56,547 nucleotides of DNA from Myxococcota bacterium. GTDB taxonomy: Bacteria > Myxococcota_A > UBA796 > UBA9615 > JAKLKC01. Positions within the stretch are counted from its first letter, which is position 1; the number at the start of each line of letters is the position of its first letter. The notes beneath the pieces are model-generated. The model made no database searches and was not told where the DNA came from. It was given only the letters and a program-made list of their open reading frames with translations. The translations under genes were made by a program, and so were the position numbers. The DNA is taken from the NCBI GenBank assembly GCA_023150875.1, contig JAKLKC010000045.1, positions 1-56,547 of the forward strand. The letters run 5' to 3'. Below are positions 1 through 56,547 of the stretch, in pieces.

Positions 1-67
1 CCTGCGCTTCGACCTGGCGCTGAGCGCCGACGAATCCGACGAGGCATGTTCCCAGTCCATCCCGTAG
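1..67 (+). pseudogene. 3' remnant of a second family 9 glycosyltransferase (heptosyltransferase) gene
   Basis: The window opens inside a reading frame (frame 2) that encodes LRFDLALSADESDEACSQSI-P and then stops with TAG at 65-67. Bases 1-45 match bases 6486-6530, inside the intact heptosyltransferase gene, at 41 of 45 positions, with the first 23 identical. The intact protein has LRFDLALNADKSVEAGS there and continues for about 310 more residues, so this copy is cut short. It is either a decayed duplicate or a paralogue ended by a frameshift. The upstream part lies outside the window, so its full length cannot be judged. Confidence 0.55.
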
Positions 68-317
68 GCACCCGGGGCGGTTCGTGACGAGTGCCGGCCG
101 GTGAAGAGGGCTCGCCATCCTTGGCTCGCCCGCGGAGGCGCAGGGGCGCGGAGGGGCCCGTCCAGGGCCCGGAAAGGACGCAGAGGGGATGCAGGGGGGG
201 GCGCGGAGGGGTGGGTGGCAGGGGGACAGCTAGGGTGTCCGTCACGCTCCGAGCGTGCACTCGCCTGAGGCGTGATCGCGGGCAGCTTCACCGGACGGGA
301 GGCCACCGGGATACCCT
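68..317. other. Non-coding spacer
   Basis: This 250-base spacer separates the glycosyltransferase remnant from the 3' end of the minus-strand MopE/FG-GAP gene. It is rich in G runs around 170-240. No convincing gene, terminator with a T tract, or repeat was seen. Confidence 0.5.
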
Positions 318-2702
318 TCACAGGCCCCGTCCGAAGAAGACGTGGGCTCGGCCGCAGGGGGGGGAGTCCTCCCACCAACAGTCGTCCCCGTTCGGGGAGG
401 ACCAGATCAGGACGTCGCCGAGCCCGTCGCCGTTGACGTCGTCGAGGCCGACCTGGCGTCCGGTGTCCTGGAAGGGGACCTCACCCTGCACGAAGGCGTC
501 GTCCGGGTCCGGCCACACCTCGTCCCCCGAGGGGGAGAGGAGGAGATACACCGCGCCCAGGTCGTCCCCGATGGGCCACATGTCGTGGAACGGCGCCCCC
601 ATGACCACGTCGTCCCGGCCATCGCCGTTGACATCCATGCCGCCGGCGATGGAGGTCCCCGCTCCGTCGTTGTACTGCCCGCCGTGGACCCAGGTCGCCG
701 CGTCCAGGATGTCGTGGTGGCCTGCCGTCACGGGGCCCCAGATGATGAAGCAGCCGCCGTCCGCCATTGAACCGTCCCCACGGGCGTTCGCGACGAGGAC
801 GTCCAACTCTCCGTCGCCGTTGACGTCCCCACCCGGCTCCACAGCGTAGCCGATGTCGTAGTAGGAGAAATGGGAGTATGTCGTGTAGCTCTCGTTGACG
901 AAGCGAAGCCCCGGCGCGACGTCTCCGAGGTGGACGAATGCCGCCGAGGTGATGCCGTCGGTCACCCCTTGGGTGGCACCGAGAACCACGTCGTCGAGTC
1001 CGTCGCCGTCCAGGTCCCCGACGCCGGCTGCGCGGTCCATCATTCTATCAACGCCGGTGTTGCCTGTTCCCTCAATGCGAACGTCTGCATCACCCACTTG
1101 TCGGCTCCCAGAGAGGGGACCATAGACCAGATACGCAAATCCTCCCGACCACTCCTCGGATCCTTCACCGTATGGTGCTCCAACGAGGACGTCCGCTAAC
1201 CCGTCCGCGTTGACGTCCCCCGCTGGCATGACGGAGTGTCCGAGGGAGTGCCCCGTCGGCTCTGCGTAGAGAACGCCGTCCGACTCCCCGAGAGATCGTG
1301 CCCCAGGCGACAGCGGACTCCGAACGAGGTAGGCTGCGCCCAGGCCAACCTCATCATGGCGCGGCACGCCGACGAGAAGGTCCTCTGCACCGTCACCGTC
1401 GGTATCACCCACCCGAGCAGCCCGAGACACGTAGTCCCATTCCGCCTCACCCAGGAGCGTCGCCGTCGCCGCGCTCAGGCGCACCTCACCCCCGAAGGGG
1501 CCGGGGATCAGGGCGATGGCCCCGGTGTAATTGTCGGACGGCTTGACGTAGGGGACCGCGAGGTCGGGGATACCATCGAGGTTGAAGTCCCAGACGATGG
1601 GCAGCCACATGAAGGACCCGACTTCCCCGTCGTTGACGACGGTGACGTCGGCGCTGGCGAGATCCGTGGGGAAGGCGAGTTCGCAGCCCGCGGCCAAGCC
1701 GTCGCAGTCGTTGTCCAGGCCGTCGTTGCAGCGCTCCCCTGCGCCGGGGTTCACGGTAGCGTCGGCGTCGTCGCAGTCCCCCGCCTCCCCCACGTAGTCC
1801 GGGGGCGGGGCGCACGCCGTCACGGCACCGTCCGCCACGCCGTATCCGTCGCCGTCGGCGTCCGGGTACCACTCCGTCGCGTCCTCGGCTTCCTCGTCTA
1901 CGACGCCGTCGCAGTCCTGGTCCACTCCGTCGCAGCGCTCCACTCCGCCGGGGTGGACGCTGGCGTCCCCATCGTCGCAGTCGTCCGCGGGCCCTTCGCA
2001 GGAGCCGGCCGCGAAGTGCCCGTCGGCGTCATCGTCCCAGGACAGGCCCTCGTCCACCGCCCCGTCGCAGTCCTCGTCCCGGCCGTCACACGACTCCGGC
2101 GCGTCGGGGTACACGGTCGGCGAGGCGTCGTCGCAATCCCCGCCGCACTCGTCGGTGCCGTCGCCGTCGGCGTCCGCCTCGTTGGGATCCGCCGTGCCGT
2201 CGCAGTCGTTGTCGGGGGCGCCATCGCAGACCTGGGGCGCCCCAGGGTACCGGCCTGGATGCGCGTCGTCGCAGTCCCCCGCGAGGTCGGACCAGCCGTC
2301 GGACCCCTGGCAGGCGACCAGCGGTACGTGCGGATCGCCGTGGCCGTCTCCGTCCCCGTCGGCGTACCAGGTAGGGGCATCGACGGCGTCCTCGTCCACC
2401 GCCCCGTCGCAGTCCTCGTCCCGGCCGTCGCAGGTTTCCAGCGCGCCGGGGAACACGCCGGCATCGGTATCGTCGCAGTCTTCAGGCAGCGGAACTCCGT
2501 CCCCGTCGGAGTCGGTGACATTCGTATCGTCATCCGGGCCCGCGTCGTCGTCCGGCAACACCGAGTCGTCGTCCGTCGGCACGGCGGAGTCGTCATCGCC
2601 GTCCTCGCCGGTAGCATGGCAGGCACCCAAGAGGGTGGCGCAGAGAACGGCGAGGAGCGTGCCGCGAGAGGGGAGGCGAGCAATCGGACGTCGGCTGCTC
2701 AT
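318..2702 (-). CDS. MopE-type Cys/Asp repeat and FG-GAP propeller lipoprotein (794 aa)
   Basis: The N-terminus is a lipoprotein signal peptide (MSSRRPIARLPSRGTLLAVL, lipobox LLGAC). An acidic linker with repeated DDDS/DDDT follows. Five MopE-type units come next, each of the form DCDD-x-D-x(4)-PGA-x-E-x-CDG-x-D-x-DCDG, in roughly residues 45-330. The C-terminal half holds seven FG-GAP calcium-binding units such as DVNADGLADVLVGAP, which normally form an integrin-like beta-propeller. The likely product is a surface-exposed, calcium-binding protein; MopE in Methylococcus binds copper, but that role cannot be assumed here. The ATG at 2702 is chosen because it puts the signal peptide at the N-terminus. 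It lies 13 bases past the stop of the upstream split glycosidase, so the two may be co-transcribed. Its ligand is unknown. Confidence 0.85.
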   Translation of the reverse strand: MSSRRPIARLPSRGTLLAVLCATLLGACHATGEDGDDDSAVPTDDDSVLPDDDAGPDDDTNVTDSDGDGVPLPEDCDDTDAGVFPGALETCDGRDEDCDGAVDEDAVDAPTWYADGDGDGHGDPHVPLVACQGSDGWSDLAGDCDDAHPGRYPGAPQVCDGAPDNDCDGTADPNEADADGDGTDECGGDCDDASPTVYPDAPESCDGRDEDCDGAVDEGLSWDDDADGHFAAGSCEGPADDCDDGDASVHPGGVERCDGVDQDCDGVVDEEAEDATEWYPDADGDGYGVADGAVTACAPPPDYVGEAGDCDDADATVNPGAGERCNDGLDNDCDGLAAGCELAFPTDLASADVTVVNDGEVGSFMWLPIVWDFNLDGIPDLAVPYVKPSDNYTGAIALIPGPFGGEVRLSAATATLLGEAEWDYVSRAARVGDTDGDGAEDLLVGVPRHDEVGLGAAYLVRSPLSPGARSLGESDGVLYAEPTGHSLGHSVMPAGDVNADGLADVLVGAPYGEGSEEWSGGFAYLVYGPLSGSRQVGDADVRIEGTGNTGVDRMMDRAAGVGDLDGDGLDDVVLGATQGVTDGITSAAFVHLGDVAPGLRFVNESYTTYSHFSYYDIGYAVEPGGDVNGDGELDVLVANARGDGSMADGGCFIIWGPVTAGHHDILDAATWVHGGQYNDGAGTSIAGGMDVNGDGRDDVVMGAPFHDMWPIGDDLGAVYLLLSPSGDEVWPDPDDAFVQGEVPFQDTGRQVGLDDVNGDGLGDVLIWSSPNGDDCWWEDSPPCGRAHVFFGRGL

Positions 2703-2715
2703 GTTGGTTCGCCGG

Positions 2716-3882
2716 TCATCGACCGAACAGGGGGAGTAGGCCGAAGCGCCCCGATGGGGACTTGGCCAGCGCGAGCGCCTCGACATCGAGGATGACTTCC
2801 TCGACCCCGCCTACGAGGATGGCGAGTTCGGCTTGGCCCGACGGCAGCAGGAAGAGCTTCGGGGCGTCGAACACGGGCACGCCCATGTCATCCACGGAAG
2901 CATCGATCGTCAGCTCGACCCTGAAGGAGTTCATCGTTACCGGCGGCTCGAACTCGAACAGAGCGCCAGGGAGAGGGCCGATGCCGCCGCCGAAGGAGGG
3001 ATACGCGGGTCCGGTCCAGCCACCGTGAACGAGGCCGTCACCTTCCGTGACCTCGCCCTCGAACGCCATCGGGAGCTCGACGTCCGGGTCGAAGCCGAGC
3101 GGCAACGCGCGGTAGGAGCCTTCGGCCGCGTCGGGGTCTGCTTCTGTGGAGCACGGGTCCAGAAGGGGCGTGCCCGCGGCTCCGCCCTCGATGATGGACG
3201 GCACGGTGTGGACCTGGAGGACCGAGAGGCTCTCGACGTCCGTGCTGGTCCGAGAACGGTAGACGAGGGTCCGGGTGCCGCCGCAGGCCTCGGGCGCTCC
3301 CGTCAGGCAGCCCTCGTATGCCTGCCCATCCGCCCAGACGACGAGCGCATACGGGTATTCCGAGTCGCCATCCAAGGCGAACAGGACCGCGTAGTACCCT
3401 CGATGTTCTCCTCGGGTCACCCCGTCCTCTTCGAGGTCCAGTCCATCGAGGGGATGGACTACCTGGGCCCACCGGTGTTTTCCCAGGTATCGGGACCACC
3501 GCTGCATCGCGCAGAACGCGGGCTTCTTCTGGCGGTCGGAATAGGCGGGCTGGGGACTGGTCTCTCGGAGCGAGGCGGTGGCATCCCCGGCACGGACGCT
3601 CGTCTCCACCGCCGTGTCCTCCGTCAGCCCGAAGCCGTAGAACTCCTGGACCTCGTTACCTGCCTTGACGGGAGGTGCCTCGTTCGTGTGCCATAGGGCG
3701 CGGTCGACTCCTACTCCCGAGAAGAACGACAGGCGCATACACATCTGACGGGCCTGTTCGGTCTCAGAGACGAATACCCAGTCCCAGGAGCGGTCGGCGA
3801 GGTCGAAGGCCAATGCAGGGTTTGCTACCTCGACCCTGTCCGCCCGCCAACTCGCACAGTCCCAGGTGGCCAGAACAATCAT
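2716..3882 (-). pseudogene. C-terminal part of a frameshifted glycosidase-like protein
   Basis: This open frame of 388 codons starts MIVLATWDCASWRADRVEV and contains DRQKKPAFCAMQRWSRYLG, which resembles the last strand and closing helix of TIM-barrel glycosidases (the usual 'KPaYya' region). Its start overlaps the end of the preceding frame, which carries the earlier barrel strands and a TETG nucleophile-type motif. Removing one base from the run of five C at 3889-3893 would join them as ...GVMSMGPCMIVLATWDCASW..., a plausible continuation. The rest (about residues 150-388) is beta-rich and unrecognised. The ATG at 3882 has no good ribosome binding site of its own. The split could be true decay, a sequencing error or programmed slippage. 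Confidence 0.6.
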
Positions 3883-5566
3883 GCAAGGCCCCCATCGACA
3901 TCACCCCGAACTCCGCCTTGGAGTAGAAGTGCTCTGGACTCCTCGCGCTCGACACCCCCGTCTCCGTGCACCAGATCGGGACATCCTCCCCCTCTGCCCA
4001 CCACCGTCCCATCACCTCCCGCAGGGTCTCCACCAGCACGCGGGACCAGCCGATGTAGAGGAACGAGACCTCCCCCTGCTTGTAACCATTGTTGTACCAG
4101 TGGAAGTCCAGCACGTCGAACGGGCACATGAGTTCCCGCTCCCTCGACCAGGCGCGGAGGTCCTCCCGGAGGGCGGCGTAGTCGGCCTCGGCCTCGGGCA
4201 CTTCCAGGTCGGTACCCAAGACGTCCCCGTCGAACGGGGCTCCCTCGCCGTGCTTCCAGGCGAAGTAGCGGGCGGCGCCGCCGCGGATCCCCTCGCCCAG
4301 CAGCTCCACGAACCGGTCGGAGGCGGCCGGGTCGACGTCGTGGGCCTGGGCGACCAGGGCGCCGCGGACGATGTGGAAGAAAAGGCGGTCCAGCCGGCAG
4401 CGGGCGTTCTCCGCGAAGGAACGTTCGGGAGCGGCGCCGGCGACACAGTCGGCGAACGCACCCCCGCCGGGAGGGGGGACGTTGCTGACGCTCGCCAACC
4501 CCGGGAATATCTTCTTCACCTCCGGCCTGCACGTCGCCAGGATCTCCGACGCCCGGAGCGCGAGCCAGGCCAGGTCCTCGTCCGGGACGGTGCCGTCGAG
4601 CTCGTTGGAGAGGCAGACGTGCGCCGGCCTGTCCGCGGCCCAGTAGCCGGCGTCCGCCACCAACTGGCGGATGAACTCCTGGGCGAGGCGGTCGGCGTGC
4701 GCCCTCTCTTGCTCGGTGGCGAGGTCGAAGTACTCGTCGACGTTGCCGAGCCAGAACGACCCCAGCGCCTGGCCGGTCCCATGGGCGTCGTACCTCCACT
4801 CGTACTCGACGGCGGTGGGTACGTTGGACTGGGCGAAGAGGGTGGGCAGCACGTCGATGGAGCCGGCGGCGGGGTCGCGAGCGACCTGGAGGAACGCTTC
4901 GGTGAGGACCGGCGGCGCGCCGCCCGGCAGCTCGCACGAGGCCGCTACGGCCGGGCACGTCGTGGGGATCGCGTCGGCGCAGCCGGGAGAGGTCTCGCCC
5001 CAGACCGACGCGTCCACCGGTGGGCACGCCCAACCTTCGCCGATGACGAAGTGGCCCGCCGCCGCTGTGGGGCACCCACGCCACAGGGTGGAGAGGAAGG
5101 TGTCCGCGTCCTCGAGCTGCCGGACGGCGGCGGCGCCGAGGGACTGGGCGTCGCGAAGGAGCTGCGCCTGGGTGCCGTGCGTCGCCCGGTCCTCGTCGAG
5201 GACGGTCACGTCCTCTCCGGCCGCGGTGTCGACCAGGAGCCGAAAGCGGAGGTAGCCGACCCCCGCGTGGCCGGGATGGTCCTCCGTCCAAGGCGGAGAA
5301 GGGAGGCGGAAGTCGTGGGGCAGGGCGAAGGACGCGGTGACGTCAGCGCCGGACGAGCCATCATCGCCATCGTCCACGACGTTCGACCACCGGGGCCTCG
5401 ATGGCCGCCGGGACCCGCCGGAGTCCACGGCGACGGCGAATGGGGGTGGCGTCCCTCGTATCCGCCCGCCGGTGCCTCTCGGTCGGCGTGGGGCCTTACG
5501 CTCGTCGCCGGAACCCGCCCCCGTCGGCTCCAACGCCTCCGCGAGCCACGGCGTGATCTTCTTCAT
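3764..5566 (-). pseudogene. N-terminal part of a frameshifted glycoside hydrolase-like protein (catalytic half)
   Basis: The frame encodes most of a TIM-barrel glycosidase of GH39/GH5-like type. HVCLSNELDG is a possible acid/base strand, FDVLDFHWYNN is a strand-end motif, and PIWCTETGVSS fits the nucleophile glutamate. True homology ends near 3893; the residues down to 3764 are out-of-frame readthrough. The start is uncertain: in-frame ATGs occur at 5566, 5587 and 5713, but codons from 5566 to about 5380 include ATA, AGA, CGA and AGG, unlike neighbouring genes. No signal peptide is visible, although an acidic stretch (DDGDDGSSGAD) resembles the linkers after lipoboxes elsewhere in the window. 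The 5' end may therefore be damaged as well. Specific substrate unknown. Confidence 0.55.
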
Positions 5567-6186
5567 CGTGGCGCGCCGCTCCGCCATTCCGTCCGAGCAG
5601 CCCGCCGGCTCCTCGGGACGCGCCCGCCCCCGCGGCCCCGCGGGCCCCTTCCGCATCCCGGCGTCCGTGCCGCCCTGCCAGTCCCCCACCAACCACGGGG
5701 TCAGGGACGCCATGATCGCTGCCCGCCGGCCGCTGACCGTGTCCCCGGGGGGTGGGGCCGCGTCCGTGCAGTCCACGCAGCCGCAGCCTCTGGCCGCTTC
5801 GAGACCTCGGCCCCCGTGACTGCCGGACCGACCGGTGTTCGCGGGCGCCGTCCCGCAGCCACAGCGGAATCCACCCGCCGCGGCGCGGGAAGTCCGCGGC
5901 TCCGTGGAGTCAACCGTTCCGCCCTTGCAGGACATGGCCCCTTCCTCCCTCCCCCAGGGTCGCGGCCGATCCGAGGTTCGCCGGCCGCCCCCGGGCTGGG
6001 AGACGGGCCCCGGCCCGCGACATCGAGCCTATCCTCCGATGTGCTTCCCGTCCACCGACACCGAACCCATGAACCCCACCGTGGATGCTCCCCGCCCTCC
6101 TTGCCAATCCACCCCGCGCCCGGCATGGTGGCGGCCTGCGTCCCCCCGCGGCCGACTCCGGGCCCCGGGGGCGCGGTCCCTACGGC
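5567..6186. other. Intergenic region between divergent genes, with short TPWL-coding repeats
   Basis: About 620 bases separate the split glycosidase (minus) from the heptosyltransferase (plus). On the minus strand an open frame contains MASLTPWLVGDWQGG (from 5713); MKKITPWLAEALEPTG follows in the same frame from 5566, 49 codons later. A TATCCT sequence near 6030 could be a -10 element for the plus-strand operon. No other gene is supported. Confidence 0.4.
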
Positions 6187-7461
6187 ATGAGCGCGTTCCT
6201 CACCGACTGCCGGTACTTCACGGGCTACAAGCCCTGCGCCTTCCGGCGCCCCTGCGGGGCGTGTCCCCACTTCGAGGCCCGGGGCCCCGAGGTGCTGCTG
6301 ATCAACCTGGACGGCCTCGGGGACGTCGTCCGGAACACCGCCCTCGTGCCGGCGCTGCGCCGCGCCCTGCCGGGGTGCCGGCTGACCTGGCTGACCCGCC
6401 CCGGGGCGGCGCCCCTGCTGGAGGGGCACCCCGGGGTCCAGCGGGTGCTGCCGCTGGGGCCGTCCACGACGGCGGTGCTCGGCGCCCTGCGCTTCGACCT
6501 GGCGCTGAACGCCGACAAGTCCGTCGAGGCGGGCTCCCTGGTCCTCGCCGCCGGGGCCGGGGAGCGCCGGGGCTTCGGGATCGACGGCCACGGCACGGTG
6601 GTCCCCCTGAACCCCGAGGCCCACGATCTGTGGGCCGTGGGGCTCGACGACCACGCCAAGTTCTTCGAGGACCGGCGGAGCCACCCCGAGCGGTTGGCCC
6701 GGGCCTTCGGGCTGGAGTGGCGCCGGGACCCGCCCCTCGTGGAGCTGAGCCCCGCCGAGGTGGAGGAGGCGGCGCGCCTGCGGGCCGCGTGGGCCCCTGG
6801 GGGGGAGGTCGTGCTGGGCTTCAACACCGGCTGCGCCCCGTGGCTCCCCTACAAGAGGCTGACGGTCGAGGACACCGCCGCGGTGGTGGCGGCGTCGCTT
6901 CGGGCCTGCGCCCGCCGCGGGGTGCGGGCTCGGGGGGCGCTGCTGGGGGGCGGGGAGGCCGACCGGGAGCGGAACCGCGCCGTGGCGGCGCGGCTGGCGT
7001 CGGGCGACGTGGTGGAGACCCCCACCGGCGAGGGGCTGCGCCGGGGGCTGCTCTCCATCGCCGCCTGCCACGCCGTCTTCTCGGGGGACACCCTGGGCCT
7101 CCACGCCGCCATCGCCCTGGGGAAGCCGGTGGTGGCGTGGTTCGGCGTGACGTCCCACGGCGAGGTGGACCTCCACGGGCGGGGGGTCCACGTGCTGGCC
7201 GACGTGGCGTGCCGCCCCTGCTGGCAGCCCGGATGCGACCGCCCCGTCAAGTGCTACGCTCGCGTCCCCCTGGGCGCCGCGGCCGAGGCCCTGGCCGAGA
7301 TGGCCGAGGCGGCGGCCCGGGGGGAGGTCTATTCCGGGGAGGGCCTCATCGGGGCCTTTCCCCACCCCGAGACCGACGTCGCCGCCCACGCCGCCCGGTG
7401 GGGGAGGGGGCGGCAGACCCATGGGGCCGCGGAGCCCCCGGGCGGGAAGGAGCCGAGGTGA
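6187..7461 (+). CDS. Glycosyltransferase family 9 protein (heptosyltransferase-like, 424 aa)
   Basis: The product fits the ADP-heptose:LPS heptosyltransferase superfamily (GT9), cytoplasmic enzymes that add sugars to lipopolysaccharide core or related glycans. Visible features are an N-terminal Cys motif (CRYFTGYKPCAFRRPCGACP), the first Rossmann strand VLLINLDGLGDVVRNTALVP (about residues 37-56), the middle segment LRFDLALNADKSVEAGS, and the C-terminal donor-site region FSGDTLGLHAAIALGKPVVAWFG. The Cys-rich N-terminal motif is seen in a myxobacterial subgroup and may bind metal. ATG 6187 is chosen because the Cys motif follows at once; earlier in-frame sequence is low complexity. The stop overlaps the next gene's GTG start (GTGA), so translation is probably coupled. 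A 45-base remnant of a paralogue is at the window start. Confidence 0.88.
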   Translation: MSAFLTDCRYFTGYKPCAFRRPCGACPHFEARGPEVLLINLDGLGDVVRNTALVPALRRALPGCRLTWLTRPGAAPLLEGHPGVQRVLPLGPSTTAVLGALRFDLALNADKSVEAGSLVLAAGAGERRGFGIDGHGTVVPLNPEAHDLWAVGLDDHAKFFEDRRSHPERLARAFGLEWRRDPPLVELSPAEVEEAARLRAAWAPGGEVVLGFNTGCAPWLPYKRLTVEDTAAVVAASLRACARRGVRARGALLGGGEADRERNRAVAARLASGDVVETPTGEGLRRGLLSIAACHAVFSGDTLGLHAAIALGKPVVAWFGVTSHGEVDLHGRGVHVLADVACRPCWQPGCDRPVKCYARVPLGAAAEALAEMAEAAARGEVYSGEGLIGAFPHPETDVAAHAARWGRGRQTHGAAEPPGGKEPR

Positions 7462-7955
7462 GCGGAGAGCAGCCGGGACAGGAGGACTTCTCCCCCGTCC
7501 TCAACGACATGCGCGACGGGTGGTGCACGGCGATGGGCCTGCGGTTCGTGAAGGCCACCCTGGAAGAGGTGGTCGCCGAGTGGCAGGTGGGCCCCGAGCA
7601 CCTCCAGGGGTACGGGATCGTCCACGGCGGGGTCCACGGCGGCGTCATCGAGACCCTCGCCTCCATCGGCGCGGCGCTGCACGCCCTCCCCCGGGGCCAA
7701 CTGGTGGCGGGCCTCGAGAACCACACCAGCTTCCTGCGGGCCGTTCGCGGCGGGCTGCTGCGGGCCACCGCCCGGCCCATCTCCACCGGGCGCTCCAGCC
7801 AGGTCTGGGAGGCGACGGTGGCCGACGAGGCGGGTCGTCCCATCGCCACCGGGCGGGTCCGCCTGCTGTGCTTCGACGCGGGGACGCCCCTGGGCGGCGC
7901 GCCCACCTCCCTCCCCGGGCTCTCCGGAGGAGGAGGCGGGGGCGGCGGCGCCTGA
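7458..7955 (+). CDS. PaaI-family hot-dog thioesterase (165 aa)
   Basis: The protein is a single hot-dog domain of the PaaI/YbgC-like acyl-CoA thioesterase type. The signature HGGVHGGVIETLASIGAALH (about residues 55-75) forms the central helix with its acidic catalytic residue, and ENHTSFLRAVRGG / ATARPISTGRSSQVWEATV fit the following strands. It should hydrolyse an acyl- or aryl-CoA thioester in the cytoplasm; the substrate cannot be read from sequence. The GTG start at 7458 overlaps the heptosyltransferase stop. The C-terminus ends in a Gly-rich tail (GLSG followed by eight G and A). A second, more distant paralogue is at 52521-52997. Confidence 0.85.
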   Translation: MSGEQPGQEDFSPVLNDMRDGWCTAMGLRFVKATLEEVVAEWQVGPEHLQGYGIVHGGVHGGVIETLASIGAALHALPRGQLVAGLENHTSFLRAVRGGLLRATARPISTGRSSQVWEATVADEAGRPIATGRVRLLCFDAGTPLGGAPTSLPGLSGGGGGGGGA

Positions 7956-7986
7956 GCCTCCCGCCGGGACCCCGGGGTGGCCCCCG

Positions 7987-8205
7987 CTACCGCGACAGCG
8001 CCATCCGCGCCACCTTCGCCAGCAGCAGCGCGGGCAGGCTCAGGTGGAAGAACAGGTCGAAGACGTCGATGGGGCGCCGCAGCGTGCCCTGGGCCAGCAT
8101 CCTCGCCTTCTCGACGAGGTGGGGCTCGGGGGTGAAGGGGGCGAGGCCCAGCAGCAGGGCGCCGACGGCGAGGGGGCCGAGGGGGATCCGGTCCAGCCAT
8201 TCCAC
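7987..8205 (-). CDS. Small conserved membrane protein (72 aa)
   Basis: The sequence begins VEWLDRIPLGPLAVGALLLG and continues APFTPEPHLVEKARMLAQG, then TLRRPIDVFDLFFHLSLPAL. It resembles a short conserved family found in many proteobacteria, with one hydrophobic segment near the N-terminus, a charged PEPHLVEK middle, and a second hydrophobic segment after RPIDVFDL. Function is unknown. The GTG start at 8205 has a good ribosome binding site (AAAGGA, about 10 bases upstream). It is convergent with the thioesterase gene, leaving a 31-base gap. Confidence 0.7.
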   Translation of the reverse strand: MEWLDRIPLGPLAVGALLLGLAPFTPEPHLVEKARMLAQGTLRRPIDVFDLFFHLSLPALLLAKVARMALSR

Positions 8206-8413
8206 GGGGTGGGTCCTTTCCAGCGGGGAGCGTCCGCGCGGTTCTTGAAGGATCCCGCGGCCGTCGCGCAAGGGCTGGGGGGCACTCCGGCGGAGAAATC
8301 CCGGGACCCGCCGAATGGCTCCGGGGGGTCGGTCGTCATGGGGGGCACGTGAGCGCCGCCGGAAGCGGTGGCACCGATCCCCACAAGACAAGACCCGATG
8401 AATGGAGGTCTCC

Positions 8414-9505
8414 ATGACCCGGCTCCTCCTCGCCCGCCTGCCCCTCGTCGTCGCCCTGGCGACGCTGGTCCCGACCGTGGCCCTCGCCCGAGGACAGGCC
8501 CGCGACCGTCACGAGGCGCGCACCGTCGCGCCCTACGCCGACGCCTGGATCCGCATCCACAACCCCTCGCCGGCGGCGGTGGCGGTCACGGTGGACGGCG
8601 AGTTCCGCGCCCGCCTGTCGCCGGGGGAGACCGACCGGATCGGTCCCCTCGCCTCCGGCCGCCACGACCTGCGCGCCACCTACGCGCTGGGGGGTCGCAC
8701 CCTGGAGCTGTACGACGCGACCCTGTCCCTCCGCCGGAGGGACACCGAGCACGTCCGCCTGCCCCGGACCGGGAGCGGCCTGCTGGAGGTGGAGAACCAC
8801 TGGATCGAGCCGGTGCGGGCGCTGGTGGACGGCCGCCCCTTCGGGGGCATCGCCCCGGGGGCCGAGGAGGTGATCGGACCCTTCGCCCCGGGCGTCCACG
8901 AGCTGGTGCTGAAGGGGCCCGACGGGACGGTGTACCTCCGCCGCTCCTTCGAGCAGGACGCGATGGAGCTGGAGCGTTCGGCCCTGCGCCCGCCCCGCAC
9001 CGCCGAGGTCCTCTACGAGAACCGCACCGGGCGGACCGTCCGCGTCTCCTACCGCGACGGGGGCGACCTCGGGACCGTCCGGCCCGGCGAGCGCGTCCTC
9101 TCGGGGGTCGAGGCGGGCCGGCAGGTGCTGGTGACGCGCCTCCTGGACGGCCGCGTGGTCTCCCGGGACGACCTGATCGCCAACCCGTTCCGGACGACCC
9201 GGGTGAAGGTGGCGGCCCCGGACCGCGCCCAGCTCGTGGTCCAGAACCCCATGCCCTTCACGGTCCAGGTGTTCCGTGACGGCGAGCTGCTCGGCCACGT
9301 CGGCCCCCGGGACAGCCGGACCTTCCGGGTGGAGCCGGGCCCGGCCCGCTACGTCGCCGACCGCGCCGGCGCCGGCGGCCCCCGCTTCACCGTCCGCGTC
9401 GACGTCGACCCCTGGAACGGCGCCCGCTGGACCGTGGACCCCCGCCTCTCGGGCCTCTTCGACCGGGTCGGGCCGGTGGGGATCCCGGTCATGCCCCGCG
9501 GCTGA
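8414..9505 (+). CDS. Secreted protein with four internal beta-type repeats (363 aa)
   Basis: A clear Sec signal peptide (MTRLLLARLPLVVALATLVP, then TVALARG) directs export. The mature part has four similar units of about 65-85 residues. Each opens with an (E/Q/H)N pair and contains a short V-x-V-(x)-DG hairpin, a Gly-x(2)-(P)G turn and a closing G-x-(H/R)-x-(L/V) strand: NPSPAAVAVTVDGEFRARLS, ENHWIEPVRALVDGRPFGGI, ENRTGRTVRVSYRDGGDLGT and QNPMPFTVQVFRDGELLGHV. This layout resembles PEGA-type surface domains, but family membership is inferred. The ATG at 8414 has an ideal GGAGGT five bases upstream. It stands alone, and its 3' end overlaps the convergent hydrolase-like gene by 17 bases. Function unknown. 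Confidence 0.75.
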   Translation: MTRLLLARLPLVVALATLVPTVALARGQARDRHEARTVAPYADAWIRIHNPSPAAVAVTVDGEFRARLSPGETDRIGPLASGRHDLRATYALGGRTLELYDATLSLRRRDTEHVRLPRTGSGLLEVENHWIEPVRALVDGRPFGGIAPGAEEVIGPFAPGVHELVLKGPDGTVYLRRSFEQDAMELERSALRPPRTAEVLYENRTGRTVRVSYRDGGDLGTVRPGERVLSGVEAGRQVLVTRLLDGRVVSRDDLIANPFRTTRVKVAAPDRAQLVVQNPMPFTVQVFRDGELLGHVGPRDSRTFRVEPGPARYVADRAGAGGPRFTVRVDVDPWNGARWTVDPRLSGLFDRVGPVGIPVMPRG

Positions 9506-10031
9506 TCCCCCCCACCGCCTCGTCTCCCACCCGCCGTCCCCCCCCTGTCCTTCCCGTCCGCACGCGCCAGCGCCAGGCCAGGAGGGACAGGGGGACCAGG
9601 ACGGGGATGGCGTACAGGCTGTCCTCGGTCCAGAAGAGCCCCGCCTCCCAGCTCGCCGCGGTGAAGGGGTAGCCCAGCCGGTAGGCGCTGCCGACGTGGC
9701 GCTGGAGCACGTCCACGGCGATGTGCAGCAGCCCGCCGCCCAGCAGGCACAGGAGGAGGGGGAGGCGGGAGGGGCGGGGGGCCAGGAGGGCCAGGGCCCA
9801 GCAGAGCAGGAGGTAGGGGAAGGGGGTGTGCAGGACGTCGAAGCCCAGGTAGACGGGGTCCGGGACCACCACCGCCGTGACGTCGGCCAGGAGGTGGAGG
9901 ACCTGGGCGGGGAGGCGGGAGGCGGCGTCCGGCAGCACCGTGCCCGCCACGAACCAGAGGCTCAGGCGGGTGCTCGGGGCCCGGGCGTAGGCCAGGTAAG
10001 CCACCAGGGAGTGGGTGACGAGGTCAGCCAC
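9489..10031 (-). CDS. Putative integral membrane metal-dependent hydrolase (YdjM/DUF457-like, 180 aa)
   Basis: The protein has about four or five hydrophobic segments. Conserved-looking polar residues sit in DLVTHSLVAYLAYA near the N-terminus, LPDAASR around residue 35, and LLHIAVDVLQRH around residue 105. This His/Asp pattern on a multi-pass membrane protein fits the YdjM/DUF457 group of inner-membrane metal-dependent hydrolases, whose substrates are poorly known. The start at 10031 overlaps the upstream gene's stop by 8 bases, so the two are translationally coupled. The family call is tentative. Confidence 0.6.
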   Translation of the reverse strand: MADLVTHSLVAYLAYARAPSTRLSLWFVAGTVLPDAASRLPAQVLHLLADVTAVVVPDPVYLGFDVLHTPFPYLLLCWALALLAPRPSRLPLLLCLLGGGLLHIAVDVLQRHVGSAYRLGYPFTAASWEAGLFWTEDSLYAIPVLVPLSLLAWRWRVRTGRTGGGRRVGDEAVGGISRGA

Positions 10032-10500
10032 GGGCCGCCTCCACGGCGCGGCCCCCGCCGTCCCGCCGCCAGTCCCGCGCGAAGAGCCACCCCACCGCCG
10101 CCAGGGTGGCGACCCCCACGACCTTCTTCAGGAAGCGCCAGCGGTGGACGTAGCCGAAGACCAGGTCCACCCGGTGGTCGGCCCGGAGCACCCCCTCGAC
10201 GCTCACGATGGAGCCTTCCCGCAGGCCCGGGAGGCTCCCCACCACCGGCGCGGTACGCCCCCACGACCGGGCGTCGAAGCGGCCGTCCTCGACCCCCACG
10301 ACCTGGTAGAAGGCCAGGACCACCCGGCCGCCCACGTGGCGGTCGGGGTCCTCCATGATCTCGCGGAAGTTGAGGGAGGCGGCGTCGGTGCTGATCCCGT
10401 AGTGGGCGTACAGGCCCACCAGGGCGGCGGCGAGCAGGGGCAGCGCGCCGCGCCGGGCGCGGTCGTCCAGGAGGCGGTGCCGGAGCCGGTGGTGCGTCAT
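10024..10500 (-). CDS. Predicted membrane-anchored protein of unknown function (158 aa)
   Basis: One hydrophobic segment lies near the N-terminus (ALPLLAAALVGLYAHYG) and another near the C-terminus (KVVGVATLAAVGWLFA). Between them is a compact beta-rich stretch (GGRVVLAFYQVVGVEDGRF ... GSIVSVEGVLRADHRVDLVF) that could be an OB-like fold facing the periplasm. No family was recognised. It lies 16 bases downstream of the rhomboid-like gene and overlaps the membrane hydrolase gene, so the three genes probably form one operon dealing with the inner membrane. Confidence 0.65.
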   Translation of the reverse strand: MTHHRLRHRLLDDRARRGALPLLAAALVGLYAHYGISTDAASLNFREIMEDPDRHVGGRVVLAFYQVVGVEDGRFDARSWGRTAPVVGSLPGLREGSIVSVEGVLRADHRVDLVFGYVHRWRFLKKVVGVATLAAVGWLFARDWRRDGGGRAVEAARG

Positions 10501-10516
10501 CCCGTCGCGGCCCGGA

Positions 10517-11362
10517 TCAGTGGATCGTCGGGCCGCGGTGGTCCTCGCGCCGGCCCCCCTCGATCACCCGGAAGCGAGCCAGCTTGCGCTGGAGCCGCCA
10601 CTGCTTCCACCGCAGCCAGAGGAGGTTCGGGCTGAGGCGGCCGAGGCCGCCCCGGAACACCGCGTACCCGGCCGCCAGGCCGCCCAGGTGGTAGAAGGGC
10701 TCGGCGCCGCTGCGGGTCAGGATGGCGACGATCACGGCGCCGACGGTGATGTAGGTGATCCAGATCGCCCGGATCGGCAGGATGAAGAAGAGCAGGATCT
10801 GGGCGTTCGGGTGGAGCAGCCCGAAGGTCGCCACCATCGCCAGGACCCCCGGGGCGATCCCCATGAAGGGAGCCCGGGCGAACAGCTCGTGGAGCGGGCC
10901 GATGGGGAGCACCGAGAGCACCTGGCCGAAGACCATGGCCCCGGCGGCGACGGCGATCCACCAGCGGACGAAGCGCCGGCGGCCCATGGCCTCCTCCAGC
11001 GGGCCCGCGAAGAAGTAGATCGCCAGCCCCATGAACAGCACCGCGAGGGGGGAGCCGGGGGGCTGGACGAAGTGGTGGGTGACGAAGGTCCAGGGGCGGG
11101 TGACGGCGAGGGGGAGCTCGGGCAGGGCCAGCAGCGAGACGACGTCGATCCCCATCCAGTAGTAGAGGACCAGCTCCACCAGGAAGATCGAGCCGTAGAC
11201 GGTCAGGAGCAGGCGGCCCGTGCGGGTCAGGCGCCCGCCGAAGCCGAGGCCGCCTCCCCCCAAGCCGCCGCCGAAGCCGCCGCCGCCGAAGCCGCCGCCA
11301 CCGCCACCGAAGCCGCCGCCACCGCCGCCGAAGCGGCCGCGGCCGGCCCGCTGGGAGGCCAT
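10517..11362 (-). CDS. Rhomboid-fold membrane protein lacking the catalytic serine (281 aa)
   Basis: After a Gly/Phe low-complexity N-terminus (about residues 11-43) come six to seven hydrophobic segments in rhomboid order: an early loop with TRPWTFVTHHFVQPPG, a helix pair ending EEAMGRRRFVRWW, then FMGIAPGVLAMVATFGLLHP, and a final helix with FYHLGGLAAGYAVF. In active rhomboid proteases the loop reads G-x-S-G and the last helix supplies His. Here the His is kept (H225) but the serine position is Pro (P171 in GIAPG). The protein is therefore probably a non-proteolytic, iRhom/Derlin-like member acting as a membrane chaperone or scaffold. The ATG at 11362 begins the frame. It leads a three-gene minus-strand operon. 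Confidence 0.75.
   Translation of the reverse strand: MASQRAGRGRFGGGGGGFGGGGGGFGGGGFGGGLGGGGLGFGGRLTRTGRLLLTVYGSIFLVELVLYYWMGIDVVSLLALPELPLAVTRPWTFVTHHFVQPPGSPLAVLFMGLAIYFFAGPLEEAMGRRRFVRWWIAVAAGAMVFGQVLSVLPIGPLHELFARAPFMGIAPGVLAMVATFGLLHPNAQILLFFILPIRAIWITYITVGAVIVAILTRSGAEPFYHLGGLAAGYAVFRGGLGRLSPNLLWLRWKQWRLQRKLARFRVIEGGRREDHRGPTIH
11232..11340. repeat. CCG/CCGCCGAAG low-complexity tract
   Basis: The plus strand consists of reiterated CCGCCGCC and AAGCCGCCG units. It encodes the Gly/Phe-rich N-terminus of the rhomboid-fold protein on the minus strand. Such a tract is prone to slippage. Confidence 0.85.
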
Positions 11363-11650
11363 CCACAGCGTTCCCCCCGCCGTGGGGGCGGAGAGGGAGG
11401 TTCTCGAAGCGCGGCCCTTGCCCGTGGGGCCAGGGGCGTGGAAGGATCCGGGGCTGACTTTGGCGTTCAAGGGGATCCCGGCCTGGGGGACGCGGCTGCG
11501 CGGGCGCGCCGCGCCACGGTCGCGGGGACGGCGCACGACGAAGGACCTGGAAGATGGCCTCCCCGTCGCCCGAAAATAACACGCGCCCCGGGGGCGGGCC
11601 ACCCCGGTCCCAGCCCCCGCGGGCGGTCCGCATCGACCCCAGGAGCCGTC
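11363..11650. other. Divergent intergenic region
   Basis: This 288-base spacer lies between the rhomboid operon (minus) and the plus-strand unknown operon, and it must hold promoters for both. The run AAAATAACAC at 11572-11581 is the most AT-rich spot and could contain a -10 element for the plus-strand genes. No repeat or gene was seen. Confidence 0.4.
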
Positions 11651-12826
11651 TTGAGCAGGTCCACCATCGTCCTCGCCTTCGCCCGCGCCGCCCCCGCCGG
11701 GGATGAGGAGGGCCGCACCGCCCCGGCCGCGGCGACGGGCGGCCCGGACGTGGTGGCCATCGGGGGCCCTCCCACGCCTCCCCAGGACGCCGATCCCGCC
11801 CCCGGGGGGCGCTTCGCCGCGCCGACGGGGGAGTGGGAGGCGAGGGTCCGGTCCACCTTGCGCCACCTCGATCCCGCCCGGGCGGTGGTCGTCGCCGCCG
11901 GGGACCTCCCTCCGGGGGCGGAGGAGGTCTGCGGGGGCTTCCCCCTGCTCCGCCCCGGGGACCTCCCCGGGGTCCGGGCCCGCCTCGCCGCCACCCTGGG
12001 GGTCGCTCCCGGGGACCTGGAGGCGCCGCTGGCGGAGACCCCCGGGGGGCTGCTGGGGGCGGCGATCCTGGCGCACCTCGTCGCCGGGGCCGAGGAGGTG
12101 GAGTGGGTGCCCGCCGGGGCGGATCCCCACCCCGATCCCGTGCCCCCCGGCTTCGGGGGCGTCACCTTCCACGCCCCCGCCGACGCCGTGGTGGGGATCG
12201 GGTCCCCGGGCGGCCCCTTCGCCCCCTGGCGCGTGTACTGGGACCCGGACGACGCCCACCGCCGTGCGGTGCGGGCCGCGCTGCTCGCGGGCCGGCCCGC
12301 CGCCGCCCCCTCCCTCACCGGTGGCGCGGGGGTCCTCGGCCGGCGCCTCGCCGAGCGGGTCCCCCCCGATCCCGGGGCCTGGGACCCGACCTCGTTCCTG
12401 GCCGCCGCCGCCCTCGCCGACGGCCTCCCCGTCGGGGGGCTCCCGGGCCCCGACCGCCCCCGCTCCGCGCCGTCGCGCCCCTGGCGCCGCCACCGCGCCG
12501 AGATGGCCTCGGCGCTCCGGCTGCGGGACCAGCTCCGGGCCCTCTTCCCCGGCGGGCTGCCCGAGCCCCTCGCCACCTTCCCGGGGGAGTACGCCCGGGA
12601 CGACCTGGACGCGCGGATCGCCGACGCCAGCCGCCTCCTGGCCTTCGAGGGGCTGGCCACCGGCGACATGACCACCTACCTGGAGGCCCTGGAGAACATG
12701 GCCCTGCCCCGCACCCACGCCCCGGACGCGGATCCCCTCGCCCTCCTGCGGGCCTGGCGCGAGGTCACCCCACGGATCCCCGCGGTGCCCCTGCCGCTGC
12801 GGGCCGTCCTGGGGAGGGGCGCTTGA
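11651..12826 (+). CDS. Hypothetical cytoplasmic protein (391 aa)
   Basis: I do not recognise this protein. It has no signal peptide or membrane segment and is rich in Ala, Pro and Gly. The middle contains WRVYWDPDDAHRRAVRAALL, and the C-terminal 120 residues look helical (HRAEMASALRLRDQLRALFP ... ASRLLAFEGLATGDMTTYLE). The TTG at 11651 is chosen as start because AGGAG lies five bases upstream and the coding pattern begins there (SRSTIVLAFARAAPAGD). The stop overlaps the TTG start of the next gene (TTGA), which implies coupled translation with a secreted protein. Confidence 0.65.
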   Translation: MSRSTIVLAFARAAPAGDEEGRTAPAAATGGPDVVAIGGPPTPPQDADPAPGGRFAAPTGEWEARVRSTLRHLDPARAVVVAAGDLPPGAEEVCGGFPLLRPGDLPGVRARLAATLGVAPGDLEAPLAETPGGLLGAAILAHLVAGAEEVEWVPAGADPHPDPVPPGFGGVTFHAPADAVVGIGSPGGPFAPWRVYWDPDDAHRRAVRAALLAGRPAAAPSLTGGAGVLGRRLAERVPPDPGAWDPTSFLAAAALADGLPVGGLPGPDRPRSAPSRPWRRHRAEMASALRLRDQLRALFPGGLPEPLATFPGEYARDDLDARIADASRLLAFEGLATGDMTTYLEALENMALPRTHAPDADPLALLRAWREVTPRIPAVPLPLRAVLGRGA

Positions 12827-13521
12827 GGCTCGGCCCCCGGCTCGCCCTCGGCGCCCTCGCGGCGGCGCTCCTCCTCGTCCTCCCCCGGGGCGAGGCCGGC
12901 GCCCACCCCTTCGGCCGCTCGTTCTACTCCCACCGCGTCGTCCTCTCCCTGGACGGCGGGAAGGTGCGGGTCGCGTACTACGGCGAGGTCCCCACCCAGG
13001 TGGTGATGAAGGAGTTCGCCGCCGCCTACGCCGGGAAGCGCCGGGTGGGCCGGACCGAGGACCTGGAGTTCCTGGGGCGCACCATCGACGCCATGGCGGC
13101 CATGGTGAGCGTGCAGGCGGACGGCCGGCCCGTGCCGTTGCGGAACCTCTCGGACCGGGGGCGCAAGAACGGCAAGGGCGACTACAGCTTCTTCCGCTAC
13201 CGCGTAGACCTGGAGGGGGATCTGCCCATCCCCCCGGGGGCGAGGGTGACCGTCCGCGTCCAGAACGACAACCGCCCCGATCTCCCCGCGTGGCACAGCG
13301 GCGCCGTCCTCCTGCCCGAGGACATGGTCCTGTCGGGGGGCAACCTCGCCTCGTTCCCCGCCGAGGCGAAGCTGGACGATCCCTTCGAGGTGGCCGCGGC
13401 CTGGACCGACGATCCCTCGTTCCGGGTCCTGGAGGCCGTCGTCGCCCGGGACCGGGGGGGGATCGCCGGGTCCCTCCAGCGGGCGTGGAGGCGCGCTGCG
13501 GCCTGGTGGGACGGCGGGTAG
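12823..13521 (+). CDS. Secreted protein with N-terminal HPFG motif (232 aa)
   Basis: A TTG start gives a Sec signal peptide (MRLGPRLALGALAAALLLVL) with cleavage expected near AGA-HPFGRSF. The mature protein begins HPFGRSFYSHRVVLSLDGGK and continues as a beta-rich domain (VRVAYYGEVPTQVVMKEF ... VTVRVQNDNRPDLPAWHSGA). The His-Pro start resembles the periplasmic N-terminal regions of HupE/UreJ-type and nickel/cobalt exporter proteins, where the new N-terminal His can bind metal. That is an analogy only. It is coupled to the upstream unknown gene and followed by a strong 18-bp palindrome. Confidence 0.7.
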   Translation: MRLGPRLALGALAAALLLVLPRGEAGAHPFGRSFYSHRVVLSLDGGKVRVAYYGEVPTQVVMKEFAAAYAGKRRVGRTEDLEFLGRTIDAMAAMVSVQADGRPVPLRNLSDRGRKNGKGDYSFFRYRVDLEGDLPIPPGARVTVRVQNDNRPDLPAWHSGAVLLPEDMVLSGGNLASFPAEAKLDDPFEVAAAWTDDPSFRVLEAVVARDRGGIAGSLQRAWRRAAAWWDGG

Positions 13522-13563
13522 CCCGGCGGACGGCGCGGGAGGGGCGGAACCGCGGCGGGATCC

Positions 13564-13581
13564 AACGCCCCGCGGGGCGTT
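13564..13581. promoter_or_regulatory. Perfect 18-bp GC-rich palindrome
   Basis: The sequence AACGCCCCGCGGGGCGTT is its own reverse complement. It lies between the stop at 13521 and the ATG at 13604, with a -10-like TATCAT at 13587-13592 just after it. It has no T tract, so it fits an operator or attenuating hairpin better than an intrinsic terminator. Confidence 0.45.
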
Positions 13582-13603
13582 CGGAGTATCATCGGGGCCT
13601 CCC

Positions 13604-15313
13604 ATGCGCATCGAGGACCTCTGCCCCATCTGCGAGCGGCCCCACGAGCCCGCCGCCTGCCCCCGCGCCGCCTCCGCGGTGGTGTGGGAGGATCCCGCCC
13701 CCGGGGGGGACGGCCGCGGGGACGACGGGGCCCTGGCGGACCGCGCCGCCTGGCGCTTCCACGCCCCCCTGCGGGCGGTGCTCGACCGCACCCGGGAGGA
13801 CCTGCGGATCCTGGAGAGCCTGCACCGAGACCTGGACCAGGAGCGACGCCTCGTGGTGGACCGGGAGGTGCTGGAGGCCGGCCGATCCCTGAGGGAGGGG
13901 CGCCTCGACGACGCGGCCCGGAGCCTGGGGAGCGCCGCCCGCAAGGGTCGCGGCGACCCCAAGATTGCCCTGCTGGAGGGCTTCCTCTCCCTGCGCTCCG
14001 GCGACGCCCCCGCCGCCACCGACGCCTTCGAGGCGGCCACCCTCCGGGCCGAACCCGGCGGCCAGAGGGCCGCGCTGCGCTTGCTGCTGGGGCGGGTGCA
14101 GCTCCACCGGGGGGACCGGCCCCGGGCCGAGGAGCGCTTCCGGCTGGCCCTGGAGGAGGCGGAGGGCCCCCTCCGGTCCGACCTGCACTTCCAGCTCTGC
14201 CGGATGGCGCTGCTGGCGGCGGGGGAGGGGGCGGCGGTCCCGGTGCCCGCCCCGTCGTCCGCTCCCCCGGTCCCACCGTCCCCCCCGGACGTGCTCTCCC
14301 TCGCCGAGGCCCGGGTGGAGCCGCCTGCCGGCCCCTTGTCCCGGCGGGAGCTCTCGGGCCTGCTGCGGGCGGCGCTGGACGATCCGGAGCTGGTGGACCG
14401 GCTGAGGGCCGATCCCTGGTTCGCCGGGGACGCCGCGGCCCAGGTGGAGGCGTGGCTGGCCCGGGTGGAGGGCCTGCTGGCGCGGGACGTCGCCGACGGC
14501 AACGCCGCCATGGACGCGGCCCTGGCCGAGACCGCGCCGTGGATGCTGCTGGCCAGCGCGGACCTGGGGGCCCGGCGCGCCGAGCTGGCGGGGCGCCGGA
14601 TCGCCGAGGTCCCCGCCGGCCTCGTCGCCGTCCTCGATGCCGCCGCGGGGCTGGCGGGCGCCGCCGCCGCCTCGTCCTCCCTGGCTCGGGCCGTGCGGGA
14701 GGGGGTGCTGGGCAGCCTGCGGGAGAGGGCCGCCCACCTCGGCCGCCGCCTGGACGAGGCCCCCGGCTCCATCCGGCGCACCCAGGCGTGGTCCGCCGCG
14801 GCCCGGGACGCGGGGAGGGCGAAGGCGAGGGCGGGGGAGCTGGGCCAGGCCGACGGCGCCGCCGCCGCCGCCGAGGTGGAGGAGTGGCTCCGGACCCTGG
14901 GCGTCCACGCCGACACCCTGGACCTGATGATCCAGGAGGAGCAGGACCGGGCGCGGACGGAGTCCGAGGAGCGAGAGCGCCGGCTGCGGGAGGACCGCGC
15001 GCTGCTCGGCGGCGCCCGGGCCCGCCTGCCCCGGGTCCACGTGCTGATGCTCGCGGGGCTGGCGACGGCGGTCCTGGTGGGCTCCCTGGCGCCGGGATCC
15101 CTGCTGCTGATCGCGGCGATCCCCCTGCTGTTCGCCATGATGGACATCCGCGAGGTCCTGGGCGGCCTCCGGGCGAGGGTGTGGACGCTGCACCGGGCCG
15201 ACGTGGACGACCTGGCCCACGACTTCTCCATCCGCTTCACCGTGGCGGTGCTGATGCTGACCTTCGTCGGGATCGGGCTGCTGGGGGTGGTGGCGGTGCG
15301 GGGGGAGTGGTGA
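13604..15313 (+). CDS. Zinc-ribbon/TPR-like membrane protein of unknown function (569 aa)
   Basis: The N-terminus carries a Cys/His knuckle (CPICERPHEPAACP, residues 7-20) that could bind zinc. Residues about 60-200 form helical pairs resembling tetratricopeptide repeats (GRSLREGRLDDAARSLGSAA ... LLLGRVQLHRGDRPRAEERF). A Pro-rich linker and a long Ala/Arg-rich helical region follow. The end holds hydrophobic segments VHVLMLAGLATAVLVGSLA, LLLIAAIPLLFAMM and AVLMLTFVGIGLLGVVAV. A membrane-anchored scaffold with a large cytoplasmic part is likely. The family is not recognised. Its stop overlaps the GTG of the next lipoprotein gene, placing it in an operon with envelope lipoproteins. Confidence 0.7.
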   Translation: MRIEDLCPICERPHEPAACPRAASAVVWEDPAPGGDGRGDDGALADRAAWRFHAPLRAVLDRTREDLRILESLHRDLDQERRLVVDREVLEAGRSLREGRLDDAARSLGSAARKGRGDPKIALLEGFLSLRSGDAPAATDAFEAATLRAEPGGQRAALRLLLGRVQLHRGDRPRAEERFRLALEEAEGPLRSDLHFQLCRMALLAAGEGAAVPVPAPSSAPPVPPSPPDVLSLAEARVEPPAGPLSRRELSGLLRAALDDPELVDRLRADPWFAGDAAAQVEAWLARVEGLLARDVADGNAAMDAALAETAPWMLLASADLGARRAELAGRRIAEVPAGLVAVLDAAAGLAGAAAASSSLARAVREGVLGSLRERAAHLGRRLDEAPGSIRRTQAWSAAARDAGRAKARAGELGQADGAAAAAEVEEWLRTLGVHADTLDLMIQEEQDRARTESEERERRLREDRALLGGARARLPRVHVLMLAGLATAVLVGSLAPGSLLLIAAIPLLFAMMDIREVLGGLRARVWTLHRADVDDLAHDFSIRFTVAVLMLTFVGIGLLGVVAVRGEW

Positions 15314-16074
15314 GCCGGGCGCGGCTCGCTGGCCTGGCCCTCGGCGCGGTCGCGCTGGTGCCGGGCTGCGCCGAGGACGCTGCGGAGACCTTCAGCGTCT
15401 ACGGGTACCTCTACACTGGCCCCGTCGTGGACGGCACGTCCACGGTGCTGCCCGGGGCGACGGTGAACGGCTACGACCTGGAGGGCAACCTGCTGGGGGA
15501 GGGGTACGAGCCCAACTCCAGCGCGCCGGGCTACTACCGGGTCCCCGGCTTCCCCCCCGGCGCCGACGGCGCCATCGTCGCCTCCGCCGCGGGCTCCTGG
15601 GTGCCGACGGTGGTGGTGGGCCGCATCCCCGAGGCCACCGTCTACCTCGACCCCGGCGAGCTCTACATCTTCGCCCTGGCGGACGTCCGCACCTACCTGG
15701 AGGCGTGGGAGCGGTCGGACCCGGGGGGGCCGGTGCAGGACCTGGACTTCGAGGCGGAGGGGAACGGCGGCTTCGTGGTGGGCCAGTTGGCCGACGCGGA
15801 AGTCTGGGCGGGCACCCGCGTCGGCGCCGTCGACGCCGAGGGGGGAGTCCACGAGGCCGGCTACTTCGCCGAGACCGGCCTGCCCGACCGTGCCCTGACG
15901 GCGACCACCGCGGACGGCCGCTTCGCCCTGTTTGGATTGCCCGCGGGGCCGGTGGAGGTGTGGATCACCCTCCCCGGACAGGCCGATCCCCTGCCCGATC
16001 CCTTCCGGACCCTAGTGGTCGAGGACGGCATCACCTCGCTCTTGGGCTTCCGGATCACCGAGGAGTCCCTATGA
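15310..16074 (+). CDS. Lipoprotein with carboxypeptidase-regulatory-like beta domain, paralogue 1 (254 aa)
   Basis: GTG start, short lipoprotein signal (MSRARLAGLALGAVALVPGC) with lipobox VPGC. The mature part has a beta-sandwich pattern of the CarboxypepD_reg kind: PGATVNGYDLEGNLLGEGYE, then GYYRVPGFPPGAD, and near the end TTADGRFALFGLPAGPVEVW. It is similar along its length to the next gene product (for example WVPTVVVGRIP against YAPTVFVGSLG), so the two are tandem duplicates. It overlaps both neighbours by 4 bases. A role in envelope structure or ligand display is inferred; nothing more specific is visible. Confidence 0.75.
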   Translation: MSRARLAGLALGAVALVPGCAEDAAETFSVYGYLYTGPVVDGTSTVLPGATVNGYDLEGNLLGEGYEPNSSAPGYYRVPGFPPGADGAIVASAAGSWVPTVVVGRIPEATVYLDPGELYIFALADVRTYLEAWERSDPGGPVQDLDFEAEGNGGFVVGQLADAEVWAGTRVGAVDAEGGVHEAGYFAETGLPDRALTATTADGRFALFGLPAGPVEVWITLPGQADPLPDPFRTLVVEDGITSLLGFRITEESL

Positions 16075-16814
16075 TCCGGCGCGCCTGTCTCGCGGCCGCC
16101 CCCCTGGCGCTGGGCCTCGCCGGGTGCGACCTGTTCGGACCGACCACGGTGGAGGGGCGCCTCCTCTCCGCCCCGGACCCCGAGGCCGCCCCCATCCAGG
16201 GGGCCGTGGTCGCCCTGTACGACATCGAGGGCCAGCGGATCGGCCACGACGACACCGATCCCGACGGCTTCTTCCGGATCACCGGCCTTCCCCCCGACAT
16301 CCAGGTGGCGACGGTGGTGGACGCGGCGCCGGACTACGCCCCCACGGTGTTCGTGGGGAGCCTGGGCGCGGGGACGATGGAGGTGGTGGACGGCGCCCTC
16401 TACGCCCTGTCCTACGCCGAGGCCGGGGCGTGGATCGACTCCTACGGGGACCTCGCGGTGGGCCAGGTGTTGGACCCCGCCGCGGACGACAGCGGCGGTG
16501 CCGTGAAGGGCAGGGTGCTCGCCGAGTTGGAAGGGGGGGTGCTGGTCCCCTTCCCCGACGTCTCGGCCCAGGTCGTCACCACGTCCCTCTCCTACGGCGC
16601 CGTGTACCTGGACGTGGACGGCGACCCGGACCCCGGGATCTCCGAGACCTCGGAGCGGGGGGAGTTCGGGGTCTTCAACCTGCCCCCCGGCACCTGGGCC
16701 CTGCGCCTGAGCCTGCCGCTGGCGGACGGGACCGAGGGCTACCTGGACGTCCCCTGCATGGTGGTGGAGGACGGCGTCACCGTGATCGACAACCTCGTGT
16801 TCCAGGTGTCCTGA
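16071..16814 (+). CDS. Lipoprotein with carboxypeptidase-regulatory-like beta domain, paralogue 2 (247 aa)
   Basis: The signal peptide MIRRACLAAAPLALGLAGCD has lipobox LAGC. The body repeats the architecture of paralogue 1: IQGAVVALYDIEGQRIGHDD, GFFRITGLPPDIQ, YAPTVFVGSLGAGTMEVVDG, and a second module with GEFGVFNLPPGTWALRLSLP. Two regulatory-like beta modules are therefore likely. Neither paralogue has the DDD(S/T) linker found in other lipoproteins of this window, which suggests a different envelope location. ATG 16071 overlaps the upstream stop (ATGA). Confidence 0.75.
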   Translation: MIRRACLAAAPLALGLAGCDLFGPTTVEGRLLSAPDPEAAPIQGAVVALYDIEGQRIGHDDTDPDGFFRITGLPPDIQVATVVDAAPDYAPTVFVGSLGAGTMEVVDGALYALSYAEAGAWIDSYGDLAVGQVLDPAADDSGGAVKGRVLAELEGGVLVPFPDVSAQVVTTSLSYGAVYLDVDGDPDPGISETSERGEFGVFNLPPGTWALRLSLPLADGTEGYLDVPCMVVEDGVTVIDNLVFQVS

Positions 16815-16840
16815 TCCTGGCTCGCCCCGGGACTTCCCCG

Positions 16841-17773
16841 ATGACCACGATCCACCGGCCCCTCCTCGCCGCCTCCCTCGCCCTCGCCCTCGCCGGCTGC
16901 GCGCCGGACGCGCCGCCCGCCCCGGCGTCTCCCCCCGCCGCCACCCCGTCCCCGCCGCCCGCCGCCGCGCCCGCGGGCGTGGTCACCGTCACCCGCCCCG
17001 AGGTGCTGGGCCAGCCGGATCCCGGGGTTTCAAAGGTGAAGGCGTGGCATGGCATGTCCATGGCCAACCTCAAGGAGCTGCCCGAGGGCGCCCCCCCGGG
17101 GGCGCTGTGCCAGGTCACCCACGTCTACCGCGGCTCCCCGGCGGAGGTGTCGGGGGTGAGGGAGGGGGACCTGGTGCTGTCCCTGGACGGCCAGCCCGTG
17201 GGGCGCTTCCAGGACGTGGGCCGGGCCCTGAAGGGCCAAGCCCCGGGGAGCCGGCACCCCCTGACGGTGTGGAGGGACGGCCGGCGAAAGGAGATCGCCC
17301 TGGTGCTGGGCGAGCGCCCCGGGGACATGGCGAGCTGGCAGCGGGAGCAGTGGATCGGCGCGCCCCACGTCCCCTTCGACCTGCCCCTGCTGGGTGGGGG
17401 GAAGCGGACCCGCTCCCCGGACCACCGGGGCAAGGTGGTGGTCCTGGACTTCTGGGCGACCTGGTGCGCCCCCTGCCGCGCGGTGATGCCCCGCTTGGAC
17501 GCCCTCCAACGCGAATTCGGCTCCAAGGGGCTCCAGGTGGTGGGGGTGACCAGCGAGGAGGAGCCCGTGGTCCGCCGCTACCTGGACCAGAACCCCGTCT
17601 CCTACGCCATCGCCCTGGATCCCTACGGCGAGGCCAAGCAGGACTACGAGGTGGACAAGCTCCCCACCCTGGTGGTCATCGGCCCCGACGGGAAGGTCCT
17701 GGTCCGGGCCACCGGGAGCGAGGGAGGAGTCGGCCAGGCGGAGGAGGTGGCGGCGCGGGTGCTGGGATCCTAG
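16841..17773 (+). CDS. Lipoprotein with PDZ and TlpA-like thioredoxin domains (310 aa)
   Basis: The lipoprotein signal (MTTIHRPLLAASLALALAGC) is followed by a Pro/Ala linker. A PDZ-like domain spans about residues 85-155 (VYRGSPAEVSGVREGDLVLS, LDGQPVGRFQDV). The C-terminal domain is a TlpA/ResA-type thioredoxin: VVVLDFWATWCAPCRAVMPR holds the active-site pair C209 and C212, and KLPTLVVIGPDGKVLV the cis-proline. It should act as a thiol-disulfide oxidoreductase outside the cytoplasm, perhaps reducing disulfides or delivering electrons for cytochrome maturation, with PDZ choosing its partner. It ends the plus-strand operon; its TAG stop overlaps the convergent FadL gene's stop within CTAG at 17770-17773. 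Confidence 0.85.
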   Translation: MTTIHRPLLAASLALALAGCAPDAPPAPASPPAATPSPPPAAAPAGVVTVTRPEVLGQPDPGVSKVKAWHGMSMANLKELPEGAPPGALCQVTHVYRGSPAEVSGVREGDLVLSLDGQPVGRFQDVGRALKGQAPGSRHPLTVWRDGRRKEIALVLGERPGDMASWQREQWIGAPHVPFDLPLLGGGKRTRSPDHRGKVVVLDFWATWCAPCRAVMPRLDALQREFGSKGLQVVGVTSEEEPVVRRYLDQNPVSYAIALDPYGEAKQDYEVDKLPTLVVIGPDGKVLVRATGSEGGVGQAEEVAARVLGS

Positions 17774-19383
17774 AGGGGATCACTCCCCCCCTTGCGCGCC
17801 TTCCGGGAAGCGGCGATGGCGCCGGGGTTCACGCGCAGGTAGAGGCCGATGTTGTCCACCGAGGCGCGGTAGGTGCCGGCGTCGATCCCGTTGGGGGGAG
17901 TGCTGGGGAAGGCGGTGCTCTGGGTGCCGTGGCTCACCTCGGGGGCGATGGTCCGCTCGCCGTAGAAGACGTGGTACCAGGTGCCGCCGATCTCGAAGCC
18001 GGGGAGCCGGAGGGCGGCGCCCACGCCGACGGCGTGCTTCAGGCTGTCGATGGCGGCGAGTCCCAGCCACTCGTCGGGAATGGCGCTGGTCTCGAAGAGG
18101 TAGCCCGCCCGCAGCACCAGGGGGTCCACGGGGTTGGCCTCGACGCCCAGGCGCACGCTCACGGCGTCCTGGAACTCCTCGCGGATCTCGAAGTTGCCGG
18201 CCCCGTCGGTGCCCTCGTACACCGCGGGGATCTCGGAGCAGTCGTTGGTGCCGTCGGTCTCCTGGATGAAGCCGCACAGCCCGCGGCCGGACACGTAGTC
18301 CGGGAGGGGTTGGCCCTCGTCGCCGCCTTCGAGGCTGGTGTCGATCTGGGACGCCACGATCCCGTCGTGGACGCTCCAGAACTCCACCACCCCGTCCACC
18401 TCGATCTCGAGGCGGGGATGCGGGCGCACCAGGAGCCCCGCCCGGAGGATGGGGGGGAGATCGGTCTCGAGGAGGATCTCGGGGTCGTAGCCCTGGACGT
18501 GGATGGGGCTGGTGTCGCCCGTGAACTGGCCGAAGTAGCCCAGCAGCTCGCTCGAAAGATCCCCCTCGATGGTGACGGTCCCGGGGGCCTTCATGTGGAT
18601 GCCGGTCTGGAACGAGACGCCGACCTGCACGCGGTCGCTGGGGACGAACATCAGCCCGAAGTTGCCGTTGGGCGCCGGGAACTGGAGGGCATCGAAGCGC
18701 ACCCGCAGGTCGAACTGGGGGTCCTCGTCGTTGCCGTCGTCGCCGGGGAACAGGTGGGCCGAGATATCGAACTCCTCGGAGATCCGGAAGGCGACGAGCT
18801 GGAGGGCTGCCCCCACCGCCAGCCAGGGCACCGGCCGCCACGAGGCGCCCAGGGACCATGTCGCCTGGTCCAGGCGCGCCTTCACCATCCGGTAGCGGCC
18901 CGGGCTGTCGTCAGGGTAGGCCAGCCACGGGGCGTCCGGGGCGTAGAAGCCCAGGGCGATGGTCAAGTCAGGGTTCTTGAACCCGTACATCAAGGAGAAC
19001 TCGGGGATGGGGCGGAAGGAGTCCTGGTTCTCCGTCGCCCCGAAGGGCTCGGCGAGCACCTTGTCGTCGGGGTCGAGCAGACCGTTGGCGTACGCCGCTC
19101 CGGTCTTCCACTTGCCCTCGCCGCCGGCCCGCAGGAACCAGGTGTCCATCTTGTGGGCCATGATCCCCCCCTCCACCTGGAACCCGTCGACCTGGAACAG
19201 GCCCGCCGGGTTGTAGTGCAGGCCCAGGGAGGAGTCCGCCTTGGCGACGTAGGCCCCGCCGCGGCCCTGGGGCATGACTCCGAGGTCCGGCACGTAGAGG
19301 CCGGCAGCCTTCGCCCCGGTGGGCAGCAGGCAGGCCAGGGTGGTGGCGAGGGTGGCGGGGGTCCAGGAGGGTCGAATGTCCAC
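17770..19383 (-). CDS. FadL/OmpP1-type outer-membrane channel (537 aa)
   Basis: This matches the FadL/TodX family of outer-membrane beta-barrels that take up long-chain fatty acids or aromatic hydrocarbons. After the signal peptide, the mature N-terminus (AAGLYVPDLGVMPQGRGGAY, VAKADSSLGLHYNPAGLF) is the FadL hatch signature, and the body is an alternating amphipathic pattern with a FadL-like C-terminal half (RLEIEVDGVVEFW, PDEWLGLAAIDSLKHAVGVG). The extra loop with Cys pairs (CGFIQETDGTNDC) is outside the usual core. The GTG at 19383 is chosen because GGGAG precedes it and the signal peptide starts there. Length is slightly above the family average. The START-like gene is divergent from it, so a joint role with lipids is possible. 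Confidence 0.85.
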   Translation of the reverse strand: MDIRPSWTPATLATTLACLLPTGAKAAGLYVPDLGVMPQGRGGAYVAKADSSLGLHYNPAGLFQVDGFQVEGGIMAHKMDTWFLRAGGEGKWKTGAAYANGLLDPDDKVLAEPFGATENQDSFRPIPEFSLMYGFKNPDLTIALGFYAPDAPWLAYPDDSPGRYRMVKARLDQATWSLGASWRPVPWLAVGAALQLVAFRISEEFDISAHLFPGDDGNDEDPQFDLRVRFDALQFPAPNGNFGLMFVPSDRVQVGVSFQTGIHMKAPGTVTIEGDLSSELLGYFGQFTGDTSPIHVQGYDPEILLETDLPPILRAGLLVRPHPRLEIEVDGVVEFWSVHDGIVASQIDTSLEGGDEGQPLPDYVSGRGLCGFIQETDGTNDCSEIPAVYEGTDGAGNFEIREEFQDAVSVRLGVEANPVDPLVLRAGYLFETSAIPDEWLGLAAIDSLKHAVGVGAALRLPGFEIGGTWYHVFYGERTIAPEVSHGTQSTAFPSTPPNGIDAGTYRASVDNIGLYLRVNPGAIAASRKARKGGSDPL

Positions 19384-19508
19384 GGGGGGGCTCCCGTCGG
19401 GCCCGGGTGCGCCGCGGGCCGGACCGACGGAGTGTAACGCGGCTGGGGCGCGGGCGTCAGCGTCGAACCCGCGGGCCGGCGCTCTTCCCCGTCGCCGCCG
19501 GGTTCCGC

Positions 19509-19514
19509 TAGAAT
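19509..19514 (+). promoter_or_regulatory. Candidate -10 element (TAGAAT) for the START-like/sulfotransferase pair
   Basis: TAGAAT sits 74 bases before the ATG at 19588 inside the divergent spacer 19384-19587. The same (C/T)TAGA(A/C)T form recurs before other plus-strand genes of the window. No TTGACA-like box was found at the right distance. Confidence 0.35.
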
Positions 19515-19587
19515 CCCCCGCGCCCGCGAGCACCACCGGCCCTGCGGACCCCGTCGGGATCGCCCTGGCCGGTGCCGCGAGGAGCCC

Positions 19588-20463
19588 ATGCCCTTCACCC
19601 TCCGCCTCTCCCCCGCGCTTCGCCTCCTGGCCTGTTCCCTGGCCTCGGTCCTGGGGGCTAGCGCGCTCTTGGCGCCCTCCCCGGGCCTCGCCGCCGACCT
19701 CGACGGCCCTGCCCTCCAGGCCCACGTCGCCGGGCAGTCGGCGCTGCTGGCCCGCCGCCACGGCCGCGCCATGCCCACCCTGAGCGCCTCGGACTGGGCC
19801 AAGGTGGCGGCGGGCAAGCCGGTCAAGAAGAGGTTCACCCCCGACGGGCAGCGCCTCCAGGTGGCCTCCATCACCCAGGTGGTCCGGCCGTCCCCCGCGG
19901 AGATCTGGTTGGGGATCGCCGACGTCGACCACGACGAGGAGTTCATGCCCGACATCGCCGAGGCGGTGTCCCTGGAGCGGAACCCCGACGGCAGCGTCCT
20001 CCAGTACGGCTACCTGGACATCAAGAGCATCTTCGTGTCGGACCGCCACTGGGTGGTGCGCTTCCGGCCCAATCCCACCCTCTACGCCGAGTCGGGGGGG
20101 AAGGTCTGGGAGTGGACCTACCGCTTCGTGCCCGACGCCGCCCAGCGCATCGCCGCCGCCCGGGCCGCCTCGAAGATCACCCGCCTCGCCGACAAGCAGT
20201 TGGACTCCGCGGTCCTCATCGCCTCCAGCGAGGGGGGGTGGACCCTGATGACGCTGCCCGACGGGCGCACCCTGGTGAGCTACCAGATCATGAGCGACAT
20301 CGGCGGCGTCGTGCCCGACGCGGTGGTCGCCAGCTTCGCCGCCTCCACCCTCGACGACCTGGTGGCGGTGGTCACCCGACGCGCCGGCAGCATCTACACC
20401 CACTACGACGCGGCCCACCCGGCCATCCCCGGTCCCGACGGGGCACCCCTGCCCAAGCGGTAG
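19588..20463 (+). CDS. Secreted START/SRPBCC-like protein (291 aa)
   Basis: A signal peptide (LLACSLASVLGASALLAPSP, cleavage near GLAAD) precedes a domain of START-like type: QRLQVASITQVVRPSPAEIW, LGIADVDHDEEFMPDIAEAV, then VSDRHWVVRFRPNP and MTLPDGRTLVSYQIMSDIGG. Proteins of this fold bind lipids or other hydrophobic ligands in a deep cavity. Together with the divergent FadL channel and the following sulfotransferase, a role in periplasmic handling of lipid is a reasonable inference. A paralogue is at 31876-32613. The next gene follows after 26 bases. Confidence 0.75.
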   Translation: MPFTLRLSPALRLLACSLASVLGASALLAPSPGLAADLDGPALQAHVAGQSALLARRHGRAMPTLSASDWAKVAAGKPVKKRFTPDGQRLQVASITQVVRPSPAEIWLGIADVDHDEEFMPDIAEAVSLERNPDGSVLQYGYLDIKSIFVSDRHWVVRFRPNPTLYAESGGKVWEWTYRFVPDAAQRIAAARAASKITRLADKQLDSAVLIASSEGGWTLMTLPDGRTLVSYQIMSDIGGVVPDAVVASFAASTLDDLVAVVTRRAGSIYTHYDAAHPAIPGPDGAPLPKR

Positions 20464-20489
20464 CCGGCGTCCCCGCGAGGAGAAGCACA

Positions 20490-21605
20490 GTGATCGGCCG
20501 CCTGTTCCGTGTCTACGGGATCATCCTCCGGACCTTCGGGTTCACCGTCCGGCCCATCTTCACCTTCTTCCTGATCATGGGCTACCGCGCCTTCAGCGCC
20601 GTCAGCCTCGCCCTGGACCCGCTCCTCTTCCCGCGCCTGGGCCGGCAGCGGGTGGTGAAACCCGTGTTCATCGTGGGCAACCCCCGCAGCGGCACCACCT
20701 TCCTCCACCGCTTCATGGTCAAGCACGGGCTCGGCTGCTCCTTCCAGCTCTGGCAGCTCCTCTTCCCCTCGCTGACCTCCCGCACGGTGCTCGCCCCCAT
20801 CGTCCACCGCCTGGAGGGCCTCAGCCCCGCCAAGTTCCACGTCAGCAAGGCCCACGAGACCTCCCTGACCTCGGTGGAGACCGACGACGTGCTGGTCTTC
20901 TTCCGCTACGTGGACGGCCTGTTCCTCTACGGCTACTTCCTCGCCTGGGACCCCGACGCCAGCCTGGACATCCTGGATCCCGAGGGGTACGTCGCCCAGA
21001 CCGCCGAGAGGGACTTCGGCTGGCTGAAGGGGTGCATCCGTCGCAACCTCGCGTGGTACAAGCAGGATCGGGCCATCGCGAAGGTGTTCACCATGGCCCT
21101 TCGCCCCGAGCAGACCTTCCGCGCCTTCCCCGACGCCCGGATGCTCTACATGGTGCGGGATCCCATGGACGTCGTGCCCTCGGCCCTCAGCCTGGTGACG
21201 GGGGTGCTCAAGCAGCGCTACCCCTGGGACCGGGTCCCCGAGGAGGTGCGGCGTCGCTACGTCGAGCGCCTCTACCTGGGCTTCCTCGCCCTCTACCGCA
21301 ACTTCCACGACGCCTGGGTCTCGGGCCGCCTGCCCAACGACCAGATCCACATCGTCCGCTACGACCTGATGATGACCGACTTCGAGCGGGTGATGACCGG
21401 GATCTGCGAGTTCGTCGGCCAGCCCGTGGACGGCGAGCTGGCCCAGGCGATCCGCGCCACCGCCCAGAAGCAGCGGAAGTACACCAGCGAGCACAAGTAC
21501 GACCTCTCGGAGTACTGGCTCACCGAGGAGCGGATCCGGCGGGACTACGCCTTCGTGTACGAGACCTACGGGATCGGGAGGCCCGCCGAGGTCCCTGTCG
21601 CCTGA
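20490..21605 (+). CDS. PAPS-dependent sulfotransferase, membrane-associated (371 aa)
   Basis: The protein belongs to the sulfotransferase family that moves sulfate from PAPS to a hydroxyl. The 5'-phosphosulfate loop is NPRSGTT (residues 64-70, in VFIVGNPRSGTTFLHRFMVK), and the 3'-phosphate loop is YMVRDPMDVVPSALS. Residues about 4-45 are hydrophobic and may tether it to the membrane, as in lipid- or glycan-directed bacterial sulfotransferases. The GTG at 20490 has GAGGAGA about nine bases upstream. It is probably co-transcribed with the START-like gene, which suggests a lipid substrate, but that is inference. An arylsulfotransferase-like protein is encoded 4 kb away. Confidence 0.85.
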   Translation: MIGRLFRVYGIILRTFGFTVRPIFTFFLIMGYRAFSAVSLALDPLLFPRLGRQRVVKPVFIVGNPRSGTTFLHRFMVKHGLGCSFQLWQLLFPSLTSRTVLAPIVHRLEGLSPAKFHVSKAHETSLTSVETDDVLVFFRYVDGLFLYGYFLAWDPDASLDILDPEGYVAQTAERDFGWLKGCIRRNLAWYKQDRAIAKVFTMALRPEQTFRAFPDARMLYMVRDPMDVVPSALSLVTGVLKQRYPWDRVPEEVRRRYVERLYLGFLALYRNFHDAWVSGRLPNDQIHIVRYDLMMTDFERVMTGICEFVGQPVDGELAQAIRATAQKQRKYTSEHKYDLSEYWLTEERIRRDYAFVYETYGIGRPAEVPVA

Positions 21606-21642
21606 GCCGCGGCCCCCGGCCTCGTCCGTCCTCCGTCACGGC

Positions 21643-21924
21643 TCAACGGACGACGATCACCCCGTCGGCCGCCTCGGCCCGCCGTTCCGCGATCAGCTCG
21701 TCGGCGAGGCTGACCCCGGGCGGCAGCCCGCTGAAACGGGCGCGCAGGCGGGAGAGCACGGCCTCGCGGCGCTCCAGCACCAGTTTCCCTGCCCGGGCCC
21801 GGGCGACGAGGATCTCGCCCTGCTCGAACCCGGCGGCGCGGCGGAGCTCCGCGGGAATGACGACGCGCCCCTTCGCCCCCAGGCGGACCGTGGCATGCGA
21901 CGGATCACGGGGCAGCGTGCTCAT
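21643..21924 (-). CDS. AbrB/MazE-family DNA-binding protein, antitoxin-like (93 aa)
   Basis: The N-terminal half (HATVRLGAKGRVVIPAELRR, AAGFEQGEILVARARAGKLV) is the swapped-hairpin AbrB/SpoVT fold used by VapB and MazE antitoxins and by transition-state regulators. The C-terminal 45 residues (SRLRARFSGLPPGVSLADEL, IAERRAEAADGVIVVR) resemble the toxin-binding tails of VapB proteins. No PIN-domain toxin follows; the gene ends against the convergent sulfotransferase. It lies 45 bases downstream of the Fic gene in the same direction, so Fic may be its functional partner. The ATG at 21924 is the only sensible start. Confidence 0.8.
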   Translation of the reverse strand: MSTLPRDPSHATVRLGAKGRVVIPAELRRAAGFEQGEILVARARAGKLVLERREAVLSRLRARFSGLPPGVSLADELIAERRAEAADGVIVVR

Positions 21925-21969
21925 GTGATGGCACTCCTGGCTGGATTATGCCACCCCCTTCCATCGCTG

Positions 21970-23142
21970 TCATTCCTGCGACGTCTGCCGGATCGGCTCC
22001 GCCCCCTCGCCCAGCACGTCGATGTAGGGCTGGTAGGCGAAGAGGCGGTTGCGGCCCTTGCCGGTCAGCTCCCGGACCAGGCCCGCGCCGGCCATGCGCT
22101 CCAGGGCGGCAGAGACGGTGGGGAAGGTCAGATCGAGGGCCCGGGCGGCGTCGCCGATGGAGGTGATGGGCCTTCGCTGGATGTACTCGTGGACGCGGAA
22201 GGCCGAGGCGGCGCCGCGGCCGAAGGTCTCGATGCGCCGACGGTCCTGGTCGAAGAGGGCGAGGATCCGGCGGGTGGTATCCAGGCCCTCCTCGGCGGTC
22301 TCGATCACACCCTGGAGGAAGAAACGGACCCACCCCTCCCAGTCCCCGTGGGTGCGGACCCGCTGGAGCCAGTCGTAGTAGTCCATCCGGTGGGTCTTGA
22401 ACCACAGGCTCAGGTAGAGGATGGGCTCCGACAAGGCGCCCTCGGCGCAGAGCAGGAAGGTGATCAGCAGGCGCCCGGCGCGGCCGTTGCCGTCGAGGAA
22501 GGGGTGGATGGTCTCGAACTGGACGTGGGCCAGGGCGGCCTTGAGGAGGGTCGGGGTCTTCACGGGATCGTCGTGGAGGAACTTCTCCAGCGCGCCCATG
22601 CAGTCGGGCACCCGGTCCGCGGGCGGGGGGACGAAGCGGGCGTTGCCGGGCCGCGAGCCGCCCAGCCAGACCTGGGAGCGTCGGAACTCGCCAGGGTCCG
22701 CGTGGCCACGGCCGCGCTGGAGGAGCACGGCATGGATCTCACGGATCAGGCGAAGGGAGAGGGGGAATCCCCCCCGGAGCCGAGCGAGCCCGTGCTCGAG
22801 CGCGGCGACGTAGTCCGACACCTCCCGGACGTCCTCCAGGGGGACGCCCGGCGCCTCGTCGCGCTCGGCGAGGAGGAGGTCCGCGAGGGATGACTGGGTG
22901 CCCTCGATCTGCGAGGACAGCAGGGCCTCTTTCCGGACGTACCCATAGACGAAAAGTTTGACGTCCGGAAGCAGCGCGGTCACCGCGTCGAGCCTGCCCA
23001 GGGCCCGGTTCGCCCGTTCCAGCAGATCGGCGTCGATGGCGACGAGGTCGAGGGGAGGGTCCGGCGGCAGGGGCGCGGGGACGAAAGCGTGGAAGCCTTC
23101 CCCCGCCGTGGTCGCGCGGACGGAGTGACCGGTGGTCCTCAT
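21970..23142 (-). CDS. Fic-domain protein, probable AMP transferase with self-inhibitory helix (390 aa)
   Basis: Fic enzymes transfer AMP or related groups to hydroxyl side chains. The active-site loop HPFLDGNGRAGR is complete (His213). The inhibitory motif S-x-x-x-E-G is present upstream (S76 to G81 in SSQIEGTQSS), placing it with class II Fic proteins, which carry their own inhibitory helix. The C-terminal 90 residues form a winged helix (ITSIGDAARALDLTFPTVSA, ALERMAGAGLVREL), so the protein may also bind DNA and control its own operon. ATG 23142 is preferred; a GTG nine codons earlier is possible. The AbrB-type gene follows. A TTAAAC/GTTTAA palindrome lies about 60-80 bases upstream. Confidence 0.85.
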   Translation of the reverse strand: MRTTGHSVRATTAGEGFHAFVPAPLPPDPPLDLVAIDADLLERANRALGRLDAVTALLPDVKLFVYGYVRKEALLSSQIEGTQSSLADLLLAERDEAPGVPLEDVREVSDYVAALEHGLARLRGGFPLSLRLIREIHAVLLQRGRGHADPGEFRRSQVWLGGSRPGNARFVPPPADRVPDCMGALEKFLHDDPVKTPTLLKAALAHVQFETIHPFLDGNGRAGRLLITFLLCAEGALSEPILYLSLWFKTHRMDYYDWLQRVRTHGDWEGWVRFFLQGVIETAEEGLDTTRRILALFDQDRRRIETFGRGAASAFRVHEYIQRRPITSIGDAARALDLTFPTVSAALERMAGAGLVRELTGKGRNRLFAYQPYIDVLGEGAEPIRQTSQE

Positions 23143-23204
23143 GGACGATCGCCCGGACCCGGGGACCACGAAGTTTGAATAGCGTCCCCCGGGGCCCTAC
23201 GATA

Positions 23205-23220
23205 TTAAACGATTGTTTAA
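23205..23220. promoter_or_regulatory. AT-rich inverted repeat upstream of the Fic operon
   Basis: TTAAAC, spacer GATT, GTTTAA form a perfect inverted repeat in otherwise GC-rich DNA, 63-78 bases before the Fic start. On the minus strand it runs into TAATAT (23202-23207), a good -10 candidate. The overlap suggests an operator, possibly for the winged helix of Fic or for the AbrB-type protein. Confidence 0.45.
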
Positions 23221-23233
23221 CAGCCGTCGAGGG

Positions 23234-24256
23234 TCAGCCCCGCCAGTCCACCGCCGCCGTCGACATCACGAAGCCCGCCGCCGCCGTGCCGAAGAGCAGC
23301 TTCATGCCGGGTCGGATCACCCCCTCGCGCAGGAGGTGGTGGAAGGTCAGGGGCACCGCGCTGGACTCGGTGTTGCCGTAGATCCCGTGGATCTGCGGCA
23401 TCTGCTCCGGCCTCGCCCCGAGGTTGGTGGCGATCTCCCGGAGCACGCGGTTCGAGGGCTGGTGGAAGACGAAGAGGTCCACGTCCTCCACCGACCAGCC
23501 CACCCGGGAGAGGGTCTGGCGGATGTGGGGGGGCGTGTGCTCCGCCAGGCCGAACAGGGCCGAGCTCTGGGAGCGGAAGACCCCGTCGATGGGGGCGCGG
23601 CAGAGGTGGTGGTGGGCGGGGAGCCCCTGGGAGTGGACGGCGAGGATCCTCCCGCCGGGGCAAAGGGGGGAGCGGGAGATCAGCATCGCCGACGCCGCGT
23701 TGCCGATGGTCAGGCCCGCCGCCATCAGGTCGACGTCCTCGGCGGTCTGGAGGTCGTAGCTCAGCCACCGATCGGTGATGGACGACGTGCACACCAGGGC
23801 GAGGCGCAACGAGTCGTCGATGGCGAAGCGGGCCGCGACGTCCTGGACCGACACCATCGCCCCCGCGCACGCCGCGGCGACGTCGATGGAGAGGGCCCCG
23901 TGGGCCCCCAGCTTGCCCGCGACCTCGGTGGCGGTGGCGGGCTCGTAGTAGTCCCGGGCGATGGATCCGTAGACGACGAGGTCCAGGTCCGCGGGGTCCA
24001 CCCCGTAGGACGAGAGAAGCTCCCGAGCCGCCACCACCGCGTGGTCCGCCACCGGCTTCGGGGCGGTCTCCTCCATGTAGCGGACCTCGGTGCCGCACAG
24101 GCGGAACACGTAGCGGATCAGGCGGGAGAGGGACTTCCACTCGCCCTCGGTGCCCCGGAACCGCTCCCGGACCCGGCCGAGGACGTCTTCGTTGGTGAGG
24201 ACCGTGGTGGGCAGCCGGACGGCCGGCGCGGACAGGTAGAGCTCGGGGATCCCCAT
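23234..24256 (-). CDS. FabH-like 3-oxoacyl-ACP synthase III family protein (340 aa)
   Basis: This is a thiolase-fold condensing enzyme of the KAS III group. The triad is visible: C130 in DVAAACAGAM, H265 in LFVFHQPSNR and N295 in GIYGNTESSA. The family includes FabH, which starts fatty-acid synthesis, and specialised members that join acyl chains in natural-product pathways. The body differs from housekeeping FabH around the substrate tunnel (YVFRLCGTEVRYMEETAPKP), and no other fatty-acid gene is nearby, so a specialised role is more likely. The ATG at 24256 follows GAGG and lies 9 bases after the upstream lipoprotein stop. Confidence 0.88.
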   Translation of the reverse strand: MGIPELYLSAPAVRLPTTVLTNEDVLGRVRERFRGTEGEWKSLSRLIRYVFRLCGTEVRYMEETAPKPVADHAVVAARELLSSYGVDPADLDLVVYGSIARDYYEPATATEVAGKLGAHGALSIDVAAACAGAMVSVQDVAARFAIDDSLRLALVCTSSITDRWLSYDLQTAEDVDLMAAGLTIGNAASAMLISRSPLCPGGRILAVHSQGLPAHHHLCRAPIDGVFRSQSSALFGLAEHTPPHIRQTLSRVGWSVEDVDLFVFHQPSNRVLREIATNLGARPEQMPQIHGIYGNTESSAVPLTFHHLLREGVIRPGMKLLFGTAAAGFVMSTAAVDWRG

Positions 24257-24265
24257 CGAACCTCG

Positions 24266-25237
24266 TCAGCCGTCCACTTCGATGACGGTCAGGAAGGGGG
24301 GGATCGGGCTGACGCAGGAGGTACACCGAAGCGCGAGGAGCCAGAGGCTGCCGGAGCCGAAGGTGGAGAAGGCGCCTCCCCCGTCGAGGGCGGTGGCGGT
24401 GGTGAGGTCCACGTGGGTCGTCTGGCTCACGGCCGCGTAGTAGATCTCGCCGGCGATGAGCTCCAGGTCCAGGAACTGGGTCTCCAGGTCCCCGAGGCTC
24501 ATGCCGTCGTAGCGTCCCACCATGACCTCGGAGATCTGGTTGGGGTCGAACTCGCCCCCCAGGCCGTCCACCGTGACTCCGGACCAGTCCACCACGTAGC
24601 TCTCGGGCTCGCCGGACATGTGGACGGGGGCGAGGGACTGGAGATCGGGGTCGAAGTCGATGGTGGCGCTGCCGTCCCCGATGGCGACGTCGTGGTTCTC
24701 GCTGGTGGACGAGGGCTGGAAGAAGCTGATCATCCTGCTCTCGTTGGTGCCGGTGGTCACCCGCACCAGCCAGGTGCCCTCCTCGTAGACGAAGTCGGCG
24801 GCGGGGTCGATGTAGGTGCCGAGGACGTTGCACTCCGACAGCAGGAACGACGTCTCGCCGCCGGGGTTCGACCACAGGGCGAAGGCGCCGACGTCCTGCT
24901 GGAGCAGCGAGTCGGTGGCGATGGCCACCTCGACCTCCTCGTGGGTGAAGGCCGGCAGGTACAGCACGCTGGCACCGTCGATCTCGGTCGTGGGGTCGAT
25001 GGCGTGGCCGAGGAGGTCGACCGAGAGCCCGCCGAAGTCGAAGCGGACGTCCTGGGCCGTCTGGACCTCGACGGACTGGATGTCCAGGGCGTTGTCGTAG
25101 CTGTAGTTCTGCTCGTCGGCCAGGGCCAGGGAGCCCTCCACGGGGCCGGAGTCGTCGTCGGCCGCGTCGTCGTCGTCCCCCTCGGTGCAGGCCGCGAGGG
25201 TTAGGCAGGCCAGGGGGATCCACCAGAGGCGGTTCAT
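24266..25237 (-). CDS. Lipoprotein with acidic linker, function unknown (323 aa)
   Basis: [20 protein letters not shown] is a lipoprotein signal with lipobox LAAC. The linker [13 protein letters not shown] follows at once, as in six other lipoproteins of the window. The mature region is beta-rich and includes [35 protein letters not shown] and a late Cys pair ([12 protein letters not shown]); it could be a pre-peptidase-like or carbohydrate-binding sandwich, but no family was recognised. The ATG overlaps the arylsulfotransferase-like gene's stop (ATGA), so the two proteins are probably made together and may act together. Confidence 0.7.
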
Positions 25238-26733
25238 TCGAGGCTCCCTCCAATCCGTTCCACGGCGTCGATGAAGCTGAGGGCGTTCCCGATGGGGGTG
25301 TTCACCTGCCACACCACGTCCCCCTCGGGGCTGATCTGGTTGAGGACGCCCATGGAACCCCACGAGACGTGGGTGTTGCCGTTGTCCAGCCGGACCGCGT
25401 CGCCCAGCAGGAGGCTGTAGCCGCCGTAGGTGAAGCTCCAGACCTCGTCGTACTTCATCGGGTCCGCGTCGGCGTCCAGGTGGTACTCCCGCGCCGCGGA
25501 GTTGGCGAGTCCTCCCCCCGTGGCCTGGAGGTGCTCCTCGGCGCCGTTGTCGAAGAGCAGCAGGTGGGTGCCGGAGTCCAGGAGGTCGGGGGCGTGCTGG
25601 CCCAGGAAGGCGGTGCTGTCGGGACCGACCCGGAAGTCGCTGTCCTCCCCCCCCACCTGCCACAGCATCTGTCCCGTGGCGCGGTCGATGGCGAACACCG
25701 CGCTCAGGTTCCGCGACGAGTACAGATAGACCCCGTCGGAGCCCAGGTCCTCTTCGAGCTGGAGGCCGTTGCCGTGCAGCCAGTCCACCCCCTGGGGGTA
25801 GAACTCGGGCTCCGCGTGGGGATCGACGTCGAGGGGGATCCCCTCCTCCTCGCTCCAGGAGGACCAGATCACCACCGCCGCGCCGTCGCCGACCGGATCC
25901 TCGGACTGGCTTCCCTCCTCCAGCTCCACCAGGGCCTCGCCGCAGACGGGGTGGTCGTGACCGTCCACCTCGCGGCAGTCGAGGGCCAGGTAGGCGATTC
26001 CCCCCTCGGGCAGTTCCACGAAGTCGTGGTGGCCGAAGGGGGTCCGGGTGTGGACGGTGGTCTGCTTGTCCAGCGACATCCGCACCACCTCACTGATGTC
26101 CACCTCGCGGTCGGCCCCCGCGACGTTGAACACGATGTCCCGCCCGTTGCGCGCCAGGAGGGCCCGGGCGTAGAGGTGGTCCGGGGCGCCGAGCTGCCAC
26201 CAGACGTAGCGTCCGTCCGGGCCCAAGGCCACGATGTGGGACGCCTCGTCCCCGACGAAGCTGGTCACGGTGAACACCGGGTGGGTCCGGGATGGGTCCT
26301 CCGGGTCCACGGTCAGGGACGGAAGCTCGGAGGGGGCGGGCCCCGTCTGGATGGTCTGGTCGGGGCTGACGTGGACCTCGCCGTCCAGGGCGGACCGCGC
26401 GCGCCAGTGCCAGGTCGAGTTGACGGAGAGGCCCGCGAGGACCACCGCGTGGGAGGTCCTCAGACCCCCGTCGTCGACGGTCTGGTACCCGTACTCCTCG
26501 TCGGGGCCGAACTCGACCACCGAGGTGCCCGGGGCAACCGTGGTCCAGGTGATCGTCGCGACCGTCGAGATCTCGGGGCTGACCGTCGCCGTGGCCTCCA
26601 GGGTGACGATCACCGGGACCTCGTCGACCGTATCGTCGTCCGAGGTGTCGTCGTCCAGCGACACGTCGCCGTGATCGATGGGCTGGCATCCCCAGACGAG
26701 GGCGGCAAGGAGGAGGGGTTCGAGGGTTCGCAA
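25234..26733 (-). CDS. Arylsulfotransferase (ASST)-like lipoprotein (499 aa)
   Basis: The TTG start (AAGGA six bases upstream) gives a short signal ([16 protein letters not shown]) and the linker [11 protein letters not shown]. Residues about 35-130 are a fibronectin-III-like domain ([20 protein letters not shown]). The rest is a beta-propeller of the ASST type: [80 protein letters not shown] and [18 protein letters not shown] enzymes move sulfate between phenols without PAPS, using an active-site His; the HHDF and LGQHAPD motifs are candidates. It leads a three-gene unit with a lipoprotein and a KAS III enzyme. Confidence 0.75.
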
Positions 26734-26916
26734 GACGGGTCCTTCCGTCCCGGCCCCCGGTGCGGGCCGAGCGAGTGGGTGAGGATAGCCGACAAGCCCC
26801 AGGTCGGGAAGCCAGGACTTCGTCAAGTGACGGCGCCCCCACCATGGACCCCGCGGTATGGTGGGGGGTTCTTTCCCTCGGGGGAATGCCAGGAGGACCC
26901 GGAGCGCGTCCCTCCC

Positions 26917-26945
26917 TTGACACCCCGTGGTCCCGCGACTAAACC
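26917..26945 (+). promoter_or_regulatory. Candidate sigma-70-type promoter for glyQS
   Basis: TTGACA at 26917-26922 is followed after exactly 17 bases by TAAACC at 26940-26945, 64 bases before the GTG of glyQ. The -35 box is consensus and the -10 box weak. The same TTGACACCCCG string precedes the MFS gene at 42176. Confidence 0.5.
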
Positions 26946-27009
26946 CAGCCCGCCGCGTCGCCGCCCCCTCCGGGCCCGCGGCTCGGCACCCGCCCCCCGG
27001 AGTCCCGCC

Positions 27010-27906
27010 GTGACCTTCCAGGAGATGATCCTCGCGCTCCAGGGCTACTGGACGGCCCGGGGCTGCGTGCTGGCCCAGCCCTACGACGTCGAGAAGGGTG
27101 CGGGCACCTTCAACCCCCACACCTTCCTGCGCAGCCTGGGTCCCGAGCCCTGGAGCTGCTGCTACGTCGAGCCCTGCCGCAGGCCCACCGACGGCCGGTA
27201 CGGCGAGAACCCTAACCGATTCCAGCACTACTTCCAGTTCCAGGTGGTGCTCAAGCCCTCCCCCGACGACGTGCTGGCCCTCTACGAGGGCAGCCTCAGG
27301 GCCCTCGGCCTGGACCTGGCGCGCCACGACCTGCGCTACGTCGAGGACGACTGGGAGAGCCCCACCATCGGCGCCTGGGGTCTGGGATGGGAGGTGTGGC
27401 TCGACGGCATGGAGGTGACGCAGTTCACCTACTTCCAGCAGGTGGGGGGCCTGGACTGCAAGCCCGTCACCGCCGAGATCACCTACGGCCTGGAGCGCAT
27501 CGCCATGTACCTCCAGGGGCGGAACCACGGCTTCGACATCGACTGGGGGCGCTCCGGGGACCGCATGGTCAAGTACGGCGAGGTCTACCGGCAGGCGGAG
27601 CAGGAGTGGAGTCGGTACAACTTCGAGGAGGCCGACGTCGAGACCCTGCTGCGGCGGTTCGGGGAGTACGAGGCGGAGAGCCTGCGCCTGAACGACGCCG
27701 GCCTGGTGCTCCCCGCCTACGAGGCGGCGGCGAAGGCGTCCCACACCTTCAACCTGCTCCAGGCCCGGGGCGCCATCAGCGTGACCGAGCGGGCCGCCTA
27801 CATCCGGCGCGTCCGGCGGCTGGCCTGCCGCTCCGCCGAGGTCTACGTCAAGCGCCGCGAGGAGCTGGGATTCCCGCTCCTCGGCCGCGGCGGGGAGTCC
27901 CGATGA
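27010..27906 (+). CDS. glyQ: Glycyl-tRNA synthetase alpha subunit (298 aa)
   Basis: This is the catalytic subunit of the tetrameric (alpha2beta2) bacterial glycyl-tRNA synthetase, which charges tRNA-Gly with glycine. The start [20 protein letters not shown] and the class II core ([57 protein letters not shown]-type segment, [15 protein letters not shown]) match the family closely, and the length is typical. GTG 27010 is chosen because the protein then begins in the conserved MTFQ-like way. The stop overlaps the glyS start (ATGA). Confidence 0.96.
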
Positions 27907-29987
27907 GCGCCGCCCCCACCACCGCCGAGCTCGTCCTGGAGCTGCGGGCCGAGGAGATCCCGGCGGGCTACCTGGCTCCCGCGGCGGCGGCGCTGCGGGA
28001 GGCCGTGGAGAAGTCGCTGCGGGAGTCGGGGGTCGCCGCCCCGGACCTGCAGACCGCCCACACCCCCCGGCGCATCGTCCTGCGGGCACCGGCGGTGCCG
28101 CTCGCCAGCCCCCGCGCCGTGGAGCTGCGGACGGGCCCCCCCTGGAGGGCCGCCTTCGACGCCGAGGGCCGGCCCACCAAGGCGGCCCAGGGCTTCGCCG
28201 CCGGCCAGGGGGTGGCGGTGGAGGCACTGGAGAAGGTGGCCACCCCCAAGGGGGAGTACGTGGGGGCGCGGGTCGCCACCGGGGGCGAGCCGACGGTGGG
28301 GCTGCTGGCCCGGGCCCTTCCCCAAGCCATCGCGCGCCTGCCCTGGCCCAAGTCCATGCGCTGGGGGGACCACGACTTCCGCTTCGCCCGGCCCCTCCAC
28401 GGCGTGGTCGCCCTGCTGGGGGGCGAGGTCGTCCCGTTCGTGGTGGGCCCGGCGTCCAGCGGGCGGAGCACCGTCGGCCACCGCCTCGCCCCCACGCCCT
28501 TCGAGGTCTCGTCCTACGCCGAGCTCCGGGACGGCCTGCGGGAGCGCTTCGTGGTCCTGGACCCCGAGGAGCGTCGGGCGCGGATCCGCGAGGGGGTGGC
28601 GCGCCTGGCCCACGAGGCGGGGGGCGAGCCGTGGTCCGACGAGGGGCTGGTGGACACCGTGGCCAACCTGTGCGAGTGGCCCGTTCCGGTGCTGGGGGCG
28701 TTCGACGAGAAGTACCTGGTGCTCCCCGGGGACTTCCTCGCCACCATCATGATCCACCACCAGAAGTTCTTCCCGGTCCGGGCGGAGGGAGACGGGCTGC
28801 GCCCCCGCTTCGTGGGGATCTCGAACCTCCCCTCCGACGACCAGTCGGCGGTGAGGGCCGGCTTCGAGTGGGTGTTGAGGGCGCGCCTGGAGGACGGCCT
28901 CTTCTTCTGGAACGAGGACGCCCGGGAGAGGTTGGAAGCGAGGGTCGAGGCCCTGGGGAGGGTGGTCTTCTTCCACGGGGCGGGCACGATGCTGGACAAG
29001 ACCCACCGGGTGACGGCGGTGGCGACGTGGCTGGCGGGGCTCCACTTCCCCTGGGCGACGGAGACCGCCCACCGGGCGTCCCGGTTGTGCAAGGCCGACC
29101 TGACCACGCAGATGGTGGGGGAGTTCCCCGAGCTGCAGGGGAGGGTGGGCCAGGTCTACGCGGCGAGGGACGGCGAGGGGGAGGCCGTAGCCGAGGCGGT
29201 CTTCGAGCACTACCTCCCCCGGGGGGCCGACGACCGCCTGCCGGAGACCGACGCCGGGTTCTGCGTGGCCCTGGCGGACAAGGTCGACACCCTGGCGGCC
29301 TGCTTCGCGAGGGGGCAGCAGCCGACGGGGAGCGCCGACCCCTACGGGCTGCGCCGCGCCGCGCTGGGGGTGCTGCGGACGGTGCTGGCCCGGGGCCCGC
29401 GGCTCTCGCTGTCCGCCCTGGTGGACGAGGCGATCCGGGGCCTGGAGGGGACGGTGGAGGTCACCGAGCCCGGCGCCCCCGCGGCCCTCCGGGAGTTCCT
29501 GCGGGTCCGCCTGCGGGTCCTGCTGATCCAGGACGAGGCGTTCGACACGGACCTGGTGGACGCCGTCATGGAGGCGGGGTGGGACGATCCGGTGGACGTC
29601 CGCCGCCGCCTCGAGGCCCTGGCTGCCCTCCGGCGGGAGGGGGTGCTGGCGGGGCTGATCACCCCCTTCAAGCGGGCGAGCCACATCTCCAAGAAGGAGG
29701 CGGACGAGGGGCTGGACGAGGCCTCCCTTCGTCACCCGGCGGAGCGGGAACTGCTGGCGGCGTACCGGGCGGTGGAACGCACGGTCGTGGGCGCCCTGGC
29801 CGCCGGCGACTACGAAGCGGCCATCGCCGGGATGCGCGACCTGCGGGGCCCGGTGGACCGCTTCTTCGACGCGGTGATGGTCATGGACCCCGATCCCGAG
29901 GTTCGCCGCCACCGCCTCGGCCTGATGCACGCCATCGCCCGCGCCTTCGCGCGGCTGGCGGACTTCTCGCTGGTGACGACGGAGTAG
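27903..29987 (+). CDS. glyS: Glycyl-tRNA synthetase beta subunit (694 aa)
   Basis: The beta subunit binds tRNA-Gly and is needed with GlyQ for charging. Family signatures are plain: [20 protein letters not shown] at the start, the segment [46 protein letters not shown]-adjacent FVGISNLP, and the C-terminal anticodon-binding-like region. The length fits the family (about 690). The ATG overlaps the glyQ stop. A G-rich direct-repeat copy begins right after its TAG stop, at the left edge of the ATPase-TOPRIM cassette. Confidence 0.96.
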
Positions 29988-30013
29988 GGGAGGGGGCGGG
30001 GCCGGCGGGGGGG
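29987..30013. repeat. Left copy of a G-rich direct repeat flanking the ATPase-TOPRIM cassette
   Basis: The 27 bases directly after the glyS stop match 31846-31873 at 26 of 28 aligned positions (one gap, one substitution). The shared core is GGGCCGGCGGGGGGG on one side and the near-identical string on the other. The two copies enclose exactly the two-gene cassette. Confidence 0.55.
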
Positions 30014-30016
30014 TGC

Positions 30017-30022
30017 TAGACT
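30017..30022 (+). promoter_or_regulatory. Candidate -10 element (TAGACT) for the ATPase-TOPRIM cassette
   Basis: GCTAGACT lies 55-60 bases before the preferred ATG at 30077 and just inside the left repeat. It has the same form as the -10-like sequences before ppdK and the START-like gene. Confidence 0.35.
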
Positions 30023-30076
30023 TCCGGGGCGACGAAGAGGCGGCACCCGATGGCCTCAGCCCTCACGGAGAATCCC

Positions 30077-31201
30077 ATGGAGTCGGCCCCGCCGCCGATG
30101 ATTTCCCGCCTGACGGTGCGCAACTACGGGTGCGTGAAGGACGCGACGGTCCATCTCACGCCCCTGCACGCGCTCATCGGCCCGAACGACAGCGGCAAGA
30201 GCACGCTCCTCCGTGCGCTCAGGACCGTCGTGCAGTCGGCATCGTCGGTGTTCGACGTGGAGGATCCCGAGGGCACGCAGGCGAGCCATCGGCCTCTTCG
30301 GATCGTGGGCCCGTTCGACCCGATGTTGGCGTGGGGAGGGGAAGAGATCGAGGTCGCGTTCGCGGACGGGCTGTCGTACTCCTCCCGCTTCTCCCCCAAG
30401 GGCGTGTTCGAGCGGATCGGATGGTCGGGCGGCGATTCGGAGTCGGGTCCACGGCAGCCCTGGAAGCGAGGAGGTGCCTGGGCTGGCCGGGACGGGCCTC
30501 GGGCCGTGCAGTACTTCGAACGCGAGATCCCCGCGAGATTGCGTCCCGCCCGGATGCTGCGTCTCGACCCGGACGCGCTCCGCCGTCCATCCGCCCTGAT
30601 CCGCCAGGGCGGGCCGGTCGCCTTCAGCGACGAGCGGGGCACCGGCCTCCCGGGCGTGGTCGACGTCCTCCTGAACCGCGATGCCCGCGCCTACCTCGAT
30701 CTCCTGGACGAGATCCGGCGCCTGTTCCCCAGCGTCCGGTCCATCGGGCTCGTCAACGTGTCGGAGGGGACGAAGGCGGTGGAGGCGACCCTGGTGGACG
30801 GGACCCGCGTCCCCGCGACGGGGATGAGCGAGGGCCTGCTCTACTACCTCGCGTTCGCCGTGATGCGGCACCTGGAGTCGGCACCCGTGCTTCTCGTCGA
30901 GGAGCCCGAGAACGGGCTCCACCCCGCCCGCATCGCCGACGTCGTGAGGGTGCTCCGGGAGATCTCCAGGGATACCCAGGTGGTGCTGGCGACCCACAGC
31001 CCCCTGGTCGTCAACGAGTTGGGACCCGAAGAGGTCTCCGTCGTCACCCGACAGCCCGAAGAGGGTACGCGTGTCCGGCGGATCGTGGACGCGCCCAACT
31101 TCGAGGCCCGGGCGAGGGTCTACGCCCTGGGAGAGCTGTGGGTGAGCTACGCCAACGGCGATGATGAGGGGCCCCTGTTTGCAGAGAACGGCCGTGGATG
31201 A
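30077..31201 (+). CDS. RecF/OLD-like AAA family ATPase, probable defence protein (374 aa)
   Basis: The protein has an SMC/ABC-type ATPase head of the AAA_21/OLD kind: SRLTVRNYGCVKDATVHLTP, Walker A GPNDSGKST (residues 35-43), Walker B LLVEEPENGLHP (about 270-281) and the switch LATHSPLVVNEL (about 304). The coiled-coil insertion is short. The ATG at 30077 is preferred because GGAGA precedes it; an upstream ATG at 30050 is weaker. The second gene overlaps its end and encodes a TOPRIM-like protein, a pairing typical of phage-defence systems such as RloA-RloB-like and PARIS-like modules. Codons are less GC-rich than in glyS, and the pair is bounded by direct repeats, so horizontal gain is likely. 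Confidence 0.82.
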   Translation: MESAPPPMISRLTVRNYGCVKDATVHLTPLHALIGPNDSGKSTLLRALRTVVQSASSVFDVEDPEGTQASHRPLRIVGPFDPMLAWGGEEIEVAFADGLSYSSRFSPKGVFERIGWSGGDSESGPRQPWKRGGAWAGRDGPRAVQYFEREIPARLRPARMLRLDPDALRRPSALIRQGGPVAFSDERGTGLPGVVDVLLNRDARAYLDLLDEIRRLFPSVRSIGLVNVSEGTKAVEATLVDGTRVPATGMSEGLLYYLAFAVMRHLESAPVLLVEEPENGLHPARIADVVRVLREISRDTQVVLATHSPLVVNELGPEEVSVVTRQPEEGTRVRRIVDAPNFEARARVYALGELWVSYANGDDEGPLFAENGRG

Positions 31202-31844
31202 ACGCAGGGGTGTCCGGGTGTTCCTGGCCGGCGAGGGACGCAACGAACTCGGTTGTTGGTACGACGAGCCTCCCCACCGTGTGGGCTCCGATCCGGGCGT
31301 GATCGAAGCGCTCCTCCGGGGCGTCCAGTCCGAAGGTTGGCACGTCTCGGACGCTCTTCGGTGGACCCGGATCCGCAAGCTGAGACTGGGCCGATCCGTG
31401 CACGCCGATGTGCACAACATCCTGGCGGTGGCGCTCCACGCTCGCGAACGAGGTTGTGACGTCCTGGCCTTCGCGCGGGACACCGACGGCGAAGAGGAGC
31501 GGGAGCGTGCGGTGGCGAAAGGGATCGCCGCCATGATCGACGACCCCGGGGAGTCCCTGGGAGTCGTGGGCGGTGCGGCGGTCCCGAACCTGGAGGCGTG
31601 GATCCTGGCGTTGCACGGCGGGCGGAGCACGGATCGCGCGGGTCGGGCCCGCGTAACGCGGGCGCTGAAGGCGGCCGGGATCGCCCCAAAGGACACGGCG
31701 GCGATGGTGGCGGTGGTGGAGAGGGCGAACCTGGAGGGCATGGAGCGCCGGTCGAAATCCCTTGCCACCTGGCTCGGCACTGCGAAGGAGGTGCTCCGCC
31801 GACGCGTGGAAGAACGCGCCCTGACCGAGCCCGTGCCGCGCTGA
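31194..31844 (+). CDS. TOPRIM/DUF4276-like partner of the AAA ATPase (216 aa)
   Basis: The N-terminal strand with acidic residue (VRVFLAGEGRNELG), the later strand with two aspartates (CDVLAFARDTDGEEERERA) and the segment VVGGAAVPNLEAWILALHGG follow the order of TOPRIM-type proteins related to DUF4276/RloB, where 'EaWLLA' is common. Such proteins act as nucleases or effectors controlled by the partner ATPase. The GTG at 31194 is used as start and overlaps the ATPase stop by 8 bases; ATGs at 31161 or 31164 would extend the overlap to about 40 bases. The enzymatic activity is inferred. Confidence 0.7.
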   Translation: MDERRGVRVFLAGEGRNELGCWYDEPPHRVGSDPGVIEALLRGVQSEGWHVSDALRWTRIRKLRLGRSVHADVHNILAVALHARERGCDVLAFARDTDGEEERERAVAKGIAAMIDDPGESLGVVGGAAVPNLEAWILALHGGRSTDRAGRARVTRALKAAGIAPKDTAAMVAVVERANLEGMERRSKSLATWLGTAKEVLRRRVEERALTEPVPR

Positions 31845-31845
31845 A

Positions 31846-31873
31846 GGGGCAGGGGGCCGGGCCGGCGGGGGGG
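31846..31873. repeat. Right copy of the G-rich direct repeat
   Basis: It starts directly after the TGA stop of the TOPRIM-like gene and is nearly identical to 29987-30013. It also touches the 3' end of the convergent START-like gene (31876). Similar but shorter GGGGCCGGCGGGG strings occur in another spacer (about 53012), so part of the match may be an intergenic motif. Confidence 0.5.
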
Positions 31874-31875
31874 GC

Positions 31876-32613
31876 TCAACCCCGCCGCCGCCTCGCCTCC
31901 TTCACCAGGTCGCCGATGTTGTCGGGGAGGGTGCGGAGGGCCGCGGCCCGCTGGAGGGTCTTGGGGAGGTTGCCGCCGGTGTCCGAGCACACCGCGTAGC
32001 GGATCTCGGTCTGGCCTCCCGGGAGGGGGATGAAGCGCCACTCCCCGTAGTTGGTGGGCGGCTCCACCGAGGCGGCGTGGTCGCGGTCGATCTCCGCCGC
32101 CAGCTCGGGGTAGCGGTTGCGCCAGTCGAAGCGGTCCCACTGGAAGCGCACCGTGCCGTCGGGCTCGCGCACCGTGCGGGAGGTCAGGACCCAGTAGCGG
32201 TCGTGGGCCATGGTCCAGTCCGGCACGTCGAGGTGCTGGTAGTAGTCCATCTCGCTCCCCCGACGCGCCAGCACCCGCGCCGCCCGCAGAGGGGCCGACG
32301 ACCAGCGCGCCGCCCCCGCGATGTCCGCGGCGACTGCCAGCAGCTCCTCGGGACCCGGGCCCGCCACCCGCGCCGTGCCCTCCAGGCACGAGATCCCCCC
32401 CACCTTCTTGAGGCGGAGTTCCACGTCCACACCGGACGCCTTGTGGTTGCGGTGTCCAATCACCTGCCACCCCTCGTCCCGGACCAGGCCGGGGATGGAC
32501 GACCAGGTCGCGGCGGTCGCGAGGGCGGGGAGGAGGAGGCCCAGGGCCGACAGGAGGAGGAGCAGGCGTCTCAACCGGCGCCCCCGGGGAGGAAGAGATG
32601 CGGCACGGCTCAC
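31876..32613 (-). CDS. Secreted START/SRPBCC-like protein, paralogue (245 aa)
   Basis: The GTG start at 32613 overlaps the upstream lipoprotein stop (GTGA). The basic N-terminus and hydrophobic core (LRRLLLLLSALGLLLPALAT) give a signal peptide cut near ATAATW. The domain (SGVDVELRLKKVGGISCLEG, YYQHLDVPDWTMAHDRYWVL, RFQWDRFDWRNRYPELAAEI, TNYGEWRFIPLPGGQTEIRY) is START-like and probably binds a hydrophobic ligand. It shares fold and probably ancestry with the protein at 19588-20463. The ligand is unknown. Confidence 0.75.
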   Translation of the reverse strand: MSRAASLPPRGRRLRRLLLLLSALGLLLPALATAATWSSIPGLVRDEGWQVIGHRNHKASGVDVELRLKKVGGISCLEGTARVAGPGPEELLAVAADIAGAARWSSAPLRAARVLARRGSEMDYYQHLDVPDWTMAHDRYWVLTSRTVREPDGTVRFQWDRFDWRNRYPELAAEIDRDHAASVEPPTNYGEWRFIPLPGGQTEIRYAVCSDTGGNLPKTLQRAAALRTLPDNIGDLVKEARRRRG

Positions 32614-33593
32614 TCCGCCGGGATCTCGATGCGGCCGGCGCAGATGTCGCTCATGCGCTCCGACGCCTGAAGGCTGGTGTTCACCGCGTAGTTCAGCACC
32701 AGGGCGGAGTCGCTGGAGAAGAGGGGGGAGATGGGCTCGGCCCAGGCGGCGAAGACCCGGAGGGTGGTGTGCTCCGAGATCCCCACGTTCAGCTCGATGG
32801 AGTAGGTCTGCCGCAGGCCGCTGTCGCCGGCCTCGTTGTAGGTCTCGCCAGGGACGAAGGTGATGATGGCGAAGACCGGCATCTCCTCCCCGTCGATGTC
32901 GTAGATCCCGTGCCGCGCGTCCAGGTACATGGTGTAGGGGGGCAGGTCCACCCCCAGGAGAGAGGCGGGGTCCACCTGGTTCACCGTCAGCAGCAGCGAG
33001 CTCTCGTAGGGCGTGGGGTCGAAGTCCCCGGCGAAGCGGTCGAGGCCCTCGCCGATGGCGGCGAAGTCTCCGGGCTCCTCGGCCCCCTCGAAGGTCTGGC
33101 GGGAGCTGACGTAGTCCCGCTCGTAGCCCTCGAAGTTGTCGGAGAAGACCACGTGCTGGTCCGAGCGGATCAGAATGCGCTCCGCCTCCTTCCAGGTGCA
33201 GTCCATCTCGGCGAGGGACACGACCCCCTTGGCCAGGGACAGGTCCCGGCCGCCCTCGAGCTCCTCCAGGGGGAGCTGGGCGACGTCATCGGCGGCGAGG
33301 TCGGTGACGGTGAAGGCGTCGGTGTTGTCGCCTGTGGCCTCCTCGCCCACCAGCAGGTAGCCCTCGTCCCGGTACCACCGCAGGAACCCGACGACCCCGG
33401 CCTCGAAGTAGGCGTCGTCGCTGTAGAACTCCCGGATCATGTACGTCGCCGAGGCGTCCAGCCCCTCCGGGGCCGGAGGGGGAGGCTGGCAGGCCACGGC
33501 CAGGGACGCCACGGCCAGGACCAGGGGGCCGGCCGCGGTCGCGGGTCCGGAGGCGGATACGGAGACGGAGACGGGGTGCGGTAGGGGGCGCAT
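32610..33593 (-). CDS. Lipoprotein of unknown function (327 aa)
   Basis: The signal segment ends LAVASLAVAC with Cys at the lipobox, followed by a Pro-rich linker (QPPPPAPEG) rather than the DDD-type linker. The mature part has no recognised domain: YMIREFYSDDAYFEAGVVGF, WYRDEGYLLVGEEATGDNTD, and a late beta-rich stretch YTMYLDARHGIYDIDGEEMP. ATG 33593 has AGGA seven bases upstream. It is coupled to the START-like gene, so the pair may form a lipoprotein/ligand-binding unit. Confidence 0.7.
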   Translation of the reverse strand: MRPLPHPVSVSVSASGPATAAGPLVLAVASLAVACQPPPPAPEGLDASATYMIREFYSDDAYFEAGVVGFLRWYRDEGYLLVGEEATGDNTDAFTVTDLAADDVAQLPLEELEGGRDLSLAKGVVSLAEMDCTWKEAERILIRSDQHVVFSDNFEGYERDYVSSRQTFEGAEEPGDFAAIGEGLDRFAGDFDPTPYESSLLLTVNQVDPASLLGVDLPPYTMYLDARHGIYDIDGEEMPVFAIITFVPGETYNEAGDSGLRQTYSIELNVGISEHTTLRVFAAWAEPISPLFSSDSALVLNYAVNTSLQASERMSDICAGRIEIPAE

Positions 33594-33702
33594 CGGTCCT
33601 CGCGCGGCGGGTGCGCGTGCGCCCGCCAGGACACCCAGGCTGGACCCGAAGCGGCCCGGAGTCAAGGAAGGAGAGGGGGCGCACGTCCCGGGCCCCGGGG
33701 CG

Positions 33703-34428
33703 TCACCCGGGGGGCGGGGCGGCGGCCCCCCGGTCGGCGACCGCCCCCGCCGGGGGGAGCCCGAGGATCGCCTGGGCCACCTCGACCAGGGACCCGCCGC
33801 GCAGGTCGGGCCGGCCCATGACCGGCGAGAAGGAGAGGGAGGGCCGCTTGACCCAGGCCGTGGCGAGGTTGGCGCGGGCGGCGCCGTGCACGTCCCAGTC
33901 GTGGGCCGAGACCAGCAGCACCCGGGCGTGGTCGCCCCCGGCCACGTCCACGAGACGGTCGTAGACCTCGCGGCAGGGCTTCCAGCGCCCCACCTCCTCG
34001 ATGGAGACTACCCGCTCCACGAAGGCGTCCAGGCGGTGGCGGCGCAGCATCTCCCGGGTGACGTCCAGGGCACCCTGGGTGAGCACGAGGATCCGGACCC
34101 CCTCCTCCCGCAGGCGGATGAACGCCGGCTCGGCGTCGGGGCAGGGCCGGACCTCGGCCAGGGCGTCCAGGAGACGGTCCACCGCGGCGGGATCCTCGGT
34201 CTGCCCCCTCTCGGAGCGGAGGCCGGCGAGGACCCCCGCGGCCACCGCCCGGAAGGGGTGGAAGACCCCCGAGGCGGTGAGGGCGACGCCGTCCCGGAGG
34301 GTCCGGGCGAGGAACAGCTCCAGGTCCTCCGCGTGCAGTCCGGCCGCCTGGAAGCGAGGGCGGAGCGGGGCGAGGGAGAAGAGGGTCTCGATGGCGTCGA
34401 AGGCGACGACCGCGGGACGTCGCGGCAT
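33703..34428 (-). CDS. HAD-superfamily hydrolase (haloacid dehalogenase-like, 241 aa)
   Basis: The four HAD motifs are present: nucleophile Asp in VVAFDAIETLFSL (residues 7-19), the Thr in VRILVLTQGALDVTREML, the Lys in RWKPCREVYDRLV, and the acidic LLVSAHDWDVHGAARANL. The layout and the mostly helical cap (residues about 20-90) are those of class II haloacid dehalogenases and related phosphatases. The usual DAYGT is DAIET here, so dehalogenase activity is uncertain. The ATG at 34428 follows GGAGGT. The gene is divergent from the selenoprotein gene. Confidence 0.85.
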   Translation of the reverse strand: MPRRPAVVAFDAIETLFSLAPLRPRFQAAGLHAEDLELFLARTLRDGVALTASGVFHPFRAVAAGVLAGLRSERGQTEDPAAVDRLLDALAEVRPCPDAEPAFIRLREEGVRILVLTQGALDVTREMLRRHRLDAFVERVVSIEEVGRWKPCREVYDRLVDVAGGDHARVLLVSAHDWDVHGAARANLATAWVKRPSLSFSPVMGRPDLRGGSLVEVAQAILGLPPAGAVADRGAAAPPPG

Positions 34429-34509
34429 GGGGACCTCCGGGCGGCGGCGCGGGCCTGAGGGCTCGCGGTGCATCTGCCGTGCCCCGGCGCATCCCGCGGG
34501 CGAAGCGCG

Positions 34510-34539
34510 TTGACGCCCCGGCGCCGACGCGGCTAGGGT
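34510..34539 (+). promoter_or_regulatory. Candidate promoter for the selenoprotein gene
   Basis: TTGACG at 34510-34515 and TAGGGT at 34534-34539 are 18 bases apart, with the ATG at 34576. The start region (GGGGCCTGGGAGCGAAGC) supplies GGGAG as ribosome binding site. Confidence 0.45.
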
Positions 34540-34575
34540 GCGGGAGCCCCTTTCGTCGGGGCCTGGGAGCGAAGC

Positions 34576-35388
34576 ATGCGCGGAAGTCTCGTCCTCGCCG
34601 CCGGGATCCTGGTGGCTCTCCCCTCGGGCTGCGGTCCTGCTCCGGGGGACGACGACGACGCCCCGGCCGAGAACACCGACGGGGACTGCCTGACCGACGC
34701 CGAGGAGGCCGAGCTGGGCACCGATCCCGCGTCCACCGACAGCGACGGCGACGGGCTCGAGGACTGCGCCGAGCGGGACGAGATCGGCACCGACCCCACC
34801 CTGGCCGACACCGACGGGGACGGCTTCGACGACGCCGAGGAGATCGCCTGCGTCAGCGATCCCGCGGACGCCGCCGAGACCTGCTACGCCTGCGGCTGGC
34901 CCCACGGCGATCCCGGGGACCTGGAGTCGACGGGGGCCGACGAGGGGGACGTCATCGCCAACCTCGCCCTGTGGGATCAGTGCGGCGAGGAGGTCCACCT
35001 GTGGGACTTCACGGGGCCCTACTACATCCTCTACGCCACCGCCGAGTGGTGAGGGACGTGCAAGCGGGAGGTCGGCGACCTCCCCGACCGAGAGCAGGCA
35101 TTCCTCGACGAGACCGGGATCGAGATGTCCTACATCGTAGTCCTCTTCGAGAACCAGTCGGGGGGCATGCCGGACGCCGAGGATGCCGCCCAGTACGCCA
35201 AGGAGACCGGCTCGTCCTACCCCGTGACGGCCGACGTCGACCAGGCGATCTTCGACGCGATGCCCACCTTCCCGTCCATCCCGATGAAGTGCGTGCTCTC
35301 GCCGCGGATGCGGATCCTCGAGTGCTACTCCGAGCACGACGACGAGCTGGGCATGGCGGCCATCGCCGATCACGCCGGGGGGAGCTGA
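34576..35388 (+). CDS. Selenocysteine-containing thioredoxin-fold lipoprotein (270 aa, Sec159 at TGA 35050)
   Basis: The gene reads as one frame if the TGA at 35050-35052 is decoded as selenocysteine. Residues 1-19 are a lipoprotein signal (LVALPSGC). An acidic linker and calcium-binding type III-like repeats follow (DTDGDGFDDAEEI). From about residue 120 the protein is a redoxin domain: YYILYATAEW, then Sec-Gly-Thr-Cys in place of CxxC, then KREVGDLPDREQAFLDETG, a central strand MSYIVVLFENQSG, and a cis-Pro segment TFPSIPMKCVLSP. The part after TGA stays open for 111 codons with matching codon use to a final TGA. A perfect 8-bp hairpin starts 14 bases after the TGA. The likely role is a thiol/selenol oxidoreductase or peroxide-reducing enzyme at the cell envelope. 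A standard gene caller would cut it at 35052. Confidence 0.88.
35053..35084 (+). promoter_or_regulatory. Bacterial SECIS-like hairpin after the in-frame TGA
   Basis: GGGAGGTC (35066-35073), loop GGC, GACCTCCC (35077-35084) form a perfect 8-bp stem inside the coding region. The loop begins 21 bases past the TGA and opens with G. This fits the known rules for bacterial SECIS elements (apical loop about 16-37 bases after UGA, G among the first loop bases), where SelB binds. Confidence 0.8.
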
Positions 35389-35409
35389 TGCTCCACCCGC
35401 GGGAGGAGC

Positions 35410-37638
35410 CTACTCCACGGTGACGGTGGCCCGGGCCATGGCGTGGTCCCGCAGGTCCCACCCCCTCTCCGCCGCCAGTCCCCAGGGGGCGGGACGGTAG
35501 AGGAGCACCGCCTCGACGGTGACCTCGCCGCCGTCCCCGGGGGCGGTGAAGACGTGGGGGGTCGACGCCGTGACCCCCGGGGGCAGGCGGTTGTCGCTGG
35601 CCACCTCCACCGCTCGGTAGTGGGGCACGTCCCGGTCCCCAGCGGCGTCCACCAGCACCTTCGCGAAGGCGTAGCCCGGGAGCCCGGCGTAGGGGGCGGC
35701 CTCGGCTTCGTCGCCTACGGCCTCGAACACCCCGGCCGGAGCGCCGAGGAACACCCGATCCCCCGCCGCGACCCCCGCGGGCGCTTCCGTGAGGATCAGG
35801 GTTTCGCCATCCCAGCCCATGATCCTGGCGGTGGCGACGGGCTCGAACACCGGCATCCCCCGCTCGTCGGGGGGAAGGCCGAGGGCGCCGTAGCGGGCCG
35901 GGGCTGGGTAGTCGTCGAAGGCGCCGTCGCTCCGCACGAAGCGCGCCTCCAGGCCCCCCGCGGCGGCGCCGTCCACCCCGGGCAGGGTCAGTCGGTCGCC
36001 GTCCAGCGCCACGCCGTCCGCGCCGACGACCCCCTCCGCCCATGAAGACCCGAAGTCGGGGACGGTGTAGCCGCCGACGGCCGGGAGCGCCTGCCCCGAG
36101 GCGTCCCGGGCGCTCACCAGGAGCACGAGGCGGCGCAGGGGCTCCCCGGTGGGCACGGCGTGGCCGGCGCCGTAGTTCGCGGCCCGGACCTCGACGCGCA
36201 CGGTGTCGCCGTCCTTCTCCGCCGATACGGCCAGGGACACCGCCAGGTCCGCCAGGGGGCCCGCCTCGGGCTCCAGGTCGCCCCAGTCGTGGAGGGGGCC
36301 GGCGAAGCCGTGGCTCCGCACCTCGCCGAAGGGGCGGGGCCACCCTACGGAGATCCCGGGATCGTTGGCGCTGAAGAAGTCCCCGGCGGTGGTGGGCGCG
36401 TCGATGGCGGGCATGTGGCAGTCCTGGCAGACCTGCCCGAAACCGGCGGAGGGGCTCTCGGACCACTCGGTGAAGGTCTCGTGGACGGGCAGTCCCTCGG
36501 GCCACCTCGCCGCGTCCACCACCCCGCCGGGGAGGAGGGGAGGCTGGGCGTACTCGTGGCAGCCCGAGCAGAACTCCGATCCCGCGAACGCGGGCTGGTA
36601 GCTCGCCCCCATGTAGGGATTGAGCACGTCGACGTGGGAGCCGAACATCAGGGGGGCGTATTCCGAGGCGGGGCTGGGGGACGGCTTGGAGGGGCGCCGG
36701 AGCTCCAGCGCGCCGTCGAGGCCGGGCCGGGTGTTCGCCTGGACCGAGGCGACCTTGTGGCAGAGGTCGCAGCCGACCCCGTCGCTGAAGGCGATCCCCC
36801 GGGCGCGGTTGAAGTCCAGGTGTCCGGGGGCGACGCCCTCCTGGGCGGGGGCGTGGCAGTCCCCGCAGGAGCCGAAGACGCTGGGGGCGGCCGACGGGTG
36901 GTCGCAGGGGAGCGCCTCGCCGGGGCCGCACTCGCCGGGGTTGGCCTCGGGCAGCAGGCCCGCCCCCAGGTAGCACCGCTCGGCCGTTCCGTCCTCGCCC
37001 GGGACGCTCCCCTCGTCCCAGGTGCCCCCGGCGGCCTCGCAGGACGCGGAGTCGCCGATCCCACCGGCGGCGCCGTTGTAGAGGTCGAAGGTCCAGGGGT
37101 TCCCGGCGGAGCGGCGGTGGGCCGAGGTCTGCCAGGCGTCGGCGAAGTCGGTGTGGCAGTGGCCGCAGTAGGCGGTGGTGGGGGAGGCCGAGTCGCCGCC
37201 CGGCTGGAAGTGGTAGTCGGGGTTGTCCTGCGCCGGGATGGCCCCGAGGACGACGTCCCACGGGGCGTCGTAGGGCAGATCGGTGGCGTAGCCGTTGCGG
37301 TAGCCCACGAGGCCGGCCGCCACCAGGGGCTCCTTCCCCAGCTCCGCCTCGGGGATCTCCAGGCGGTAGGCCCCCTGGGCGTCGGAGACCGCGGACAGGG
37401 TCCCCCCGGCGTGCTCGACGACCGCCCCTTCCAGCGGCGCGCCCGCCTCGTCGACGATGCGGCCCTCGATGAAGCCCGGGTAGGGGATGGGCGGCGCGGT
37501 GTCGTCGTCGGGGGCGGAGTCGTCGTCGACCGGCGGCGCGGTGTCGTCGTCCGCGGTAGGCTCCTGGCAGGCGGCGAGGGAGGAGGAGGCGGCGAGGGTG
37601 GCCAGGGCGAAGAGGTGGGCGCGCGTCATGGGCGGCAT
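35410..37638 (-). CDS. Penta-haem cytochrome c lipoprotein with carboxypeptidase-regulatory-like domain (742 aa)
   Basis: The signal (LATLAASSSLAAC) is followed by the linker TADDDTAPPVDDDSAPDDDT. Residues about 55-125 are a CarboxypepD_reg-like beta domain (GFIEGRIVDEAGAPLEGAVV). Five haem-binding CxxCH motifs follow: CGHCH (about 157), CGDCH (258), CDLCH (289), CSGCH (356) and CQDCH (403). The rest is beta-rich (AVSLAVSAEKDGDTVRVEVR). It should be an outer-surface or periplasmic electron-transfer protein, as in multihaem cytochromes of the cytochrome c554/c-prime-like type. ATG 37638 is listed; ATG 37629 is equally possible. It is convergent with the selenoprotein gene, 21 bases apart. Confidence 0.85.
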   Translation of the reverse strand: MPPMTRAHLFALATLAASSSLAACQEPTADDDTAPPVDDDSAPDDDTAPPIPYPGFIEGRIVDEAGAPLEGAVVEHAGGTLSAVSDAQGAYRLEIPEAELGKEPLVAAGLVGYRNGYATDLPYDAPWDVVLGAIPAQDNPDYHFQPGGDSASPTTAYCGHCHTDFADAWQTSAHRRSAGNPWTFDLYNGAAGGIGDSASCEAAGGTWDEGSVPGEDGTAERCYLGAGLLPEANPGECGPGEALPCDHPSAAPSVFGSCGDCHAPAQEGVAPGHLDFNRARGIAFSDGVGCDLCHKVASVQANTRPGLDGALELRRPSKPSPSPASEYAPLMFGSHVDVLNPYMGASYQPAFAGSEFCSGCHEYAQPPLLPGGVVDAARWPEGLPVHETFTEWSESPSAGFGQVCQDCHMPAIDAPTTAGDFFSANDPGISVGWPRPFGEVRSHGFAGPLHDWGDLEPEAGPLADLAVSLAVSAEKDGDTVRVEVRAANYGAGHAVPTGEPLRRLVLLVSARDASGQALPAVGGYTVPDFGSSWAEGVVGADGVALDGDRLTLPGVDGAAAGGLEARFVRSDGAFDDYPAPARYGALGLPPDERGMPVFEPVATARIMGWDGETLILTEAPAGVAAGDRVFLGAPAGVFEAVGDEAEAAPYAGLPGYAFAKVLVDAAGDRDVPHYRAVEVASDNRLPPGVTASTPHVFTAPGDGGEVTVEAVLLYRPAPWGLAAERGWDLRDHAMARATVTVE

Positions 37639-37684
37639 GTTACCACCCCCGCCCGGTGGAGCCCGGCGGCCGGCCGGCGCCCCC

Positions 37685-40153
37685 TTACCCCTCCCTGGAC
37701 CTCACGACCTCCGCGAGGTTCATCCGGGCCACCTGGCGGAGGCCGGGCCACTCGGCCACCAGGAGCACCAGGACCACGCCCAGGGCGGCGATGCCGAAGG
37801 TGCGGGCGGTGAGGACGAAGGGAAGGCTGAACAGGTCGCTGCTGTAGAGGGCCAGGGCCTCCCGGATCGCCCACACCGAGAGGGGCAGGCCGGCGACGAG
37901 GCCCAGGAGGCCCAGGAGGCCGTTCTCGAAGGTGATCATCGCGGCGATGCTCCCCATGGGTCGCCCGATGGCCCGCATGGTCGCCAGCTCGCGCTGCCTC
38001 TCCAGGATGGCCAGGGTGGCGGTGTTGAACAGGATCGCCGCCGCCAGGACCACGCTGAACGCCAGCATCGCGCCCACCATCGCATACGCCAGTCCCATCA
38101 TCCGGCCCAGCTCGACCCGCACCGAGGCCACGTCGTGGAGGCGGAGCACCCCCGGCAGCTCCTGGAGGGCGGCGCGCACCGCCTCGCGGTCGCCGGGGGA
38201 GGCGAGGCCCACCAGGACGGTGTTGGAGAGGCCCCCGAGGCCGAAGGCCCCCCGGGCGTCCTCCAGCCCCATGACCGTGAAGCCCCCCAGGGTGGTGTCG
38301 GACACGGCGTCCACCCGCAATCGGCGGGGAGTGCCGGAGGGCAGCAGCGATACATCCACCGGATCCCCTACGGCCAGGCCGAGTTTTGTGGCGACGGGGC
38401 GGCCGATCACCACGCCCCCCGCCCGGGGCATCCGCTCCACGCCGTCGAAGTCCACCGAGCGCAGCAGGCTCGCCCCCCGGGGGACGCCGTGGAGCAGGGA
38501 GTCCTGGTGCCGGCCCCCGGCCGAGAGGCGCACGGGGAGCGACAGCACCGTCTCCATCACCGCCGCTCCCGGGATCCCCGCGACGCGGCCCCCCAGGTCC
38601 TCCGCCGGCTGGGGCAGCAGGAGATCGGCCCGGAGGTCGTAGCGCATCGCCTCCTGGAACTGGAGGTCGATCCCCCGATCCATGGAGTCCACCAGGGCGC
38701 TGGTGGTCAGCACCAGCATCAGCGAGGCGGCGACCCCCGCGGCGGTGGCGGCGGCGCGGCCCGGGTGGCGCACCAGGTTCCGCAGGCCCATCCGCACCGG
38801 GACGGGGAGGCCGGCCCCGACGTGCCGGAACAGGGTCAGGCCCCGGCCCACCGGCGGAGCGGAGGGGCGGACCGCCTCGGCGGGGGGGATCGCCGCCGCG
38901 CGCCGGGCGGGGCCCAGGCCCGCCAGCAGGGCGACCAGCAGGCCGATCCCGATCCCGCTCGCCACCAGCCCCGGCCTCACCTCGACGGAGACGAAGGGGA
39001 TCCTCAGCTCCCGCGCGTACTCCCGGGTCAGCAGGGCGCCCAGCGCGATCCCCCCGAGGGCGCCCAGCACCGATCCCGCCGCGCCCACCCCGAGGGAGAA
39101 GGACAGGTAGTGGCCCAGCACCCGCCGCCGCGGCACCCCCAGGGCGAGCATGGTGCCGATCAGGGGGCGCTGGGCGTCCACCAGGCGGCTGAGGAGGGCG
39201 GCGACGATGAACGCCCCCACCGCCAGGAACATCACGGGAAAGAAGCCGGCCATGTCCCGCAGGCCGTCCACGTCCATCTGGAGCAGCCTCACCCCCACGA
39301 GCTGGTCCCGGGACGTGGAGGCGAGGGCGTTGCCCTCCCCCAGGGCCTCCCCTGCCGCCGCCTTCACCGCGGCGGGATCGGCGCCCTCGGCCAGCATGTA
39401 CAGGACCTGGTTGGACGCTCCGGCCTCGGCGGCGACGGCGGTGGCGTGGGCACTGCCACCGGCGGTCCCGGCCAGGGCAAGCCCCAGCCCCAGCGGCGGT
39501 GGCAGGGGCGCCAGCGCCTCCGCCAGGGTACGGATCCCGTCCCGCCGCATCCACACCACCCCGAACTCCTGGGGGCCCGGCATGAAGTCCTGGGCGTCCC
39601 GGGCGACCCACAGGTACTCGGCGCTGGCGGCGATCCCCGCGACCTTCAGCGCCGCGGTCCTCCCCGGCAGGGGCACCTCCAGGGTGTCCCCCGGGGAGAT
39701 CCGGTGCCCTTCGGCGAAGTGGAACTCCAGGAGGACCTCGTCGTCGGCGCCGGGGAGGTCCCCCCGCTGGACGAAGACGCGGTCGTGGTCGGGCTGGCCC
39801 TCCCCGGGGAGGCCGATGAAGCGGGCCTCCACCTTCACCGATCCGGCGCCGCCGTCGGCCCTATCGGCCCCGGGCACGACGAGGGGCAGGCTGACCACCA
39901 CCCTCCCCTCCGCCGCCTCGACGCCGGGGAGTCCGGCCACCCGGGCGACGTCGGCGGCGGTGGCCCGGACGACGTCCACGTGCACGTCCGCCAGCCGGAG
40001 CTCCCGCTGGGAGCGGGCGTAGCTGGCGTCGAGGTCCAGGTAGCCCGCGTAGCTCCCCACGAACAGGGAGATCCCCAGGGCCATCACCACCAGCACGGCG
40101 CCGATCTGGCCCTTCTGCCGCCCGATCTCCCGCCGGAGCTTCCTTCCCAGCAT
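37685..40153 (-). CDS. ABC transporter permease with two FtsX domains (822 aa)
   Basis: The architecture is that of large FtsX/MacB-type permeases: a first membrane helix ([20 protein letters not shown]), a long extracytoplasmic domain, three helices around residues 300-430, a central helix ([20 protein letters not shown]), a second extracytoplasmic domain and a final three-helix FtsX unit ([60 protein letters not shown]). Members release lipoproteins or export peptides rather than import solutes. It follows the ATPase gene after 12 bases and forms one transporter with it. Confidence 0.88.
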
Positions 40154-40165
40154 GGGCCCTCCCCC

Positions 40166-40867
40166 CTACCAGGCGACCGCGTGGGCCGCCTGGGGCGCGT
40201 CGTTGCGCTCGACCCCCACCACGCCGCCGTCCCGGAGTCGGATCACCCGGTCGGCCATGGCGGCGAAGGTGGGGTTGTGGGTCACCACCAGAACCGTGCG
40301 GCCCCCGTCCCGGGCGGCGGACTCCAGGAGGCCGAGCACCTGCCGACCGCTCTCCTCGTCGAGGGCGCCGGTGGGCTCGTCGCACAGCAGCAACTCGGGG
40401 CGCTTGGCCAGCGCCCGGGCGATGGCCACCCGCTGCTGCTGGCCCCCCGACAGCTCCGAGGGGAAGCGGTCCCCGAGGTCCCCGAGGCCCACCGCCCCGA
40501 GCAGCCCGTCCACGCCCTCGGTGCCGCCGGTGAGCTCGGCGGCGAAGGCGACGTTCTCCCACGCGGTGAGGGAGGGGATCAGGTTGAAGAACTGGAAGAC
40601 GAAGCCCACCTTCTCGCGGCGGTAGGCGCAGAGGGCGTCGTCGGAGAGCCCCTGGAGGTCCTGGCCGCCCACCGCGACCCGTCCGGCCGAGGGGCGGTCC
40701 AGGCCCCCCACCAGGTTGAGCAGCGTGGTCTTGCCCGAGCCCGAGGGGCCGAGGATCACCACCAGCTCCCCCCGGGGGATCGTGAGGGTCGTGGCCTTGA
40801 GGGCGTAGGTCCTGACGGCGGTGCCGTAGACCTTCTCCGCCCCCTCCAGCTCCAGGTGCGCGATCAT
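40166..40867 (-). CDS. ABC transporter ATP-binding protein, LolD/MacB type (233 aa)
   Basis: All ABC motifs are present: Walker A GPSGSGKT (residues 40-47), Q-loop in [18 protein letters not shown], signature LSGGQ (139-143), Walker B LLLCDEP (159-165) and the switch His in [20 protein letters not shown]. The length and the '[12 protein letters not shown]' segment are typical for the LolD/MacB/FtsE group that drives FtsX-type permeases. ATG 40867 follows GGGAGG. It is encoded just upstream of the large permease; a radical SAM gene ends 95 bases before it in the same direction. Confidence 0.92.
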
Positions 40868-40962
40868 CCCGCCTCCCACCGGGGGGCCGGTCCACGGCCA
40901 GGCCCTCCGCGGGGAGCGACTATAGGCCGGCGGAGCGGAAAGGGGGGCCGGCGCGGGCGGGA

Positions 40963-42075
40963 TCAGTCATCCACCCAGCACCGGAGCAGGCACCGGCGCT
41001 CGCAGCCCTCCATCGCCGCCCGGGCTCGGCCCATCGCCTCGCCGGTCCACAGGGCGAGGAGGGAGGGCTCGCCGTCGTCGTCCACCGCCCGCGCCTGGCG
41101 GGAGAGGTACTCGCGGCAGGAGGAGGCGGAGCCGTCCGGGGCCAGGATCAGGTGGGCGTACCCCGCCAGGCATCGGTCGTCGGGGACGCCCATCCGCCCG
41201 GCGAAGTAGGGGATCACCCGTCGCAGGAACCCCTCGGAGTTGGAGATGGGCTCTCCCCGCCTCAGCAAGGCGATCAGGCGATCCACCTGGGCCTCGAGGG
41301 CGGGCAGGTCGGCCTCGGGGACCTTCAGGGTCTCGAACCGCTCGTCGGGGGACAGGCACTGGAAGCTCACCAGGTCGGCGCCGGCCTGGCGGGCCCGTTG
41401 GAAGGTGGGCACGAGGAGGCCCGCGCCGTGGCCGGCGATCACCGTCATGACGTGGGTGGTGAAGGTGCCGCCGAAGGGATCGTCCCGGACCGGCCGGGGG
41501 GTGCCCGCGAGGGAGCGGGCGGACTCCAGGGCCCCGATCGCCTCGTCGAAGCTTCCCGCGGCGCCCCGCCAGGCGTCGTGGACCCGGGCCGTGGGGCCGT
41601 CGAGGGACGTGGACAGCTCGCAGAGGCCGTCGCGATACAGCTCGGCGAGGAGGGATCGGTCCAGCCCTCGCCCGCTGGTCATCAGGGCGGTCCGCATGCC
41701 CAGGCGGCGGCCGTGGGCGAGGACCTTCAGGGTGTCCTCGGCCCGGAGGAGCGGCTCACCCCCCGAGACCATCAGCTTGTCGGCGCCCAGGCGGCGGGCC
41801 TGGGAGATCAGCTCCATCCAGCGGTCCGCGGGCAGCTCGCCGTGGCGGTTCACGCGCGCCCACTCGTGGGTGGAGCAGCCGCGGCACCGCAGGGGGCAGC
41901 GGTTGGTGATGAGGACGGTGAGGGTGTCGGGGAAGATCCCCGGCTCCCGCGCTCCGTAGGCCCTCAGGAGCGCGGCGCCGCGGGCCTCGGGGGGCAGGTC
42001 CGCCAGGGGCAGCAGGGGGAGCGCGGGGCGCCCCTCCGCGGGGGTCCCCCCGGCTTGGCCTGTTCCGGCGCTCAT
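40963..42075 (-). CDS. Radical SAM protein with C-terminal Cys-rich (SPASM-like) region (370 aa)
   Basis: The radical SAM cluster motif CPLRCRGC (Cx3Cx2C) is in LTVLITNRCPLRCRGCSTHE, followed by the GGEP motif in KLMVSGGEPLLRAEDTLKVL. The C-terminus adds Cys residues (DDRCLAGYAHLILAPDG, ASSCREYL, GCERRCLLRCWVDD) that probably bind a further 4Fe-4S cluster as in SPASM/twitch proteins, many of which modify peptides. No precursor peptide was recognised nearby. Same-strand ABC export genes follow, so a small modified product exported by that system is possible but unproven. Confidence 0.85.
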   Translation of the reverse strand: MSAGTGQAGGTPAEGRPALPLLPLADLPPEARGAALLRAYGAREPGIFPDTLTVLITNRCPLRCRGCSTHEWARVNRHGELPADRWMELISQARRLGADKLMVSGGEPLLRAEDTLKVLAHGRRLGMRTALMTSGRGLDRSLLAELYRDGLCELSTSLDGPTARVHDAWRGAAGSFDEAIGALESARSLAGTPRPVRDDPFGGTFTTHVMTVIAGHGAGLLVPTFQRARQAGADLVSFQCLSPDERFETLKVPEADLPALEAQVDRLIALLRRGEPISNSEGFLRRVIPYFAGRMGVPDDRCLAGYAHLILAPDGSASSCREYLSRQARAVDDDGEPSLLALWTGEAMGRARAAMEGCERRCLLRCWVDD

Positions 42076-42175
42076 GGGCGTGGCACCCGTCTCGCCCCGG
42101 CGCCCGGGAGGGCGCGGGGCGGCGTGGAGGACTCGGGCAGGCTAACCCGCACCTTGCCTGGCGGCAAACCCCTCC

Positions 42176-42210
42176 TTGACACCCCGCGTCCCCCGCCCGC
42201 CAATGGCGGG
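42176..42210 (+). promoter_or_regulatory. Candidate promoter with overlapping inverted repeat for the MFS gene
   Basis: TTGACA at 42176-42181 is followed after 17 bases by GCCAAT, a weak -10. The inverted repeat CCCGCC-AAT-GGCGGG (42196-42210) covers the -10 position, as a repressor site would. The ATG is at 42246. Confidence 0.35.
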
Positions 42211-42245
42211 GGGCGTACGTCGCGCCCCCGCGCCATCCCCGGGAC

Positions 42246-43505
42246 ATGCCCGTGCTCCCAGCTCGTGCCGACGGAGTTCCCCCCCGTTCCCGCTCCTCGG
42301 CATGGCGCAACGTCGTCGCCCTGGGTTGGGTCAGCCTGCTCAACGACGCCGGCTCGGACATGGTCCGCCCCCTGCTGCCCCTGTTCCTGACCGTGACCCT
42401 CGGGGCGTCGCCCCTGTGGCTGGGGTTGGTCGAGGGGATCGCGGAGGCGATCCAGGCGGCGCTGAAGTGGGTGGCCGGGGCGGCGAGCGACAGAATGCGC
42501 GCCCGGAAGGGGCTGGTGCTGGCGGGCTACGGGATCTCGGCCCTGGTGCGCCCCGTACTTTCCTGGGTGACGGGGCCGGTGGGGGTGCTCGCCGTACGGG
42601 GTCTGGACCGGGTCGGCAAGGGGATCCGGAGCGCCCCCCGGGACGCGCTGATCGCCGCGTCAGTGCCTCGGGGCAGGGAGGGGGCAGCCTTCGGCCTGCA
42701 GCGTTCCATGGACCACGCCGGCGCGGTCATCGGCCCCCTGCTCGCGGCGGCGGCCATGGCGACGACCGGCGGCGACGTCCGCATGGTCTTCCTCCTCGCC
42801 GGGATCCCGGGCGTGCTCGCCGTCCTGGCGGTGGTCTTCGGCGTCACCGAGAGGGTCGTGCCCCCCGCCCCGGCGGATCCCCCCGCCGACGCCCCTCTCC
42901 CCGCCGCCCCGGACCCCACGGCGGAGCCCCCCTCACCCGAGGGCCGTCGCCGCTTCGCGGGCCTGCTGGGGGTGCTGGCGGTGTTCACGGTGTTCAATGC
43001 CACGGACGTGTTCCTGGTGCTCCGGGCGAGGGAGCTGGGGGTGGCGGCGGCGGCGCTGCCGGTGCTGTGGGCGGTGCTGAACGTCTCCCGGATGACGACG
43101 TCGCTCGCGGGGGGGCTCCTCGCCGACCGCCTGGGGAAGGTCCCGGCCATCGTCGTGGGCTGGACCGTCAACGCCCTGGCGTGGGGGGGCCTCGCCGTCG
43201 CCGACGCGCCCTGGCAGGCCTGGGCCCTCACGCTGCTCTACGGCGCCCACGCCGGTCTCGCGGAGCCGGGGGAGCGCGCCCTGGTCAAGTCCCTGGTCCG
43301 GTCCTCCGGCTGGGGCCGCGCCTACGGCGCCCTGGGTTTCGTCCAGGGCGGCGGCGCCCTCGTCGCCGGGATCCTGGTGGGCGCGCTGTGGGCCGCCGAC
43401 CTGGGAACAGTTGCGATGGGGATGTCCGCCGCCGGCTCCGTGCTCGCCTCCGTCGCCCTGGCGGCGTGGTGGAAGGGCGCCGCGGCGGCCAGTCCCCGCG
43501 CCTGA
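42246..43505 (+). CDS. Major facilitator superfamily transporter (419 aa)
   Basis: Twelve hydrophobic segments are interrupted by a Pro/Ala-rich central cytoplasmic loop (about residues 200-240). The first helix carries WVSLLNDAGSDMVRPLLPLF, the hallmark of a subgroup of MFS proteins in soil bacteria, and the loop after helix 2 has GAASDRMRARKG, the MFS motif A variant. The charged segment GLDRVGKGIRSAPRDALIAA in helix 4-5 is also family-typical. Substrate unknown; efflux is likely. A terminator-like hairpin lies 42 bases after the stop. Confidence 0.88.
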   Translation: MPVLPARADGVPPRSRSSAWRNVVALGWVSLLNDAGSDMVRPLLPLFLTVTLGASPLWLGLVEGIAEAIQAALKWVAGAASDRMRARKGLVLAGYGISALVRPVLSWVTGPVGVLAVRGLDRVGKGIRSAPRDALIAASVPRGREGAAFGLQRSMDHAGAVIGPLLAAAAMATTGGDVRMVFLLAGIPGVLAVLAVVFGVTERVVPPAPADPPADAPLPAAPDPTAEPPSPEGRRRFAGLLGVLAVFTVFNATDVFLVLRARELGVAAAALPVLWAVLNVSRMTTSLAGGLLADRLGKVPAIVVGWTVNALAWGGLAVADAPWQAWALTLLYGAHAGLAEPGERALVKSLVRSSGWGRAYGALGFVQGGGALVAGILVGALWAADLGTVAMGMSAAGSVLASVALAAWWKGAAAASPRA

Positions 43506-43546
43506 GCCGTCCGGGACGGAGCGGGCTCGGCCGGGGTTGCCGGCGG

Positions 43547-43570
43547 ACTGCACCGGTGCAGTTTTCTTTC
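43547..43570 (+). terminator. Probable intrinsic terminator after the MFS gene
   Basis: The perfect 16-bp palindrome ACTGCACCGGTGCAGT (43547-43562) can form a stem with loop CCGG and is followed by TTTCTTTC. This is the best rho-independent terminator seen in the window. Confidence 0.6.
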
Positions 43571-43699
43571 ACGCTCCGGGACCGCGGCGAACGGCCGGCG
43601 GGCGGGTCGTGGAGGGGACCCGCGGGGCGCAAGCCGCTCCAGGAACACCGTCACACGCTTCGGGCGCGGCCTCGCCGCCCGCCCGAGGGAGGGATCCGA

Positions 43700-44227
43700 A
43701 TGAACCGTTCGTTGCTCGCCGCGCTCGTGGTCGCCGGGGCCGTGGCCGGCGCCCCCGCCGCCCACGCCGACGTCGGCCACGTCCCCTCGCCCGCCCCCGC
43801 GCCCGTGGCGCGGATCGTCACCGGCACCTACGACCTCGTGGTCACCAACGTGCTCATCGACACGTGCAAGCTGTTCGACAAGGGGGACGAGTTCGAGGCC
43901 GAGGTCGTCGCCCGGCCCGGTGGCCGGCTGACGGTCGAGATCGAGGGCCGCGTGCACCGGGGGCTCTGGTTCGACGGCGTGTTCCGCGCCGACGACATCG
44001 AGGTCTTCCAGGCTCCCCACATCCCCGAGCTCCCGCCCCACCTGAGGCCCCCCGAGGAGGTCGACTTCCAGGGCATCGTCGGGCGCTTCTTCCGCCCCGG
44101 CGTGGGCACGTTCTCGCTGCAGCGGATCATCACCGGCGACTTCCCCGGCGGTCAGTGCCTGTCCGTCGTCCAGGGGTCGATCTTCCTGCAGCGCGACACC
44201 AACGAAGACGACAAGCCGGAGTACTGA
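43700..44227 (+). CDS. Small secreted protein of unknown function (175 aa)
   Basis: A signal peptide (MNRSLLAALVVAGAVAGAPA, cleavage near AHA-DV) is clear. The mature chain is beta-rich (RIVTGTYDLVVTNVLIDTCK, RLTVEIEGRVHRGLWFDGVF, FFRPGVGTFSLQRIITGDFP) with two Cys (about 57 and 154) that could pair. It looks like a single lipocalin-like or small barrel domain, but no family is recognised. ATG 43700 has GGAGGGA upstream. It stands alone between the MFS gene and ppdK. Confidence 0.7.
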   Translation: MNRSLLAALVVAGAVAGAPAAHADVGHVPSPAPAPVARIVTGTYDLVVTNVLIDTCKLFDKGDEFEAEVVARPGGRLTVEIEGRVHRGLWFDGVFRADDIEVFQAPHIPELPPHLRPPEEVDFQGIVGRFFRPGVGTFSLQRIITGDFPGGQCLSVVQGSIFLQRDTNEDDKPEY

Positions 44228-44518
44228 CACGTCCAGCGTCCAGCGCCCGCCTCCCCGGTGACCGCCGGCCACCGCGGGGGCACGGGTCGGGACTCCCACG
44301 GGGGCTCAGCCCCCCTCCCTCGCCGCCCCCCCGGGGCGCCGGGGGAGGGGGGCTTCGTTCACCCCGCCCAGGTCATCCCCGCCGCCCCCCATCCCTCCTT
44401 CTGCCCTTCCTCTTCCCGGCGAGCGACCGCCGCCCCCGCGGCGGGGCACCCGGACGGTGGGGAGCGTTCGTGGCCCGCTTCGGTTAGACTCGGCCCCGCG
44501 AAACCTGGAGATCGACGC
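44228..44518 (+). other. Spacer with candidate ppdK promoter
   Basis: The 291-base gap holds no gene. TAGACT at 44485-44490, 29-34 bases before the ppdK ATG, resembles the -10 elements noted elsewhere. CTGGAG about nine bases before the ATG is the ribosome binding site. Confidence 0.4.
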
Positions 44519-47197
44519 ATGACCGCGGCCCCCCAGCGGATCTACACCTTCGGCGCCGGCCGGGCCGAGGGCCACGCCGCCATGAAGGACGTCCTGGGCG
44601 GAAAAGGCGCCGGCCTGGCCGAGATGACGAACCTGGGGATCCCCGTCCCCCCGGGGTTCACCGTCTCCACGGCCGCCTGCGCGGAGTACTACCGCACGGG
44701 GCGGAAGCTCCCCGCGGGCCTCATGGACGAGGTGCGGGGGGCCCTGGCCGCCGTGGAGTCCATCGCCGGGGCGCGCTTCGGAGATCCGGAGAACCCTCTG
44801 CTCCTCAGCGTGCGGTCCGGCGCGAAGTTCTCGATGCCCGGCATGATGGACACGGTGCTCAACCTGGGCCTGAACACCGACACCGTGGGTGGCCTCGCCC
44901 GCTCCACGGGAGATCCCCGCTTCGCCTGGGACAGCTTCCGCCGCTTCGTGCAGATGTACGGAGACGTGGTGCTGGGGGTGAACCGCCACCCGCTGGAGAA
45001 GCTCATCGAGGGCCGCAAGGAGGCCCGGGGCGTCACCCAGGACACCGAGCTGACCGCCGACGACTGGCGGGATCTGGTCTCCGCCTTCCTGGAGCGCGTC
45101 GAGTCCCAGCTCCGCCGCCCCTTCCCCATGGACCCCTACGAGCAGCTCGAAGGCGCCATCGCCGCGGTCTTCCGGTCCTGGAACACGCCCCGGGCGGTCT
45201 TCTACCGCAAGGAGCACGGGATCCCCGACGACATCTACACCGCGGTCAACGTCCAGGCGATGGTCTTCGGCAACCTGGGCGACGACTCCGCCACCGGCGT
45301 GGCCTTCACCCGGGACCCGGCCACCGGCGAGGACCTGTTCTACGGGGAGTTCCTGCCCAACGCTCAAGGGGAGGACGTGGTCGCCGGGATCCGCACCCCC
45401 CTCCCCATCAACCGCTCCCGCCCGGTCCCCGACGGCGTCGCCACCCTCGAAGAGCTGATGCCCGCGGCGTACGGGACGCTGCTGGAGGTGAGGCGGCGCC
45501 TGGAGGGGCACTTCCGGGACATGCAGGACCTGGAGTTCACCATCCAGCGGGGCCGGGTGTGGATGCTCCAGTGCCGCACCGGCAAGCGCACCGCCCGCGC
45601 CGCGGTGCGGATCGCGGTGGACATGGTGGGGGAGGGCCTGATCGACCGCGACACCGCCCTGCTGCGGGTGCAGCCCTCCCAGCTCGACCAGCTCCTCCAC
45701 CCCACCATCGACCCCAAGGCCCCCCGCCACGTGATCGCCCGGGGCCTCCCCGCGAGCCCCGGCGCCCGCACCGGCAAGGTCGTCTTCACCCCCGAGGAGG
45801 CCGTCGCCCGCTCGGAGCGGGGCGACGCGGTGATCCTGGTGCGCCGCGAGACCTCCCCCGAGGACATCGCCGGGATGTCCGCGGCCCAGGGGATCCTCAC
45901 CGCCCGGGGGGGGCAGACCTCCCACGCCGCGGTGGTGGCCCGGGGCATGGGGAAGTGCTGCGTGGTGGGCTGCTCGGAGATCTCCGTCGCCCTGGACGAG
46001 AAGAGCTTCACCACCTCCCGGGGCCGGACGGTCCGGGAGGGCGACGAGATCACCCTCGACGGCGCGACCGGCGAGGTGATGCTGGGGCGGGTCGGCGTGC
46101 AGGGGGTCGACCCCGAACACGACCGGGAGCTGGGTCAGGTCCTGCACTGGGCGGACGAGGTGCGGCGGCTCCGGATCCGCACCAACGCCGACACCCCCGA
46201 CGACGCCCGGACGGCCCGGCGCTTCGGCGCCGAGGGGATCGGCCTGTGCCGGACCGAGCACATGTTCTTCGACGAGGAGCGGGTCGCCCTGGTCCGCGAG
46301 ATGATCCTCGCCGAGACCTTCGAGGAGCGCAAGGCGGCCCTGGACCGCATCCTCCCCTTCCAGCGCCGCGACTTCGAGGGGATCTTCCGGGCGATGGCGG
46401 GCCTGCCGGTGACCGTCCGGCTCCTGGACCCCCCGCTCCACGAGTTCCTCCCCACCACCGACGCCCAGGTGAAGGCGCTGGCGGAGCACTCGGGCATGCG
46501 CGAGGCGGACATCCGCCGCAAGACCCGGGAGCACGAAGAGGCCAACCCCATGCTCGGCCACCGGGGCTGCCGCCTGGGGATCAGCCACCCCGAGATCTAC
46601 CGGATGCAGGTGCGGGCGATCCTGGAGGCCGCCTGCGCTGTGGCTTCCGAGGAGATCGCCGTGCTCCCGGAGATCATGATCCCGCTGGTGTCCATCGAGA
46701 AGGAGCTGGAGTTCCTCAAGGAGGAGGTCGCGGACGAGGCCGAGGCGGTGTTCCGGGGGACGGGACGGCGGGTCGCGTACCAGGTCGGCACCATGATCGA
46801 GCTGCCCCGCGCCTGCCTGGTGGCGGGGGGGATCGCCCGGACCGCCGAGTTCTTCAGCTTCGGCACCAACGACCTGACCCAGACCTCCTACGGCTTCGCC
46901 CGGGACGACGCCGGCCCCTTCCTGCGGGTCTACGAGGAGGTCAAGATCATCGGCCGCAGTCCCTTCGTCACCCTGGACCGGGAAGGGGTGGGGGAGCTGG
47001 TGCGGATCGCCGTGGAGAGGGGCCGCGCCGCGCGCCCGGGACTCAAGACGGGGATCTGCGGCGAGCACGGGGGCGATCCCGACAGCATCGCCTTCTGCCA
47101 CGAGGTGGGCCTGGACTACGTGAGCTGCTCCCCCTTCCGCGTCCCCGTGGCCCGCCTCGCCGCGGCCCACGCCGCCCTGCGGGAGGCGGCGAAGTGA
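44519..47197 (+). CDS. ppdK: Pyruvate, phosphate dikinase (892 aa)
   Basis: PPDK interconverts pyruvate, ATP and phosphate with PEP, AMP and pyrophosphate in the cytoplasm. The N-terminal ATP-grasp part starts IYTFGAGRAEGHAAMKDVLG, GGKGAGLAEMTNLGIPVPPG and includes LLSVRSGAKFSMPGMMDTVL. The phosphohistidine domain has GGQTSHAAVVARGMGKCCVV with His469. The PEP/pyruvate barrel has GIGLCRTEHMFFDEER, GRSPFV-adjacent residues, SFGTNDLTQTSYGFARDD and CGEHGGDPDSI. All parts are complete and the length is standard. The stop overlaps the GTG of the next gene, which is odd for a metabolic enzyme next to a secreted anchor protein. Confidence 0.97.
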   Translation: MTAAPQRIYTFGAGRAEGHAAMKDVLGGKGAGLAEMTNLGIPVPPGFTVSTAACAEYYRTGRKLPAGLMDEVRGALAAVESIAGARFGDPENPLLLSVRSGAKFSMPGMMDTVLNLGLNTDTVGGLARSTGDPRFAWDSFRRFVQMYGDVVLGVNRHPLEKLIEGRKEARGVTQDTELTADDWRDLVSAFLERVESQLRRPFPMDPYEQLEGAIAAVFRSWNTPRAVFYRKEHGIPDDIYTAVNVQAMVFGNLGDDSATGVAFTRDPATGEDLFYGEFLPNAQGEDVVAGIRTPLPINRSRPVPDGVATLEELMPAAYGTLLEVRRRLEGHFRDMQDLEFTIQRGRVWMLQCRTGKRTARAAVRIAVDMVGEGLIDRDTALLRVQPSQLDQLLHPTIDPKAPRHVIARGLPASPGARTGKVVFTPEEAVARSERGDAVILVRRETSPEDIAGMSAAQGILTARGGQTSHAAVVARGMGKCCVVGCSEISVALDEKSFTTSRGRTVREGDEITLDGATGEVMLGRVGVQGVDPEHDRELGQVLHWADEVRRLRIRTNADTPDDARTARRFGAEGIGLCRTEHMFFDEERVALVREMILAETFEERKAALDRILPFQRRDFEGIFRAMAGLPVTVRLLDPPLHEFLPTTDAQVKALAEHSGMREADIRRKTREHEEANPMLGHRGCRLGISHPEIYRMQVRAILEAACAVASEEIAVLPEIMIPLVSIEKELEFLKEEVADEAEAVFRGTGRRVAYQVGTMIELPRACLVAGGIARTAEFFSFGTNDLTQTSYGFARDDAGPFLRVYEEVKIIGRSPFVTLDREGVGELVRIAVERGRAARPGLKTGICGEHGGDPDSIAFCHEVGLDYVSCSPFRVPVARLAAAHAALREAAK

Positions 47198-48240
47198 GGG
47201 GCGGGGGGGCGGGCCGCCTCGCCGGGCTCCTGGTCCTCGCCGGGGTCGCCACCGGACCCTCCGCCTTCGCCGCCACGGCGGAGGCGCTGCTGGAGGCGAT
47301 GGAGGTCCAGGGGGCCGCGGGCGTGTCGTCGGAGGGGGACGCCGGGAAGATGCTGGGGGTCTACGAGGCCCTGGGGGGGATCGTGCCCACCCAGGGCCCG
47401 ACGATGGCGTGGATGTTCACCGGGGACCAGACCACGCTGCCCTCATGCGTCGACACCGACGTGGGGCTGTTCGGCCCCGAGGAGGACACCGCGGCCTTGG
47501 AGCTGGAGCTTCTGGTGCCCGACGGGGTCCGCTCCTTCTCGTTCGACTTCTTCTTCCTGTCCCGGGAGTACCCCGTCTTCGTCGGATCTCCCTTCAACGA
47601 CAGCTTCACCGTGGAGCTGGAGTCCGAGGCGTACACGGGCAACGTGGCCTTCGACGACGCGGGCAACCCGGTGGACGTCAACAACGTGCTCTTCGTCGGC
47701 TTCGACCCGGAGACCATGGGGGGAACGGGATTCCACTGCGGCGACGGAGGCGGCTCCCTGTGGATCCGCACCCTGGCCCCGGTGGTCCCGGGAGAGGTCA
47801 TCCGCCTGCGCTTCCAGGTGGAGGACGTGACGGACGGGATCTACGACTCCGGCGTCGCCATCGACAACTTCACCTGGAGCACCGCGGAGATCGACGGCCC
47901 GGAGACGGGGCCCGCCGACATCGACAAGGACGGGGAGGAGGACGAGAAGTTCGGGGGGACCGACTGCGACGATCGGGATCCCCTGGTGAACTCCCGGGCC
48001 ACGGAGGACTGCGCCGACGGGGTGGACAACGACTGCGACGGGGCGGCCGACGGCGACGACGTCGCATGCATGACCACCGACGACCTCGGCGGCTGGACTG
48101 ACGGTCCCGGAGCCTGCGCCTGCGCTTCGTCGCCCTCTTCCCCCTCACTCGCCCCCGCCGGCTTGCTCGCGCTCGCGGCCCTGGCGCGGCGCCGGAGGGG
48201 GCCGGCCGGCGCTCAGATCCTTCCCCCCGCGATCACGTAG
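47194..48240 (+). CDS. Secreted anchor-type protein with MopE-like repeat and MYXO-CTERM-like tail (348 aa)
   Basis: The GTG start at 47194 overlaps the ppdK stop and gives a signal peptide (LAGLLVLAGVATGPSAFAAT). Residues about 25-230 resemble a 'choice-of-anchor L' type domain (SFSFDFFFLSREYPVFVGSP, FNDSFTVELE, GVAIDNFTWS). One MopE-type unit follows (DCDDRDPLVNSRATEDCADG, VDNDCDG). The C-terminus has ACACASSPSSPSLAPAGLLA, a hydrophobic stretch and RRRRG, the MYXO-CTERM sorting pattern (Cys, helix, Arg cluster). An extra 13-residue tail after the Arg cluster lies within the overlap with the convergent gene. It is probably displayed on the cell surface. Confidence 0.78.
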   Translation: MRGGGAGRLAGLLVLAGVATGPSAFAATAEALLEAMEVQGAAGVSSEGDAGKMLGVYEALGGIVPTQGPTMAWMFTGDQTTLPSCVDTDVGLFGPEEDTAALELELLVPDGVRSFSFDFFFLSREYPVFVGSPFNDSFTVELESEAYTGNVAFDDAGNPVDVNNVLFVGFDPETMGGTGFHCGDGGGSLWIRTLAPVVPGEVIRLRFQVEDVTDGIYDSGVAIDNFTWSTAEIDGPETGPADIDKDGEEDEKFGGTDCDDRDPLVNSRATEDCADGVDNDCDGAADGDDVACMTTDDLGGWTDGPGACACASSPSSPSLAPAGLLALAALARRRRGPAGAQILPPAIT

Positions 48241-50456
48241 ACGCCCCCGGTCCTCGCCCCTCCCGACAGGGCGCCCCGGGCGCCCACCAGCAGATCGGGG
48301 TGGCCGTCGCCGGTGACGTCGGCGCCCACGGCGAGGGCCCCACCGGCGAAGGCGCCGGAGCCGACGCCGGAGATGGTGGCGTCGGCGGTGGCCAGGGAGT
48401 ACGTCCCGGCGGGGACGGGGCCATAGAAGAGGTAGGCGGTCCCGGCGTCGGCGGAGCCCACGTCGTGGCGCTCGGCGCCGATCGCCACGTCGTCGAGCCC
48501 GTCCCCGTTCAGGTCCCCCGCCCCGGCGAGGGCGAGCCCCGCGGTGTCGCCGGCGTCCTCCCCGAGGAAGACCACGTCCGCGGTGGCGAGGTTCCGGATC
48601 CCGCCGCCCAGGGGCCCGTAGAGCAGGTAGGCCCGACCGCTGTCCGGCGCCTCGCCGTAGGCGGCGAAGGCGCCTGCGAGCAAGTCGCCGTAGCCGTCGC
48701 CGTCCACGTCCCCGGCGGCCGCGAGGGGGTAGCCGGCGTAGTCGTAGGCGCTCTCCCCCTCCAGGATCACGTCGGCGGCGGCCAGGGAGTGGACTCCCTC
48801 CACGATGGGTCCGTACACCAGGTAGCCCCGCCCCGAGTCCGTGCCCACGCCGTTGTGCCCGTCCCCCGAGACCAGCACGTCCGCCGTCCCGTCCCCGTCC
48901 ACGTCACCCGCGCCGGAGACCCACCACCCCGCCCCGTCCTGGGCCGCCTCGCCGGTGAAGGTGGCGATCCGCAGATCGGGGGAGCCCACGGCGTGGGTGC
49001 CTCCAGGCCAGGGCCCGAAGACGACGTAGGCCGCGCCGGCGTTGGTGGCCGCGCCGTCGTCCAGGTACGCGCCCACGATCCAGTCGCCGTGCCCGTCCCC
49101 GTCCACGTCCCCGGCGGGGGCGACCGAGGAGCCCATCGCGTGGCCCCCGGTCCCGTCCAGGGCGTGGTCCACGTCCGCCGTGGTCAGGGTCCCCCCCGCG
49201 AGCCCCGCGGAGAGGAAAGCGACCCTTCCGCCTCCCCCGCCGTAGCCCGGCGCTCCCACCGCCACGTCGCCGATCCCGTCCCCGTCGACGTCGTCCATCG
49301 CCGCCACGGCGTAGCTCGCGTACTCGTCCGCCACGCCGCCCGCCAGGGTCAGCCACGCCGAGCCCAGGGACGTGACGCCCGGCGGTACGGGGCCCAAGAT
49401 CGCGTAGGCCCGGCCCTCGCCGTCCGCGCCCGCGGCGGGAGCACCCACGGCCACGTCCTGCACGCCGTCGCCGTCCACGTCCCCGGCGACCGCAAGGGCC
49501 CAGCCCGCCTCGTCCCCCGACCCTGCCCCCGCGAGGAAGGCATGGGCCTCGGCGAGGGAGATCTCCCCCTCGGGGTAGCACCCGCCCCCGCTCCCGTCGC
49601 AGTCGTCGTCGGTGCCGTTGTCGCAGACCTCGGCGGCGCCGGGGTGGACGGCGCCGTCGCCGTCGTCGCAGTCTCCGTCGATGGGCCGGTGGTCCGCGGG
49701 GGCGTTGCAGGCCGCCACGGCGTGGTCCGGATCCCCGTACCCGTCCCCGTCGCCGTCGAGATACCAGATCGGGGGTTCGTCCACGTCGTCGATGTCGCCG
49801 TCGCAGTCGTCGTCGACCCCGTCGCATGTCTCCGCCGCGCCGGGGAAGACTCCGACGTCCGAGTCGTCGCAGTCCCCGTCGCACGGCGCCCACCCGTCCC
49901 CGTCCCCATCGACCTCGTCCCCTCCCGGGAAGCCGTCGCAGTCGTTGTCGAGGCCGTCGCATGTCTCGAGGGCGCCGGGGCTCGCCCCGGGATCGCCGTC
50001 GTCGCAGTCGCCGTCGCACACCGACGCGCCGTCCCCGTCCCCATCCTCCTCCCGGGGGTCCGGGACGCCGTCGCAGTCGTCGTCCTCCCAGCCGTCGCAT
50101 GTCTCATCCGCGCCCGGGTGGACGGCGTCGTCGTCGTCCCGGCAGTCCCCCACGCACTCGGTGTATCCGTCCCCATCCCCGTCCACCTCCAGGGGATCGA
50201 GCACCCCGTCGCAGTCGTCGTCGGGCCAGCCGTCGCAGGTCTCTTCGGCGCCGGGGTGGACGTCCGCATCGCCGTCGTCGCAGTCCTCGCCCGCGGCGAA
50301 ACCGTCCCCGTCGGCGTCGACGGCGGCCGTGTCGTCGTCCCCGGCCGTGGTGTCGTCGTCCCCGGGCGGTGAGGTGTCGTCGTCCGGAGGCGCCTCGGGC
50401 GGGGCGAGGCAGCCGGTCAGGGCGACGCACAGGGCGAGGAGCAGGCCGGACCGCAT
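48213..50456 (-). CDS. MopE-type repeat and FG-GAP propeller lipoprotein, tandem copy 1 (747 aa)
   Basis: The signal MRSGLLLALCVALTGC is followed by the linker PPDDDTSPPGDDDTTAGDDD. Six MopE-type units lie in residues about 45-290 (for example DCDDGDADVHPGAEETCDGW). The rest has eight or so FG-GAP units (DVDGDGVQDVAVGAPAAG, DVDGDGYGDLLAGAFAAYG, DLNGDGLDDVAIGAERHD), enough for a complete seven-bladed propeller. It is a close paralogue of the gene upstream and of 318-2702. The ATG shares its A with the upstream TGA stop, so translation is coupled. The 3' end overlaps the convergent anchor gene by 28 bases. Confidence 0.87.
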   Translation of the reverse strand: MRSGLLLALCVALTGCLAPPEAPPDDDTSPPGDDDTTAGDDDTAAVDADGDGFAAGEDCDDGDADVHPGAEETCDGWPDDDCDGVLDPLEVDGDGDGYTECVGDCRDDDDAVHPGADETCDGWEDDDCDGVPDPREEDGDGDGASVCDGDCDDGDPGASPGALETCDGLDNDCDGFPGGDEVDGDGDGWAPCDGDCDDSDVGVFPGAAETCDGVDDDCDGDIDDVDEPPIWYLDGDGDGYGDPDHAVAACNAPADHRPIDGDCDDGDGAVHPGAAEVCDNGTDDDCDGSGGGCYPEGEISLAEAHAFLAGAGSGDEAGWALAVAGDVDGDGVQDVAVGAPAAGADGEGRAYAILGPVPPGVTSLGSAWLTLAGGVADEYASYAVAAMDDVDGDGIGDVAVGAPGYGGGGGRVAFLSAGLAGGTLTTADVDHALDGTGGHAMGSSVAPAGDVDGDGHGDWIVGAYLDDGAATNAGAAYVVFGPWPGGTHAVGSPDLRIATFTGEAAQDGAGWWVSGAGDVDGDGTADVLVSGDGHNGVGTDSGRGYLVYGPIVEGVHSLAAADVILEGESAYDYAGYPLAAAGDVDGDGYGDLLAGAFAAYGEAPDSGRAYLLYGPLGGGIRNLATADVVFLGEDAGDTAGLALAGAGDLNGDGLDDVAIGAERHDVGSADAGTAYLFYGPVPAGTYSLATADATISGVGSGAFAGGALAVGADVTGDGHPDLLVGARGALSGGARTGGVYVIAGGRI

Positions 50457-52456
50457 CACGCGCCCCCGCCCAGGATCACGTAGGCGGCACCCGCGGCGCT
50501 CCCGGCGCGGTCGTTCCCGTCCGCGCCCACCAGGATGTCGTCGTACCCGTCGCCGTTCACGTCCCCAGGACCGGCCACCACCGAGCCCGCCCCGTCGGAG
50601 GCGGCCTCCCCGAGGAAGGCGGGTACGGTCCCGAGGGAGTACGCGCCGGGTGTGATGGGACCGGGGACCCAGTAGGCCTTCCCGGCGCCGTACCCCCCGT
50701 CTCCGCTCCCCGAAGCCCCCACCACCAGGTCGAGGCTGCCGTCTCCGTCGACGTCCCCCGCGCCGGCGACCGCCGAGCCGGCGAAGTCTCCCTCCGCCTC
50801 CCCCGCGTACTGCACGTCGGCGATGGACAGCCCGTGGGGCCCGTCGGGCGGGCGGAACAGGACGTAGACCTTGCCCACCATCAGCCCCCCGTGGGTCGCG
50901 AAGGGGGCTCCGACGGCCACGTCGTCGCAGCCGTCTCCGTCGATGTCCCCCACACCGGCCACCGCGTACCCGGCGGAGTCGTCGGGTCCCTCGCCGGTCA
51001 GGACCGCGTCGGCGTCGGACAGCACCCTCTCGCCCGCCTCCACCGGCCCCCGCACCAGGTAGGCGGCCCCGGAGCCGGTGCCCGCGCCGTCGCTGTCCGG
51101 GGCACCGATCAGCAGGTCCGCGTAGCCGTCGCAGTCCACGTCGCCGGCGGCGGCGACGGACCAGCCGGCGGAGTCCCCGGACCTCTCCCCCCGGAAGGAG
51201 GCGTGGGCGGTGGCGAGGGAGGCCGACGCCTCGACGGGACCGAGCACGAGGTAGGCCTTCCCGGCGTTGGTCCCGCCGCCGTCGTTGTAGGGGCTGCCCA
51301 CCAGCAGGTCCCCATAGCCGTCCCCATCGACGTCCCCCACCGCGGCGACGGCGGTGCCGACGCTGGTGGAGGCCACCTCCCCGGTCAGGGCGTGGCCCCC
51401 CGCCGGTAGGGCGTGGGTGCCGGCCGTCGTCGGCTCCGGCACTACGATCACCGCCCCCGCGGCGGTGCCTCCGCCGTCGTGGCCCGACGCCCCCAGGATC
51501 AGGCCGATGTCCCCCGTGTCGTAGAGGTCCCCGGCGGCGACCGAGGCCCCGGCGTAGTCGTAGGCGGCGCCCCCCGAGTACACCGCGCCGACGGACGCGG
51601 CGACGCCACCTCCCAACAGGACCGTCCCCTCGACGGGGCCCCGCACCACGTACACCTTGCCGCTCCACGTCCCCACCCCGTCGGCCTCGTAGGCCCCGAT
51701 CAGCAGGTCCGCGTAGCCGTCCCCGTCCACGTCACCGGCCCGGGCGGCGCTGGAGGCGAAGCGGTCGTACTCGTCCTCCCCCACCAGGATGGCGTCGGCC
51801 TCGGAGAGGTCCCGGACGCCGGAGGGGGCGCACGTCCCGCTCCCCCCGTCGCAGTCGTCGTCCCGGTGGTTGCCGCAGACCTCCTCTGCCCCCGGGTGGA
51901 CGCCGGGATCGCCGTCGTCGCAGTCGGAGCCGTCGGCGACGTGGTCCGGCGGCGCGGCGCACCGGGACGTCGGCGCCCCGGGATCGCCGAAGCCATCCCC
52001 GTCGCCGTCGGCGAACCACTCCAGGAGGGGGAGCCCGTCGTCGGCCGTCCCGTCGCAGTCCTGGTCGTGGCCGTCGCAGACCTCCTCCGCCCCCGGGTGG
52101 ACTGCGGGATCCCCGTCGTCGCAGTCTCCCCCGCAGGCGCCGAGCCCGTCCCCGTCGGCGTCCGCCTCCTGGGGATCGTCCACCCCGTCGCAGTCGTTGT
52201 CGGCGACCCCGTCGCACACGTCGGGGGCGCCGGGGTACACGTTGGCGTTCCCGTCGTCGCAGTCGTCTTCGGAGGTCCACCCGTCGTGGTCCGCGTCCTG
52301 GGGGGGGCCGGTGTCGTCGTCGCCGGTGTCGTCGTCGCCGGTGACGTCGTCGTCGCCGGTGTCGTCGTCCTGGACCGGAGCGTCGGGAGGCTCCAGGCAC
52401 GCGGCGGAGCCGCCGAGGGTCAGGACGGCCAGCAGGGCCAGCAGCTTCCGTCGCAC
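50456..52456 (-). CDS. MopE-type repeat and FG-GAP propeller lipoprotein, tandem copy 2 (666 aa)
   Basis: The GTG at 52456 (GGAGG seven bases upstream) starts the signal peptide VRRKLLALLAVLTLGGSAAC. The linker has four DDD blocks (DDDTGDDDVTGDDDTGDDDT). Four MopE-type units (such as DCDDGNANVYPGAPDVCDGV) precede at least eight FG-GAP units (DVDGDGYADLLIGAYEADG, DIDGDGCDDVAVGAPFATHG, DVNGDGYDDILVGADGND). Predicted to be a surface calcium- or metal-binding lipoprotein. It heads a two-gene unit with copy 1. The encoded DNA repeats are protein-level, not CRISPR. Confidence 0.87.
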   Translation of the reverse strand: MRRKLLALLAVLTLGGSAACLEPPDAPVQDDDTGDDDVTGDDDTGDDDTGPPQDADHDGWTSEDDCDDGNANVYPGAPDVCDGVADNDCDGVDDPQEADADGDGLGACGGDCDDGDPAVHPGAEEVCDGHDQDCDGTADDGLPLLEWFADGDGDGFGDPGAPTSRCAAPPDHVADGSDCDDGDPGVHPGAEEVCGNHRDDDCDGGSGTCAPSGVRDLSEADAILVGEDEYDRFASSAARAGDVDGDGYADLLIGAYEADGVGTWSGKVYVVRGPVEGTVLLGGGVAASVGAVYSGGAAYDYAGASVAAGDLYDTGDIGLILGASGHDGGGTAAGAVIVVPEPTTAGTHALPAGGHALTGEVASTSVGTAVAAVGDVDGDGYGDLLVGSPYNDGGGTNAGKAYLVLGPVEASASLATAHASFRGERSGDSAGWSVAAAGDVDCDGYADLLIGAPDSDGAGTGSGAAYLVRGPVEAGERVLSDADAVLTGEGPDDSAGYAVAGVGDIDGDGCDDVAVGAPFATHGGLMVGKVYVLFRPPDGPHGLSIADVQYAGEAEGDFAGSAVAGAGDVDGDGSLDLVVGASGSGDGGYGAGKAYWVPGPITPGAYSLGTVPAFLGEAASDGAGSVVAGPGDVNGDGYDDILVGADGNDRAGSAAGAAYVILGGGA
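52311..52375. repeat. Tandem GTCGTC-rich minisatellite encoding the DDD linker
   Basis: About 15-base units (GTGTCGTCGTCGCCG on the plus strand) repeat four times and encode the DDDTG blocks after the lipobox. The array could change length by slippage. Confidence 0.7.
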
Positions 52457-52520
52457 TTCGAGCCTCCGGCGGGCCGCCGACCCCGGCACCGGCCGGCGCC
52501 GACCCGCCCCGGGCCGGAAT

Positions 52521-52997
52521 CTACCACCGATGGAACGCCGGGTGCCCCTCCCGCACCGCCACGAAGAGGCCGCGGCAGGTCGCGGTGACGAGGCCCCCCG
52601 CGGTCATGGTGGCCTCGACGGTGGCGCGGTCGCCGTCCAGGTCCACGACCCGGGCGCGGATCTCCAGCTCGGCTTCCAGGGGGGTGGGGCGCTTCAGCTT
52701 GACGTGGTACTCCGCGGTGACCGTGCAGGGGGGAGCGTCCGCGCCCCGGTCCCGCATCAGCGCCCAGGCCGCCGCCCAGTTGCAGTGGCAGTCGAAGAGG
52801 GCCCCGACGATCCCGCCGTTGACGATGCCGTCGAAGGCCAGGTGGTGGGGGGAGGGCCGGAAGCGGGCGACCACCTCGTCCCCCTCCACGCGGCTCTTGA
52901 TCCGGAGCCCCTGCTCGTTCGCCGGCCCGCAACCGAAGCAGCGGTTCTGGGGGGCGTAGAGGTCCTGGAGGGCGGGGGTGGCGGAGGCTTCGGTCAT
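52521..52997 (-). CDS. PaaI-like hot-dog thioesterase (158 aa)
   Basis: The protein has the N-terminal PQNRCFGCGPANEQGLRIKS motif found in a distinct PaaI-type branch, then FRPSPHHLAFDGIVNGGIVG (central helix region, with the usual HGGV replaced by NGGIVG) and a closing sheet (AEYHVKLKRPTPLEAELEIR). It should act on acyl-CoA thioesters; the substrate is unknown. ATG 52997 follows GAGGGA. It is related only distantly to the thioesterase at 7458-7955. It stands alone downstream of a G/C-rich spacer (52998-53242). Confidence 0.82.
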   Translation of the reverse strand: MTEASATPALQDLYAPQNRCFGCGPANEQGLRIKSRVEGDEVVARFRPSPHHLAFDGIVNGGIVGALFDCHCNWAAAWALMRDRGADAPPCTVTAEYHVKLKRPTPLEAELEIRARVVDLDGDRATVEATMTAGGLVTATCRGLFVAVREGHPAFHRW

Positions 52998-53242
52998 GGG
53001 CGTCCCTCGGGCGGGGCCGGCGGGGATGGGTGGGGCAGGGCCGGCCCGATGATAGCAGCCCCGGACCCCTTCGCCCCGCCCCGCCCCCGTGCCGCCCCGC
53101 CGGACCGCCGCCGGCCCCCCAACCGGTCCGGTTCCGACACGCCGGGCATGGCCCCGGTGGAATGGCGCGTCCCGCGTCCGTCGCGGGCACCTGCGCCCCG
53201 GCGCTACCTGGACTTCCCGCCCCAGGAGCCCATACTGCGCCC

Positions 53243-54823
53243 ATGACACGCCGCTTCAATGTCGCTGGGCCCTGCGAGCCGGACCGCCACTACATGATCC
53301 CCGCCGCCCGGCGGCTCCCGGAGGGCCCGGACCTGGTGGAGCAGGGGGCGTACTTCGTGGTGCATGCGCCCCGCCAGACGGGAAAGACCACCGCGGTCCG
53401 CGCCCTGGCGAGGACGCTCGCCGCGTCGGGCAGGTACGCGGCGGTCTACCTGTCGTGCGAGGGGGGATCCATCGCCGGCGACGACTACGAGGCCGTCCAG
53501 CGGTCGATCCTGGATTCGGCGCGGAGCGCAGCGGAGAGGCAGCTCCCCGCGGAGCTGCAACCGCCCGATCCCTGGCCGGCGGCGGTGCCGGAAGGGCTCC
53601 TCTCTCGGGGGCTGGAAGCCTGGTCCGCGGGCTGCCCCCTTCCCGTGGTCCTGGTGCTGGACGAGATCGACTCCTTGCGTGGGAAGGGCCTGGTGAGCGT
53701 GCTGCGGCAGCTCCGGGCCGGTTTTCCGGAGCGCCCGCGGCACTTCCCGTGGTCGGTGGTCCTGTGCGGGATGCGGGACGTGCGGGACTACAAGATGGCC
53801 AGCGGCGGAGACCCCGACCGGACCTGGGGGCCGAGCCCGTTCAACGTGAAGGCGGAATCCATGCGGCTGGGCAACCTCTCCGCCGCCGAGGTCGCCGAGC
53901 TGTATGCCCAGCACACTGGCGACACGGGCCAGCCCTTCGCCCCGGGGACCGTGGACCGGGTGATGGAGTTCAGCTCCGGCCAGCCGTGGCTGGTGAACGC
54001 GCTGGCCCGGGAGGTCATCGAGAAGATGGGGGTGTCGCCTCCCACCCCCATCACTCCCGAGCACATCGAAGTGGCCCGGGAGCGCCTCGTCCTCGCCCGA
54101 GCCACGCACCTCGACTCCCTCCTGGAGCGCCTGCAGGACCCCCGCGTGAGGCGGGTGCTGGAGCCGGTGGTGGCCGGGCAACTCCTGGCCTACCCCACCA
54201 TCGACGACGACCTCTCCTACGTGCGGGACCTGGGGCTGGTGGCGGAGGGGCTCCCCGTTCGTATCGCCAACCCCATCTACAAGGAGGTCATCGTGCGGGT
54301 GCTGGCGTCGCCCGCCGACACCGCCATCACCGCCGAGCCCCGGTCGTTCGTCCGGGCGGACGGACGCCTGGACCTGGACCGCCTCCTCCAGGAGTTCGCC
54401 GCCTTCTGGCGGGAGCACGGGGCCATCCTGGAGGGGCGCATGCCGTACCCCGAGGCGGGAGCCCAGCTCGTGATGATGGCGTTCCTCCAGCGGGTGGTGA
54501 ACGGCGGTGGCCGCGTGGACCGGGAGTACGGGGCCGGCCGGGGCCGCATCGACCTCTTGCTGAGGTGGCCCCATCGCGGCGCAGGCGGCGGGCGCGAGGA
54601 GCAGCGGGAGGCCCTGGAGCTGAAGGTCTGGCGCGGCGGCGAGAAGGACCCCCTCCCCCGGGGCCTCCAGCAGCTCGACGAGTACCTGGCCCGGACGGGC
54701 CTCCACCGGGGGGTTCTCGTGGTCTTCGACCGGCGCCCGGGACTCCCTCCACTGGAAGACCGGACCCGGTTCGAGGAGACCACCACCCCCGGCGGTAGGG
54801 CCGTGACGCTTCTGTGGGCGTGA
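53243..54823 (+). CDS. AAA ATPase fused to a PD-(D/E)XK-like nuclease domain (526 aa)
   Basis: The N-terminal part is an AAA_14/AAA-like module: FVVHAPRQTGKTTAVRALAR (Walker A 42-50), Walker B PVVLVLDEIDSL (about 136-147) and a lid region SFNVKAESMRLGNLSAAEVA-like. After a winged-helix-like middle, the C-terminus carries GAGRGRIDLLLRWP (about 430) and ALELKVWRGG (about 457), the D...ExK pattern of PD-(D/E)XK nucleases (PF08011-like). Such proteins are common in accessory regions; a role in defence or mobile-element control is possible. The ATG at 53243 is the first good start. It precedes a small membrane protein and an RHH-nucleotidyltransferase pair. Confidence 0.82.
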   Translation: MTRRFNVAGPCEPDRHYMIPAARRLPEGPDLVEQGAYFVVHAPRQTGKTTAVRALARTLAASGRYAAVYLSCEGGSIAGDDYEAVQRSILDSARSAAERQLPAELQPPDPWPAAVPEGLLSRGLEAWSAGCPLPVVLVLDEIDSLRGKGLVSVLRQLRAGFPERPRHFPWSVVLCGMRDVRDYKMASGGDPDRTWGPSPFNVKAESMRLGNLSAAEVAELYAQHTGDTGQPFAPGTVDRVMEFSSGQPWLVNALAREVIEKMGVSPPTPITPEHIEVARERLVLARATHLDSLLERLQDPRVRRVLEPVVAGQLLAYPTIDDDLSYVRDLGLVAEGLPVRIANPIYKEVIVRVLASPADTAITAEPRSFVRADGRLDLDRLLQEFAAFWREHGAILEGRMPYPEAGAQLVMMAFLQRVVNGGGRVDREYGAGRGRIDLLLRWPHRGAGGGREEQREALELKVWRGGEKDPLPRGLQQLDEYLARTGLHRGVLVVFDRRPGLPPLEDRTRFEETTTPGGRAVTLLWA

Positions 54824-54988
54824 CCGCCACCTGGGGATCGGCCGCTCGTTGGACTCTCTGGCGCAAGGTGGCATCGTCGCCCCGCCCTCGGGCGGCCAGG
54901 GGCCTCAAGGACTGCTCCGCCCGCTGGACCGCTGCTCCCCCGCGCCCTACCTTGCCCCTCGGCGCGCCGCCGCGCGCCCGGGGGTCCC

Positions 54989-55234
54989 TTGCTCGGTCAG
55001 CTCCTCTCCCTCCTCGGCGCCGGGATGGTCCTGCTCGCCTACCTGGCCTACCAGCGGGGCTGGCTGGGCCGGGAGGACCGCTTGTTCAACGGGCTCAACG
55101 CCTTCGGCTCCGGGCTGCTCGCCTTCGTGGCGCTGGAGGGGGGCCAGTGGGGCCTGATCCTCGTGGAGGCGGCGTGGTGCGCCCTGTCCATCCCCCCCCT
55201 CCTCCGCCCGCCCCGCAGGCTGTGGCGGACGTGA
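54989..55234 (+). CDS. CBU_0592-like small membrane protein (81 aa)
   Basis: The frame reads LGQLLSLLGAGMVLLAYLAY, QRGWLGREDRLFNGLNAFGS, GLLAFVALEGGQWGLILVEA, AWCALSIPPLLRPPR. Three short hydrophobic segments with the tract 'LLAYLAYQRGWLGR...LFNGLNAFGSGLLA' and 'W..ILVEAAWCALSI' match a family of small inner-membrane proteins (CBU_0592-like) of unknown function. The TTG at 54989 is the likely start; no strong ribosome binding site was seen, so the start is uncertain. Confidence 0.6.
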   Translation: MLGQLLSLLGAGMVLLAYLAYQRGWLGREDRLFNGLNAFGSGLLAFVALEGGQWGLILVEAAWCALSIPPLLRPPRRLWRT

Positions 55235-55369
55235 TCCCGCGCTGGAGCGCCGCCCCTCCTCCGGCTTCCCGGATCGGCGGGGGCCGCTCGGTGAGAGCCG
55301 GGAAGGCGACGGGGGAGAGGGCGCCTTCGTGGTCGCGAGAGGGGGCCGCCTCGTCCAGGTCCAGGGAGT

Positions 55370-55392
55370 TCGTCAATACAACGTATTGACGA
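55370..55392. promoter_or_regulatory. Perfect 23-bp palindrome, probable operator of the RHH-nucleotidyltransferase pair
   Basis: Arms TCGTCAATAC and GTATTGACGA are exact reverse complements around the spacer AAC. The site ends 28 bases before the ATG at 55421 and is the AT-richest stretch in this region. Ribbon-helix-helix proteins bind such paired sites and repress their own operon. Confidence 0.65.
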
Positions 55393-55420
55393 GAGGAAGA
55401 CGCGGGTCGACGATGGGACC

Positions 55421-55912
55421 ATGGGTGAGCGTCGCGACCAGCAGCTCCAGATCCGGGTGACCGGCGCAGAGAAGGCAGCGCTCCGGGCGGCGTCGGCGCG
55501 CGCCGGCATGGGCATGTCCGAGTGGGTCCTCGCCCGCCTGCTGCCTCCGCCCGCGACCCGCCTGATCTCCATCATCCGCCGATTGCAGGGGGAGGACTCG
55601 CCCGCCGCCTGGGCGGAGGCGATCGACGTCCTGCAGCGCCTCGGTCGCCTGGAGTTCCGGGCGACGGTCGACCTCGTGGACCCGGCCGGGCTCTCCCCCC
55701 TGGCCGCCAACTACCTGGCCGCCCTGGTCGAGATGAGGGCGGACCAGCTTGGTTGCACGCCGCCGCCGTGGACGGCTCGGATCGATCCTCTGGATCGTCC
55801 CCACTTCGGGACGGACCTCAGGCGCCTGCGCGAGCACCTCCTGTTTCACGCGCCGGTGGCCTTCCGGAGGCGCAACATCTTCGTCGACGCGTCGGTAGGC
55901 GACCGTGTCTGA
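55421..55912 (+). CDS. Ribbon-helix-helix-like DNA-binding protein, antitoxin-like (163 aa)
   Basis: The N-terminus (RRDQQLQIRVTGAEKAALRA, ASARAGMGMSEWVLARLL) has the beta-strand plus two-helix pattern of RHH repressors such as the DUF1778 or plasmid-mobilisation type. The C-terminal 110 residues (LGRLEFRATVDLVDPAGLSP, LAANYLAALVEMRADQLGCT, PPPWTARIDPLDRPHFGTDL) form a domain usually found before a nucleotidyltransferase-type gene and may contact it. The ATG follows the palindrome operator. The stop overlaps the next start by 8 bases, so the proteins are made in a set ratio. Confidence 0.75.
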   Translation: MGERRDQQLQIRVTGAEKAALRAASARAGMGMSEWVLARLLPPPATRLISIIRRLQGEDSPAAWAEAIDVLQRLGRLEFRATVDLVDPAGLSPLAANYLAALVEMRADQLGCTPPPWTARIDPLDRPHFGTDLRRLREHLLFHAPVAFRRRNIFVDASVGDRV

Positions 55913-56510
55913 GCCCCTGGAGCTGACCCGAGCCGACATTCGTCGCCTCCTGGTCCTGCTCGACGAGGAACTGGCCGGTGCCGGAGTGCGGGGCGAGCTC
56001 TACCTGGTCGGCGGCGCGGTGATGTGCCTCCTCTTCAACGCTCGGCCCTCGACCCGGGACGTGGACGCCTGGTTTCGACCCAGCTCGGAGCTTCGCGAAG
56101 CGGCATCACGCGTCGCCCTGCGCGCGGGCGTCCCCGACGACTGGCTCAACGATGGCGTCAAGGGATTCCTGAGCCCACGCGGCGACTTCGACCCATACCT
56201 GGAGTTGGGTCACCTCCGGGTGTTCACCGCCTGCCCGGAGTACCTGTTCGCCCTCAAGTGCGCGGCCATGCGCCTCGGCAAGGGGTTCCGCGACGAGGCC
56301 GACGTCCGCTACCTGTTGCGTGCCCTCAACATCGAACGATTCGCGGACGCCCAGGAGATCGTCCTGCGATACTTTGACGAGGATCGCCTCCCGCAGAAGA
56401 CCTGGTACGCCCTGGAGGAGCTTCTTGGCGGCGCAGAGTCTGGGCGGCGTCAAGCGCGGGGCGAGCTACGCGGGGATGGTGCGGAGGAGGGAGACGAGCG
56501 CTCGCGCTAG
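55905..56510 (+). CDS. DUF6036/AbiEii-like nucleotidyltransferase, toxin-like (201 aa)
   Basis: The sequence ELYLVGGAVMCLLFNARPST, RDVDAWFRPSSELREAASRV has the hallmark of the DNA polymerase beta-type nucleotidyltransferase fold: a GGA/V turn on the first helix and a D-x-D/W pair (RDVDAWF) that binds metal. Residues about 105-160 (FALKCAAMRLGKGFRDEADV, RYLLRALNIERFADAQEIVL) match the helical part of DUF6036/AbiEii-like proteins. Members act as toxins, often modifying RNA or tRNA with nucleotides. With the RHH partner in front this is probably a toxin-antitoxin or defence pair. The C-terminus (about 30 residues) is low complexity. Activity is inferred. Confidence 0.75.
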   Translation: MSEPLELTRADIRRLLVLLDEELAGAGVRGELYLVGGAVMCLLFNARPSTRDVDAWFRPSSELREAASRVALRAGVPDDWLNDGVKGFLSPRGDFDPYLELGHLRVFTACPEYLFALKCAAMRLGKGFRDEADVRYLLRALNIERFADAQEIVLRYFDEDRLPQKTWYALEELLGGAESGRRQARGELRGDGAEEGDERSR

Positions 56511-56547
56511 TACGTCGTTCCAGAGCGAGTTCCCCAGTTTCTGAGTC

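Follow-up and report, generated by a model that had tools for sequence, protein, structure and literature searches.

ResA and CcmG are membrane-anchored reductases of apocytochrome c. Among bacterial selenoproteins, Prx-like thiol:disulfide oxidoreductases (PF00578) and a 'Redoxin family protein' (PF08534) are both listed with the active-site motif UxxC, and the peroxiredoxin (Prx) selenoproteins with the motif TxxU (PMC13188914, Table 1). The 'Prx-like, UXXC' group was first reported in PMC1088965. We have analyzed a gene that very probably codes for a lipid-anchored envelope redox protein with selenocysteine (Sec) at an apparent stop codon. It was found in a stretch of 56,547 nucleotides (hereafter the window, meaning the whole stretch of DNA analyzed) belonging to a draft genome of 6.9 Mb in 180 contigs, 98% complete (G000). 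Homologues were searched in this genome and in those of its order (7 genomes), its class (71) and a sample of its phylum (379).

The gene (34576..35388, + strand) starts at an ATG at 34576, contains one in-frame TGA at 35050-35052 and ends at a second TGA (35386-35388), with 111 sense codons between both. Reading through the first one gives a protein of 270 amino acids with Sec at residue 159, composed of a lipoprotein signal, three TSP3 repeats and a redoxin domain. The signal peptide, from which export of the protein is inferred, runs to the lipobox Cys19 (34576..34632), a residue that is invariant in all 13 aligned orthologues. The lipobox itself, LPSG-C with Pro at -3, is imperfect, and several of these orthologues have a canonical one. 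Three stretches recognized by Pfam as bacterial TSP3-type repeats, the calcium-binding type, follow approximately at 34690..34860 (PF18884, E 4.7e-14, the best stretch being residues 55-76), and then a CYxCGW motif containing C103 and C106 (34882..34899), invariant within the subfamily. The AhpC-TSA/redoxin match (PF00578, residues 124-229, 34945..35262, 30.1 bits against a cut-off of 26) spans residue 159, where the UGA (35050..35052) would be read, according to the alignment of homologues, as the first residue of a UxxC motif (Sec-Gly-Thr-Cys). Common to the subfamily are Cys19, the TSP3 region, CYxCGW, a DxC before the domain core, the UxxC/CxxC, a C-terminal P-x-x-C and C250; some seven cysteines besides those already named as lipobox and active site are invariant (C64, C92, C103, C106, C136, C239 and C250). 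The AhpC-TSA domain was found in 13 of 13 members and TSP3 in 11.

A preliminary description of this DNA had located the TGA at 35050, with 111 codons after it, exactly at the first Cys of a CxxC (AEW-[TGA]-GTCKREV), interrupting a redoxin domain that is preceded by calcium-type repeats. The position and the frame are exact, Cys homologues align at that codon, and the Pfam matches agree with both the repeats and the interrupted domain. The lipobox that it proposed is backed by the invariant Cys19 and weakened by the imperfect motif. On the opposite strand, a 556-codon open frame (33703-35373, -) lies antisense to the gene; it matches a HAD hydrolase only in its 3' part (about 33703-34434), the remainder resembling a high-G+C shadow frame.

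In an AlphaFold2 model made with Cys in place of Sec, the redoxin part has a pLDDT of about 92-98 before as well as after the TGA and the fold reaches about residue 269. Residue 159 stands immediately before a helix (160-180), and both model and alignment place a cis-Pro region at Pro236. The closest proteins, by sequence profile as well as by fold, were the pneumococcal lipoprotein thioredoxin Etrx2 and the Bacillus ResA. The thioredoxin-like fold and the CxxC position are both there, the extracytoplasmic location being taken from the signal sequence only. The curated ResA/TlpA models scored far under their cut-offs (NF002854, 21.9 against 170; NF047696, 19.7 against 230); the redoxin resembles ResA/TlpA in its working without belonging to their curated families. 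The Pfam AhpC-TSA/Redoxin matches, and the presence of AhpE and PrxQ in the list of structural matches, could also point to a peroxiredoxin-like peroxidase reducing hydroperoxides through Sec, instead of a protein disulfide reductase. We consider this unlikely, given that the best matches are ResA and Etrx2 and that the UxxC/CxxC site is the one of thioredoxin, ResA and TlpA and not the TxxU of Prx.

At a distance of 22 nt the redoxin gene faces a convergent gene (35410..37638, - strand) for a lipoprotein with five CXXCH motifs, whose product shows similarity to MtrC/MtrF and to cytochrome c7 (Cytochrome_C7), both weak, and a carboxypeptidase-regulatory-like domain (CarboxypepD_reg). Homologues of this gene, with 35-40% identity, adjoin the redoxin in five of 12 other neighbourhoods belonging to two classes (G163, G033, both copies of G008, and G167:C182), always on the same strand as the redoxin and about 0.1-1.8 kb away from it, and an additional one was found beside a Sec paralogue in G005. 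In three cases a di-haem gene is located between the two, twice of the SO2930 type and once of the MbnH/MauG type. The arrangement is not limited to Sec copies, one Cys copy (L174) having it too. No cytochrome neighbour was found in the remaining seven of the 12 neighbourhoods, some of them on short contigs, and no ccm or res operon was seen around the window gene. The MbnH-family di-haem enzyme adjoining the Cys orthologue (L174, 7961-9187, - strand) matched TIGR04039 with 352 bits, just below the cut-off.

The conserved five-CXXCH neighbour suggests that the redoxin is a reductase acting on c-type cytochromes, which are proposed as substrate because this neighbour recurs beside it. The same neighbourhood, with its MtrC/MtrF-like five-CXXCH, SO2930-type and MbnH/MauG-type di-haem proteins, would also be compatible with a function in extracellular electron transfer, the redoxin being then a redox partner of multi-haem cytochromes instead of a factor for their maturation. 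Such a role appears quite improbable: redoxins transfer electrons through thiol-disulfide exchange, the protein carries no haem motif, and the cytochrome neighbour is not universal.

The reading of the TGA itself was approached through the homologues. At the codon for the first position of the CxxC, 103 genes from many families of one class have TGA in 53 cases and TGC or TGT in 50; these genes are search matches that include distant paralogues, and the TGA-bearing ones were fetched preferentially, so that this proportion is not a census. On the maximum-likelihood tree 10 changes between Sec and Cys are needed, at least seven of them on well-supported branches. Judging from the genes, Sec and Cys are residues that have been interchanged many times across this large redoxin group. 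Close relatives with TGA number nine, distributed in eight other genomes (G005, G008, G009, G033, G068, G069 and, in another class, G163 and G167, the last one with two copies), and those with Cys are seven (G001, G008, G018, G019, two copies in G028, and G062). Within the order, the orthologue of G005 has TGA (51% identical) and that of G001 has TGC (47%). None of these orthologues ends at the TGA position; all continue, with Sec or Cys in the same column. Downstream of the TGA, six Sec orthologues retain 33-42% amino-acid identity, each with a single in-frame TGA at the same site, and the frame of the Cys orthologues is continuous across that column.

The genome of the window itself contains a paralogue whose corresponding active-site codon is also TGA (AFW-U-GACV; G000:C90:77105-77677, - strand, L002/L032). 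This second Sec redoxin has a lipoprotein-like start and TSP3-like repeats, and by eye its C-terminal tail resembles MYXO-CTERM. A tandem of three Cys redoxin lipoproteins, with SAMWCGPC and long Asp-rich linkers, was also found (G000:C111:27564-29533, - strand, L033). Elsewhere, Sec redoxin genes with FAAFW-U-G[AS]C appear paired or tripled on single contigs (L109, L111, L113, L122, L126, L127 and L129). Many of these clustered genes share nearly identical SECIS stems and are possibly tandem selenoprotein duplications. In the family members L064, L126, L147, L106, L099 and L095 the active-site context does not follow W-C/U-x-x-C, as in YVDTA, SQDGPT, MWAGPC or SDCGPC.

Downstream of the UGA there is a putative bacterial SECIS element (35066..35084, + strand) with an 8-bp stem formed by 35066-35073 (GGGAGGUC) and 35077-35084 (GACCUCCC) around the loop GGC (35074-35076), supported by covariation of the stem. 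The loop starts 21 nt past the UGA and the hairpin has -13.6 kcal/mol. The published constraints for bacterial SECIS elements are a loop of 3-9 nt, a stem of 4-16 bp, a spacing of 16-37 nt, G in the first two loop positions and an MFE of -7.5 or lower (PMC13188914), and with 3 nt, 8 bp, 21 nt, GGC and -13.6 the window element satisfies all of them, in agreement with the perfect hairpin, loop and bacterial spacing reported in the preliminary description. As proof of Sec the hairpin alone was dropped, and it is weak evidence because, of the 346 UGA trinucleotides in the window, whose DNA is rich in G+C, 20% are followed by an ungapped stem that qualifies in a comparable test (-7.5 kcal/mol or lower) and 2.3% reach -13.6; the 71-nt fold is ordinary compared with shuffles (z -0.49).

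What decides the question, as far as sequences can, is the comparative evidence: TGA or Cys at the same site, loss of the hairpin in the Cys orthologues and covariation of the stem. A strong hairpin (-7 kcal/mol or lower) was found in 48 of 53 Sec genes and in 6 of 50 Cys genes, and the best-hairpin energies of both groups differ with a Mann-Whitney p of 3e-13, uncorrected for kinship. Only seven independent pairs can be taken from the tree; hairpin and Sec coincide in about 4.8 of them and are opposed in 0.1, and because of the small number of pairs the sign test gives a median p of 0.06. In the focal clade the seven Sec members range from -7.5 to -14.0 kcal/mol and the seven Cys members from 0 to -6.2. 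The relatives that keep the TGA thus keep the hairpin and those with Cys have lost it; the Sec orthologues of the other class have -6.5, -6.9 and -8.6, two of them weak, and therefore hairpin strength varies. Five of the eight stem pairs changed on both sides in 38 Sec elements (for example C-G in 26 and G-C in 10). None of 500 shuffles reached the covariation score. These elements were chosen for a hairpin in one register, and their percentage of pairing leans for that reason towards structure, but the choice alone does not explain the covariation. The seven Cys orthologues showed no two-sided changes in the stem and 52% pairing.

The genome also encodes SelA (451 bits), SelB (333) and SelD (373), all above curated cut-offs. 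SelD is itself Sec-containing, with an in-frame TGA in a UxxK context (QCAG-U-ASK; G000:C116:11470-12399, L026). Of the four machinery genes, only the one for tRNA-Sec (selC) escaped detection in this draft of 180 contigs, with the Rfam covariance model as well as with two pattern searches (anticodon/T-arm, and anticodon-arm with 3 mismatches); the matches obtained were tRNA-Ser, tRNA-Leu, others, or a non-tRNA palindrome at G000:C149. Three relatives of the same order (G004, G005 and G006) do have a tRNA-Sec, scoring 71-75 bits. This gene is followed by 6 bases of contig in G004 and by about 0.5 kb in G006, and because it sits so near contig ends in both, loss of selC at an assembly gap in G000 is plausible. 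Throughout the class SelB was above the cut-off in 55 of 67 genomes; several that have Sec members (e.g. G041 and G056) gave none above it, most simply explained by incomplete assemblies. The preliminary description had considered this gene a likely selenoprotein, and the homologues with TGA or Cys at the same site, the SECIS covariation and the presence of SelA, SelB and SelD all favour that reading. On this comparative basis, SECIS-directed insertion of Sec at residue 159 is almost certain.

UGA recoding in bacteria competes with termination, and the portion before the TGA would by itself make a full lipoprotein carrying TSP3 repeats. The codon could accordingly act as a selenium-dependent switch, yielding the full redoxin with Sec and a short TSP3 lipoprotein without selenium. 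A switch of this kind seems distinctly unlikely, as the short product would terminate within the redoxin fold and the Cys orthologues keep the same architecture without any switch. That the TGA is a true stop, leaving a 158-residue TSP3 lipoprotein and a downstream part that is decayed or a separate frame, would be consistent with the failure to find selC in the assembly and with a possible restart of translation at the ATG at 35125. It is nevertheless very hard to reconcile with the conservation of the downstream frame in the six Sec orthologues, with Cys orthologues fused across the site, with a fold model that passes through it and with TGA or Cys at the same place in about 100 homologues. 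A sequencing error is ruled out by the TGA at this site in many genomes, and a reassigned code (TGA as Trp or other) is virtually inconceivable when the same gene stops at TGA, the Trp before the site is TGG, and homologues with the usual motif carry there Cys and not Trp.

Taken as a whole, the gene product is in all likelihood a Sec-containing, membrane-anchored extracytoplasmic thiol-disulfide oxidoreductase. From the comparative evidence, SelB would deliver Sec-tRNA at the UGA owing to the hairpin 21 nt downstream. The signature suggests that the protein would then be exported and lipidated at Cys19, the TSP3 (calcium-type) repeats serving as a spacer off the membrane. In model and alignment, the ResA/Etrx2-like domain would present Sec159-Gly-Thr-Cys162 where its active-site helix starts and, as expected for the family, the Sec selenolate would attack a substrate disulfide, the mixed selenosulfide being resolved by Cys162. 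The gene neighbourhood makes cysteine-rich envelope proteins the likeliest candidate substrates, in first place the neighbour's CXXCH haem-binding cysteines. Tentatively, the redoxin may reduce these cysteines of the multi-haem lipoprotein in analogy to what ResA and CcmG do on apocytochrome c.

The link with multi-haem cytochromes suggests a testable job for the redoxin. More speculative, and rather doubtful at present, is the idea that a deltaproteobacterial lineage expanded exported Sec/Cys redoxins, with paralogues going repeatedly from one residue to the other, and that their TSP3-anchored branch serves specifically to reduce multi-haem cytochromes of the outer envelope by means of selenium; if true, selenium would be connected with the assembly of extracytoplasmic cytochromes or with electron transfer. 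Exported selenoproteins such as these (53 in our set, from one class) are easily overlooked because standard annotation cuts the genes at the active site. The repeated swaps between Sec and Cys in lipoproteins that otherwise resemble one another, with the hairpin largely in step, provide natural paired material on why cells use selenium.

We found no description of a TSP3- or lipoprotein-type redoxin selenoprotein in the open-access literature, and this redoxin group, often beside multi-haem cytochromes, is apparently undescribed. The combination had been thought possibly new in the preliminary description, which holds for the TSP3-lipoprotein form and not for UxxC redoxin or Prx-like selenoproteins, already listed (PMC13188914); what is new is that form with a Sec redoxin, plus the five-CXXCH neighbour. 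With the Prx-like/Redoxin UxxC entries the window protein shares the Pfam domain, the UxxC motif, a bacterial SECIS and Cys homologues. The table entries are silent on lipoprotein or TSP3 forms; in the window protein, a TSP3 lipoprotein with about seven further invariant cysteines, the domain occupies the C-terminal part. The neighbouring cytochrome has a weak local likeness (25 bits against a cut-off of 250) to the ExtKL multiheme c-type cytochrome (seleno)protein (NF040886), but it lacks an in-frame TGA and falls outside that family. ResA, CcmG and TlpA coincide with the window protein in the fold, the CxxC position, an extracytoplasmic anchoring, predicted in the latter, and a c-type cytochrome neighbour; it differs from them in having Sec for the first Cys, a putative lipid anchor and TSP3 repeats, and from ResA in sequence, with only about 20% identity. 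The best match in both fold and sequence, the pneumococcal surface lipoprotein thioredoxin Etrx2 (SP_1000), has a lipid-anchored thioredoxin-fold domain, as predicted for the window protein, but Cys for Sec, no TSP3 repeats and other neighbours.
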